Origin: Bolinopsis microptera
Taxonomy: Eukaryota > Ctenophora > Tentaculata > Lobata > Bolinopsidae
Assembly (NCBI RefSeq): GCF_026151205.1
Contig: NC_087082.1
Span: 19,368,494 to 19,432,493 of the forward strand
DNA length: 64,000 nt
Direction: 5' to 3'
Shown here: positions 1 through 64,000 of the stretch, piece after piece
Position numbering within the stretch: position 1 is the stretch's first letter
Layout of the letters: each line of letters begins with the position of its first letter
Notes under the pieces: model-generated
Databases searched by the model: none
What the model was told of the DNA's origin: nothing
Seen by the model: only the letters and a program-made list of their open reading frames with translations
Program-made: the position numbers and the translations under genes

Positions 1-463
1 TGATATTATAGCTGAAACCACGTGACATTATAGCTGAAACCACGTGATATTATAGCTGAAACCACGTGATATTATAGCTGAAACCACGTGATATTATAGC
101 TGAAACCACGTGATATTATAGCTGAAACCACGTGATATTATAGCTGAAACCACGTGATATTATAGCACAAACCACGTGATATTATAGCTGAAACCACGTG
201 ATATTATAGCTGAAACCACGTGATATTATAGCTGAAACCACGTGATATTATAGCTGAAACCACGTGATATTATAGCTGAAACCACGTGATATTATAGCTG
301 AAACCACGTGATATTATAGCACAAACCACGTGATATTATAGCTGAAACCACGTGATATTATAGCTCAAACCACGTGATATTATAGCTGAAACCACGTGAT
401 ATTATAGCTCAAACCACGTGATATTATAGCTGAAACCACGTGATATTATAGCTGAAACCACGT
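1..463. repeat. 22-bp tandem minisatellite with an E-box in almost every unit
   Basis: About 21 head-to-tail copies of a 22-bp unit with core ATTATAGCTGAAACCACGTG. Neighbouring units differ only at a few bases: two carry GCACAAACC, two carry GCTCAAACC and one has ACATT. The unit junction forms CACGTG, the canonical bHLH E-box, at near two-helical-turn spacing. The array runs off the left edge of the window, so its true length is unknown. No coding potential is seen. Confidence 0.95.
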
Positions 464-1054
464 GCCATCATCTTATCATCTCACCCTCCAATCCTCATGT
501 CTTATGCGAGGCTACTACCGTACTTATTAAGGCATTAAAACACGGAATGCTAACGTGGGATAACAACTTTTGTCGTGAAATTGACATGATATTTACCCGC
601 TGCTGTCCATGAAGCACAGATTATCTTGTCAAATAGATAGAATTCCAGTCATCAGTTGACAGTTGGTGTCCAAGTCACAGGCGCGTTGTACGTATCACTA
701 TAACCTCGCATCTATTTAACCTGTTACTCATGATGTTATGTCTTACTTAGCAACTATTTCCCGTGCGTCTGTTTTATAATATTTACCGTTCAGACTAGAC
801 TTTGGAGTGATATAATAATATCGGCACCAATGTAATTATGGTTTTACCACCGTGTTTTGGTTCAGCCGAAATAAATTTCACTTAGATGATTACATAATGT
901 TTCTCACTCCAGCTGCAGTCTGGTAGTGTTGAGTCTCATGAATATTTTCCTAGCTCTCTTTTTCCATGTTTTTGCCTCACAGGAGATATTGTGGTCTTTT
1001 CTATTGAATCACAGTGCTGGCAAGCACGAGCGGTGTCTTTATTGGGGGTATACT
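464..1054. other. Intergenic sequence, no gene recognised
   Basis: AT-rich unique-looking DNA. Short ORFs from 926 onward overlap in several frames, show no domain, and run into the simple repeat at 1055. I see no splice-consistent exon here. Confidence 0.5.
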
Positions 1055-1126
1055 ATGTACCCCCTTTACTATTGTACCCCCTTTACAATTATACCCCCTT
1101 TACTATTATAACCCCTTTGGTACTCG
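1055..1126. repeat. Short C-rich tandem repeat (ACCCCCTTTACTATT type)
   Basis: Four to five imperfect copies of a roughly 15-17-bp unit, each containing a CCCC(C)TTTACTAT-like core. It lies directly left of the hairpin cluster at 1142-1205. Confidence 0.75.
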
Positions 1127-1141
1127 TCGGAAGCCCCTTTC

Positions 1142-1205
1142 GTGCACGCGAAGCGTGCACTCCGGCCGGAGGCGGCGGCCGAAGGCCGCCGCCTCCGGCA
1201 GGAGT
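1142..1205. repeat. Two adjacent GC-rich hairpins with GAA triloops
   Basis: Hairpin 1 (1142-1160) has an 8-bp perfect stem GTGCACGC/GCGTGCAC closed by a GAA loop, so its apex reads GCGAAGC. Hairpin 2 (1166-1198) has a 15-bp perfect stem, also closed by GAA. An outer pairing ACTCC (1159-1163) with GGAGT (1201-1205) encloses hairpin 2. The GCGAAGC heptamer is known as an unusually stable DNA mini-hairpin. The block is sharply GC-rich against AT-rich surroundings. Its function is unknown; it may be a mobile hairpin element. Confidence 0.8.
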
Positions 1206-2588
1206 TTTTCAGGCATTAAGACTCATCGGAAGTCGTTCAGCAGATTTATTTTTAGTTCAAAACATTCTAATTTGATGTCAAAGATAACAGGAATAAAAAA
1301 TAGTTATGTTGAGATTTTTAAGAAATTTGCATAAAATACTCGCCAGCACTGTTATACGAAATTCGGTAAAAAACCCAAAATCGCCATATTCAGGTGCCTT
1401 AAAAACCATGTTAAAATTAAGTTAGAGATCTAAAATTTTTCAGGGCGTCTAGACGTTGACCAAATCGACTGCAAAAAAAGTTTCAGGTTTCAGGAGCATC
1501 GGGAAATGGGTTTTCTAGAACCCCTGTTTTACGACAGATTGTCGTGATATATACATATATACATATTCAGGGATAGACGCTTTGCCAGTCAATTGTAGCC
1601 TGTATTTAAGTGTCCATAGATTCAAAAGTATAAAAGATACAGCCATTTCCGACCACAGGTCTTGCAAATAATTGTTTACACTTTAGTTTACATTGTATAA
1701 AAAAATTATTTGACGTCATAAACACCCCTTGATGACGTCATTAAGTTAACCGTTTTTAAAACTTGATTTTTGACAAAGTAATAACTTTTAAAATTAATTT
1801 TAAACCATTAAGGAGTAATTTTATTCAAAATCTGAGGAAATTTTCATCTTAGATAATTGTTCAAGCATTCTGAAAATCTACCGGAAAGTTTTTCTAGCTT
1901 GCTCCTTCATAAAGATATTCGTCATTAAAGTTTGTGCTTTTTTGAAGAATTATTTTATAAAAACGTCAATTTTGCGATTTAGTATTCTCTGGTGTTGGGC
2001 CATGCCTTGGGTTGTGGAGCTCAGTTCTGCTTCCTATAGGTATAAATTGTGCATTAGGCTAGTTTTAAAGTTGAAAATCGAAAAGTTGCACACGTGGGGA
2101 CACGCCCAAATTGATAGAAAATTGCTAAAATCACTGAAAATTGCTGTTTTCGTCATTTTCTGTCAACTTTAGAGTGCCGTTGTGATTACAGTTCTTCTTG
2201 AAATACTTTGAAACTTTGCATGCTTATCAAGCTATATATAAAACAATTACATGCAAAAATTTATGGCAATTCAATATTGGATGCGCACGCAACGTTCGCT
2301 CAAAGTTTGCACGTGCGAAAGGTGAGAATTTTGCTCATTCGTGATTTCCAACAAATTCTGCTTTGCCACGACAGTTTAATGTCATTATATATGAATTTAA
2401 TGCCAACTTGAATGAGTATTAAATGGCATATTCAGTCAGTGATCGACCGAAATGCTTCCCTAAACACAAGGAAATGTTTTTAAAGGAAAAAATTTCGAAA
2501 TTGTTGAAACCTCCTCCTTATTAATGAAGATATCAGTTTATATTTCGACTTTATAAAGTACCCTGACATTATAATCAAAAAGAGATGA
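1206..2588. other. Intergenic AT-rich DNA, no gene recognised
   Basis: No convincing exon or domain. The small ORFs at 1942-2172 and 2208-2411 have no recognisable motif or splice context. The one distinctive feature is a pair of CRE palindromes at 1711-1740, listed separately. Confidence 0.5.
1711..1740. promoter_or_regulatory. Two perfect CRE palindromes (TGACGTCA)
   Basis: TGACGTCA occurs at 1711-1718 and again at 1733-1740, a spacing of 22 bp or about two helical turns. This is the full consensus site for CREB/ATF bZIP factors. No nearby transcription unit is apparent, so a regulatory role is inference only. Confidence 0.4.
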
Positions 2589-2590
2589 TA

Positions 2591-3100
2591 TTTTACCAAA
2601 ACTCATAATCATGGGTAGAGTGGACCGCTGTCAGTGTCTCTCTTTCCCAAACAAAAGGAAATGATATTACTTTGATTGACCGTTCTCAAATGCAAAATGA
2701 TACCGAGAATGAAATCGGTCGCTCGCTTTTCCCATTCATTTACAATTGTAATAGATTAAGAAGAACTACCCAAAGGCAGATGTACTCGGCAATGAAGATT
2801 CAATAAACTTCAGCTAATTCAATAAGTAATACTAATAAATACCGCCCTTACCCCGAAATACTAGGTATCGACCCGAACGCAACCCAAAAAGATTTTTACA
2901 GCATCTGATTGATGTAATAAATCGAAACTTATTACAATTCGTAAGCCGTGAATGAATGGGAAAAGCGAGCGACCGATTTCATTCTCGGTATCATTTTGCA
3001 TTTGAGAACGGTCAATCAAAGTAATATCATTTCCTTTTGTTTGGGAAAGAGAGACACTGACAGCGGTCCACTCTACCCATGATTATGGGTTTTGGTAAAA
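2591..3100. mobile_element. Foldback MITE, TA-flanked (Tc1/mariner-like)
   Basis: Two long near-perfect inverted arms, about 2591-2757 and 2925-3100, begin TTTTACCAAAACTCATAATC and end with the complementary GGTAAAA. The outermost pair is flanked on both sides by TA (2589-2590 and 3101-3102), the target duplication expected of Tc1/mariner-type elements. The roughly 170-bp centre has no ORF, so this is a non-autonomous element. Arm differences are few, for example CTCATAAT versus CCCATAAT, which suggests a fairly recent insertion. Confidence 0.75.
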
Positions 3101-3102
3101 TA

Positions 3103-3800
3103 ACTGTAATACATTGATGTAAAGTTTATTTGAATTTTGAAATAAAAACAACAAGATACAAGATGTCCTGAGGTGCTTAATGCTTATCTCCTTTTCAGTA
3201 ACCCTAAGCCACTCAGTGTCGAGGCACTATACTAGCTGTAGGGGGGTTAGTCCTACGAGCATGGTAGTGATACTGATTGCCTATCTTTCCCATTTCCAAG
3301 TTGAAGTACTCGATATCGTAAAATACTGGGAACCATTTATACAGTTTAATCTATCTCAAATGTGCGCGATTCATTTAGCCGTATACAACATCTATCTGGT
3401 CTTTATTTTGTATTTTGTAATAAACTATTCTATATAACGCGTTACAGTTTACAGTTAACGCGTTACAGTTAACGCAAACGAGTGGTTTCTATCAGCGTTT
3501 AAAATCTCGGAACAGGCATATTCCTCATACTGTACTGCTTCTCAAAATAATACGAGCGTCGTTTTCTGGCAGCTTGTATTTTGTCGGAGCAGCACCATTC
3601 TATTTGTCCGAAACCAACGTGATGTCAGCTCGAGACTAAGAGATATTTTTAGTTTTACTATCATACAGCTTGAGCTTATAATCTCGCAGTAAAGTGCAAG
3701 ATACGCCTCAGTATTCAGCAACGTATGAGACCTAAAGTTGCTACCTTCCGCAGGTTGATAACCCTTTAACTTTAAGAGACTGACATGTGTGAGGTAGAAA
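3103..3800. other. Intergenic sequence, no gene recognised
   Basis: Unique-looking AT-rich sequence. Around 3436-3480 there is a small duplication built from AACGCGTTACAGTT. The 85-codon ORF at 3180-3437 has no recognisable domain. Confidence 0.5.
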
Positions 3801-4804
3801 ATGCTTTTGGCAACTTGGTCGTTTAGCTCCGGACAGTCTATGCAACGTCTATGCAACGTCCATGCAACAACAAAAGAACCGTCTATGCAACGTCTATGCA
3901 ACGTCCCTGCACAATGAACACTCTATGCACACTCCCTGCACGGTCAGTCTATGCAACGTCTATGCAACGTCTATGCAACGTCTATGCAACGTCCCTGCAC
4001 AGTACCATATGAACACCGGCTACTAGCCGGCTACTAGCCGGCTAGTAGCCACTTTTGTAATAACAGCTCCTCAACTTCACATTACCAACCGGCTACTAAC
4101 CGGCACTTGAAAAGTGGTCACTAGCCGGCTACTAGCCGGCTAGTGACCACAAAGTGGCTACTAACCGGCTACTAAGCGGTCACTAGCCGGCTATTAGCCG
4201 AGCTCTAAAGCAGACCTTCTAGTTCCAAACCGGCTACTAGCCGACACTTGAAAAGCGGTCACTAGCCGGCTACTAACCGGCTACTAACCGGCTAGTAGCC
4301 ACTTGGTGGTTACTAGCCGGTTAGTAGCCGGCTAGTGACCGCTTTTCAAGTGCCGGCTAGTAGCCGGTTTAGAACCGGCTACTAATAGGTCTGCTTTAGA
4401 GCTCGGCTAATAGCCGGCTAGTGACCGCTTAGTAGCCGGTTAGTAGCCACTTTGTGGTCACTAGCCGGCTAGTAGCCGGTTAGTAGCCGGCTAGTGACCA
4501 CTTTTCAAGTGCCGGTTAGTAGCCGGTTGTTAATGTGAAGTTGAGGAGCTGTTATTACAGCTGTTATTACAAAAGTGGCTACTAGCCGGCTAGTAGCCGG
4601 CTAGTAGCCGGTGTTCATATGGTACTGTGCAGGGACGTTGCATAGACGTTGCATAGACTGACCGTGCAGGGAGTGTGCATAGAGTGTTCATTGTGCAGGG
4701 ACGTTGCATAGACGTTGCATAGACGGTTCTTTTGTTGTTGCACGGACGTTGCATAGACGTTGCATAGACTGTCCGGAGCTAAACGACCAACTTCCCATGC
4801 TTTT
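3801..4804. mobile_element. 988-bp foldback transposon/MITE with 8-bp target duplication
   Basis: The element spans 3809-4796 and is flanked by the direct repeat ATGCTTTT (3801-3808 and 4797-4804). Its ends pair as GGcAAcTTGGTCGTTTAGCT versus GGgAAgTTGGTCGTTTAGCT. The arms then continue inward as subterminal arrays of GTCTATGCAAC and GTCCCTGCAC motifs, followed by a centre of CCGGCTACTAG-type palindromic repeats, so nearly the whole element can fold on itself. An 8-bp duplication fits hAT, P or Merlin-like families; the GG start favours none decisively. There is no transposase ORF. A 119-codon minus-strand ORF over the left edge (3542-3901) is a chance reading of the repeats. Confidence 0.85.
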
Positions 4805-4899
4805 AAGCTTTTATTATCGTTATTTACCTGCGCGTGACCATGTTTACTCCATAATGCGTTGTTTTAGCCAGCCATTTAAATAGAAGCAATTTTAACTTG

Positions 4900-4965
4900 A
4901 GGACTTGGCACAGGATTCAGGTCGAATTTAACTTGAGGACTGGGCACAGGATTCGAATTTAACGT
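4900..4965. repeat. Direct duplication (TTAACTTGAGGACTKGGCAC)
   Basis: A roughly 35-bp segment beginning TTTAACTTGAGGACT and ending CACAGGATTC is present twice in tandem with minor differences. Noncoding. Confidence 0.7.
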
Positions 4966-5102
4966 TTTGCTGTGGATCTAACTCAACTTAGTACTGACAT
5001 TGTGTTGATTGTACTCTGAATGTGAAAAACATATTGGATATTTTTCGCAACAATTTCACGTCCATGCTTTATAAATTAGCTGTCGTGTTATTTGCGAATT
5101 AT

Positions 5103-5190
5103 CACGTGTAAAATAATGCACATGTTGTTCTGGCTCGTGTACAATAATGTACATGTTGTTCTGGCTCGTGTACAATAATGTACATGTTGT
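5103..5190. repeat. 36-bp tandem repeat, about 2.5 copies
   Basis: The unit carries CGTGTACAATAATGTACATG followed by TTGTTCTGGCT. The first copy is diverged (AAAATAATGCACATG). Each unit contains an imperfect palindrome around GTACAATAATGTAC. Confidence 0.8.
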
Positions 5191-7001
5191 TATTTTTATA
5201 TCACAATTATTTACGTTTTCCTTTACAAACGTAGTCTCATCCAGTGAATTTATTGTGACAGCTGCAGAAGTGAAATTCTCTATCCAGACAATTGTCTAGA
5301 TATAGTTTCTGTTGGGGGTGGATGCCTTTAGATACCCTTTTCGGTATAATGAAGTTCGTCCATTTCTACTATTACAGAATATGGTGTGATATAGTACCAC
5401 CACAGAAACTGTGCTGATGTTAGCTTAGCACCTGGTGCACTGCTAGCACAGTTCCACACCGCCCCGTACTGCCGGTCCTTTGAGTGGGGAATAACGGCCT
5501 GTCTGATCGAATACAGTCCATCTGATTCAGTCACGATGATATACCTCTCGTCTGATTCTGTTTCAGATCGCACCTTTTATTTGTGTAGTATTAGTCAGGT
5601 ACGCTAACAATATGACAGTGCGTTTGACCCATGTTTTCACCACCCATGTTCACGTTTTAAGTGACGAGGTTTCGCCTAATTAACGGGATCTATTTACCGG
5701 ATCACCTTTTTACCGACAAGGTTTAGTTTCACAGACCCGGTAAATCAAATTCTTGTTTAATTGCATGGCGTATTATATATTAAATATACTATGCAGTATC
5801 AAATGACGGAGTATTTCGCTGTTTATTAGTCTCATGATTGAAAAACTGATAGTTGGATAATATCCGGTTGGAAGAGACAAGGACAAATGAGACAGGAAGT
5901 TAGGAATGTAGGCAAATTTTCGGTGTCAACACCATCTTCAGGCTCAAATTATTTGTTATATAGTAGTGTTGAAAGTATAAATATAAAACAATATGCAGTG
6001 TTTTATATTTTATTGCATTTTATACCATTTTATACCATCTATCTTGATCGATTTGCACTCGCCTCTGGCTTTAGAGTGACATTATGGTTTTCTCTCCTAT
6101 TTGGATTTCGGACTTTGGATTTATTTTGTAGCAACGCCGATCTAACGTTATTATACTGTAATATATAGATCTATCTTTGTAAACCTTGTAAACCTTGTAA
6201 ACCTTGTAAACCTTGTACCATTTATCTCTGCAACTGATAAAACTGTTTGCAGACCACGAAAAGTTCAAATATCTTCTAGTCGAGCAGTGAAAGTAATCGA
6301 CCCCTGCACTCTTCAGTTGCCAGTCTTGTGATACCTTTCTATGATTGACATAGTATCGACGTAGTATCATTGAATTCATTAATATCCTCTCCTATACCAA
6401 TTTGTCTTATTAATCGACATGTGAGACGGTCGCGGTCGTTGTTCTGTAGGATTGATTTTATAGACTAGTACTTATACTAATAGAGATGCGGTCTTATCCA
6501 GGACCTATGTGATTTAGCGTGGAATATTATAACTGAATATTATGGAATATTATGAGTTTCGGCGACGTTCAACTCTCCCGGTCCAATGTCCTCGTGGAAC
6601 TAAAAATTCCTTTATTTTATCACTCCTTTGTTTTCTGTTGGTATTTTTGTGAACAATTGCTTTACTATACCAATTATGTCAGCTTGTAAGGCATCGTCTT
6701 TGTTTTCGGAACCTTTAACTCAAGCTTTTCCGCATTAATATCTGTTTTTTGTCAAATTAGTTGTATTGTCGTTTCCAACAGCCAATTTTCATAAATTGGA
6801 TTTCATAAATTCAGCTGATATTTATTATTCTCTCAGTTTCGTAATAATTTTTACCACTAGTTTTTCCAAGAAAACTAATATATAAAATTTGGTTTAAAAC
6901 TTAAAAATAACACGTTACTCTATCATTCTTTAACTTGCACTTCTCGTAGAGGAAGGATTAGAACTCAGGTAGGGATTGACTCCCTCTGATACTCTCCTAC
7001 C
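5191..7001. other. Intergenic region upstream of the GPCR gene
   Basis: No supportable gene. A minus-strand ORF at 5328-5573 (81 codons) has a balanced composition but no recognised domain and no clear splice sites, so it could be an exon or chance. ORFs at 5887-6168 and 6071-6379 overlap on opposite strands and cross a 9-bp tandem repeat. The GPCR promoter should lie near 6900-7000, but no TATA or initiator is obvious. Confidence 0.45.
6177..6217. repeat. 9-bp tandem repeat (GTAAACCTT)
   Basis: Four perfect copies of GTAAACCTT followed by a partial copy. A simple minisatellite. Confidence 0.9.
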
Positions 7002-7166
7002 ATGGCGGACACTATTCCGGAGCTAGCGGACACTGTTCCGGAGCTAGCGGACACTGTTACCGTGCCAGGGATTATTGACAGTAACTGGACCGGCTCTTAC
7101 CCCACCCCTAACTACACAAGCATTGTTATGATGCACTACACTGTCAAACAACTTACTGTTCTCAAG
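7002..7166 (+). CDS. GPCR exon 1: extracellular N-terminus
   Basis: 55 codons, from an ATG in strong context (TACCATGG) to a CTCAAG|GTACC donor, phase 0. It holds a short coding repeat (ELADTVP, from a 21-bp DNA repeat) followed by N-glycosylation sequons NWT and NYT, as expected for a receptor N-terminus. There is no signal peptide, which is common in class A receptors. Confidence 0.75.
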
Positions 7167-10100
7167 GTACCACCAATCATGTCTCAACAACCTTTTATTT
7201 TAAATCTCCAAAATCGGGTTTAACTTTAAGAACTTATGGGAAAATGGTTTGCTTTTAGACTTGAAGAATGTTAACATTTTGTCTCCTGCAGGTGGCGACC
7301 CTACTCCTGTCAGTGCTGGGACTAATAGGGAACTTACTGGTTGTCCTGGTGATCCTGTCCAGGAGGAGGTGGAGGTTCGCTAACAGCATGTTCGTCCTCA
7401 ACATTGCTATAGCTAACCTCTTTATCTGCGCCTTTACCCTGCCTCTCATGACTAGAGCTCTCTTTGAGATAGAGTGAGTTTTGTTACTTTGTCCTCAACA
7501 TTGCTATAGCTAACCTCTTTATCTGCGCCTTTACCCTGCCTCTCATGACTAGAGCTCTCTTTGAGATAGAGTGAGTTTTGTTACTTTGTCCTCAACATTG
7601 CTATAGCTAACCTCTTTATCTGCGCCTTTACCCTGCCTCTCATGACTAGAGCTCTCTTTGAGATAGAGTGAGTTTTGTTACTTTGTCCTCAACATTGCTA
7701 TAGCTAACCTCTTTATCTGCGCCTTTACCCTGCCTCTCATGACTAGAGCTCTCTTTGAGATAGAGTGAGTTTTGTTACTTTGTCCTCAACATTGCTATAG
7801 CTAACCTCTTTATCTGCGCCTTTACCCTGCCTCTCATGACTAGAGCTCTCTTTGAGATAGAGTGAGTTTTGTTACTTTGTCCTCAACATTGCTATAGCTA
7901 ACCTCTTTATCTGCGCCTTTACCCTGCCTCTCATGACTAGAGCTCTCTTTGAGATAGAGTGAGTTTTGTTACTTTGTCCTCAACATTGCTATAGCTAACC
8001 TCTTTATCTGCGCCTTTACCCTGCCTCTCATGACTAGAGCTCTCTTTGAGATAGAGTGAGTTTTGTTACTTTGTCCTCAACATTGCTATAGCTAACCTCT
8101 TTATCTGCGCCTTTACCCTGCCTCTCATGACTAGAGCTCTCTTTGAGATAGAGTGAGTTTTGTTACTTTGTCCTCAACATTGCTATAGCTAACCTCTTTA
8201 TCTGCGCCTTTACCCTGCCTCTCATGACTAGAGCTCTCTTTGAGATAGAGTGAGTTTTGTTACTTTGTCCTCAACATTGCTATAGCTAACCTCTTTATCT
8301 GCGCCTTTACCCTGCCTCTCATGACTAGAGCTCTCTTTGAGATAGAGTGAGTTTTGTTACTTTGTCCTCAACATTGCTATAGCTAACCTCTTTATCTGCG
8401 CCTTTACCCTGCCTCTCATGACTAGAGCTCTCTTTGAGATAGAGTGAGTTTTGTTACTTTGTCCTCAACATTGCTATAGCTAACCTCTTTATCTGCGCCT
8501 TTACCCTGCCCCTCATGACTAGAGCTCTCTTTCAGGTAATAATAACAGGAACCCGTATAACCCTAAAATGGTTTCAAGACTCAAGAGACTAAAATAATTA
8601 TTTCCTATTTAATTCGCGTTTTTGACACCACTTGGGGGTCCAAATTTTGGGCTCTAAAACTCCTATTCCTTGGCCAATTTTTTATTTTTTCATGCTGTCT
8701 TGAAAAGCATAAAAGCATTTGACCCAGTCAAAAAAGTTTCAGTTGTATATCTTTTACGGTTTTTGCGGAAAGTCGCGTTAAAGTTGATGCCGTGGTGTCA
8801 GTAAAATGGCACAGATAAATATATATATATCGTCTCGCTTTATAATTATATATAGTACTAAGATGTAATTATAAATATAAATATAATTATAATTACACAG
8901 CAATGCGATAAGAGTATTAAATAATTTAAAGAAGGTGTTTGGTGTAATAAGTTATAAACGCTCACAAGACCATATTTATACGTGAAATCACTGAGGGGTT
9001 TATAATATCTGTCTAAAAGTTCCAAATGGAATTTATACCTCTAGATAAAGTTAGACAGTTCTTTAATTGAGTTGAAGCTGTCAACAAAGTGGCGATATAT
9101 CTGTTTTCTAGAAGTTACCATGGTAACCTACCAGTACCATAGTTGCCATGGTAACCTACCATAGTTACCAGACCATTAGGCTAACAAGTTCTGCGGAATT
9201 TCTAAATTACCAAAACCCTGGTTAATTTGAAAATCTGGTAAAATTAAATCATTAATTGGTAATTAATTAAGTATAATTATTAAGTTATTACCACCGACAA
9301 CCCGAGGAGAATTAATTAGAAATTCAGAGGATGTCGTTAGCTCGACACGCTCTAATATGCCGCTGTGCTATGACCTTAAAATCAATAAATCAATATATCC
9401 GGGGCAACGTTTTATCGTAAGCTTCGAAAGAACATTCGAACAAGAACATTGCAGTATTTAATGCACTCTGTAATCTCAAATTAGCGGGTCAACGAGGGTA
9501 ACTTTCAGGTTTTACACTCAAACACGCTTTTTGAAATCCCCTTTGTCTAAGTGACTTAAATAAGACCGCAGCGGACATCTCCTTAACATTTTACATTGCA
9601 TTGTATAACGTACGTATTTACTACGTAACACTTAAAATTCACGTCGTAAACAAACAGGAATTAAACTTTAAAACTTTAAACATGAAATGACCAAGGAGAA
9701 CACTATAGTATAACGTGTTTACTACGTATTATAACACCACTCTCCGACTTATTTATTTATTCATTTAATTAACTGTCTCTCTTGCAGGGTGATGGACAAA
9801 TAATGTAACGATTTTTTTAAATGATTGACAATTTCATGAAGGAGCACTTGTTGTGTTTACTACGTAATATAACGACTGATTTGAATGTCCTGCACAGCAG
9901 ATCGAAGCATCTCTAAATTATTTACTATTTTTATTATATTGCTGTGTAAACTTGATTCTAATTCTAATAACTCCGTATCCAGGCTGGAACTCGTACATCT
10001 ACTCGCCGGTCACCTTCACCTGTGGTATAGACACGAACAAACCAGGAGCTCACAGCTATTACTTCCTGGTGTACCTCACAGTGGTGTTACCCGGTCCCCT

Positions 10101-13100
10101 TATAATCAGTACTGTGTGTTACACCTACATCCTCTTCTATCTTAGGTAATTGTGCTAGTCACGTGTTAAGTTGTTAGTCACGTGTTAAGTTGTTAGTCAC
10201 GTGTTAAGTTGTTAGTCACGTGTTAAGTTGTTAGTCACGTGTTACGTTGTTAGTCACGTGTTACATCCTCTTCTATCTTAGGTAATTGTGCTGGTTAGCG
10301 GATAGTATGGTGATTTAGTGGTGAAATATTTAATATAGTAATATATTATAGTGTTATTAATAAGTAAATAGTGGATGAATAATAAATATTATATCTTATT
10401 TCTGACGGGGGTACCACCTGAGATCGTTAGTTCTGACCGGAGAGTGAATTACCTTTGCTAATTTGTTACAGGGTACACTATAACTTGAAGCCTCAAGTGT
10501 TAAACAGAATGGCCATGAACAAGAAAACAGAAAAACCCAAGAATCCATCTGCATCGGGCGATCAGAGCAATTCCGAGAAACAGCCCGAAAATACCGATAT
10601 ATTTGGTTCGAACATGTAAGAATAACAGTGCTGTGCATGTTACTCTAAGTCTTTGCATGTTACTCTGAGTCTGTGCAGGTTACTCTGAGTCTGTGCAGGT
10701 TACTCTGAGTCTGTACATGTTACTCTGAGTCTGTGCATGTTACTCTGACTCTGTACAGGTTACTCTGAGTCTGTGCAGGTTACTCTGAGTCTGTGCATGT
10801 TACTCTGAGTCTGCACAGGTTACTCTGAGTCTGTGTATGTTACTCTGAGTCTGTGTATGTTACTCTGAGTCTGTGTAGGTTACTCTGAGTCTGTGCATGT
10901 TACTCTGAGTCTGTGCATGTTACTCTGAGTCTGTGCAGGTTACTCTGAGTCTGTGCATGTTACTCTAAGTCTGTGCATGTTCCTCTGAGTCTGTACAGGT
11001 TACTCTGAGTCTGTGCATGTTACTCTGAGTCTGTGCAGGTTACTCTGAGTCTGTGCATGTTACTCTGAGTCTGTGCATGTTACTCTGAGTCTGTACAGGT
11101 TACTCTGAGTCTGTACAGGTTATTCTGAGTATGTGCAGATTACTTTGAAACTGTGCATGTTACTCTGAGTCTGTGCATGTTACTCTGAGTCTGTGCATGT
11201 TACTCTGAGTCTGTACAGGTTACTCTGAGTCTGTGCATGTTACTCTGAGTCTGTGCATGTTACTCTGAGTCTGTGCAGGTTACTCTGAGTCTGTGCATGT
11301 TACTCTGAGTCTGTGCAGGTTACTCTGAGTCTGTGCATGTTACTCTGAGTCTGTGCAGGTTACTCTGAGTCTGTGCATGTTACTCTGAGTCTGTACATGT
11401 TACTCTGAGTCTGTACAGGTTACTCTGAGTCTGTGCATGTTACTCTGAGTCTGTGCAGGTTACTCTGAGTCTTTGCAGGTTACTCTGAGTCTGTGCAAAT
11501 TACTCTGAGTCTGTGTAGGTTATTCTGAGTCTGTGCAGGTTACTTTGAGTCTGTGCAATGGTCTCTAAACTATTAGCTCATTATATGCTCTCTTAGCTGC
11601 TTATAATGGAAGACTAAACTGATAAATTGACTGCTTTGCTGATAATATAGCTTTGTTGTAATTCCCTCCGCTCTTCGTGCTCTTTTGCTGCTGCATGATC
11701 TGCTTCCTGCCCTGATCGATTTTTTCCTTTTCATCCTTTTGAAAAAAGGCAATAGTGAAAGGTTATGAATGGATGTTTTTGCAGAAAAACGTGGATTTTG
11801 GAGAACGAGATAGGTGGGTTTAAATATGTCGTGTGTTCGTTCGTTACCATGCAACGAAAAAGTTGGGCGCGCGCGAGGATTGCTTGCGGAGATGTGATGT
11901 ATAGATAGCCTGTGATCTATGAATGCGCGGCGCGACTGTGTATATGATGCATGTAATGTATAATATTATTGACATACGTTGCATGCCACTTTTCGCGCGC
12001 GAAGCGCGCGCCGCCGAATTATCTCTGATATTGGGATACGAAACATGTATCAATAATATTACTATTAGGTAATACACCCAATTTGTACGTGGCACGTGTA
12101 GTGTATTGATGTGTACACGAGTATAGTTTACCTTTGCTGATAATTTCTTGAATTACAGATACAAGTTAAGTTCTACGGCAATTGAACTGAATTTCAAGTG
12201 TTTCCCGTATTTGATGCATAATTGATCAATATTATTATCATGAAGATTGAAGTGAGCTGATTGGAGCTTATAGTTATACTTAAATTTATAGTAAATGTGA
12301 AATGGAAATCTAGCGTCCGCCAAAACGAAACAACGGGCGCAATTCTTGTTTATGTGTGGCCCAGATGAATTCTTTCTGATTGTGAAGCTCTCGTGAAATC
12401 TTCTTCAATTAGTCTAGAAAACTAGAAAACTAATTTTTTTTTTCCTTCGATCTCTCCTCCATAACCAATCTAGTTTTACCTTTAAAAGTTTAAACAAACA
12501 AATACTCAGTTTAACAAACATGCTCACCCCTCAATTATCAGGTCAGAGCTGTTGAAGAGCCCAAAGAGACGGTCCAAAAACCTCAAGATAGTTTTACCTA
12601 TGATTCTTATCTCAGTGGCTTTCCTCCTCTGCTTCATGCCTACCGTTATCGTCGGTTGGTGCAATTGATAATCAAATTAATTGTAGTTGTATTTAATTAA
12701 TTGTTTAATAAACCTATCTAGTTATTCTACAGTAACATCATTCCCCGTTCATAGATTTCCTTCGCTTTTCTTCGTTGCTAATAATCTCTGTTTCCAGGTT
12801 TTGCTAATAATCTCTGTTTCCATAGCTACACTACTAGTTACCATAGTTACCTAGTGATATTTCCAGGTTTTGACATCACCATCAATCCTGGAACTGAGAA
12901 CGGACAACCAAGACTGAAGATGATCGAATACTTTATCATTCACCTTTTATTATTGGGTACGTACTACGTATAGTACATTTAGTTTTTTAAGTATACTGTT
13001 CGATTTCCAAGCCTTTCAAAGGATCTTTGCCTAAGTGGTTATAATCATGTTTGGAATAACTTATGGACCTGTTTGACCTTTTAAAATGTGTAATATAAAC

Positions 13101-14323
13101 TAAAGTGAATTTCAGTGTTCACCTGCGCGAGCCCACTGCTTTTGACTCTGTTTTGTAGACGTTTTAGGGCTGGCTTAGCTGAAATTTTGTACGAGTGAGT
13201 CCAAGCGATGTTATGAACTGAGGGGAAATCTTTTCTCGTGTGCCACATGTATTCTTGAGGGGGATTTAGCAGTCTTTTTGGGGATTTCTCTTTATTGTTT
13301 CACAACGGTCCAATGTTCAGGGCTTTCATGAACTCACGACATTCACTGGAAAGAAATGTATTTTGCTATCAGATCGATATTATTTTTTATAACATGTACG
13401 TAGTCAGTAGCTTGCTTACGTCTCAGTCCTTCGAGCTCATGTTTACGCGCCAAATAATTATTATTAATAATTATTATCAATAAACTCTGAAACTACTCAT
13501 TAACTTATTAGTTATTCATTGACTTATTCATTACTCAACACTATTCAGTTAATAACTCATTAAAATATTCACAAACTTACAATTTATTATCACCACATCT
13601 CTCCCAGGTAACAGTGCAATGAATCCGCTCATTTTCACCATGTGCAGCACTAAGTTCCGAGCCAGTGGTATCCTGGTCGTCAAGCTGCTGTTTGACCAGC
13701 TGGTGTTGATACTGTTCTACGCGGTTTACGTCATCTACTACGCTGTTGTTACCTTCTTCAAGGCCATCTGGAACTACTTAACAGATCTGGCCACTTCTCT
13801 GGGTTCCTGCAATGCCCGGTGTATTAAGTCAGTTGGAAAGTACGATTCTCTGAACGATGTAGTGATTAAAGTTACCCTGACAAACAGTAACGAGATGAAT
13901 GGAGGAGAAAAAGTTAGAGGAGGAGAAAAAGTTAGAGGAGGAGAGAAAGTTAGAGGGAAGAACAATAATAAGGAGGAGGATTGTTGTGAAGGCGACTTGT
14001 GGGGAGTCAACCCAGGTTGTCATGGCGATCGTCAGGGTTGCCATGGTGACCGCCAGGGTTGTCATGGTGACCGCCAGGGTTGTCATGGTGACCGTCAGGG
14101 TTGTCATGGTGACCGTCAGGGTTGTCATGGTGACCGCCAGGGTTGTCATGGTGACCGCCAGGGTTGTCATAGTGACCGCCATGGCCAGGGTGGTTGTAGT
14201 GGAAAGCTACATGGTCCTAGACAAACTCATATGCGGTCTCCTAGTGACACTGATAATTATAAAGAAAGTCAGAATAAAAATATAATTACTCCCGATAACA
14301 GGACTTCAGAAACTATGTTATAA
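7002..14323 (+). CDS. Class A (rhodopsin-like) GPCR gene, multi-exon, TM3-TM4 exon not found
   Basis: A seven-transmembrane receptor reconstructed from exons at 7002-7166, 7292-7473, 9983-10145, 10472-10615, 12542-12654, 12867-12956 and 13608-14323. Exon phases match across every junction except the gap between TM2 and TM5. TM1 has the GN motif and TM2 has LNIAIANL, where the usual Asp 2.50 is Asn. TM5 has the LPGP proline, TM6 has CFMP (the CWxP position), and TM7 has NPLIF in place of NPxxY. An exon carrying TM3, the DRY region and TM4 should lie in 8536-9982, but none is visible. The ligand cannot be assigned. The family call rests on these motifs, not on a search. The gene could be broken, mis-assembled in the intron, or simply have lost an exon here. 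Confidence 0.8.
7292..7473 (+). CDS. GPCR exon 2: TM1 and TM2
   Basis: The acceptor TTGTCTCCTGCAG precedes VATLLLSVLGLIGN, which is TM1 with N1.50. RRRWRFANS (intracellular loop 1) and the TM2 segment LNIAIANLFICAFTLPLM follow. The donor is taken at GATAGA|GTGAGT, leaving phase 2. Without splicing the frame stops at TGA right at this donor. The 3' part of the exon is the seed of the 97-bp array that follows. Confidence 0.8.
7394..8535 (+). repeat. 97-bp tandem array of the TM2 exon end plus splice donor (12 copies)
   Basis: The segment starting GTCCTCAACATTGCTATAGC recurs at 7394, 7491, 7588 and so on at exactly 97-bp steps to 8461. Each copy carries the TM2-coding stretch, the exon end and the GTGAGT donor with a short piece of intron. 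The copies are almost identical. The last (8461-8535) differs: it has CCTGCCCCTC and ends CTCTTTCAG|GTAATAA, a different donor. I infer that the last copy retains the ancestral exon border and that the others arose by unequal exchange or slippage. Confidence 0.9.
8536..9982 (+). other. GPCR intron; expected TM3-TM4 exon absent
   Basis: AT-rich intronic sequence containing microsatellite-like AT runs near 8818-8900 and a pair of X-box palindromes (9114-9155). I scanned for a conserved TM3 cysteine, a DRY-type motif and a TM4 tryptophan in an open frame and found none. If the array above is a duplication artefact, the missing exon may have been lost in the same event or in assembly. Confidence 0.55.
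9114..9155. promoter_or_regulatory. Paired RFX X-box palindromes
   Basis: GTTACCATGGTAAC (9114-9127) is a perfect 14-bp palindrome and fits the RFX/DAF-19 X-box consensus RYYNYY-AT-RRNRAC. GTTGCCATGGTAAC (9142-9155) fits it too. Half-sites (CATAGTTACC) flank both. RFX factors control ciliary genes in animals. Location in a receptor intron makes an enhancer possible, but this is inference from motif only. Confidence 0.45.
9983..10145 (+). CDS. GPCR exon: extracellular loop 2 end and TM5
   Basis: The acceptor CCGTATCCAG precedes GWNSYIYSPVTFTC, typical of extracellular loop 2 with its conserved Cys. TM5 follows as YYFLVYLTVVLPGPLIIS, containing the TM5 proline. The exon ends CTATCTTAG|GTAATT. 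It needs one base from the upstream exon and passes two bases downstream. Exon 2 supplies two bases (or zero from the last array copy), so it cannot join in frame. Confidence 0.8.
10146..10290 (+). repeat. 19-bp intronic repeat with E-box, then duplicated exon end and donor
   Basis: Six copies of a 19-bp unit GTTAGTCACGTGTTAAGTT give CACGTG at 10160, 10179, 10198, 10217, 10236 and 10255. They are followed by a second copy of the exon end TACATCCTCTTCTATCTTAG and its GTAATTGTGCT donor (about 10262-10290). The duplication of a coding exon end with its donor repeats, on a small scale, what the 97-bp array shows upstream. Confidence 0.85.
10472..10615 (+). CDS. GPCR exon: intracellular loop 3
   Basis: After the acceptor TTTGTTACAG, one base completes an Arg codon and the frame reads VHYNLKPQVLNRMAMNKKTE, then a basic, Ser/Asn-rich segment. 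It ends with AACAT|GTAAGA. Composition and position fit intracellular loop 3, where G proteins couple. Phases on both sides agree with the neighbouring exons. Confidence 0.7.
10633..11558 (+). repeat. 20-bp intronic minisatellite (about 46 copies)
   Basis: Tandem copies of TCTGTGCATGTTACTCTGAG with CAGGT/CATGT, GTACA/GTGCA/GTGTA and a few other substitutions. Many copies contain CAG|GTTACT, which resembles a weak splice donor. The array lies inside the intron between the loop 3 and TM6 exons. Confidence 0.95.
11719..12350 (+). mobile_element. Dispersed repeat, copy A (intronic)
   Basis: This segment matches, in reverse orientation, the sequence at 23951-24390 over several long blocks. Shared blocks include GCAGAAAAACGTGGATTTTG, CGCGAGGATTGCTTGCGG and AAATGGAAATCTAGCGTCCG. 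The shared boundary is at CAATTCTTGTT (about 12350). It contains a GAA-loop hairpin CGCGCGC-GAA-GCGCGCG (11994-12010) and an X-box-like GTTACCATGCAAC (near 11845). No coding capacity is seen, so it is probably a non-autonomous transposon. Copy A is longer than copy B. Confidence 0.7.
12351..12541 (+). other. GPCR intron end
   Basis: Non-repetitive AT-rich intron sequence ending in a pyrimidine-containing acceptor CCCTCAATTATCAG. No other feature seen. Confidence 0.6.
12542..12654 (+). CDS. GPCR exon: TM6
   Basis: The exon reads SELLKSPKRRSKNLKIVLPM and continues through ILISVAFLLCFMPTVIV. It is a basic cytoplasmic entry into TM6 with CFMP at the CWxP position. It ends GTCG|GTTGGT and passes one base to the next exon. 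Confidence 0.8.
12775..12866 (+). repeat. Duplicated intron segment creating a second in-frame acceptor
   Basis: GCTAATAATCTCTGTTTCCA is present twice (12778 and 12803 regions). TTTCCAG|GTTTT occurs at 12791-12800 and at the main acceptor 12860-12870. The two acceptors are 69 nt apart and the interval is open in the receptor frame, so use of the first would add 23 residues to extracellular loop 3. Confidence 0.6.
12867..12956 (+). CDS. GPCR exon: extracellular loop 3 and first part of TM7
   Basis: It reads FDITINPGTENGQPRLKMIE, then YFIIHLLLL, with phases 1 in and 1 out. The loop carries no cysteines. The donor is TTGG|GTACGT. The TM7 helix is interrupted by the next intron, so the helix spans two exons. 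Confidence 0.75.
13608..14323 (+). CDS. GPCR last exon: NPLIF motif and repetitive cytoplasmic tail
   Basis: After the acceptor CATCTCTCCCAG the frame reads GNSAMNPLIFTMCSTKFR, which is the TM7 end with NPLIF for NPxxY and the start of helix 8. A strongly hydrophobic stretch follows (LVLILFYAVYVIYYAVVTFF), then a hydrophilic tail with three GGEKVR repeats (about 13901-13960). Eight 21-bp repeats encoding GCHGDRQ (14015-14182, the last GCHSDRH) come next, and the gene ends at TAA 14321-14323. The repeats supply regular Cys and His, so metal binding is conceivable but unproven. An antisense ORF over the repeats is a shadow. Confidence 0.8.
14015..14182 (+). repeat. 21-bp coding minisatellite, 8 copies (GCHGDRQ)
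   Basis: Eight in-frame copies, most of the form GGTTGTCATGGTGACCGYCA. Synonymous third-base changes (CGT/CGC, GGC/GGT) show that the protein repeat is kept while DNA drifts slightly. Most copies contain GTTGTCATGGTGAC or GTTGCCATGGTGAC, which satisfy the degenerate X-box pattern. Confidence 0.95.
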
Positions 14324-15325
14324 CTAATCATCATTACAATTGTAATATAATGATAATAATTTGATTTGCTTTTTATTGCCAGATGTTTATTGGCATGTTT
14401 CTCGACACGATGGTGACCCCGAAAACATAAATTGATAGGGCCGCGTTGCGGAACAATGGACAAGCTTTATATTCAATCGTGATGATAGTTACACAAGTGA
14501 GACATGTGTTCTTTTCTCCCATTTTGGCCTTGATATAGGTTTATTGATACATATTTGGGGTCATTTCTTCAACTGATGGGGAAGTATAAAACTTGTATGA
14601 CTATCTACCTGTTTAAATATATATCGCACCAAACAGAATGATTTTTAGACAATATTGAACGAAATTATGTGTGCTGGTTGATGATGTTGATAAAAAATAT
14701 ACGTGCTCATAAGCGACTATTGCTGACGGTAGTAAACAGAAAAAGTTGTTGCAGTGTTAATGTGTGAATTTAGGAAATTTTATTTTATGTTGTTAGGTAT
14801 TTGAATAAGTTGAAAAACCAAGAATTTATCCTGTGATACGTGGAATTTATCTATAACTATAAGTAAAAGAGAAAGAAACACCGTTGTATAACTATACGTA
14901 TACAGATACTGTCGTTGAAATGCCATGGCAAGTTATTATTCGTGGCAAGTATTTATTCTCAATAATTATTATAAATAATTGTCATTCGTACTTGGCTGTG
15001 CTGAAAATGAAATTATAGTGGAAGCTATACTTAGGTTTTAAAAAATATTTATATTTTTGTTTACTTTTATTTGCTTTTAATTTAGTGTTTGATGTCATTA
15101 ATATTAGTATTACTTTGTTCGTCAGACCAACCCATCATCCCATCGAAAGTGCAGGACGGTGGAGGGGGTGCATGCGACGCCGTACAGGCAGAACAACACT
15201 TTGCTTGCCTAGCATGCTAGTCTATTGCTTGCTTCTCTACTGAAAATGAGGCAAAAGATGTTGTTTTGAGCTGTAACATGATGTCTGATAATTGGATAGG
15301 CTCAAACCCTACCGGCTGTGGTCTA
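14324..15325. other. 3' flank of GPCR, no further gene seen
   Basis: AT-rich sequence including the presumed 3' UTR. No canonical AATAAA is evident close to the stop. A GC-richer patch near 15130-15215 has no recognised ORF or RNA. The region ends at the left inverted repeat of the retroelement. Confidence 0.5.
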
Positions 15326-15352
15326 CAGTGGGGTGACATATGTTTTCGTCAC
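15326..15352 (+). repeat. Left 27-bp terminal inverted repeat
   Basis: Begins CAGTGGGGTGACATATG and ends TTTTCGTCAC, preceded by TA. It pairs perfectly with 21567-21593. Confidence 0.95.
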
Positions 15353-15688
15353 TTCTGAATGCGCGCATTTTAGCGCGCGAGTTTGCGTGCACGTCACGTG
15401 ATATTGTTAGCAGTGAGTGTAATCACGAGTCTGGAGAATTTGTCTAGTACAAGGCCCAGACCCTTTGGCGTATCTGTAGTAAATTTTGTGGCGATGTAAT
15501 ATCTATGACACCACTAATAATTGAGGAATAGGGAAGTGTTCACAATATCCAACTTAACATGGTAAACTTATGCTATCTCTGGCTGAAGATTAACAACTCT
15601 AACAGTATTTATTTTAATCAACTGAGAAACATTTGGTCTTGTTACCTCATCAATACCTAACGCTGTTTGTATTGTCATTATCAGAACC

Positions 15689-15746
15689 AACTTTATCGTG
15701 AATCTCTAACTTATCGTGAATCTCCAACTTTATCGTGAATCTCTAA
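15689..15746 (+). repeat. 19-bp direct repeats at the 5' edge of ORF1
   Basis: About three copies of CTTTATCGTGAATCTCTAA-like sequence. One copy provides the GTG at 15716 that opens the long frame. The first in-frame ATG is at 15794, which I prefer as the eukaryotic start. Confidence 0.75.
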
Positions 15747-15793
15747 GTGCCGGACTCTGTAAATCTACAAACAAAACGCTACGAAAACCATAC

Positions 15794-17230
15794 ATGACAG
15801 CAAAGCTTAATCTAGACTCTAGATACTATGATCATCTTATCAGAAATCCAACTGATAAGCAGACTATACACGGTAATCTAACCTCCGATTTTTGCATGCT
15901 GCTGGAAAAAGCCGAACAGACGCTTGACGAATACAAGGAGGTGATAAGGAGCTCTAGTTCTCTCGTCGCTAGGAACTCTACTCCCAACACTACTTCGGAT
16001 CCCTCAACCTTCGTCACAGGTTCGCCAGCCGGACACGAGGAAGTACTAGAAGCTACTCCGGTAAGAAGTTTGCGATCAAAGTTTGAGTTTGAAACGCATA
16101 ATGTTTGTGATGGACTGGACTTTCAACGCATAGGATCACGTGACGTCTCTTACTTCGGCTCCAGTAAATACAGTTACGGCAGTATTACCCATCGCGCTAA
16201 GGCCTACCCACCATCTGATCACGCTGTAAATAAAATACTAGACTGTATAGCTGACGAACTAGACGATCCCACCTTCAATAGGGATAACGTTACTTGCATG
16301 GTCACTAGATACCAGACAGGCTCAGACTCTATCCCGTTTCACTCTGATAATGAAACAGGCTTAACGGGTGAAATCATCACTGCCAGCTTTGGGGCCACTC
16401 GCACCTTAACTTTCCGTAACATAGTCACTGATGAGCGACGTGAACACGAACTAAGGAATGGCACAGTGTATGCAATGACCACAGAGTCTCAGTTTTTCTG
16501 GGAGCATGCGATACACCCCGAACCTGGCGTCACCTCGTGTCGTGTGTCAGTGACCTTTAGACGCATAGACAAGCCCATGCGCAGGCACATTCCTAAAATC
16601 CATGAACCGTCAATAGCACCATCCGACCCCCTGAGACCCTCCAAACAGACTGTCCTATACCTTACTGACTCCATGATACGTAACACCCCATCATCTTTCC
16701 CCTCTAACTTTCGTGTCATAAAGCGTGACATGTATCAACTCACGGACTTAAAGAAGTTTGAAAATTTTTTTGAAAACTGCGATTATGTGATTATATCTTC
16801 CGGTATTAATGATTTGTCGAGATATGACCATAGAAGCTATACACTTTCCCGTGAAATTAGGGACAACTTTAACTACTTGTTTGCTAGATACCCAAAAACA
16901 GTGTTTGTTTTCAACTCCCTTCTTAGAACGAGATTTGCATGGTTAAATAAGGAGGTTGATTTGTTTAACCGCTGCATGTTTGACTTTAGTCTGATCGAAA
17001 ATCGTAACTTTTGGTTTTTCGACTCCCACCATATTTGTAGTGTGATATTTAACAAAGGGTTTGAGATTTTAGATAGATCTGGAAATGGGATTCACATTAC
17101 TCAGCTGCCCAAGAGTGAGATAGCTAACTGTCTGGTGACCGGTGTTCAAAAACTCTCTATGCGAAGCGAGAAAGTTCGAAAGCACTGGCCATTAAGGCGG
17201 GAGTTTGTCTCGCTCTTGCCTGGTAACTAA
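15794..17230 (+). CDS. Retroelement ORF1: AlkB-like 2OG-Fe(II) dioxygenase fused to SGNH esterase
   Basis: 478 codons from the first ATG; the frame is open back to about 15716. Residues about 105-258 have an AlkB-family core: the NVTCMVTRYQTGSDSIPFH strand, the iron-binding H183-x-D185, the strand SFGATRTLTFRN, the third iron ligand H238 (FWEHAIHP), and the 2-oxoglutarate-binding R250 and R256 in CRVSVTFRR. The canonical RxNxTFR has Ser for Asn. Residues about 285-460 form an SGNH/GDSL-type domain: TDS with nucleophile Ser293, G337-I-N339-D340, and NGIH with His434. The usual Asp three residues before that His is Asn431. Esterase domains are known in ORF1 of CR1-type LINEs, whereas an AlkB domain is unexpected. 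AlkB enzymes demethylate alkylated DNA or RNA, so protection or repair of element RNA or cDNA is plausible. Confidence 0.85.
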   Translation: MTAKLNLDSRYYDHLIRNPTDKQTIHGNLTSDFCMLLEKAEQTLDEYKEVIRSSSSLVARNSTPNTTSDPSTFVTGSPAGHEEVLEATPVRSLRSKFEFETHNVCDGLDFQRIGSRDVSYFGSSKYSYGSITHRAKAYPPSDHAVNKILDCIADELDDPTFNRDNVTCMVTRYQTGSDSIPFHSDNETGLTGEIITASFGATRTLTFRNIVTDERREHELRNGTVYAMTTESQFFWEHAIHPEPGVTSCRVSVTFRRIDKPMRRHIPKIHEPSIAPSDPLRPSKQTVLYLTDSMIRNTPSSFPSNFRVIKRDMYQLTDLKKFENFFENCDYVIISSGINDLSRYDHRSYTLSREIRDNFNYLFARYPKTVFVFNSLLRTRFAWLNKEVDLFNRCMFDFSLIENRNFWFFDSHHICSVIFNKGFEILDRSGNGIHITQLPKSEIANCLVTGVQKLSMRSEKVRKHWPLRREFVSLLPGN

Positions 17231-17746
17231 CGGTTAAATACAAACTCACAAAGCCGTACCCCAGCCTACTACTTATACTTGCCGCGCCAAAATTTTCGCA
17301 AAATTTTTACAAAATCTTTAAGGGATTATAGCTTACATCTTATGGTTATAATGAAAACCCTCGCATAAAAATATATAGTCATGCCCGTGCTCTTATCAGC
17401 TTATCGTAAGTTACTAGAATTGTTGCCCGAGTTTTTTAAACACTTTAGAATAGTTCTGAAATCAGTACCGCTATCGTAATATTGTAATATTGTAGACTAC
17501 GTTACGATTCTATCTACACACAGAGCTGTATAGTTCTTGATAGGTAGGTCTAACAAGTTTTCTTTTTCTTCTTTACGCTTTCTCAGCACACAGTTTATTC
17601 CTCATTCATTCACACGCACACACATTAGCATTTTATACATATTCTTAGACTGTACAAGCTATTCTATACACCATACTATACACTCTTATCTATTTAATAT
17701 CTTACTTAATTATTCACAGATATCTGGTATTTACACATCTTGAACA
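17231..17746 (+). other. Gap between retroelement ORF1 and ORF2
   Basis: 516 bp of AT-rich sequence with multiple stops in all frames. A 68-codon ORF (17537-17743) ends just before ORF2 but has no recognised domain. How ORF2 is translated (reinitiation, internal entry or a separate transcript) is not evident. Confidence 0.6.
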
Positions 17747-20700
17747 ATGGTTGAACCTAGTTTCAAATCACAATGCTCAAGCTGCTTCGGGTGGTCTTAT
17801 GCTCCTAGAAATGTTTTCATTTGTCCTGTATGTGACAAACCAGTTCATAAAAAATGCCTCAAAGATTATCTTGGTTGTATTACATGCTGTCAAAACCTAA
17901 TACCTGGCTATAGAGTAACTTCCTACGAACTTAATGATAATTACAATACAATAACCCCCACTTTTAACCCCTATATTCGTTCTCACGTACTGAATCAAAT
18001 AGGCGAACTTACTGATGAAATAGATTCCAGCGAAATCGATCTCAACAATTGTATATCGGAGATATTGGTTAGCTGTAAGTACCAACACCCTGATAATATC
18101 AAGACCCCTAGCAATCGCGAATTTAAGATACTTTCGTTAAACGTTAGATCACTCGTGAAGAATATCTCAAATTTTAGAGAAGAAATAGAAACATTCTCCA
18201 AATTTGACCTCATCTGCCTCAATGAAACCAACTGTAAAATTTCTAATCTTCCTAATGGTCTGAACGACATTGAAATCGAACAGTTTTACGAGCCCTTTAT
18301 CAAAGAACCTGCACGTAAATCTGGAAAAGGAGGTGGTCTTGCGCTCTATGTTAACAAACACGTTTGTGATTACGATAAAATACAGGAACTCGAACTCAAT
18401 CTGAGTCCAGAAGAAGTTACTTGCGGAGAATTTCAATTGCTTAAAATCAACAATTTTAAAAACGGAAATAAGACAAAAATCATCGTAAATTTCTACCGCT
18501 CGCCATCCACAAGCCCTAAAAAATTCCTTGAAAAGTTTGAAAACGTGCTCAGGGGTCTTGATAGACACTCCAGAAAGCAGATAGTCTTCCTGGGTGATGC
18601 AAATATTGATCTTATAAAATACGATACCGACGCTTACAGCCAGGATCTTATAAGCTTACTAGAAAAATATGGGTTTGCCCAGACTGTCTCCAAGCCTACC
18701 AGGGTAACTGACCACAGTGCAACGCTTATTGATCACGTGTATACTAATCACGTGACCAACGTTATTAGTTGTAATGTCGTGACGTTGGATATGTCAGATC
18801 ATCTCGCGGTTAGCACGACCATTAGTTTAGGAGCCACACCTAGTTTGAACGAGCGATTCCGTAGTCAACGTGTAAAGAACAACAACACTAGCTTGAAATT
18901 AGAGGCCCGTGTATTTAACGAAGCTAATCATGCGAAATTCAAAGAGCTTATTGTAAGTGAGACCTGGGATGATGCTACCTCCTCAACGTGCGCTGATGAA
19001 CAATACAATTCCATCTATCAAACGTACATGAAACACTACAATACTGCATACCCCCTGAAGCGCGACAGTTCGAGAAGAAAATTCGAAAGAGCTGACCCAA
19101 AGCCTTGGATCTTACCCTGGCTTGAGGCGGCATGCAACCGCAAGAAGTTACTTTTTTTTGAAAAAACTATAAATCCATCACAAAAAAACAGCGACGCGTA
19201 TGATAAAATGAAAAAGTTTTGTCACAAACATGTGAATCTAGCCAAAGAAAAGTACTATAAAAAAATGTTTGACAAATACCAAAACTGCTCTAAAAGTCAA
19301 TGGAAAATTATCAATGGCCTCCTGAACCGTAACAGAAAAAAGTTCGGACACACCCGTCTGAAGGACGACGATGGCACGATTATAAGCTCCGATCTGGCAG
19401 TCGCTGAGAAATTTAACGGCTACTTCTCCGGTATTGCAGCCAGTATCAAGAGGCAAATCGCTGCCCGTCGAACCTTTGACCCAGGTGGTTTCAAGCATTT
19501 TCTTAAGGCTTCGTGTAGTAACTCGATGTTTCTTAAGCCTACATCACACGGTGAAGTCCAAAAGATAATATCAGGGCTTAAGAACAAGTCCACACTCGAT
19601 TGTAAAATTGAGCCATTGAAAATTGCAAACAGCTGCGAAAACTTTACCAGGGCACTAGCTAATGTCATTAACTGTTCGTTCTCCAGTGGTACCTTCCCAA
19701 ATGCTCTAAAAACTGCGAAAGTCGTTCCTATCCACAAAGGTGGTTCAAAATTGGAAGTAGCTAATTATAGGCCGATCTCTCTTTTGGGATCATTCTCGAA
19801 AATTTATGAGAAACTTATGCATGCTCGTGTTTTAGAATTTTTAGATAAGAACGATTCTCTTTTCGAAAATCAATACGGATTTCGGCCAGGAAGATCGTGC
19901 GAACATGCACTGCTCAATGCCCAAAATTCTATACTACACTCTCTGAATAAGAAACAAATTTCCCTACTGCTCCTGCTCGATTACAGTAAAGCCTTTGATG
20001 TGCTTGATCATGAGACCTTGCTTAAGAAGCTTGACCATTATGGGATCAGGGGAGTCGCGCACGAATGGTTTAGATCTTACCTTTGTAATCGATCTCAATA
20101 CGTAACTTTAAACGGAACTTGCTCTTCTAGCATGCCCATAGTTTACGGCGTACCTCAGGGTAGCATTTTAGGACCTCTCTTATTTGTAATTTATATAAAC
20201 GACCTACCTGGAATTAGTGATTTTGCAAAGTTTATCCTTTATGCCGACGACGCAAACATATTAATTAGTGGAACCACCCTAGAAGAAATACAATTAAAAG
20301 CTAATCAGCTAATTTCACGTCTTGTAGATTGGGTAGGTGTTAATGGGCTATCTTTAAATGTAAAAAAGACGTGTTACATGATTTTCACTAGAAAAAGAAT
20401 CGACTTCAGCGGCTTTAATTTGTCCATTGACAACACTGTAATCGAACGTAAGACTGAAGCAAGATTTTTAGGAGTGATCCTAGACGAAAAGCTCACTTGG
20501 CAAAAACACATTACGGCCGTTAGAATAAAGATGGGTCGCTACCTCGGAGTTATGTATAAGCTAAAGCACCTTCTACCTATCAAAGCCCGCCTAAACATTT
20601 TCCAAAGCCTTATCCAATCCCATCTAAATTTCTGTTCTTTAGTGTGGGGATTTGCCTCAAAATGTCACATTGAATCTCTGTTCACCAAGCAAAAGCAGGG

Positions 20701-21229
20701 AATTAGAGCTGTTATGTCAGGATATGTAAATTATAGATATAAAGACGGCAATCCCCCGGAGCACACAAAAAGTGCGTTTAGATTGCATAATATCCTAACA
20801 GTCCATAGCGTCATTGTAAAAAACGCTCTTATTCTACTACACAAAGTAAGGAACATGCCAAGCCTTCTCCCTAAATCCATCAAAGAACTTTTCCCTCACG
20901 ATATTCCCACCTATAATTCCACATACGAACATAACCTTTCTTGGTTCACAACTTACAACGGCCCAACATTTAGAAATACTCTTTTCTTCAAAGGACCCAT
21001 GCTCTCTATTACAAAACAAAGTAAGGATATAACTATTCCAAGTTCTACCTTTTCAATTGAAATCTTTAAAAATTCAGCTAAGCGCGAACTCCTCAAGCTG
21101 CAAAGCTCAGGAGACGATGAAAATTGGCCAAATTTCTTACTTTATAGTATACCTGGGCTAAGAAAGTCTCAAAGAGAAGGGCGCTCGCAAATAGACTACA
21201 GCACCGAGTTAGTAAGCGACAACGCGTAA
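17747..21229 (+). CDS. Retroelement ORF2: PHD-like finger, APE-type endonuclease and reverse transcriptase
   Basis: 1160 codons from ATG in a good context (AACAATGG). An N-terminal C4HC3 zinc-binding pattern uses C10, C13, C26, C29, H34, C37, C44 and C47. The exonuclease-endonuclease-phosphatase domain follows, with N132, E160, GDAN at 283-286 and SDH at 350-352, all catalytic positions retained. The reverse transcriptase has NYRPISLL, GFRPGRS, first catalytic Asp745 (DYSKAFD), YGVPQGSILGPLLF and YADD at 832-835. The layout fits the Jockey/CR1/L2 group of LINEs, in which the endonuclease nicks target DNA and the RT primes from the nick. There is no RNase H domain. The frame is uninterrupted with all active-site residues, so the copy looks young and possibly active. 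Confidence 0.95.
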   Translation: MVEPSFKSQCSSCFGWSYAPRNVFICPVCDKPVHKKCLKDYLGCITCCQNLIPGYRVTSYELNDNYNTITPTFNPYIRSHVLNQIGELTDEIDSSEIDLNNCISEILVSCKYQHPDNIKTPSNREFKILSLNVRSLVKNISNFREEIETFSKFDLICLNETNCKISNLPNGLNDIEIEQFYEPFIKEPARKSGKGGGLALYVNKHVCDYDKIQELELNLSPEEVTCGEFQLLKINNFKNGNKTKIIVNFYRSPSTSPKKFLEKFENVLRGLDRHSRKQIVFLGDANIDLIKYDTDAYSQDLISLLEKYGFAQTVSKPTRVTDHSATLIDHVYTNHVTNVISCNVVTLDMSDHLAVSTTISLGATPSLNERFRSQRVKNNNTSLKLEARVFNEANHAKFKELIVSETWDDATSSTCADEQYNSIYQTYMKHYNTAYPLKRDSSRRKFERADPKPWILPWLEAACNRKKLLFFEKTINPSQKNSDAYDKMKKFCHKHVNLAKEKYYKKMFDKYQNCSKSQWKIINGLLNRNRKKFGHTRLKDDDGTIISSDLAVAEKFNGYFSGIAASIKRQIAARRTFDPGGFKHFLKASCSNSMFLKPTSHGEVQKIISGLKNKSTLDCKIEPLKIANSCENFTRALANVINCSFSSGTFPNALKTAKVVPIHKGGSKLEVANYRPISLLGSFSKIYEKLMHARVLEFLDKNDSLFENQYGFRPGRSCEHALLNAQNSILHSLNKKQISLLLLLDYSKAFDVLDHETLLKKLDHYGIRGVAHEWFRSYLCNRSQYVTLNGTCSSSMPIVYGVPQGSILGPLLFVIYINDLPGISDFAKFILYADDANILISGTTLEEIQLKANQLISRLVDWVGVNGLSLNVKKTCYMIFTRKRIDFSGFNLSIDNTVIERKTEARFLGVILDEKLTWQKHITAVRIKMGRYLGVMYKLKHLLPIKARLNIFQSLIQSHLNFCSLVWGFASKCHIESLFTKQKQGIRAVMSGYVNYRYKDGNPPEHTKSAFRLHNILTVHSVIVKNALILLHKVRNMPSLLPKSIKELFPHDIPTYNSTYEHNLSWFTTYNGPTFRNTLFFKGPMLSITKQSKDITIPSSTFSIEIFKNSAKRELLKLQSSGDDENWPNFLLYSIPGLRKSQREGRSQIDYSTELVSDNA

Positions 21230-21566
21230 AGAAAGATCACTCGCGACAAATGACTATGATCTTTTATCAACAACATATCATTTTAATTTCACTGCCATTA
21301 TGCAATGCCGAATTTACATCTGCCGCGCAAAACTTTTTATCTATTATTATTAAATAGTAATTAGCATGTTTACAAATTGCGACTTCAACCAGTTTTGCAG
21401 ACCGTTAGTTATATACTTATAGTACTTTTAGTAGGGCATTTATTTTAATATATTTATTTTACATTATTATATTTTAGTGTGACTTCTATAATTTCATTTA
21501 TGTAATAACCATTGATCAATAAATTGCGGCACACGCCAACCTCCACCGTGGGGTTTCAAACAAACA
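21230..21566 (+). other. Retroelement 3' untranslated region
   Basis: AT-rich, with a polyadenylation signal AATAAA at 21518-21523, followed by a GC-richer stretch (CACGCCAACCTCCACCG) and the right inverted repeat. No terminal poly(A) or microsatellite tail typical of LINE 3' ends is visible before the inverted repeat. Confidence 0.65.
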
Positions 21567-21593
21567 GTGACGAAAACATATGTCACCCCACTG
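21567..21593 (-). repeat. Right 27-bp terminal inverted repeat
   Basis: Starts GTGACGAAAACATATG and ends CACCCCACTG, followed by TA. Perfect reverse complement of 15326-15352. Confidence 0.95.
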
Positions 21594-22433
21594 TATCTCC
21601 AAAAGTAAAATAAACAGAACCTTCCGGTTTTCAACAATATTTCCGTCTCGTAAATTTAAATGTTAAAGTTAAATCCCCAGGAGCAAAATTTGGGACAACT
21701 TAGATTCTGAATTAAACCGAATAGTTTGATTTTGGGCTAAATAAAAGATCGTAGCTTTTTAACTTGGCAAAGTAATGTGGTTGTCATGACTACTAGGCTA
21801 TATGCAGCGTGCGAAAGGTAAACTTGATGTGACGCGCGATCAGGACAAACGCGCTGTTGAAAATCGATCACCTCTAGCGAGCCCGGCAGGTGGTAAGGTT
21901 TTCTGGGCGCGAGAGTTCATAGTTCAGTTGCAGCAGAAGGAAGGGGGGAGGTTAATGGGGGTGGGAGGTTTGGGGATGTTTTAATTATAATAATGGTATT
22001 ACCTTACCATTGGTAAGGTTTTCTGGAAACTTTGTCATAAAGATCGAGACGACACATTTTCGTGAATAAGGCTTTGCAACGAGTGGAGGGAGCTGATTTG
22101 ATTTGAAACTTTTACAAAATAGCAAATATACAAATGTACAGCAAATCGAACAACATATAAATTGGGCCGAAATGTATAAATGCTATAAAGCGTGGGTCAG
22201 TGAAACAAGTACAGAGAACAACTTTTAAAACAGGAGTTTTATGGCCGCCCAAAGTCTCAATAACATCACCTCCACCTAGTAATAAAATTATGAAATATGA
22301 TAAGTGTGAAACAATCAAATAATAAAGTATTTAAATTATATAATTGTCTCTCAAATACAGATAACATCCGAAAACTCATAAAATTCTCATCACTCCTACA
22401 TATACTGATCAGTGTCCGAGAGACATAAATAAC
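21594..22433. other. Spacer between two retroelement segments
   Basis: No gene recognised. GGTAAGGTTTTCTGG occurs twice (about 21892 and 22013), and there is a small inverted repeat ACCTTACCATTGGTAAGGT near 22000. A 60-codon ORF at 21802-21984 lacks recognisable features. No ORF2 belonging to the minus-strand ORF1 is present here. Confidence 0.55.
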
Positions 22434-23336
22434 TCATGATGGCTTTTTATCACGGCTACATACCTTCCCGTACCGGATATAGTGGTCGAGATGAGTCTGT
22501 TCAGCCCTCCTCTTCTTCAGGTCAGTTACCAGATGCTTCCTTGTTGCTCGTTCTTCGCAGGATCTGTCTGGACATATCCATACAACTTTGTGCGACTCAA
22601 CTAGCCTCAGTCTCCCTGTTTTCATCAGAATCTGATGAACTGCTGTGGAGCTTGGGACGGTGATCTTGACTGGTCGGATAGCCGTACTACCTGGTCTCTT
22701 CCAGCCGATTCTAGTCGCTTCGAAGTGAGGTTTCTCCCCGATCTCCTCCAATACTGCGGTAACTAGCGCTGGAAGCTGTTCTTCCTCCTCTTCTTTTAGC
22801 CCAAACACAATCAGGTTCTTGCTCCTGTCCTCCTCTGCAGCCACACTCTTCATCACCTTCTTCAGGATATTACTGTTGCAGACCGTACCACTTGTGCTGT
22901 TCTGTTGTACAGCTGCACTGTAGCACTGAATCCCAGACTGCACCGTCGTTTGCACTGTCTCCTCAACAGACGTCTTAAGCAATTGAAGTTGTTCATCCTT
23001 CTGCACAAGCAGTTGGCCCTGCAGTCTGATCACCTTCTCTTTGTCTGCTAGTGCTTCCGTCTTGAAGCACTCGATGATCTCCTTCAAGAGATACAACTGA
23101 CTATTCTGCCGACGAACAAGGTCTACTGCATTCACAAGCCAGCCTGACAGAGTCTGTTTATCCTTAGTCTTGATCTTTTCACGACTTTCGTAATCAATGT
23201 CACTGTAGTCCATGTGCAGGTCTTTTCCTAACTGACTGCACCACCTTGCAACACAGCCTTCCACATCTTCCTGTTCATCATAATTGAACTCCTTGATTAA
23301 CTCCTGGGATCGGGTCAAACTTGGGTCATCCGCCAT
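22434..23336 (-). CDS. Orphan LINE ORF1-like protein (coiled coil plus RRM-like region)
   Basis: 300 codons from MADDPSL (start at 23336); the frame extends upstream to 23447, but the added residues are hydrophobic and untypical. The N-terminal half is acidic and helical, with a likely coiled coil around residues 95-140 (Leu/Gln/Glu-rich). A downstream segment (RSKNLIVFGLKEE, then ATRIGWKRPG, RPVKITV and the PDRSCEERATRKHLV tail) resembles the RNA-binding ORF1 proteins of invertebrate LINEs. Such proteins coat element RNA. No reverse transcriptase follows within 800 bp, so this is a truncated element, a solo ORF1 or a co-opted copy. Confidence 0.7.
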   Translation of the reverse strand: MADDPSLTRSQELIKEFNYDEQEDVEGCVARWCSQLGKDLHMDYSDIDYESREKIKTKDKQTLSGWLVNAVDLVRRQNSQLYLLKEIIECFKTEALADKEKVIRLQGQLLVQKDEQLQLLKTSVEETVQTTVQSGIQCYSAAVQQNSTSGTVCNSNILKKVMKSVAAEEDRSKNLIVFGLKEEEEEQLPALVTAVLEEIGEKPHFEATRIGWKRPGSTAIRPVKITVPSSTAVHQILMKTGRLRLVESHKVVWICPDRSCEERATRKHLVTDLKKRRAEQTHLDHYIRYGKVCSRDKKPS

Positions 23337-23447
23337 AGTGTACTTGTATAGTAATGTACAAGTACACACGCAAAGGTAAACTACGCTGTAGCAGCAAACT
23401 GAACTTATCGCAAATTTACAAAAGATAAGAGAGCTCGATATTTGCAA

Positions 23448-23950
23448 CGTAAGCTACACTGATTACACACACTGTGTGCTGATTAGGGAAATTAAAAATT
23501 TTATTCATGAAGATTAGTGAATTGAATAAAATTATACCGTCTCATGTATAATTAAAATCGAATGGCTGCTGAATAGATTTTTTAAAACTATTTGGCTGAG
23601 CGCCGCCCAGTAAATATAGTTATACTTATGGCCATGATCAGTTGTCAGTATATCACATGATAAAGTGATAAGATAGAAACACCCACACTTTGAAGAGATA
23701 AAGAAGATGGTGATGGGATTTGTGACAAATCGAGAACCGAGCAAACCCAAATCGAACTTAACTGACGCAGAACAGAGAAGAAAGGGTTGGCAACTTGATT
23801 CAATGCGACAGCAGAAAATATTCATTACAATTGAGACAAAGGAGGTGCGACACTGATTATGGACTACAGAACAGTGATGAAAGCAGTTAAGTCGGAACTC
23901 GAGAAGGAAACAACATTTACAAAATTAGAGCAGAATGTCGATGACGATAC
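23448..23950. other. Spacer, no gene recognised
   Basis: AT-rich sequence. Short ORFs at 23532-23825 (minus) and 23859-24044 (plus) have no domain, and the latter runs into the dispersed repeat. Confidence 0.5.
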
Positions 23951-24390
23951 AACAAGAATTGCGCCCGTTGTTTCTTTTTGGCGGACGCTAGATTTCCATT
24001 TCACTATAACTATTAATATAAGCTCTAATCAGCTCACCTTATAGTTATAATAATAATATTGAAACATCAGTTATACACTACGCGTGCCACGTTCAAGTTG
24101 GGCTTATTATTATATTACAAAATACTATACATTACTAGTATACATTAAAATACGCTCGTGCCGTGCCGCGCATTCATTGACCACAGACTAGCTATACACC
24201 ACCGCAAGCAATCCTCGCGCGCTGCACTGCACGCTAGTTGTCATGGTAACGGACGGAAGGAAGTAAGTAAGGAACACGACATATTCAGACCCCCTACCGC
24301 TATCTCCAAAATCCACGTTTTTCTGCAAAAACGTCCATTCGTAACCTTTCACTATTGCCTTTTTACAAAAGGGTGAAAAGGAAAAATGGA
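23951..24390 (-). mobile_element. Dispersed repeat, copy B
   Basis: Reverse-oriented partner of 11719-12350. Matching blocks include the complement of GCAGAAAAACGTGGATTTTG near 24305-24335, of CGCGAGGATTGCTTGCGG near 24201-24220, and of AAATGGAAATCTAGCGTCCG near 23983-24005. Intervening parts differ by indels, so this is an old family. It too carries an X-box-like GTTGTCATGGTAAC near 24238. Noncoding. Confidence 0.7.
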
Positions 24391-27240
24391 GCACATGCAA
24401 CAGAAAGTTAAGAACGCCGTCTTGCGAAGCATCACAGTCTCAACACTATCACAGAGGAAGATTAGAAGCGAATCACGGGTATCAACACCAAGGGAAATAT
24501 GATCAATGATACATGCTCCGAAACTTCGATCTTCAGTACCATACGCATACCCACTTCACAAGGTGCACAAACTGTCTCAGGAACATTCGGAAAGAAAGAC
24601 AGTACCGCTAACATGGCAACACGATTTGTAGGTACATGCTACTAAAGGAGGACCAATTTACCGACTTGATCAGAAGTATGTCCTTACGTCACCCAATTGA
24701 GTCGGAAATACTGTGAAGAAGAGTTCTTACTTACTACAACTACTACATCGGACTTCATCTCCCACTTCAACAGAAAGGCATTGACAAAACGCAGGAATTT
24801 ACAACTCTTCACTCTTGATGTAGCAGCACTATAATACCCCAGTAACAGACCAGAAATCACATCGACAGCGCTCCATGATACCATGTTTGTAGCATGTAAC
24901 TGTAAGTAATTATAAAGTTATAAATAGGGACGAGTACAACTCCACTCGGAAAATTATAGCTTTATAGTATAGTATGAAACAAACTAAACACTTAATAATA
25001 AAGCTGATAAGCAGTGACGAGAACTACTTATCAAACAAAAATTCACTAATCGGTATTATATTAAAACTTATATTAAAACTTATAATGAAACTTATATTAT
25101 ACTTATAGTCGCACACGTGACTTGACACACATTGCAATTTGCAACCCCCTTTCGTGACGTATTCCGCCGTTGCAAGCTTCACCTGGAACACATTAAGTTA
25201 ATCAGAGGCCCGATGTAATTGCTATGACCAGTTTTATACTGGTCAACTGGTGTTTCGGTGTTAATTGACATAAAAAAAAGGTTGTATCACGTCGTGACAC
25301 CCACGGTCGTTTCACTTCGGCGGCGAAAAGTGGCATGTAACGTATGTCAACGTTTCACTAGGTGAAACAGGGTGATACAAGGGGAGCCGTGCATTTGAGT
25401 GACAAAGGACAGGAATGGGCAAAATTAAAGTTGCTAACACTATTTTTGACGAACATTTTGCTAAAAACCGCGGTACGGATGACAATATTTTAAAAACTTT
25501 TACCCCTTGTGAATGAGCCAATAAGGTTTCTTGGGTGTACAAAATAATGTAGGAGAATTTTGCAACATATACAATTTACCATTTTTCAAAATTTACCACG
25601 TGCAACTAGCAACAAGAATTTCGCCGCGGTTACACCACGCACGATTAATTTTCCCTGCTTGAACCGTATATTTGCAACGAAAAGTTAATTTTATCGATTA
25701 ATAAAAATTAGATATTGGATTATTTTGTTGTTAAAAAGTTGCAATATTTTCATCTAATCGTAATTTGTCATTGTGCGCGTGCAGGATTGCATGTAATCGA
25801 ATATTTAGTACGCCGCGCACAAATTTTGGACTAATTTAATTTGAACGGCGTCGTTTGACAATTGAAATTCGCGTTGGATACTGCAATTAACTAACACATG
25901 CCGAGCGTCGCGCGCAGCATAACAGACGCTTCCTATACTCATAATTATAGGGGAGTGGTCTATATTGTGAAGGAGCAGACTTTTGTCGACATCGCAGGAC
26001 CGTCGGGCCACCTCATATATCCAAACCCGATTACTTATTCCCTACGATCTTTTTGCCTTCGGCAAGAGCAGGGAAAAAAATGCACGTTTTATTTGATATA
26101 AGCTGTGTTTATAATTGATTAGCACTTATTGCTAGAATATAAATATTAAGCTGGATTGACGTTCCCACCAGGTCACTCATGCGATGTGCAAGAGTGTGAA
26201 AGTTTGGTAAATCACAACTAGGATGTTGATGTACCAATGTTCAATGTTGATTATTATTATCACTTCGAGATGTATATATTCTAAATAACTGATAAGATGT
26301 TGATGTACCAAAGTTTCGCACTAATTACAGGTAAAATATTATTAGTATTAGTAAACCCGTAATCATTACTTAATCACAAGACATGATCATTTAGATTAAA
26401 CAACTATATCATATCTTTGGTAGGCATGGTAACGATATTTACAATTTAGTAATTGGTATTTCAGATCAGCCGGAAGAGAACGACCTGCCCCAATTAATGA
26501 GAGCTAGTTAACAAGATCACATGTGCGGCAGTAAATATCTCCATATTAATCAAGTAAGTCACTGATTCTTTTTTGTTTTTGTAGTCGTGTTGCGTGTTTT
26601 GCCTCCAATGTATTTGCTATGGTTACCAGGGAAAATTCCATAAACATGAGGTAAACAACACCTTGTTTACATTCCAAACCATAATCCTCACTTTAGCCGA
26701 TGGGACGACGAGACCGTCACATAAATTTAGTAACGTGAGATGATCGTCAATACGGGAGTTTGAGAATTGTTGTCGTGTTTAACTAATATTTGTTATAACC
26801 ACACGGAATGAGATTGAGTTCTCTCACACGTGTTGAGGGGTTGATGCTGTTGTCGCACACCATAAATATAATATGCACATCATTTCTGTGTTTTATCGAA
26901 GTTCCGAGTTTGCCTTTTTACACCGCTCAATCACCGACTGTATAATAACAACGCTTATAGTTATTTAGTTACCTAGTTACAATCCTTTACTTTTTGTTGG
27001 ATCGAAATTTTGTTGCCTTGCAAGAGTTTTCATCCATGATATGTTTTTGCAGTATATTAGTATACGTAACGAATTCAGTCGAAATGATAAGGCTGGGGCC
27101 TGGGCCATCTGTCTATATTGATCCCGCTGGGCCATCGTATAAAAATATAAAATTTTTCATAATTATCATCTGGATTCATTTTTTTACTTTCATTTAAATA
27201 AGGATCAGAGGTTAGAAAAGTAGAGTTCCACAACAGATTC
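24391..27240. other. 2.8-kb gene-poor region
   Basis: No supportable exon. It includes short repeats of TATTAAAACTTATA near 25060-25110 and a few small ORFs (24684-24884 minus, 25312-25542 minus, 25898-26101 plus, 26994-27197 plus) without recognised domains. Scattered copies of CATGGTAAC-type half-sites occur near 26425. Confidence 0.45.
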
Positions 27241-27254
27241 AGGGAAATGCTCAA

Positions 27255-27367
27255 ATGTATACTTAGTCTGATAAAAATGTATACTTAGTCTGATAAAAAT
27301 GTATACTTAGTCTGATAAAAATGTATACTTAGTCTGATAAAAATGTATACTTAGTCTGATAAAAATT
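27255..27367 (+). repeat. 22-bp tandem repeat directly upstream of the Ly6-like start codon
   Basis: Five copies of a 22-bp unit with core GTATACTTAGTCTGATAAAA end about 10 bp before the ATG at 27376. It occupies the 5' UTR or promoter-proximal position of that gene. Confidence 0.9.
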
Positions 27368-27375
27368 CATACAGA

Positions 27376-27864
27376 ATGAAGGAGACCTTGGTTGTTGTAG
27401 TTCTACTGGTGTGTTTACTGCCTGCAGTTTTATGCATCTCCTGTTATTCATGTTCCACTTTTGAGGTGGAGCCCGGACTAGACGAGCCAACCAGCCACTT
27501 ACGGGTCCGTTATTACTCTTTTACACTCATTTTCACTCTTTGGGATGTTATTTTACTATGTGTTAGTATGCAGTTTTGTCTATAGACAATATATAATAGA
27601 TTATGTTATTACTCTTTGCCGTGCTACTTCATTTTGCGTTCATCTTTCAATATTTTTGGCCAAATAAAATTTAGACTTACTGAATTGACAGTCTAGTTTG
27701 GTCCATATTAATAATAATATGCTATTTCGTAAAATGTTTTATCTTCAGCAATACGTGATTGACAACCAGCAGTTTACGTTGATATCACAAAGTTTGAGCA
27801 CGGACTGTGATGCAAGTGGTGGTAAAAAGTGCGCGGGGGACCGCTGTATCGCTAGCCATATCAA
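27376..27864 (+). CDS. Ly6/uPAR (three-finger) type secreted protein, partial gene
   Basis: Exon 1 (27376-27504) encodes a clear signal peptide (MKETLVVVVLLVCLLPAVLC), then ISCYSCSTF, the usual opening of a Ly6/uPAR domain. It ends at CGG|GTCCGT in phase 0. Exon 2 (27749-27864), after the acceptor TATCTTCAG, reads QYVIDNQQFTLIS and then DCDASGGKKCAGDRCIAS, with further paired cysteines, and ends at CATATCAA|GTAATT. The final exon expected to carry the CC...CN motif and a possible GPI signal is not visible in the 230 bp before the convergent GST gene. The gene is therefore truncated, or its last exon lies elsewhere. The donor of exon 1 is weak. Confidence 0.6.
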
Positions 27865-28095
27865 GTAATTTCTTGCCTTGTTGATTTATTATAACTCTTT
27901 GTTTTTAAATTTGCAGATTAGCCTTAGGATTCCGATTAAAATTATGATTAACGAACGTAATTAAAAAGCAAATTTTTTGTTTTTCACCTAAAGAAGAAGT
28001 TTCATAACTTGTCAATCATATCAATCAAAGTCAAAACAAAAACTGTACTATAATTTAATGGTAAAATCACAGTTCTCTCAAAAATCTGCCAAGCT
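27865..28095. other. Convergent intergenic spacer
   Basis: AT-rich. The minus-strand AATAAA at 27885-27890 (TTTATT on plus) may serve the GST gene, about 205 bp beyond its stop. A TTTGCAG acceptor-like site near 27915 leads to only nine codons before a stop. Confidence 0.4.
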
Positions 28096-28791
28096 TTAAT
28101 CTATCCCATTCCATTCAGCGTGAGGGGCATTAATGTAATTCCCCTTCTTATATTCCTCACTCTCAAACCACTCCCTCAGATTTGGTAACTCCTTAAATCT
28201 TAACAAATAATTTAGGACATTGTTGCAGCTTGTGAAGGCCTCAGGTAGAAACTGTCTCAGTTGATCCAGATATTCGTAAAGAAGGAAGTCCACATAAACA
28301 GGCTTATCCCCCAGCAGAAATTTCTTTGTCAGAGTCTTCTCGAACTTTGGAATCCTCTCTCTCAGTCTCCGGAGTAAAGTTCTTTTCATGAACTCGTGGT
28401 CGAAGACCCCCTTCTCAGATGCTGGAAAAGGTCCACGTGCGCCGTAATAATCATAGCATGCAGCTGTTAATCTATTGCGTAGATCATAGATTTCCTGCTC
28501 AACAACTTCACACAAAACCAACTCCTGTGGACTAGTCGGGTACAGCCCAAACTTCCTGCCGAGATACCTCATGATCGTAATACTCTGAGTTACCTTCTTC
28601 CCGTCGTCCTCGATAAAGGGCAAGTTCCCAAATGGCATGTCCTCTTGATCCCTCATGCTAACATACTCTCTAAAGGATCCAGCAGTCGGCTGTAAAGCAT
28701 TGTCTTCCCAGTCCTCGTTTTGATATCGGAGAATGTGTCTGATTGGCTCTCCCAAGGCTCGGATAGACCAGTATGTTAGTTTTATTGTCAT
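28096..28791 (-). CDS. Glutathione S-transferase, mu-like
   Basis: 231 codons, uninterrupted. The N-terminal thioredoxin-like domain has Tyr7 (KLTYW), the residue that activates glutathione in mu-, alpha-, pi- and sigma-type enzymes. It also has the cis-Pro loop NLPF (56-59) and the glutathione-binding QS at 69-70 (VTQSITIMRYLGRK). The all-helical C-terminal domain follows, with PVYVDFLLYEYLDQLRQFLP, the helix found in mu-class enzymes. The length is slightly above the usual 215-225. It conjugates glutathione to electrophiles in the cytosol. The start codon and first nine codons are part of the adjacent 50-bp satellite, and the satellite fills the gene's whole upstream side, so no normal promoter is visible. 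The body of the gene shows no damage. Confidence 0.9.
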   Translation of the reverse strand: MTIKLTYWSIRALGEPIRHILRYQNEDWEDNALQPTAGSFREYVSMRDQEDMPFGNLPFIEDDGKKVTQSITIMRYLGRKFGLYPTSPQELVLCEVVEQEIYDLRNRLTAACYDYYGARGPFPASEKGVFDHEFMKRTLLRRLRERIPKFEKTLTKKFLLGDKPVYVDFLLYEYLDQLRQFLPEAFTSCNNVLNYLLRFKELPNLREWFESEEYKKGNYINAPHAEWNGID

Positions 28792-31700
28792 TTCCTAAAT
28801 AAGAAGGTTGAGGTAGACCAGTATGTTAGTTTTATTGTCATTTCCTAAATAAGAAGGTTGAGGTAGACCAGTATGTTAATTTTATTGTCATTTCCTAAAT
28901 AAGAAGGTTGAGGTAGACCAGTATGTTAGTTTTATTGTCATTTCCTAAATAAGAAGGTTGAGGTAGACCAGTATGTTAGTTTTATTGTCATTTCCTAAAT
29001 AAGAAGGTTGAGGTAGACCAGTATGTTAGTTTTATTGTCATTTCCTAAATAAGAAGGTTGAGGTAGACCAGTATGTTAGTTTTATTGTCATTTCCTAAAT
29101 CAGAAGGTTGAGGTAGACCAGTATGTTAGTTTTATTGTCATTTCCTAAATGAGAAGGTTGAGGTAGACCAGTATGTTAGTTTTATTGTCATTTTCTAAAT
29201 GAGAAGGTTGAGGTAGACCAGTATGTTAGTTTTATTGTCATTTCCTGAATAAGAAGGTTGAGGTAGACCAGTATGTTAGTTTTATTGTCATTTCCTGAAT
29301 AAGAAGGTTGAGGTAGACCAGTATGTTAGTTTTATTGTCATTTCCTAAATAAGAAGGTTGAGGTAGACCAGTATGTTAGTTTTATTGTCATTTCCTAAAT
29401 AAGAAGGTTGAGGTAGACCAGTATGTTAGTTTTATTGTCATTTCCTAAATAAGAAGGTTGAGGTAGACCAGTATGTTAGTTTTATTGTCATTTCCTAAAT
29501 GAGAAGGTTGAGGTAGACCAGTATGTTAGTTTTATTGTCATTTCCTAAATAAGAAGGTTGAGGTAGACCAGTATGTTAGTTTTATTGTCATTTCCTAAAT
29601 AAGAAGGTTGAGGTAGACCAGTATGTTAGTTTTATTGTCATTTCCTAAATAAGAAGGTTGAGGTAGACCAGTATGTTAGTTTTATTGTCATTTCCTAAAT
29701 AAGAAGGTTGAGGTAGACCAGTATGTTAGTTTTATTGTCATTTCCTAAATAAGAAGGTTGAGGTAGACCAGTATGTTAGTTTTATTGTCATTTCCTAAAT
29801 CAGAAGGTTGAGGTAGACCAGTATGTTAGTTTTATTGTTATTTCCTAAATAAGAAGGTTGAGGTAGACCAGTATGTTAGTTTTATTGTCATTTCCTAAAT
29901 AAGAAGGTTGAGATAGACCAGTATGTTAGTTTTATTGTCATTTCCTAAATGAGAAGGTTGAGGTAGACCAGTATGTTAGTTTTATTGTCATTTCCTAAAT
30001 AAGAAGGTTGAGGTAGACCAGTATGTTAGTTTTATTGTCATTTCCTAAATAAGAAGGTTAGGTAGACCAGTATGTTAGTTTTATTGTCATTTCCTAAATA
30101 AGAAGGTTGAGGTAGACCAGTATGTTAGTTTTATTGTCATTTCCTAAATAAGAAGGTTGAGGTAGACCAGTATGTTAGTTTTATTGTCATTTCCTAAATG
30201 AGAAGGTTGAGGTAGACCAGTATGTTAGTTTTATTGTCATTTCCTAAATAAGAAGGTTGAGGTAGACCAGTATGTTAGTTTTATTGTCATTTCCTAAATA
30301 AGAAGGTTGAGGTAGACCAGTATGTTAGTTTTATTGTCATTTCCTAAATAAGAAGGTTGAGGTAGACCAGTATGTTAGTTTTATTGTCATTTCCTAAATA
30401 AGAAGGTTAGGTAGACCAGTATGTTAGTTTTATTGTCATTTCCTAAATAAGAAGGTTGAGGTAGACCAGTATGTTAGTTTTATTGTCATTTCCTAAATAA
30501 GAAGGTTGAGGTAGACCAGTATGTTAGTTTTATTGTCATTTCCTAAATAAGAAGGTTGAGGTAGACCAGTATGTTAGTTTTATTGTCATTTCCTAAATAA
30601 GAAGGTTGAGGTAGACCAGTATGTTAGTTTTATTGTCATTTCCTAAATAAGAAGGTTGAGGTAGACCAGTATGTTAGTTTTATTGTTATTTCCTAAATAA
30701 GAAGGTTGAGGTAGACCAGTATGTTAGTTTTATTGTCATTTCCTAAATAAGAAGGTTGAGGTAGACCAGTATGTTAGTTTTATTGTCATTTCCTAAATAA
30801 GAAGGTTGAGGTAGACCAGTATGTTAGTTTTATTGTCATTTCCTAAATAAGAAGGTTGAGGTAGACCAGTATGTTAGTTTTATTGTCATTTCCTAAATAA
30901 GAAGGTTGAGGTAGACCAGTATGTTAGTTTTATTGTCATTTCCTAAATAAGAAGGTTGAGGTAGACCAGTATGTTAGTTTTATTGTCATTTCCTAAATAA
31001 GAAGGTTGAGGTAGACCAGTATGTTAGTTTTATTGTCATTTCCTAAATAAGAAGGTTGAGGTAGACCAGTATGTTAGTTTTATTGTCATTTCCTAAATAA
31101 GAAGGTTGAGGTAGACCAGTATGTTAGTTTTATTGTCATTTCCTAAATGAGAAGGTTGAGGTAGACCAGTATGTTAGTTTTATTGTCATTTCCTAAATAA
31201 GAAGGTTGAGGTAGACCAGTATGTTAGTTTTATTGTCATTTCCTAAATGAGAAGGTTGAGGTAGACCAGTATGTTAGTTTATTGTCATTTCCTAAATGAG
31301 AAGGTTGAGGTAGACCAGTATGTTAGTTTTATTGTCATTTCCTAAATAAGAAGGTTGAGGTAGACCAGTATGTTAGTTTATTGTCATTTCCTAAATAAGA
31401 AGGTTGAGGTAGACCAGTATGTTAGTTTTATTGTCATTTCCTAAATAAGAAGGTTGAGGTAGACCAGTATGTTAGTTTTATTGTCATTTCCTAAATGAGA
31501 AGGTTGAGGTAGACCAGTATGTTAGTTTTATTGTCATTTCCTAAATAAGAAGGTTGAGGTAGACCAGTATGTTAGTTTTATTGTCATTTCCTAAATAAGA
31601 AGGTTGAGGTAGACCAGTATGTTAGTTTTATTGTCATTTCCTAAATAAGAAGGTTGAGGTAGACCAGTATGTTAGTTTTATTGTCATTTCCTAAATAAGA

Positions 31701-34700
31701 AGGTTGAGGTAGACCAGTATGTTAGTTTTATTGTCATTTCCTAAATAAGAAGGTTGAGGTAGACCAGTATGTTAGTTTTATTGTCATTTCCTAAATAAGA
31801 AGGTTGAGGTAGACCAGTATGTTAGTTTTATTGTCATTTCCTAAATAAGAAGGTTGAGGTAGACCAGTATGTTAGTTTTATTGTCATTTCCTAAATAAGA
31901 AGGTTGAGGTAGACCAGTATGTTAGTTTTATTGTCATTTCCTAAATAAGAAGGTTGAGGTAGACCAGTATGTTAGTTTTATTGTCATTTCCTAAATAAGA
32001 AGGTTAGGTAGACCAGTATGTTAGTTTTATTGTCATTTCCTAAATAAGAAGGTTGAGGTAGACCAGTATGTTAGTTTTATTGTCATTTCCTAAATGAGAA
32101 GGTTGAGGTAGACCAGTATGTTAGTTTTATTGTCATTTCCTAAATAAGAAGGTTGAGGTAGACCAGTATGTTAGTTTTATTGTCATTTCCTAAATCAGAA
32201 GGTTGAGGTAGACCAGTATGTTAGTTTTATTGTCATTTCCTAAATAAGAAGGTTGAGGTAGACCAGTATGTTAGTTTTATTGTCATTTCCTAAATAAGAA
32301 GGTTGAGGTAGACCAGTATGTTAGTTTTATTGTCATTTCCTAAATAAGAAGGTTGAGGTAGACCAGTATGTTAGTTTTATTGTCATTTCCTAAATAAGAA
32401 GGTTGAGGTAGACCAGTATGTTAGTTTTATTGTCATTTCCTAAATAAGAAGGTTGAGGTAGACCAGTATGTTAGTTTTATTGTCATTTCCTAAATAAGAA
32501 GGTTGAGGTAGACCAGTATGTTAGTTTTATTGTCATTTCCTAAATGAGAAGGTTGAGGTAGACCAGTATGTTAGTTTTATTGTCATTTCCTAAATAATAA
32601 GGTTAGGTAGACCAGTATGTTAGTTTTATTGTCATTTCCTAAATAAGAAGGTTGAGGTAGACCAGTATGTTAGTTTTATTGTCATTTCCTAAATAAGAAG
32701 GTTGAGGTAGACCAGTATGTTAGTTTTATTGTCATTTCCTAAATAAGAAGGTTGAGGTAGACCAGTATGTTAGTTTTATTGTCATTTCCTAAATAAGAAG
32801 GTTGAGGTAGACCAGTATGTTAGTTTTATTGTCATTTCCTAAATAAGAAGGTTGAGGTAGACCAGTATGTTAGTTTTATTGTCATTTCCTAAATAAGAAG
32901 GTTGAGGTAGACCAGTATGTTAGTTTTATTGTCATTTCCTAAATAAGAAGGTTAGGTAGACCAGTATGTTAGTTTTATTGTCATTTCCTAAATGAGAAGG
33001 TTGAGGTAGACCAGTATGTTAGTTTTATTGTCATTTCCTAAATAAGAAGGTTGAGATAGACCAGTATGTTAGTTTTATTGTCATTTCCTAAATAAGAAGG
33101 TTGAGGTAGACCAGTATGTTAGTTTTATTGTCATTTCCTAAATGAGAAGGTTGAGGTAGACCAGTATGTTAGTTTTATTGTCATTTCCTAAATGAGAAGG
33201 TTGAGGTAGACCAGTATGTTAGTTTTATTGTCATTTCCTAAATGAGAAGGTTGAGGTAGACCAGTATGTTAGTTTTATTGTCATTTCCTAAATAAGAAGG
33301 TTGAGGTAGACCAGTATGTTAGTTTTATTGTCATTTCCTAAATAAGAAGGTTGAGGTAGACCAGTATGTTAGTTTTATTGTCATTTCCTAAATAAGAAGG
33401 TTGAGGTAGACCAGTATGTTAGTTTTATTGTCATTTCCTAAATAAGAAGGTTGAGGTAGACCAGTATGTTAGTTTTATTGTCATTTCCTAAATAAGAAGG
33501 TTGAGGTAGACCAGTATGTTAGTTTTATTGTCATTTCCTAAATAAGAAGGTTAGGTAGACCAGTATGTTAGTTTTATTGTCATTTCCTAAATAAGAAGGT
33601 TGAGGTAGACCAGTATGTTAGTTTTATTGTCATTTCCTAAATAAGAAGGTTGAGGTAGACCAGTATGTTAGTTTTATTGTCATTTCCTAAATAAGAAGGT
33701 TGAGATAGACCAGTATGTTAGTTTTATTGTCATTTCCTAAATAAGAAGGTTGAGATAGACCAGTATGTTAGTTTTATTGTCATTTCCTAAATGAGAAGGT
33801 TGAGGTAGACCAGTATGTTAGTTTTATTGTCATTTCCTAAATGAGAAGGTTGAGGTAGACCAGTATGTTAGTTTTATTGTCATTTCCTAAATAAGAAGGT
33901 TGAGATAGACCAGTATGTTAATTTTATTGTCATTTCCTAAATAAGAAGGTTGAGGTAGACCAGTATGTTAATTTTATTGTCATTTCCTAAATAAGAAGGT
34001 TGAGGTAGACCAGTATGTTAGTTTTATTGTCATTTCCTAAATAAGAAGGTTGAGGTAGACCAGTATGTTAGTTTTATTGTCATTTCCTAAATAAGAAGGT
34101 TGAGGTAGACCAGTATGTTAGTTTTATTGTCATTTCCTAAATAAGAAGGTTGAGGTAGACCAGTATGTTAGTTTTATTGTCATTTCCTAAATAAGAAGGT
34201 TGAGGTAGACCAGTATGTTAGTTTTATTGTCATTTCCTAAATAAGAAGGTTAGGTAGACCAGTATGTTAGTTTTATTGTCATTTCCTAAATAAGAAGGTT
34301 GAGGTAGACCAGTATGTTAGTTTTATTGTCATTTCCTAAATAAGAAGGTTGAGGTAGACCAGTATGTTAGTTTTATTGTCATTTCCTAAATAAGAAGGTT
34401 GAGATAGACCAGTATGTTAGTTTTATTGTCATTTCCTAAATAAGAAGGTTGAGGTAGACCAGTATGTTAGTTTTATTGTCATTTCCTAAATAAGAAGGTT
34501 GAGGTAGACCAGTATGTTAGTTTTATTGTCATTTCCTAAATAAGAAGGTTGAGGTAGACCAGTATGTTAGTTTTATTGTCATTTCCTAAATAAGAAGGTT
34601 GAGGTAGACCAGTATGTTAGTTTTATTGTCATTTCCTAAATGAGAAGGTTGAGGTAGACCAGTATGTTAGTTTTATTGTCATTTCCTAAATAAGAAGGTT

Positions 34701-36158
34701 GAGGTAGACCAGTATGTTAGTTTTATTGTCATTTCCTAAATAAGAAGGTTGAGGTAGACCAGTATGTTAGTTTTATTGTCATTTCCTAAATAAGAAGGTT
34801 GAGGTAGACCAGTATGTTAGTTTTATTGTCATTTCCTAAATGAGAAGGTTGAGGTAGACCAGTATGTTAGTTTTATTGTCATTTCCTAAATAAGAAGGTT
34901 GAGGTAGACCAGTATGTTAGTTTTATTGTCATTTCCTAAATAAGAAGGTTGAGGTAGACCAGTATGTTAGTTTTATTGTCATTTCCTAAATAAGAAGGTT
35001 GAGGTAGACCAGTATGTTAGTTTTATTGTCATTTCCTAAATAAGAAGGTTGAGGTAGACCAGTATGTTAGTTTTATTGTCATTTCCTAAATAAGAAGGTT
35101 GAGGTAGACCAGTATGTTAGTTTTATTGTCATTTCCTAAATAAGAAGGTTGAGGTAGACCAGTATGTTAGTTTTATTGTCATTTCCTAAATGAGAAGGTT
35201 GAGGTAGACCAGTATGTTAGTTTTATTGTCATTTCCTAAATGAGAAGGTTGAGGTAGACCAGTATGTTAGTTTTATTGTCATTTCCTAAATAAGAAGGTT
35301 GAGGTAGACCAGTATGTTAGTTTTATTGTCATTTCCTAAATAAGAAGGTTGAGGTAGACCAGTATGTTAGTTTTATTGTCATTTCCTAAATAAGAAGGTT
35401 GAGGTAGACCAGTATGTTAGTTTTATTGTCATTTCCTAAATGAGAAGGTTGAGGTAGACCAGTATGTTAGTTTTATTGTCATTTCCTAAATAAGAAGGTT
35501 GAGGTAGACCAGTATGTTAGTTTTATTGTCATTTCCTAAATGAGAAGGTTGACGTAGACCAGTATGTTAGTTTTATTGTCATTTCCTAAATAAGAAGGTT
35601 GAGGTAGACCAGTATGTTAGTTTTATTGTCATTTCCTAAATAAGAAGGTTGAGGTAGACCAGTATGTTAGTTTTATTGTCATTTCCTAAATAAGAAGGTT
35701 GAGGTAGACCAGTATGTTAGTTTTATTGTCATTTCCTAAATAAGAAGGTTGAGGTAGACCAGTATGTTAGTTTTATTGTCATTTCCTAAATAAGAAGGTT
35801 GAGGTAGACCAGTATGTTAGTTTTATTGTCATTTCCTAAATAAGAAGGTTGAGATAGACCAGTATGTTAGTTTTATTGTCATTTCCTAAATAAGAAGGTT
35901 GAGGTAGACCAGTATGTTAGTTTTATTGTCATTTCCTAAATAAGAAGGTTGAGGTAGACCAGTATGTTAGTTTTATTGTCATTTCCTAAATAAGAAGGTT
36001 GAGGTAGACCAGTATGTTAGTTTTATTGTTATTTCCTAAATGAGAAGGTTGAGGTAGACCAGTATGTTAGTTTTATTGTCATTTCCTAAATGAGAAGGTT
36101 GAGGTAGACCAGTATGTTAGTTTTATTGTCATTTCCTAAATGAGAAGGTTGAGGTAGG
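28764..36158 (-). repeat. 50-bp satellite seeded from the GST 5' end, clean block (about 148 units)
   Basis: Exact 50-bp periodicity. Read on the minus strand, each unit is 28 nt identical to the start of the GST coding sequence (ATGACAATAAAACTAACATA and the next 8 nt), followed by CCTCAACCTTCTTATTTAGG and AA. The proximal unit is continuous with the gene itself. Units vary at a few sites: AAATAAG/AAATGAG/AAATCAG, GAGGTAG/GAGATAG, and one-base deletions giving GGTTAGGTAG. Base-level accuracy is high throughout this block. No functional coding capacity beyond 17-codon mini-ORFs. Confidence 0.97.
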
Positions 36159-36590
36159 TACTCAAGTGTTTATTGTGAAAATGTAAAAAGCTGCAGTATT
36201 TAACATAGAAAATAGCACGGGAGAAACAGAAGCGTAATTTAGCAACAGAGGTTTGGTTGTACGTGAAAAGGATACAAAATAAATATTGTCAGAAGATAAA
36301 GGGGAGATAAAATGTAAAATTATACAATGTAGGTACGCGGTGTGCTCATATTTCATCGTGTTTCTTACGGCGACCACCTCATTTATTATTTATACTTTTT
36401 CACAACATTGCGTAGAACATACTTTTGATGGATTTGTCCCAATTATCCAATTGTTATAAATTATTATAAATTATCTTCATTGTTAATAGCTACGCAAACT
36501 CGTTCATGTCAATTACATGTACCGTACACAACAGCATAACGAACAAAATATGTTATAGATTTGCAAAATGATTTTCCCTGAATTTTTAGA
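36159..36590. other. Non-satellite spacer
   Basis: About 430 bp of unique-looking AT-rich sequence separating the clean and noisy satellite blocks. A 71-codon minus-strand ORF (36162-36377) has no domain. It may be the real distal flank of the array or an insertion into it. Confidence 0.6.
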
Positions 36591-36655
36591 ACAAAAGGGG
36601 GGAAATGAAACCCCCCGGGGCAAAAAAAAAAAAATTTTTTAAGAGGTTGAGGGTA
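36591..36655. other. Homopolymer-rich junction, probable assembly join
   Basis: Successive runs of G, C, GGGG, about 13 A and 6 T occur within 60 bp. Directly after it the satellite resumes with a different error profile. This is what a misjoined or gap-filled contig end looks like. Confidence 0.6.
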
Positions 36656-39600
36656 GACCTGTATGTTAGTTTTTATTGTCAATTTCTTAAATAAGAAGGT
36701 TGTGGTAGCAAGTATGTTAGTTTTATTGTCATTTCTAAATGAGAAGTTGAGGTAGACCAGTATGTTAGTTTTATTGTCATTTCTAAAATAAGAAGGTTGA
36801 GGTTGACCAGTATGTAAGTTTATTGTCATTCCTAAATAAGAAGGTTGAGGTAGACCAGTATGTTAGTTTTATTGTCATTTCCTAAATAAGAAGTTGAGGT
36901 AGACAGTATGTTAGTTTTATTGTCATTTCCAAATAAGAAGGTTGAGGTAGACCAGTTGTTAGTTTTATTGTCATTTCCTAAATAGAGTTGAGGTAGACCA
37001 GTATGTTAGTTTTATTGTCATTTCCTAAATAGAGTTAGGTTATAGAACAACAGTATGATGTTTTATTGTCATTTCTAAATAAGAAGGTTGAGGTAGACCA
37101 GTATGTTGTTTTATTGTTCATTTCCTAAATAAGAAGGTTGAGGTTGGACCAGTTTGTTAGTTTTATTGTCATTTCCTAAATAAGAAGGTTGAGGTAGACC
37201 AGTATGTTAGTTTTAATTGTCATTTCCTAAATAGATGGTTGAGGTAGACCAGTATGTTTAGTTTTATTGTCATTTCCTAAATAAGAAGGTTGGAGGTAGA
37301 CCAGTATGTTAGTTTTATTGTTATTCTTAATATGAAGGTTGAGGTGACCCAGTATGTTAGTTTTATTTCATTACCTAATAAGAAGGTTGCTGGTAGACCA
37401 GTATGTTAGTTTTTATGTCATTTCCTTAAATAAGGAAGGTTGAGGTAGACCGTATGTTAGTTTTATTGTCATTTCCTAATAAGAAGGTTTTGAGGTAGAC
37501 CAGTATGTTAGTTTTATTGGTCATTTCCATAAATAAGAAGTTGAGGTAGACCAGTATGTTAGTTTTATTGTTCATTTACCTAAATAAGAAGGTGAGGTAC
37601 GACCAGTTGTAGTTTTATTGTCTTTCCTAAATAAGAGGTTGAGGTTAGACCAGTATGTTAGTTTTAATTGCATTCCTAAATAAGAAGGTTGAGGTAGACC
37701 AGTATGTTAGTTTTATTTGTCATTTCCTAAATAAGAAGGTTGAGGTAGACCAGTATGTTATTTTATTGTCATTTCCTAAATGAGAATGTGAGGTACGACC
37801 AGTATGTAGTTTTTTATTGTCATTTCCTAAATTAAGAAGGTTGAGGTAGACCAGTATGTTAGTTTTATTGTTCATTTCCTAATGAGAAGGTTTGAGGTAG
37901 ACACAGTATGTTAGTTTATTGTCATTTCCTATATGAGGAAGGTTGGGTAGACCAGTATGTTAGTTTTATTTTCATTTCCTAAATATGAAGGTTGAGGAAG
38001 ACAGTATGTTAGTTTATTGTCATTTCCTAATAAAGAAGGTTGAGGGTAGACCAGTATGTTAGTTTTATTGTCATTTCCTAAATAGAAGGTTGAGGTAGAC
38101 CAGTATGTTAGTTTTATTGTATTTCCATAAATGAGAAGGTTGAGGTAGACCAGTATGTTAGTTTTCTTGTCATTTCCTAAAATAGAAGGTTGATGTAGGA
38201 CCGTATGTTTAGTTTTATTGTCATTTCCTAAATAAGAAGGTTGAGGTTGACCAGTATGTTAGTTTTATTGTCATTTCCTAATAGAAGGTGAGGTAGACCC
38301 GGTTTGTTAGTTTTATGTTCATTCCTAAATAAGAAGGGTGAGGTAGGACCAGTATGTTAGTTTTTATTGTCATTGCTAAATAAGAAGTGTTGATGTAGAC
38401 CAGTATGTTAGTTTTATTGTTCATTCCCTAAATAAGAAGGTTTTAGGTATGACCAGTATGTTAGTTTTATGTCATTTCTAAATAGAAGGTTGAGGTAGAC
38501 AGTATGTTAAGTTTTATTGTCATTTCCTAAATAAGAAGGTTGAGGTAGACAGTATGTTGTTTTTTTGTAATTTCCTAAATAAGAAGGTTGAGGTAGACCA
38601 GTATGTTAGTTTGTTATTGTCATTTCCTAAATAAGAAGGTTTGAGTTGACCAGTATGTAAGTTTTATTGTCATTTCCTAAATCAAGTAGGTTGAGGTTAG
38701 ACCAGTATGTTAGTGTTATTGTTATTTCCTAAATTAAGAAGGTTGAGGGTAGACCAGTTATGTTAGTTTTATTGTCAATGCTTTCCTAAATAAGAAGGTT
38801 GAGGTAGACCAGTATGTTAGTTTTATTGTCATTTCTATATAAGAAGGTTGAGGTTTTGACAGTATGGTTAGTTTTATTGTCATTTCCTAAATAAGAAAGG
38901 TTGAGGTTGTCCAGTTTGTTAGTTTTTATTGTCATTTCACTAAATTAAGAGGTTGAGTAGACCAAGTATGTTAGTTTTATTGTCATTTTCCTAAATAGAA
39001 GTTGAGTAGACCAGTATGTTATGTTTTATTGTCATTTCCTAAATAAGAAGGTTGAGGTAGACAGTATGTTAGTTTTATTGTCAATTTCCTAAATAAGAGG
39101 ATGAGGATAGACCAGTATGTTAGTTTTATTGTCATTTCCTAAATAAGAAGGTTGAGGTGTCCAGTATGTTAGTTTTATTGTCATATCCTAAATGAGAGGT
39201 TGAGTTGACCAGTATGTTGTTTATTGTATTTCCTAAATAAGAAGGTTGAGGTAGACCAGTATGTTAGTTTTATTGTCATTCCTTAATGAGAAGGTTGACG
39301 GTTGACAGTATGTTAGTTTTTGTCATTTCCTAAATGAGAGTGGTGGAGGTTAGACCATGTATGTTAGTTTTATGTCATTTCCTAAATAAGGAAGGTTTGA
39401 GGTAGGTCCAGTATGTTAGTTTATTGTCATTTCCAAATAAGAAGGTTGAGGTAGGACCATTATTGTTAGTTTTATTGTCATTTCCTAAATAACGAAGGTT
39501 GAAGGTAGACCAGTATGTTAGTTTTATTGTCATTTCCTAATGAGAAGGTGAGGTTAGACCAGTTTGTTAGTTTTTTGTCATTTCTAAATAAGAAGGGTTG

Positions 39601-41706
39601 AGGTAGACCAGTATGTTAGTTTTATTGTCATTTCCTAAAAGAAGGTTGAGGTAGACCAGTATGTTAGTTTTTTGTCATTTCTAAATAAGAAGGGTTGAGT
39701 AGACCAGTAAGTTAGTTTTATTGTCATTTCCTAAATAAGAAGGTTGAGGTAGGACCAGTAGTATGTTAGTTTTTATTGTCATTTCATAAATAAGAAGGTT
39801 GAGGTAGACCAGTATGTTGTTATTGTCATTTCCTAAATAAGAAGGTTAGGTAGTCCAGTATGTTAGTTTTATTGTCATTTCCTAAATAAAGAAGTTGAGT
39901 AGACCAGTTATGTTAGTTTTATTGTCATTTCCTAAATAAGAAGGTTGAGGTAGACCAGTATGTTAGTTTTATGTCATTTCCTTAAATAAGAAGGTTGAGG
40001 TAGACCAGTAGTTAGTTTTATTGTCTTTCCTAATCAAGAAGGTTGAGGTAGACCAGTATGTTAGTTTTAATTCATTTCCTAAATAAGAAGGTTGAGGTTA
40101 GACCAGTTATGTTAGTTTTTATTGTTATTTCCTAAATAGAAGGTTTGAGGTAGTCCAGTATGTTAGTTTATTGTCATTTCCTATATAAGAAGGGTTGAGG
40201 TAGACCAGTATGTTCGTTTTATTGTATTTCCTAAAATGATGGTTGAGTAGACCTGTATGTTAGTTTTTATTGTCATTCTAATAAGATGGTCGAGGTAGTC
40301 CAGTATTGTTTGTTTTATTGTCATTACTAAATAAGAAGGTTGAGGTAGACCAGTATGTTAGTTTTATTGTCATTTCCTAAATAAGAAAGGTTGAGGTCAG
40401 ACCAGTATGTTAGTTTTATTGTCATTTCCTAAATAACGAAGGTTGAGGTAGAGACCTGTATGTTAGTTTTATTGTCATTTCCTAAATAAGAAGTTGAGGT
40501 ATAGACCAGTATGTTAGCTTTATTGTCTTTCCTAAAATAGAAGGTTTGAGGTAGACCAGTATGGTTGTTTTATTGGTCATTTCATAAATGAGAAGGTTGA
40601 GGCTTAGACCAGTTTGTTAGTTTTATTGTCTTTTCCTAAATTGAAGGTTGTGGTAGACAGTTTGTTAGTTTTATTGTCATTTCCTAAATGAGGATGGTTG
40701 AGGTATGACCAGTTTGTATAGGTTTATTGTCTTTTCTTTATGAGATGGTTGAGGTTAGACAGTATGTTAGTTTTATTGTCATTTCTAAATAAGAAGGTTG
40801 AGTAGACCAGTATGTTAGTTTTATTGTCATTTCCTAAATAAGAAGGTTGAGGTAGACCAGTATGTAGTTTTTTTGTCATTTCCTAAAATAAGAAGGTTGA
40901 GGTTAGACCAGTATGTTAGTTTTATTGTCATTTGCGAAATGAGAAGGATGAGGTAGACCAGTTATGTTAGTTTTATTGTCATTTCCTTAAATAAGAAGGT
41001 TGGGTAGGACCAGTATGTTAGTTTTATTTGTCTCATTTCTAAATAAGAAGGTTGAGGTAGACCAGTATGTTTGTTTTATTGTCATTCCTAAATAAGGAGG
41101 TTGAGGTAGACCTGTATGTTAGTTCTATTGTCATTTCCTAAATAGAAGGTTGAGGTAGACAGTATGTTTAGTTTTATTTGTCATTTCCTAAAATTGAAGG
41201 TTGAGGTAGACCAGTATGTTAGTTTTATTGTCATTTACATAAATAAGAAGGTTAGTAGACTCAGTTATGTTAGTTTTGATTGTCATTTCCTAAATAAGAA
41301 GGTTGAGGTGGGAACAGTATTTTAGTTTTAATTTTCATTTTCCTTAATAAAGAAGGTTGAGGTCAGACCAGTAGTTAGTTTTATTGTCATTTCTATAAAT
41401 AAGAAGGTTGAGGTAGACCAGTAGTTAGTTTTATTGTCATTTCCTAAATAAGAAGGTTGAGTAGACCAGTTGTGAGTTTTATTGTCATTTCCTAAAATAA
41501 GAAGGTTGAGGTAGACCAGATGTTAGTTTTATTGTTATTTCCTAATAGAAGGTTGAGGCTGGACCAGTATGTTAGTTTTATTGTCATTTCCTAAATAAAG
41601 AAGGTAGAGGTAGTCCAGTATGTTAGTTTATTGTCATTTCATAATAAGAAGGTTGAGGGTAGACCAGTATGGTAGTTTATTGTCATTTCCAAATAAGACG
41701 GTTGAG

Positions 41707-41720
41707 GGGGGGGGGGGGGT
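41707..41720. other. Poly-G run in the satellite
   Basis: A run of about 14 G interrupts a unit. Likely sequencing or consensus artefact. Confidence 0.7.
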
Positions 41721-44700
41721 AGGACGCAGTATGTTATTTTTATTGTCATTTCCTAAATAAGAGGATGAGTAGTCAGTATGTTAGTTTTATTGTCATTTCC
41801 TAAATAAGAGTTGAGGTTAGACCCAGTATGTTAGTTTTATTTGTTCATTTCCTAAATAAGGAGGTTGAGGTAGGACCAGTAATGTTTAGTTTTTATTGTC
41901 ATTTCCTAATTTAAGGATGGTTGAGGTAGACCAGTATGTTTAGTTTTATTGGTCATTTCCTACATAAGAAGGTTGAGTAGACCAGTATGTTTAGTTTTAT
42001 TTCATTCCTAAATGAGATGTTTGAGGTAGGACCAGTATGTTTGTTTTATTGTCATTTCCTAAATAAGAGTTGAGGTAGACCAGTATGTAGTTTTATTGTC
42101 ATTTCCTAAATGAGAAGGTTGAGGTAGACCAGTATGTTAGTTTTATGTCATTTCCTTAATGAGAGGGTGTGGTAGAACAGTATGTTAGTGTTTTATTGTT
42201 CTTTCCTACTAAATAAGAGGTTTGAGGTTATAGACAGTATGTTAGTTTATTGTCATTTCCTAATTAAGAAGGTTTGAGGTAGACCCGTAGGTTAGTTTTA
42301 TTGTCATTTCCTAATAGAAGGGTGAGGTAGACCAGTATGGTTAAGTTTTATTGTCATTTCCTAAATGAGAAGGTTGAGGTAGGACAGTAATGTTAGTTTG
42401 ATTGTCTTTTCCTTAATAGAAGGTTGAGGTAGACCAGTATGTTAGTTTTAATGTCATTTCCTAATAAGAAGGGGATTGAGGAAGACCAGGATTGTTAGTT
42501 TTATTGTCATTTCCTAAATAAGAAGGTTGAGGTAGACCAGTTATGTTAGTTTTATTGTTCATTTCCTAAAATAAGGAAGGGTGAGGTTGACCAGTATGTT
42601 AGTTTTATTGTCATTTCTAAATAAGAAGGTTGTGGTAGGCCAGTATGTTAGTTTTATTGTCATTTCCTAAATAGAAGGTTAGGTAGAACAGTTATGTTAG
42701 TTTTATTGTCATTCCTAAATAAGAAGGTTGAGGTAGATCCATGTATGTTTAGTTTTATAGTTCATTTCCTAATTAAGAGGTTGAGGTAGACCAGTATGTC
42801 TAGTTTTTATTGTCATTTCATAAATAAGAAGGTTGAGGGTAGAACAGTATGTTAGTTTTATTGTTCATTTCCTAAATAAGAAGGTTGAGGTAGACAGTTG
42901 TTAGTTTTATGGTCATTTCCTAAATAGAAGGTTGAGGTAGACAGTATGTTAGTTTTATGTTATTTCCTAAATAAGAAGGTGAGGTAGACAGTATGTTAGT
43001 TTTATTGTCATTTCCTAAATAAGAAAGGTTGAGGTAGACCAGTATGTTGTTTTATTGTCATTTCCTAAATAAGAAGGTTGAGGTAGACCAGTATGTTTGT
43101 TTTATTGTCATTTCCTAAATAAGAGGTTGAGGGTAGACCAGTATGTTAGTTTTATTGTAATTTCCTAAATAAGTTGGGTTGAGGTCGACCGTATGTTTAG
43201 TTTTATTGTTCATTTCTATATAAGAAAGGTGGAGGTAGACAGTATGTTAGTTTTAGTGTCATTTCCTAAATAGAAGGTTGAGGGTAGACCAGTATGTTAG
43301 TTTTTTTGTCATTTCCTAAATAAGAGGTTGAGGTTGACCAGTATGTTAGTTTTATTGTCATTTCCTAAATAAGAAGGTTGAGGTAGACCAGTATGTTAGT
43401 TTTATTGTCAATTTCCTAAAATGAGAAGGTTGAGGTAGACCAGTATGTTTGTTTTATTGTCATTTCTAAATAAGAAGGTTGAGGTTAGAACCTGTATGTT
43501 AGTTTTTTTGTCATTTCCTAAATGAGAGGTTGAGGTAGACCGAGTATGTTAGTTTATTGTCATTTCTAAGTTGAGAATGTTGAGGTAGACAGTATGTTAG
43601 TTTTATTGTCATTTCCTAAATAAGAAGGTTGAGGTAGTCCAGTTATGTTAGAGTTTATTGTCATTTCCTTAAAATAAGATGGTTGAGGTAGAACCAGTAG
43701 TTAGTTTTATTGTCATTTCCTTAAATAAGAAGGTGAGGCATTAGACCCAGTATGTTTGTTTTATTGTCATTTCCTAAATGAGGAAGGTTGAGGCTATAGA
43801 CCATGATATGTTAGTTTTATGTCATTTCCTAAATAAGAAGGTTGAGTAGACCAGTATGTTAAGTTTTATTGTCATTTCCTACATAAGAAGGTTGAGGTAG
43901 GACCAGTATGTTAGTTTTAATGTCATTTCCTAAATATGAAGGTTGAGGTAGACCATTATGTTAGTTTTATTGTCATTTTCCCTAAAATACGAAGGTAGAG
44001 GTGGACCAGTATGTTAGTTTTATTGTCATTTCCTAAATAAGAAGGTTGAGGTAGACCAGTATGTTAGTTTTATTGTCATTCCTAAAATAAGAAGGTTAGG
44101 TAGACCTGGGTATTTGTTTGTTTTATGTCATTTCCTAAATAAGAAGGTTTGAAGGTAGACCTGTTTGTTAGTTTTATTGTCATTTCCTAAATAAGAAGGT
44201 TGAGGTAGGACCAGTTTGTTAGTTTTATTGTCATTTCCTAAATAAGAAGGTTGAGGTAGACAGTATGTTAGTTTTATTTTCATTTTTCTAAATAAGAAGG
44301 TTGAGGTACGACCAGTATTTTAGTTTTATTGTCATTCCTAATTAAGAAGGTTGAGGTAGACAGTATGGTAGTTTTATTGTTATTTCCTAAATAAGAAGGT
44401 TGAGGTAGACCAGTATGTTAGTTGTTTTGTATTTCCTAATATAGGAACGGTTGAGGTTATAGGACCCAGTTTGTTGAGTTTTATTGTCATTTCATAAAAT
44501 AAGAGGTTGAGTAGACAGTATGTTAGTTTTATTGTTCATTTCCTAAATAGAAGTGAGGTAGACCAGTATGTTAGTTTTATTGTCATTCCTTTATAAGAAG
44601 GTTGAGGTGACCAGTATGTTAGTTTTATTGTCATTTCTAATAAGATGGTTGAGGTAGACCAGTATGTTAGTTTTATGTCATTTCCTAAATAAAGAAGTTG

Positions 44701-45062
44701 AGGATAGACCAGGGTATGTTAGTTTTTTGTCATTTCCTAAATAAGAAGGTTGAGGTAGACCAGTATGTTTAGTTTTATTGTCATTTCCTAAATAAGAAGG
44801 TTGAGTTAGAACAGTATGTTTAGTTTTATTGTCATTTACCTAATTGAGAAGGTTGAAGCGTAGTCCAGTTTGTTTGTTTTATGATCATTTCCTAAATAAG
44901 ATGGTTGTGGTAGACCAGTTGTTAGTTTTATTGTCCTTTTCCTAAATGGAAGGTTGAGGTTGACCATATGTTAGTTTTATCTGTCATTTCATAATTGAGA
45001 AGTTGGAGGTAGACAGTATGTTTAGTTTTATTGTCATTTCCTAAATAAGAAGGTTGAGGTAT

Positions 45063-45066
<4 letters not shown>

Positions 45067-45108
<42 letters not shown>
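45067..45108. other. Poly-G run of about 42 bases in the satellite
   Basis: Long pure G tract between two otherwise normal units. Such a tract has no counterpart in the clean block and is best read as an artefact. Confidence 0.75.
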
Positions 45109-45110
<2 letters not shown>

Positions 45111-48100
45111 CTGTAATGTTAGTTTATGTCATTTCCGAAATAGAAGGTTGAGGTAGACCTGTATGTAGTTTTTTTGTCATTTCCTTAATAAGAAGGTTGA
45201 GGTAGACAGTATGTTAGCTTTTATTGTCAATTTCCTAAATGAGCAGGTTGAGGTAGTCCAGTAAGTATGTTAGTTTTTATTGTCATTCCTAAATAGAAGT
45301 TGAGGTAGACCAGTTTGTTAGTTTTTATTGCATTTCTAAATTATGAGGTTTGAGGTAGGACTGTATGTTTAGGGTTTTATTGTTCATTTTCCTAATTAAG
45401 AAGGTTGAGTTTAGACCAGTATGTTAGTTTTATTGTCATTTTCCTAAATAAGAAGGTTGAGGTAGACCTAGTATGTTAGTTTATTGTCCATTTACTAAAT
45501 AAGAAGGTTGAGGGTAGACCTGTATTGTTAGTTTTATTGTAATTTCCCTAAATAAGAAGGTTAGTGGACCAGTTATGTTAGTTTTATTGTTCATTCCTAA
45601 ATAAGAAGGTTGAGGTTGACCGTATGTTAGTTTTATTGTCATTTTCCTAAATAAGAAAGGTTGAAGGTAGACCAGTATGTTAGTTTTATTGTCATGTCCT
45701 ATATAAGAGGTTGAGGTAGGCAGTATGTTAGTTTTTATTGTCATTTCCTAAATAAGAAGGTTGAGGTAGACCAGTATGTTAGATTTATTGTCATTTCCTA
45801 AATAAGAAGGTTGAGGTAGGACCAGTATGTTAGTTTTATTGTATTTCCTAAATAAGAAGGGTTGAGGTAGACCAGTACTGTTAGTTTTATTGGTCATTTC
45901 CTAAATAAGAAGGTTGAGTATAGACCAGTTATGTTAGTTTTATTGTCATTTCCATAATCAGTAGGTTGAGGTATAGACCAGTATGTTAGTTTTATTGTCA
46001 TTTCCTAAATAGAAGGTTGAAGTTGACCCTGTATGTTAGTTTTATTTGTATTTCCTAAAATAAGAGGTTGAGTAGCAGTATGTTAGTTTTATTGTCATTA
46101 CTATATATGAAGGGTTGAGGTAGAACAGTAGTTGTTTTTATTGTCATTTCCTTAAATAAGAAGGTTGAGGTAGACAGTTGTTAGTTTTATTGTCATTTCC
46201 TAAATAGAAGGTTGAGGTAGCCAGTATGTTTAGTTTTTATTGTCTATTTCCTAAATAAGAAGGTTGAGGTAGACCAGTATGTGGGGCTAGTTTTATTGTA
46301 AATTTCCTAATGAGAAGGTTGAGGTAGACCTGTATGTTAGTTTTATTGTCATTTCCTAAAATAAAGAAGGTTGAGTAGACCAGTATGTTAGTTTTTATTG
46401 TCATTTCCTAAATGAGATGGTTTGAGGTTTAGACCAGTATGTTTAGTTTATGTCATTTCCTAAATGAGAAGGTTGAGGTAGACCAGTTTGTTAGTTTTAT
46501 TGTCATTTTCAAAATAAGAAGGTTGAGGTAGACCAGTATGTGTTGTTTATTGTCATTTCCTATATATGAAGGTTGAGGTAGACCAGATGTTGTTTATTGT
46601 CATTTCCGTAAATAAGAAGGTTGGAGGTAAGACCATTATGTTAGTTTATTGTCATTTCCTAAATGAGAAGGTTGAGGTAGACCAGTATGTTAGTTTTTAT
46701 TGTCAATTCCTAAATAAGAAGTTTGAGGTAGACCCAAGTATGTTAGTTTTATTGTCATTTCTAAATAAGAAGGTTGAGGTAGACCGTTTGTTAGTTTATT
46801 GTCATCCTAAAATAAGAAGGTTGAGGTAGACCAGTATGTTAGTTTTATTGTCATTTCCTAAATAAGAAGTTGCGGTAGACAAGTATGTTGGGTTTTATTG
46901 TCATTTCCTAAATAAGAAGGGTTGTGGGTAGACCAGTATGTTAGTTTTATTGTCATTTCTGTAATAAGAAGGTTAGGTAGACCAGTATCGTTAGTTTTTA
47001 TTGTCATTTCCTAAATAAGAAGGTTGAGGTAGACCAGTGTGTTAGTTTTATTGTATTTCTAAATAAGAAGGTTTGAGGTTAGACAGTATGTTAGTTTTAT
47101 TGTCATTTCCTAAATAAGAGGTTTGAGGTAGGACCTGTATGTTAGTTTATTGTCATTTCCTAAATAAGTTAGGTTGAGGTAGACCAGTATGTTAGTTTTA
47201 TTGTCATTTCCTAAATAAAGAAGGTTGAGGTAGACCAGTATGTTAGTTTTATTGTTATTTCCTTAAATAAGAAGGTTTGAGGTAGACCAGTAGTTTGTTT
47301 TATTGTCATTTCCTAAAATGAAGGTTGAGGTTTAGACCAGTATGTTAGTTTTATTGTCATTTCCTAATAAGAAAGGTTGAGGTAGACCAGTATGTTAGTT
47401 TTATTGTCATTTCCTAAATAAGAAGGTTTGAGGTTGACCAGTATGTTAGTTTTTATGTCATTCCTAAATAAGAAGGTGAGGTAGACAGTATGTTAGTTTT
47501 ATTGTCATTTCTAAATAAGAAGGTTGAGGTAGACCAGTATGTTAGTTTTATTGTCATTTCCTAAATAAGAAGGTTGAGGTTTGACCAGTATTGTTTGTTT
47601 TTTGTCATTTCTAAATAAAGAAGGTTGTGAGGTAGACCAGTATGTTAGTTTATATTGTCATTCCTAAATAGATGTTGAAGGTAGACCAGTATGTTAGTTT
47701 TTTGTCATTTCCTAAATGAGAAGGTTTTGAGGTTAGACCAGTATGTTAGGTTTTATTTCATTTCCTAAATAAGAAGGTTGAGGTAGACAGTATGTTAGTT
47801 TTTGTCATTCCTAATGAGAAGGGTTGAGTAGACCAGTATGTTAGTTTATTGTCATTCTCCTAAATGAGAAGGTTGAGTAGACAGTATGTTAGTTTTATTG
47901 TCATTTCCTAATAAGAAGGTTGAGGTAGACCAGTATGTTAGTTTATTGTCATTTCCTAAATATGGAATGATTGAGGTAGACAGTTGTTATGTTTTATTGT
48001 CATTTCCTAATAAGGAAGGTTGAGGTAGACCGTATGTTAGTTTTATTGTCATTATAAATGAGAAGGTTGAGGTAGACAGTATGGTTGTTTTATGTCTTTC

Positions 48101-51100
48101 TAAAATAAGAAGGATATGAGGTAGCCAGTATGTTAGTTTTATGTTTTTACTAAATAAGAAGGTTGAGGTAGACCAGTATGTTAGTTTTATTGTTCATTTC
48201 CTAAATAAGAGGTTGAGGTAGACAAGTATGTTAGTTTTTATTGTTCATTTCCTACTAAGAAGGTTGAGGTAGACCAGTATGTTAGTTTTATTGTCATTTC
48301 ATAAATGTTGAGTAGGTGGTGTTGACGCGCTAGGACCAGTATGTTAGTTTTATTGTCATTTCCTAAATAAGAAGGTTAGGTAGACCAGTATGTTAGTTTT
48401 TAATTGTCATTTCCTAAATAAGAAGGTTGAGGTAGACCAGTAGTTGTTTTATTTGTCATTTCCTAAAATAAGAAGGTTGAGGTTAGACACAGTATGTTAG
48501 TTTTATTGTCATTTCCTAAATAAGAAGGGTTGAGGTGAGACCAGTAGTTAGTTTTATTAGATGTATTTCCTAAATAAGAAGGTTGAGGTAGACCGTTATT
48601 TAGTTTTATTGTCATTTCCTAAATAAGTAAGGTTGAGGTAGACCAGTATGTTTGTTTTATTGTTATTTCCTAAATAAGAGGTTGAGGCTAGACCAGTATT
48701 GAGTTTTATTGTCATCTTCCTAAATAGAAGGTTGAGGTAGACCAGTATGTAGTTTTATTGTCATTTCCTAATAGAAGGTTGAGTAGACCAGTATGTTAGT
48801 TTTATTGTCATTTCCTAAATTAGAAGGTTGAGGGTAGACCAGTAGTTGTTAGTTTTATTGTCATTCCTAAATAAGAGGTTGAGGTAGACGTATGTTTAGT
48901 TTATTGTCATTTCCTAAATAAGAAGGTGAGGTAGACCAGTATGTAGGTTTATTGTCATTTTCCTAAATAAGAAGGTTGAGGTAGACCAGTATGTTAGTTT
49001 TATTTGTCATTTCATAAATAGAAGGTTGAGGTAGACAGTATGTTAGGTTTATTGTCATTTCCTAAATAGAAGTTGAGGTAGACCAGTATGGGTTAGTTTT
49101 ATTGTCATTTCCCCAAATGGAGAAGATTGAGGTAGACCAGTATGTTACGTTTTAGTTGTCATTTCCTAAATCAGAAGATAGAGGTAGACTGTTTGTTAGT
49201 TTTATTGTCATTTCCTAAATGAGAAGGTTGAGGTTGAACCAGTATGTTAGGTTTATTGTTCATTTCCTAAATGAAGAAGGTTGAGGTAGAACAGGTATGT
49301 TAGTTTTATTGTAATTTCCTTAATAAGAAGGTTGAGTGTAGGACCAGTATGTTAGTTTAATTGTCAGTTCCTAAATAGAAGGTTGAGTACGACCAAGTAT
49401 GTTAGTTTTATTGTCATTTCCTAAATAAGAAGGATGAGTAGACCAGTGTTAGTTTATTGTCATTTCCTAAATGAGTAAGGTGTGGTAGACAGTATGTCTA
49501 GTTTTATTGTCATTTCCTTAAATAAGAAGGTTGAGGTTAGGGACCAGTATGTTAGTTTATTTTCATTTCCTAATAAAGAAGGTTGAGGTAGACAGGTATG
49601 TTAGTTTTATTGTCATTTCCTAAATAAGAAGGGTGGAGGTAGACCAATATGTTAGTTTTATTAGTCATTTCCTAATTAAGAAGGTTGAGGTTGACCAGTA
49701 TGTTAGTTTTATTGTCATTTCCTAAATAAGAAGGATTGAGGTAGACCAGTATGTTAGTTTTATTGTCATTTTCCTAAATAAGAAGGTTTTTTAGGTAGAC
49801 CTGTTTGTTAGTATTTATTGTCATTTCCGCTAAATAAGAAGTTGAGGGTAGACCTGTTTGTTAGTTTTATTGTCATTTCCTAAATAAGAAGGTGTGAGGT
49901 AGACAGTATGTTAGTTTTTATGGTTCAATTCCTAAATTAGAAGGTTGAGGTAGTCCAGTATGTTAGTTGTATTTGTCATTTCCTATTAAGAAAGGGGGTT
50001 GAGGGTAGACCAGTATGTAGTTTTTATTTGTCATTTCCTAAATAAGAAGGTTGAGTTTTGACCAGATGTTAGTTTTATTGTTATTTCCTAAATAAGAAGG
50101 TTGAGGTAGACAGTATGTTAGTTTTTATTGGTAATTTCCTAAATTAGAAGGTTGGAGGTAGACCAGTATGTTAGTTTTATTGTTCAGTTCTAAATAAGAA
50201 TGGTTGAGGTAGACCAGTATGTTAGTTATAATTGTCATTTCCTAAAAGAAGGTTGAGCGTAGACCAGTATGTTAGATTTATTGTCATTTCCTAAATAGAA
50301 GTTGAGGTAGACCAGTATGTTAGTTTATTGTCATTTTCCTAAATAAGAAGGTTGAGGAGACCAGTATGATAAGTTTTATTGTCATTTCCTAAATCAAGAA
50401 GGTTGAGAGTAGCCAGTATGTTAGTTTATTGGTCATTTCCTAAATAAGAAGGTTGAAGGTAGACCAGTATGTTTATTTTTTTTGTTCATTTCCTAAATAA
50501 GAAGGTTGAGGTAGAACAGTAGTTGTTTTATTGCATTTCATTAATGAGAAGGGTGAGGTAGACCAGATGTTAGTTTTATTGTATTTCCTAAATAAGAAGG
50601 TTGAGGTTCGACCAAGTATGTTAGTTTATTGTCATTTCATAAATGAGAAGGGTTGAAGGTAGACCAGTATGTTAGTTTATTGTCATTTCCTAAATGAGAA
50701 GGTTGAGGTAGACCAGTATGTTTGTTTTATTGTCATTTCCTAAATAAGAAGGTTGAGGCTAGACCAGTATGTTAGTTTATTTCATTTCCTAGTTATGAAG
50801 GTTGAGGTAGACCTGTATGTAGTTTTATTGTCATTTTCCTAATAAGAAGGTTGAGTAGACCCAGTATGTTAGTTTTTTGTCATTTTCCAAATGAGAAGGG
50901 TTGAGGTAGACCAGTATGTTAGTTTATTGTCATTTCCTAAATAAGAAGGTTGAGGTAGACAAGGTTTTATGTTAGTTTTATTGTCTTTCCTAAAATAAGA
51001 AGGTTGAGGTAGACCAGTTGATAGTTTTATTGTCATTTCCTAAATAAGAAGGTTGAGGTAAACAGTATGTTAGTTTATTGCATTTCTAAATAAGAAGGTT

Positions 51101-52826
51101 GAGGTAGACCAGTAAGTTAGTTTTATTGTCATTTACTAAATAAGAAGTTGAGGTATAGACCAGTATGTTAGTTTTGTTGTCATTTCCTAAATAAGAAGGT
51201 TAGGTAGACCAGTATGGTTAGTTTTATTGTCATTTCTAAATAGAAGGTTGAGGTAGAACCAGTATGTTAGTTTGATTGTCATTTCCTAAATTAAGATGGT
51301 TGAGGTAGACCAGTATGTTAGTTTTCATTGTTATTTCCTAAATAAGAAGGATTGAGGTTGACAGTATGTTTGTTTTTATTGTCAATTTCCTAAATAAAGA
51401 AGGTTGAGTAGACCATGTATGTAGTTTTTTGTCATTTCCAAATAGAAGGTTGAGGTAGACCAGTATGTTAGTTTTATTGTTATTTCCTATATAAGTAGGT
51501 TGAGGTAGACCAGTATGTTAGTTTATTGTCATTTCCTAAAATAAGAAGGTTGAGGTTAGACCAGTATGTTAGTTTTATTGTCATTTCCTAAGTAAGAAGG
51601 TTGAGGTAGACCAGTATGTTAGTTTATAGCATTTCCTAAATAGAAGGGTTGAGTAGACCATATGTAGTTTTATTGTCATTTCCTAAATAAGAAGGTTGAG
51701 GTAGACCAGTATGTTAGTTTTAATTGTCATTTCCTAAATAAGAAGGTTAGGTAGCACCAGTATGTTAGTTGTTTGTCAATTTCCTATATAAGGAAAAGGT
51801 TGAGGTAGACCAGTATGTTAGTTTTATTGTATTTCCTACAATAGAAGGTTGAGGTAGACCAGTATAGTTAGTTTTATTGTCATTTCCTAAATAAGAAGTT
51901 TGAGGTAGACCAGTATGTTTCTTAGTTTTTTTGTCATTTCCTGAATGAGAAGGTTGAGCGTAGACCAGTATGTTAGTTTTTATGTCATTTCCTAAATACA
52001 GAAGGTTGAGGTAGGACCCAGTATGTTAGTTTTATTGTATTTCCGAAATGAGAAGGTTGAGGTAGACCAGGTATGTTAGTTTATTGTCATTTCCTAATTG
52101 AGAGGTTGAGGTTTAGACCAGTATGTTAGTTTTATTGTCATTTCCTAAAGAAGAAGGTTGAGGAACTTATTAGACGGTATGTTCGTTTATTGTCATTTCC
52201 TAATAAGAAGGTTGAGGATAGACCCAGTATGTTAGTTTTCGTGTCATTTCCTAAATAAGATGGTTGAGGTAGACAGTATGTTATTTTATTGTCATTTTCT
52301 AAATGAGAATAGGTGAGGTTAAGTGACAGTTTGTTAGTTTTAGTGTCATTCCTAAATAAGAAGGTTGAGGTGACAGTATGTTAGTGTTTTTGTCATTCCT
52401 AAATAAGAAGGTTGATGTAGACCAGTTATGTTTAGTTTTATGTCTTTTCTAAATAAGAAGGTTGAGGTAGACCAGTAGTATGTTTAGTTTTTTTATTGTC
52501 ATTTCCTAAATAAGAAGGTTGAGAGGTTAGACCAGTATGTTAGTTTTATTGTTCATTCCTAAATAAGATAGGTTGAGGTAGACCAGTATGATAGTTTTAT
52601 TGTCATTTACCTAAATTAGAAGGGTTAGGGTTGACCAGTATGTTAGTTTTATGTCTTTTCCTATAATTAAAGAAGTTGAGGTTGACCAGGTCTGTTAGTT
52701 TTTATTTTCATTTCCTAAATACAGAAGGTTGAGGTAGACCAGTATGTTAGTTTTATTGTCATTTCCTAAAATTAGGAAGGTTGGGTAGAACCAGTATGTT
52801 GTTTATTGGTCATTTACTAAATAAAA

Positions 52827-52882
52827 GGTCGCCAGACGGTAGACCCCAGCGACTCGTCCGTTTGACGTTCTGCCGATGTGTG
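52827..52882. other. Non-satellite GC-rich insert
   Basis: About 55 bp unlike the satellite (contains GACTCGTCCGTTTGACGTTC) replaces part of a unit. Similar short foreign patches lie near 48306-48335, 55188-55200, 55302-55322 and 55411-55430. No gene; probable basecalling artefact. Confidence 0.6.
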
Positions 52883-55800
52883 TTCCTAAATAGAAGGTTG
52901 AGTTAGTCCAGTATGTTAGTTTATTGTGATTTCCTAATATAAGAGGTTGAGGTAGACCAGTATGTTAGTTTTATTGTCATTTCCTAAATAAGAAGGTTGA
53001 GGTTTTAGACCGTATGTTAGTTTTATTGTCATTTCCTAAATAGAAGGTTGAGGTAGTCCAGTATGTTAGTTTATTGTCATTTCCTATATAAGAAGGTTGA
53101 GGTAGACCAGTATGTTAGTTTTATTGTCATTTCCTAAATAAGAAGGTTGAGGTAGACCAGTATGTTAGTTTTATTGTCATTTCCTAAATAAGAAGGTTGA
53201 GGGTAGAACCTGTATGTTAGTTTATTGTCATTTCCTAAATAAGAGGTTGAGGCTAGTCCAGTATGTTTAGTTTTTATTGTAATTTCCTAAATATGGAAGG
53301 TTGAGTTAGGACCAGTATATTAGTTTTATTGTCATTTACTAAATAGATGGTTGAGGTAGACACTGTATGTTAGTTTTTAGTGTCATTTCCTAAAATGAGA
53401 AGGTTTGAGGTTAGACCAGTATGATAGTTTTATTGTCTTCCTAAATAAGGAGGTTGAGGTAGGACCCAGTATGTTAGTTTTATTGTCATTTCCTTAATGA
53501 GACGGTTTGAGGTAGACCAGTATGTTTGTTTATTGTCATTTCACCTAAATGAGAAGGTTGAGGTATTAGTCCAGTATGTTAGTTTTATTGTACATTTCCT
53601 AAATATAGAAGGTTTGAGGTAGAACAGTATGTTAGTTTATTGTCATTTCCTAAATAAGAAGGTTGAGGTAGGACCAGTATGTTAGTTTTTATTGGAATTT
53701 CCTAAATAGAGGTTGAGTTAGACCAGTATGTTAGTTTTATTGTCATTTCCTAAATGAGAGGTTGAGGTTAGACCAGTATGTAGTTTTATTGTCATTTCCT
53801 AATAAGAGGTTGAGGTTAGACCTTATGTTGTTTTATATGTCATTTCTTAAATAAGAAGGTTGAGGTAGACCAGTATGTTTGTTTTATTGTTCATTACTAA
53901 ATAAGAAGGTTGAGGTAGACCAGTATGTTAGTTTTATTGTCATTTCCTAAATAAAGGGGAAGGTAGAGGTAGTCCTGTATGTTAGTTTATTGTCATTTCC
54001 TAAATAAGAAGGTTGAGGTAGACCAGTATTTAGTTTTTTGTCAAGTTCCTAAATTAAGAAGGTTCGGTGACCAGTATGTTAGTTTTATGGGTCATTTCCT
54101 AAATAAGAAGTTGAGGTGACCAGTATGTTAGTTTTATTGTATTTCCTAAATAAGAAGGTTGAGGTTGACCCAGTAATGTTAGTTTTATTGTCATTTCCTA
54201 AATAAGAAGGTTGTGGTAGACATGTAGTTAGTTTTATTGTTTCATTTCCTAAATAAGAAGGTTGAGGTAGTAGACCAGTATGTTCCGTTTTATTGTCATT
54301 TCCTAAAATAAAAGAAGGTTGAGTAGACCAAGTATGTTAGTTTTATTGTTATTTCCTAAATAAGAAGGTTGAGGTAGATCTGACAGTATGTTAGTTTTAT
54401 TGTCATTTTCCTAAATAAGAAGGTTGAGGTAGACCAGTATGTTAGTTTTATTGTTCATTTCCTAAATAAGAAGTTGAGGTGGACCAGTCATGTTAGTTTT
54501 ATTGTCATTTCTATATAAGAAGGTTGTGGATAGACATGTATGTTAGTTTTATTGTCATTTAATAAATAAGAAGGTTGAGGTAGACCAGTATGTTAGTTTT
54601 ATTGTCATTTCCTAAATAAGAAGTTGAGGTAGACCCAGTATGCTTATTTTTATTGTCATTTCCTAAATTAAGAAGGTTGAGGTAGACCAGTATTTTAGTT
54701 TTATTGTCCATTTCCTAATTAAGAAAGTTGAGGTAGACCAGTATGTTAGTTTTTATTGTCATTTCCTAAATAAGCAGGTGAGGTTAGACACAGTATGTTA
54801 GTTTTATTGTTATTTCCTAATGAGTAAGGTTGGAGGTAGACCAGTTAAGTTATATTTTTTTTGTCATTTCCAAATAAGAAGGTTGGGTAGACCAAGTATG
54901 TTAGTTTTATTGTCATTTCCAAATGAGAAGGTTGAGGTTTAGACCAGTATGTTAGTTTATTGTCATTTCCTAAATGAGAAGGTTGAGGTAGACCAGTATG
55001 TTAGTTTATTGTCATTTCCTAATTAGAAGGTTGAGGTTAGTCCAGTTATGTTAGTTTATTGTCATTTCCTAAAATAAGAAGGTTGAGGTAGACCAGTATG
55101 TTAGTTTTATTTGTCATTTCCTAAATAAGAAGGTTGAGGTAGAACAGTATGTTAGTTTTATTGTCAATTTCCTAAATTGAGAAGGTTTGCTCCGCCCGCC
55201 GTAGACCAGTATTTTAGTTTTATTGTCATTTCCTAAATAAGAAGTTGAGGTAGACCTCAAGTATGATAGCTTTTTTCTGCCGTCATTTCCTAAATAAGAA
55301 GGTCCGCCTGATGTTGACGCTAGACAGTTGTTGTTTTATTGTCATTTCCTAAATAGAATGTGCATGAGGCGCATAGACCAGTTTTGTTAGTTTTATTGTC
55401 CATTTCCTAAGGTTCTCCCCGCTGCAGCTTGAGGTAGACCAGTTGTTTAAGTTTTTATTGTCATATCTAATAAGAGGTTGGGAGTCGAACCAGTATGTTA
55501 GTTTTATTGTCATTTCCTAAATAAGAAGGGTAGGTAGACCAGTATGTTAGTTTTTTTGTCATTTCCTAAATAAGATGGTTTGGGTAGCCAGTATGTTAGT
55601 TTTATTGTCATTTCTTAAATAAGAAGGTTGAGTAGACCAGTTATGGTAGTTTTATTGGTCATTTCCTAAATAAGAAGGTTGAGGATAGACAGTATGTTAG
55701 TTTTATTGTCATTTCCTAAAATAAGAAGGTTGAGGTTGACCAGTTTGTTAGTGTTTATTGTCATTTTCCTAAATAGGAAGGTTGGGAAGAACCAGTATGT

Positions 55801-58599
55801 TAGTTACTATGTTATTTCTAAATAAGATGGTTTTGTGAGGTTAGACCAGTATGTTAGTTTTATTGCCATTTACCTAAATAAGAAGGTTGTGGGTAGACCC
55901 TGTATGTTAGTTCTATGTCATTTCCTAAGATACGAGGTGAGGTTAGACCAGTATGTTAGTTTTATTGTCTTTTCCTAAATAAGAAGTTGAGGTTGAACAT
56001 TATGTTGTTTTATTGTCAATTCATAAATATGTAAGGTTGAGGTAGACAGTATGTTAGTTTTATTGTCATTTCTAAATAAGAAGGTTGAGGTAGACCAGTT
56101 ATGTTAGTTTTATTTGTCATTTCCTAATTAAGAAGGTTGAGGTAGACCACTGTATGTTGTTTTATTGTCATTTCCTAAATAAGAAGTTGAGGTTAGACCA
56201 GTATGTTAGTTTTATTGTCATTTCCTAAATAAGAAGTTGAGGTTAGACCAGGATGTTGTTAGTTTTATTGTCATTTCATAAATGAGAAGGTTGAGGTAGA
56301 CAGTATGTTAGTTTTATTGTCTATTTCCTAATAGAAGGTTTGAGGTAGACCAGTATGGTTAGTTTTATTGTCATTTCCTAAATGAGAAGGTTGAGGTAGA
56401 CCAGTATGTTAGTTTATTGTCATTTCCTAAATGGAAGGTTGAGGTATAGACCAGTATGTTAGTTTTATTGTCATTTCCTAAATACAGAAGATTGAGGTAA
56501 CCAGTATGTTAGTTTATTGTCTTTTTCCTAAATAAGAAGGTTGAGGTAAGACCAGTTATGTTAGTCCTTTATTGTCATTTCCTAAATAAGAAGGTGAGGT
56601 AGACCAGGTATGTTTAGTTTTATTGTCATTTCCTTAATGAGGAAGGTTGAGGTAGACAGTATATGTTAGTTTTATTGTCATTTCCTAAATAAGAAGGGTT
56701 GAGGTAGACCAGTATGTTAGTTTTTATTTGTCATTTCCTTAATTAGAAGGTTTAGGGTAGACCAGTATGTTAGTTTTATTGTCATTTCCTAAATAGAAGG
56801 TTGAGGTAGAACCAGTATGTTAAGTTTTATTGTCATTTACTAACTAAGAAGGTTGGAGTTAGACAGTAGTTAGTTTTATTGTCATTTCCTAAATAGAAGG
56901 TTGAGGTTGACCAGTATGTTAGTTTTATTGTCATTTCCTAAATAAGAAGGTTAGGTAGGACCAGTATCGTTAGTTTTATTGTCTTTTCTAAATAAGAAAG
57001 GTTGAGGTTAGACAGTATGTTAGTTTTATTGTCATTTCCTAAATAAGAAGGTTGAGGTAGACCCAGTATGTTAGTTTTATTGTTCTTTCCTAAATATGAA
57101 GGTTGAGGTAGACCAGTATGTTAGTTTTTTTTTTTTTATTGTCATTCCTAAATAAGAGGTTGAGGTAGGGACCAGTATGTTAGTTTTTTGTCATTTTCCT
57201 AAATAAGAAGGGTGAGGTAGACCAGTATGGTTAGTTTTATTGTTATTTCCTAAATAAGAAGGTTGAGGTGACCAAGTATGTTAGATTTATTGTCATTCCT
57301 AAATAAGGAAGGTTGAGGTAGACCAGTATGTTAGTTTTATTGTCATTTCCTAAATAAGAAGGTTGAGGTTAAGACCAGTATGTTAGTTTTATTGTCATTT
57401 CCTAAATAAAGAAGGTTGAGGTAGACAGTATGTTAGTTTTATGTAATTTCCTAATAAGAAGGTTGAGGTAGACCAGTATGTTAGTTTTATTGTCATTTCC
57501 TAAATAGAAGGTTGAGGTTGACCAGTATGTTAGTTTTATTGTAATTTCCTAATAGGAAGGTTGAGGTAGACCAGTATGGTTAGTTTTATTGTCATTTCCT
57601 TAAAATAGAAGGTTGAGGTAGGTCCAGTATGTTAGTTTTATTGTCATTTCCTTAAATAGAAGGTTGAGTAGCCAGTATGTTAGTTTTATTGTCATTTCCT
57701 AAATGAGAAGGTTGAGGGTAGGACCAGTATGTATAGTTTTATTGTCATTTCCTAAATATGAAGGTTGAGGTAGACCAGTATGTTAGTTTATTGTCATTTC
57801 CATTAAATGAGAAGGTTGAGGTAGACCAGTATGTTATTTATTGTTCATTTCTAAATGAGAAGGTTGAGGTAGACCAGTTATGTTAGTTTTATTGTCATTT
57901 CCTATATAAGAGGTTGAGGTAGACCAGTATGTTAAGTTTTATAGTCATTTCCTAAATAAGAAGGTGGAGTGACCTGTATGTTTAGGGGGGGTTATATTGT
58001 CATTTCCTAAATTTAAGAAGGTTTGAGGTAGACCAGTATGTTGAGTGTTATTGTCATTTCCTAATATGGAAGGTTGAGTAGACCAGTATGTTTAGTTTTA
58101 TTGTCATTTCCTAAATAAGAAGGTTGAGGTAGACCAGTATGTTAGTATTAATTGTCATTTCCTAAATAAAGAAGGTTGAGGTAGACCAGTATGTTAGTTT
58201 TATTGTCATTTCCTAAATAAGAAGGATGAGGTAGACCAAGTATGTTGTTTTATTGTCATTTCCTAATAGAAGGTTGAGGTAGACCAGTATGTTAGTTTTA
58301 TTGTCATTTCTAAATAAGAAGTTGAGGTTAGACCAGTATGTAGTTTTATTGTCATTTCCTAAATAAAGAAGGCTTAGGTAGACCATTATGTTAGTTTTAT
58401 TGTCATTTTCCTAAATTTAAGAAGGTTGAGGTAGCCTGTATGTTGTTTTTATTGTCATTTCCTATAGGAAGGTTTGAGTAGACCAGTATGTTAGTTTTAT
58501 TGTATTTCCATTAATAAGGAAGTGAGGTAGCAGTTGTTAGTTTTATTGTCTTTCCTAAATAAGAAGGTTGAGGTAGGACCAGTATGTTCGTTTTATTGT

Positions 58600-58616
58600 C
58601 CCCCCCCCCCCCCCCC
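58600..58616. other. Poly-C run in the satellite
   Basis: A run of about 17 C between TTATTGT and ATTTCC. The same class of artefact as the poly-G runs. Confidence 0.7.
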
Positions 58617-61600
58617 ATTTCCTAAATAAAAGGTAGCAGGTAAGTAGACCAGTTTGTTTGTTTTATTGTATTTCCTAAATAAGAAGGTTGAGGTAGACCA
58701 GTATGATAGTTTTATGTCTTTTCCTAAATAAGTAGGTTGAGGTAGACCAGTATGTTAGTTTTATTGTGCATTTCCTAAATAAGAAGGTTGACGGTAGTCC
58801 AGTATGATAGTTTTATTGTCATTTCCTAAAATAAGAAGGTTGAGGTATGACCAGTATGTTAGTTTTTATTGTTCATTTCCTAAATAAGAAGGTTGAGGTT
58901 AGACCAGGTATGTTAGTTTTATTTGTCAGTTCCTAATAAGAAGGTTGAGGTTAGACCAGTATGTTAGTTTTATTTCACTTCTAAATAAGAACAGGCTTGA
59001 GGTTGACCAGTTATGTGAGTTTTATTGTCATTCTCCTAAATAAGAAGGTTGAGGTAGACAGTTTGTTAGTTTTTTTGTCATTTCAAAAATAAGATGGTTG
59101 AGGTAGACCAGTAGATGTTAGTTTTTATGTCATTTCCTAAATGATGGCAGGTTGAGGTTGACCTGTTTATGTTAAGTTTATTGTCTTTTCCTAAATAAGA
59201 GGTTGAGTAGACCAGTTGTTAGTTTTATTTTCATTTCCTAAATGAGAGGTTGAGGTAGACCAGTATGTTAGTTTATTGTCATGTCCTAATGGAGAAGGTT
59301 GAGGGTAGACAGTTTGTTAGTTTTATTGTCATTTCCTAAATAAGAAGGTTGTGGGATAGGACCAGTTTGTTCGTTTTATTGTCATTTCCTAAATAAGAAG
59401 GTTGAGGTAGACAGTATGTTAGTTTTTATTGTATATTTCCTAAAACAGAGGTTGAGGTAGACCAGTATTGTTAGTTTTATTGTCATTTCCTAAAATGAGA
59501 TGGTTCGAGGTAGACCTGTATGTAGTTTTATTGTCATTTCCTATAAGATGGTTGAGGAGACAGTTTGTTAGTTTTATTGTCATTTCCTAAAAGAAGGTTG
59601 ATGTAGACCAGTATGTTAGTTTTTTTGTCATTTCTAAATAAGAAGGTTGAGGTAGCACAGTATGTTAGTTTTTATTGTCATTTCCTAAATAAGAAGGTTG
59701 AGGTTGACCAGTATGTTTGTTTTATTGTCATTTCCTAAAATAAGAAGGTGAGGTTAGACCAGTATGTTGTTTTTATTGTCATTTCCTAAAAATAGGAAGG
59801 TTAGGTAGACCAGTATGTTTAGTTTTATTGTCATTTCCTAAATAAGAGGTGGAGTGTAGTCCAGTATGTTTGTTTTATTGTCATTTCCAAATAAGAAGGT
59901 TGAGGTAGACCAGTATTGTAGTTTTATTTGTCATTTCCTAAATTAGAAGGCTGAGGTAGACAGTATGTAGTTTTATTGTCATTTCCTAAATAAGATAGGT
60001 TGAGGGTAGACCAGTATGTTAGTTTTATTTGTCATTTCCTAAATAAGAAGGTTGAGGTAGACCAGTATGTTAGTTTATTGTTATTTTCCTATATAAAGGT
60101 TGAGGTAGACAGATATGTTAGTTTTATTGTACATTTCCTAAATAAGAAGGTTGAGTTAGACCAGTATGTTAGTTTTATTGTATTTCCTAAATAAGAAGTT
60201 TAGGTTAGACCAGTATGTTAGTTTTATTGTCTTTTCCTATATAAGAGTTGAGGTAGACCTCAGTATGTTAGTTTTATTGTCAATTTTTCTAAATAAGAAG
60301 GTTGAGGTAGACAAGTATGTTAGTTTTATTGCATTCCTAAATAGAAGGATGAGGTAGACTGTAGTTAGTTTTATTGTTCCATTTCATAAATAAGAAGGGT
60401 TGAGGTAGACCAGTATGTTAGTTTTAATTGCATTTCCTAAATAAGAAGGTTGAGGTAGGACCAGTATGTTAGTTATATTGTCATTTCCTTTATAGAAGGT
60501 TGAGGTAGACCAGTATGTTAGTTTTATTTCATTTCCTAAATGAGAAGGTTGAGGTTAGAAGTTTGTTAGTTTTATTGTTCATTTACTAAATAAGAAGGTT
60601 GGAGGTTAGGACCAGTATGTTAGTTTTATTGGTCATTTCTAAATGAGAAGGTTGAGGTAGGCCCAGTTGTTAGTTTTATTGGTCATTTCCTAAATGAGAA
60701 GGTTGACGGTTGACCAGTATGTTAGTTTTTATTGTCATTTCCTAAATAGAAGGTTTGAGGTAGACCAGTATGTTAGTTTATTGTCATTTCTAAATAAGAA
60801 GTTGAGGTAGTCCAGTATGTTGGTTTTATTGTCATTTCCTAATAAAGAAGGTTGAGGTTAGACCAGTATGTTAGTTTTATTGTCCATTTCCTTAAATGGA
60901 AGGTGAGGTAGTCAGTATGTTAATTTTATTTGTTCATTTCCTAAATAAGAAGGTTTTGAGGTAGACCCTGTTTGTTAGTTCTTTTATTGTCATTTCCTAA
61001 ATAAGAGGGTTGAGGTAGACCAGTATGTTAGTTTTATTGTCATTCCTAATTAAGAAGTTGAGGTAGACCAGTATGTTAGGTGTTTATTGTCATTTCCTAA
61101 ATAGAAGGTGAGGTAGCCCAGTTGTAGTTTTATTGTCATTCCTAATTAAGAAGGTTGAGGGTAGACCAGTATGTTAGTTTTATTGTCATTTCCTAAATAA
61201 GAAGGTTAGTTGACCAGTATGTTAGTTTTATTGTTCATTTCCTAAATTAGAAGGTTGAGGTAGACCAGTATGTTAGTTTTATTGTCATTTCTAAATAAGA
61301 AGGTTGAGGTTAGCTCCAGTTTGTTAGTTTATTGTCATTTTCCTAAAATAAGAGGTTGAGTAGACCTGTATGTTAGTTTTATTGTCTTTTCCTAAAATAA
61401 GAAGGTTGAGGTAGACCAGTATGTTAGTTTTATTGTCATTTCCTAAATAAGAGGTTGAGGAGACCAGTAATGTTTAGTTTTATTGTTATTTTCCTAAATA
61501 AGAAGTGTGAGGTTGACCAGTATGTTAGTTTTATTGTCATTTCCTAAATAAGAAGTTGAGGTAGACCAGTATGTTTAGTTTTTTATTGTCATGTTACCCT

Positions 61601-64000
61601 AAATAAGAGTTGAGGTAGACCAGCTATGTAGTGTTTATTGTCATGTCTAATAAGAAGGTTTGAGGTAGCCAGTATGTTATTTTTATTGTTCATTTCCTCT
61701 AACCTAGAAGGTTGAGGTGACCAGTATGTTAGTTTTATTGTCATTTCCTAAATAAGAGGTTGACGAGTAGACCAGTATGTTTGTTTTATTGTCATTTCCT
61801 AAATAAGTAGGTTGAGGTAGACCAGTATGTTAGTTTTTATTGTCATTTCCTAAATAAAGAAGGTGAGGTAGACCAGTATGTTTAGTTTTATTGTCATTTA
61901 AATAAGAAGGTTGAGGTAGACCAGTATGTTAGTTTTATTGTCATTTCCTAAATGAGAAAGGTTGTTGTGGTAGGACCAGTATGTTGTTTTATTGTCTTTC
62001 CTAAATAAGAAGGTTGAGGTAGACCTGTATGTTAGTTTTATTGTCATTTCTCCTAAATGAGAAGGGTGAGGTAGACCAGTATGTTGTTTATTGTCATTTC
62101 CTAAATGAGAAGTTGAGGTAGCCAGTATGTTAGTTTTATGTCATTTCCTAAATAAGAAGGTTGAGGTTAGACAGTATGTTAGTTTATTGTCATTTCCTAA
62201 ATAAGAAGGTTGAGGTTGACCAGTTGTTAGTTTTATTGTTCCATTTCCTAAATAGAAGGTTTGAGGTAGAACCAGTATGTTAGTTTTATATTTTTCATTT
62301 CCTTATAATGAGAGGTGAGGTAGACCTGTATGTTAGTTTTAATTGTCATTTCCTTAAATAAGAAGGTTGAGGTATAGACCAGTATGTTTGTTTTATTGTC
62401 AATTCCTAAATAAGAAGGTTTGAGGTAGACCAGTATGTTAGTTTTATTGTCATTTCCTAAATAAGAAGGTTGAGTAGACAGTATGTTAGTTTTATTGTCA
62501 TTTCCTAAATAGAAGGTTGAGGTAGACCAGTATGTTAGTTTAATTGTCATTTCATCAATAAGAAGGTTGAGGTAGTACCAGTATGTTAGTTTTATTGTCA
62601 ATTTCCTAAATAAGTAGGTTAGGTAGACCAAGTATGTTAGTTTTATTGTCATGTCTACATAAGAAGGTTGAGGTAGACCAGTATGTTAGTTTTATTGTCA
62701 TTTCCTAAATAATAAGGTTGAGGTAGTCCAGTATGTTAGTTTTTATTGTCATTTCTAAATAAGTAAGGATGAGGTAGGACACAAGTAGTATGTTAGTTTT
62801 TTGTCATTTCATAAATTAGAAGTTGTGGTAGACCAGTATGTTAGTTTTATTGTCATTTGTCCTAAATAGAAGGTGAGGTAGACCGTATTTTAGTTTTTGT
62901 TATTCCTTAATAAGAAGGTTGAGGTAGGACCAGTTATGTTAGTTTTATTGTCAGATTTCCTATAATCACAGTAGGTTGAGTAGACCAGTATGTTAGTTTT
63001 TATTGTAATTTCTAAATAAGAAGGTGAGGTAGACCAGTATGTTAGTTTTCCTATTGTAATTCCTAAATAAGAAGGGTGAGGTAGTCCAGTATGTTAGTTT
63101 TATTGTCATTTCCTTAATAAGAAGGTTGTAGGTAGACCAGTATGTTAGGTTTTTATTGTCATTTCCTAAATAAGAAGGTTGAGGTAGACAGTAGTTAGTT
63201 TTATTTTCATTTCCTAAATAAGAAGGTTGAGGTAGGCCAGTATGTAGTTTTATTGTCATCTTACTAAATAAGAAGGTTGAGGTAGACCAAGTCTGTAGTT
63301 TTATTGTCATTTCCTAAATTAAGAAGGTTGAGTAGGACCAGTATGTTAGTTTTATTGTCATTTCCTAAATTGAGAAGGTTGAGTAGACCAGTATTGTGTG
63401 TTTTATTGTCATTTCCTAAAATAAGAAGGTTGGGAGGATTAGACAGTATGTTGTTTTATTGTATTTCCTAAATGAAGTAGGTTGAGGATAGGGTCCAGTA
63501 TGGTTAGTTTATTGTCATTTCCTAAATGAGGATAGGTTGAGGTAGAACAGTATGTTAGTTTTATTGTCATTTCCTAAATAAGAAGGTTGAGGTTGACCAG
63601 TATGTTTGTTTATTGTCAGTTCCTAATAAGAAGGTTTGAGGTAGGACCAGTAGTTAGGTTTATTTTCATTTCCTAATAAGAAGGTTGAGGATAGACCAGT
63701 TGTTAGTTTTATTGTCATTTTCCTAAATGAGAAGGTTGAGTAGACCCAGTATGTTAGTTTTATTGTCATTTCCTAAATAAGTAGGTTGGAGGTAGACCTG
63801 TATGTAGTTTATTGTCATTTCCTAAATAAGATGGTTGAGGTAGACAGTATGGTAGTTTTTTTGTCATTTCTAAATAAGAAGGTTGAGGTAGACAGCTTTA
63901 GTTAGTTTTATTGTCATTCCTAATATTAGAAGGTGTGAGGTAGACCATGTATGTTAGTTTTATTGTCAGTTCCTAAAGAAGAAGATTGAGGTAGACCAGT

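Follow-up and report, generated by a model that had tools for sequence, protein, structure and literature searches.

What is an AlkB-type dioxygenase doing in the first open reading frame of a LINE, and is it a property of the element or of a single odd copy? The question is raised by a locus of the ctenophore Bolinopsis microptera that lies within the window, by which we mean the whole stretch of 64,000 nucleotides analysed here. The best explanation of the locus is a two-ORF, endonuclease-bearing, Jockey superfamily-like LINE whose ORF1 protein joins an AlkB dioxygenase to an SGNH-like domain. The parts of the element and of its insertion site are collected in Table 1.

Table 1. Features of the AlkB-carrying LINE and of the MITE around it (positions in the window).
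Feature	Position	Strand	Remarks
MITE left part (TA, terminal inverted repeat, MITE positions 1-329)	15324..15654	+	~676-bp MITE
MITE positions 621-649, final MITE bases ahead of the LINE	15658..15686	+	Identical to L145-L148 over 29 nt
Inserted LINE, ~5879 bp, its 5' end lost within ORF1	15687..21565	+	Edges good to a few bases; MITE resumes at 21566
Three tandem copies of the LINE 5' end, 18-19 bp apart, at the truncation junction	15687..15746	+	Repeat period 19; alignment with longer copy L102
ORF1, truncated copy, 478 codons from first ATG	15794..17230	+	~residues 125-602 of the longer ORF1p
AlkB (2OG-Fe(II) dioxygenase) domain, residues 67-261	15992..16576	+	
SGNH-like domain, residues 284-456	16643..17161	+	S293, N339, H434 present; Asn431 three before His
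ORF1-ORF2 gap, 516 bp	17231..17746	+	Acceptor-like TTCACAG near ORF2 Met
ORF2, 1160 aa	17747..21229	+	Weak PHD-like finger; APE-type endonuclease; reverse transcriptase (YADD)
MITE right terminal inverted repeat (positions 649-676) and TA	21566..21595	-	Inverted repeat, MITE comparison

The window copy is 5'-truncated, and the ORF1 start that the initial annotation gave is a Met from inside the frame. In longer copies the open frame has 620 codons, compared with 506 in the window copy, and starts 114 codons further upstream; its product is about 602 aa long counted from the first Met. The endonuclease (EN) and reverse transcriptase (RT) frame that had been reported downstream on the same strand was recovered as ORF2, with both domains found by Pfam (RVT_1, 117.5 bits; Exo_endo_phos_2, 40.5 bits) and a PHD match of 16.7 bits, under the cut-off of 24. 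The EN residues E, D, N, and H and the YADD motif are kept in every subfamily row whose fetched ORF2 extends to them. Just 5' of the ORF2 Met, within 17700-17747, the TTCACAG resembles a splice acceptor by its letters only; if the host trans-splices, this route could give ORF2 expression.

Elsewhere in the window, a 337-aa ORF on the minus strand (22434-23447) resembles, judged by eye, an ORF1 from a different type of LINE and had no Pfam match above the cut-off. A 97-bp unit repeated 11.7 times (7394-8532) encodes, again judged by eye, a peptide resembling membrane helix 2 of a rhodopsin-type receptor. A 50-bp satellite of about 697 copies, with a GC skew of about +0.4, takes up the window's right half (28764-64000), and a mu-class-like glutathione S-transferase (28096-28794, minus strand) lies next to it.

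The ORF1 family and its two domains

The AlkB domain is present well beyond this one copy, since a search of the 264.65-Mb assembly with ORF1 gave 89 matches. Internal stops were found in 11 of them and the other 78 have none. Most of the matches sort into about eight subfamilies, down to 30% identity. Identity to the window copy is 93-100% in subfamily A (decayed pieces aside), 45-53% in B, 41-44% in C, 40% in D, 34-35% in E, 30-31% in F, 30% in G, and 32-33% in H, and the AlkB parts of the eight groups are 26-59% identical to each other. As copies inside a subfamily are not independent, the eight groups are the independent units. Forty-five of the 89 loci were read (the 30 best, 13 of F-H, one D, and one E). 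The rearranged L113 was excluded from residue counts, leaving 44 loci, and L117 and L125 are without the AlkB site, leaving 42 covering loci. ORF2 follows ORF1 on the same strand in 43 of the 45; near L127 and L135 it had no match within the fetched stretch. The AlkB-SGNH fusion is a conserved ORF1 architecture shared by several subfamilies and tied to ORF2 in this genome.

The residues that had been proposed as the AlkB motif, H183-S-D185, H238, R250, and R256 (RVSVTFR), stand where they were said to, and the domain is matched by Pfam PF13532 with 62.8 bits against a cut-off of 31.2. The AlkB part also reached ALKBH3 in the PDB (phmmer, E 1e-7) and the alkylation repair group of PHROG (1.2e-11); as far as sequence comparison goes, the match is far above chance. 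The iron ligands are kept in the other copies as well, all five residues (H183, D185, H238, R250, and R256) being present in 42/42 covering loci (45 of the 89 matches were read), and the iron triad and the Arg of RxxxxxR are also invariant alongside 30 phage or viral AlkBs. The predicted fold of the domain is the double-stranded beta-helix, nearer ALKBH2/3 than ALKBH5/FTO, and RNA-virus AlkBs were among the best matches in a viral-only fold library. The N-x-Y motif reads T-R-Y, with Thr171 for the Asn in 42/42 covering loci (A-H) and the Tyr kept; the Asn is present in L153-L155, three further long AlkB frames of the genome. This Asn is usual, not universal (one of the 30 phage or viral AlkBs, L072, has Ser), and is not taken as defining for AlkB-type dioxygenases. 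Subfamily H had no PF13532 match at E 1 or better and a weak PF03171 match. With the profile match, the kept iron ligands, and the number of copies, the presence of a conserved AlkB domain in a LINE family is well founded.

The second domain had been called an SGNH esterase, and one half of that name is supported. The TDS (S293), GIND (N339), and NGIH (H434) blocks were found as claimed, and SGNH ancestry is backed by profile matches and by the kept S, G, and N; esterase activity is put in doubt by Asn431 and Gln315 in the window copy. The SGNH matches of the window copy in Pfam, 13.2 and 15.3 bits, are under the cut-off of 32.9. When nine ORF1s were scanned with PF13472 (subfamilies A, as the longer copy L102, B, and D-H, with L154 and L155; C was left out), all scored below the curated cut-off, the best being subfamily H with 27.9 bits (E 3.9e-6), and eight of the nine matched in the same place with E of at most 0.11 (B 0.0037, D 0.11, E 0.001, F 0.01, G 0.00024, H as given, L154 5e-6, L155 0.0063); L102 had no match at E 1. 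A three-motif ordered SGNH pattern was matched by none of 200,000 shuffles and a looser version by 17 of 100,000; both are post hoc patterns and supportive at most. The SGNH part alone had no match in the PDB at E 10, matched plasmids and phages at E 1-8, and gave a single-sequence fold prediction of poor quality.

Across the eight subfamilies no covering locus has lost S293 (41/41), G337, or N339 (42/42), and H434 is present in 39/41; L113 is not counted. Three residues ahead of the SGNH His stands Asn in A-C (Lys in L127), Arg in D, His in E and F, and Asp in G and H. A close known model is the esterase-type ORF1 of ZfL2-1, as described in the accessible text of PMC3905857 and PMC4120745. 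Its S/N/H order is like that of the window, with 52 residues from S to N (46 in the window) and 87 from N to H (95 in the window). The triad Asp of ZfL2-1 and its oxyanion Gly are not kept in the window's subfamily, and its transposon-specific His H191, four before the Asn, corresponds to Ser335. The oxyanion position, 22 after the Ser in ZfL2-1, is Gln315 in the window copy and Gly in 0/42 covering loci. The residues support a relationship to SGNH proteins but leave catalysis doubtful for the subfamily of the window copy.

Selection, possible exchange with ORF2, and other AlkB frames

Within-group dN/dS of the AlkB part was 0.36 in A, 0.18 in B, 0.31 in C, 0.14 in G, and 0.15 in H, the values for C, G, and H coming from 12, 9, and 6 pooled differences, respectively. 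In subfamily F it was 1.70 (10 synonymous and 56 nonsynonymous pairwise differences, mostly from L135 and L136). The SGNH part gave 0.00-0.26 in all six groups, and the N-terminal region was looser, at 0.36-0.70 in the five groups computable. Between groups, pN of the AlkB part was below pS in 28/28 pairs, with pS near saturation. The identities of AlkB and SGNH rank together (rho 0.82). Those of AlkB and EN do not (rho -0.05, 28 pairs); further comparisons of AlkB with EN or RT gave rho 0.14 (15 pairs) and -0.01 (10 pairs), the ORF2 rows of B and C being partial. Because the AlkB and EN/RT identities do not rank together, we do not claim one shared history for ORF1 and ORF2. The rankings would fit ORF1 having been reshuffled between ORF2 lineages, a process described for the Jockey superfamily by Metcalfe and Casane in the available part of PMC4120745.

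At least 151 PF13532 matches were found in the genome (150 scored), and three other long frames among them were looked at. L154 (C5:18134300-18137200) is ORF1-like, with AlkB and SGNH followed by an EN ORF; its AlkB scores 85.4 bits and equal-scoring matches stand at eight places. L155 (C1:21679600-21682000), also ORF1-like, has AlkB, a coiled-coil-like stretch, and SGNH. L153/L159 (C10:16875000-16879900) is part of an open frame of 3388 codons that combines AlkB with DUF6570, which we take to be a Helitron-associated domain, and with repeats, and is possibly a Helitron-like protein carrying AlkB. Further AlkB frames of 2225-3366 codons are among the matches. A tree of 47 rows groups L153 and L154 with the A-H AlkBs on one side of a branch with support 100/99. 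L155 falls outside this branch, and both it and L153 are long branches whose placement is unsure. Three other AlkB frames, L156-L158, were placed with phage and bacterial AlkBs and are presumably host genes.

Outside the genome, scans of IMG/VR with ORF1, ORF2, the terminal inverted repeat (TIR), and the first AlkB alignment found no relative, nor did the scan of a genome-contig collection with that alignment. Two motif scans yielded 54 loci, in which no frame of at least 60 aa matched the ORF1 AlkB part at E 10. When IMG/VR was scanned with phage and bacterial AlkBs, 34 loci came up, and the fold alignment took in 30 of them.

Candidate functions of the AlkB domain

A dealkylase borne by ORF1p and acting on the RNA or cDNA of the element, with predicted activity and substrate, is the reading that we would put at about an even chance. 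In it, ORF1p would coat the element RNA within the RNP, and its AlkB domain would both contact nucleic acid and dealkylate it. The SGNH part would act in binding, at membranes, or as a scaffold, roles that have been suggested for other esterase ORF1ps. As far as the text available from PMC3905857 goes, ZfL2-1 ORF1p combines a dimeric coiled coil with a lipid-binding esterase, and none of the esterase ORF1ps in Repbase at that time had a structured RNA-binding domain. The AlkB domain would oxidatively strip m1A and m3C, which stall reverse transcriptase, from the RNA template or single-stranded cDNA, and methyl removal during target-primed reverse transcription would give more full-length copies. 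Repair of the template or cDNA is our first choice because m1A impedes an R2-type reverse transcriptase and AlkB treatment gives partial relief, according to the accessible part of PMC12140624. Counting against a dealkylase are the Thr for the N-x-Y Asn, the dN/dS of 1.70 in subfamily F, the few differences behind the values for C, G, and H, the near saturation of pS between groups, the failure of PF13532 to match subfamily H, the internal stops in 11 of the 89 matches, and the truncation of the window copy.

More broadly, the mobile elements of this genome may hold AlkB in common. An old clade specific to elements would then have spread over several LINE ORF1 lineages, often together with SGNH and with changing ORF2 partners, and over a giant ORF that looks Helitron-like, the advantage going to elements able to erase the base methylation with which the host marks or damages their RNA or DNA. 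We hold this proposal tentatively, at somewhat below an even chance.

The main rival to template or cDNA repair is m6A erasure. The domain would then be an epitranscriptomic eraser, taking m6A or another host mark off element or host RNA, or 6mA off element DNA, and so evading host silencing. The AlkB of the orchid Gypsy elements demethylates m6A RNA in vitro, as reported in the portion of PMC9289625 available, and the presence of AlkB across several element types here fits an arms race over host marks better than random damage. The fold speaks against such an eraser; m1A and m3C are favoured over m6A because it is nearer ALKBH2/3 than ALKBH5/FTO, an argument that is only suggestive. We regard m6A erasure as rather unlikely.

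It is also quite improbable that both folds are non-catalytic nucleic-acid binding modules, conserved for structure and metal binding. The SGNH triad Asp is indeed missing in subfamilies A-F, and the Asn of N-x-Y is replaced throughout A-H, as such modules might allow, but the iron ligands and both Arg stay invariant over eight subfamilies whose AlkB parts share 26-59% identity, which would be needless for a mere binding fold.

The insertion site and related elements

The LINE fell into a MITE at position 649. The left MITE part is 99.1% identical over 329 nt to the stand-alone copies L145 and L147, and MITE positions 330-620 are absent from the window's copy. Base 649 is present on either side of the LINE, so at most one base is shared at the insertion point, where the MITE comparison reveals no clear target-site duplication. 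A 12-bp duplication was ruled out, as this comparison sets the LINE edges at ~15687 and ~21565. The tandem copies at the truncation junction may have arisen when the template slipped during integration. The window copy resembles a usual LINE insertion that lost its 5' end, the two frames that remain being open, and, being truncated, may be immobile.

The idea of a retroelement bounded by TIRs, in which a DNA transposon carries the LINE as cargo, has very little left to recommend it. It was suggested by a perfect inverted repeat of 30 nt with TA flanks, 15324-15353 and 21566-21595, 6.2 kb apart, whose 27-mer has 0 expected occurrences in shuffles. In the genome-wide search this 27-mer stands at 42 exact places and, beyond the window's pair and three wider pairs (1.2, 1.4, and 3.6 kb), forms eight pairs at 576-686 bp spacing. 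The identical repeats bound stand-alone MITEs, and of the seven that were read (576-686 bp; the three wider pairs were left out) none is LINE-sized; six have TA on both sides and L147 on the right side only. These copies, with the interruption of MITE position 649 by the LINE, rule the cargo model out. A host AlkB-SGNH gene lying beside a LINE by chance, for which the 516-bp spacing of the two ORFs could be quoted, is refuted by the genomic copies, since ORF2 follows at 43 of the 45 fetched loci, on 14 contigs, both ORFs lie inside the insertion, and the AlkB clade leaves out the AlkB frames L156-L158 of the genome.

Like the esterase-type (type IV) ORF1 of CR1, L2, and RTEX LINEs, the ORF1 of this element has an SGNH domain at its C-terminus and is followed by an EN-RT ORF2; in the window AlkB precedes the SGNH domain, and AlkB is not named in the accessible text of PMC3905857 and PMC4120745. 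The Ty3/Gypsy LTR elements of the Phalaenopsis orchid have likewise acquired an AlkB-family demethylase, which the available part of PMC9289625 describes as recent, ALKBH5-like, and encoded by a separate ORF of a plant LTR element, whereas here a non-LTR element carries, fused within ORF1 and over many subfamilies, a domain with an ALKBH2/3-like fold. AlkB is also attached to replicating RNA in the replicases of Flexiviridae and other RNA viruses (PMC544882), there in a replicase polyprotein and here in a retroelement ORF1; our tree is without RNA-virus AlkB rows. LINEs with a virus-like SF1 helicase in ORF1 or ORF2 (PMC5563155) similarly place an RNA-active enzyme domain in a (Jockey-like) LINE ORF1, but these are helicases of insects and AlkB is absent from the main text of that paper. 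Among the titles and abstract openings listed, a scope outside which Repbase, bioRxiv, and most subscription papers fall, there was no AlkB in a non-LTR element. AlkB in an LTR element and a helicase or esterase in LINE ORF1 were among the papers listed.

The AlkB fusion widens the range of LINE ORF1 proteins. If it is true that a LINE has its own AlkB activity, base methylation or alkylation damage would be linked directly to retrotransposition. AlkB has already been added by hand to carry reverse transcriptases past m1A, and AlkB-carrying LINEs would offer natural pairs of a reverse transcriptase and a demethylase. Such a LINE would also point to an unexplored methylation-based conflict in a ctenophore.
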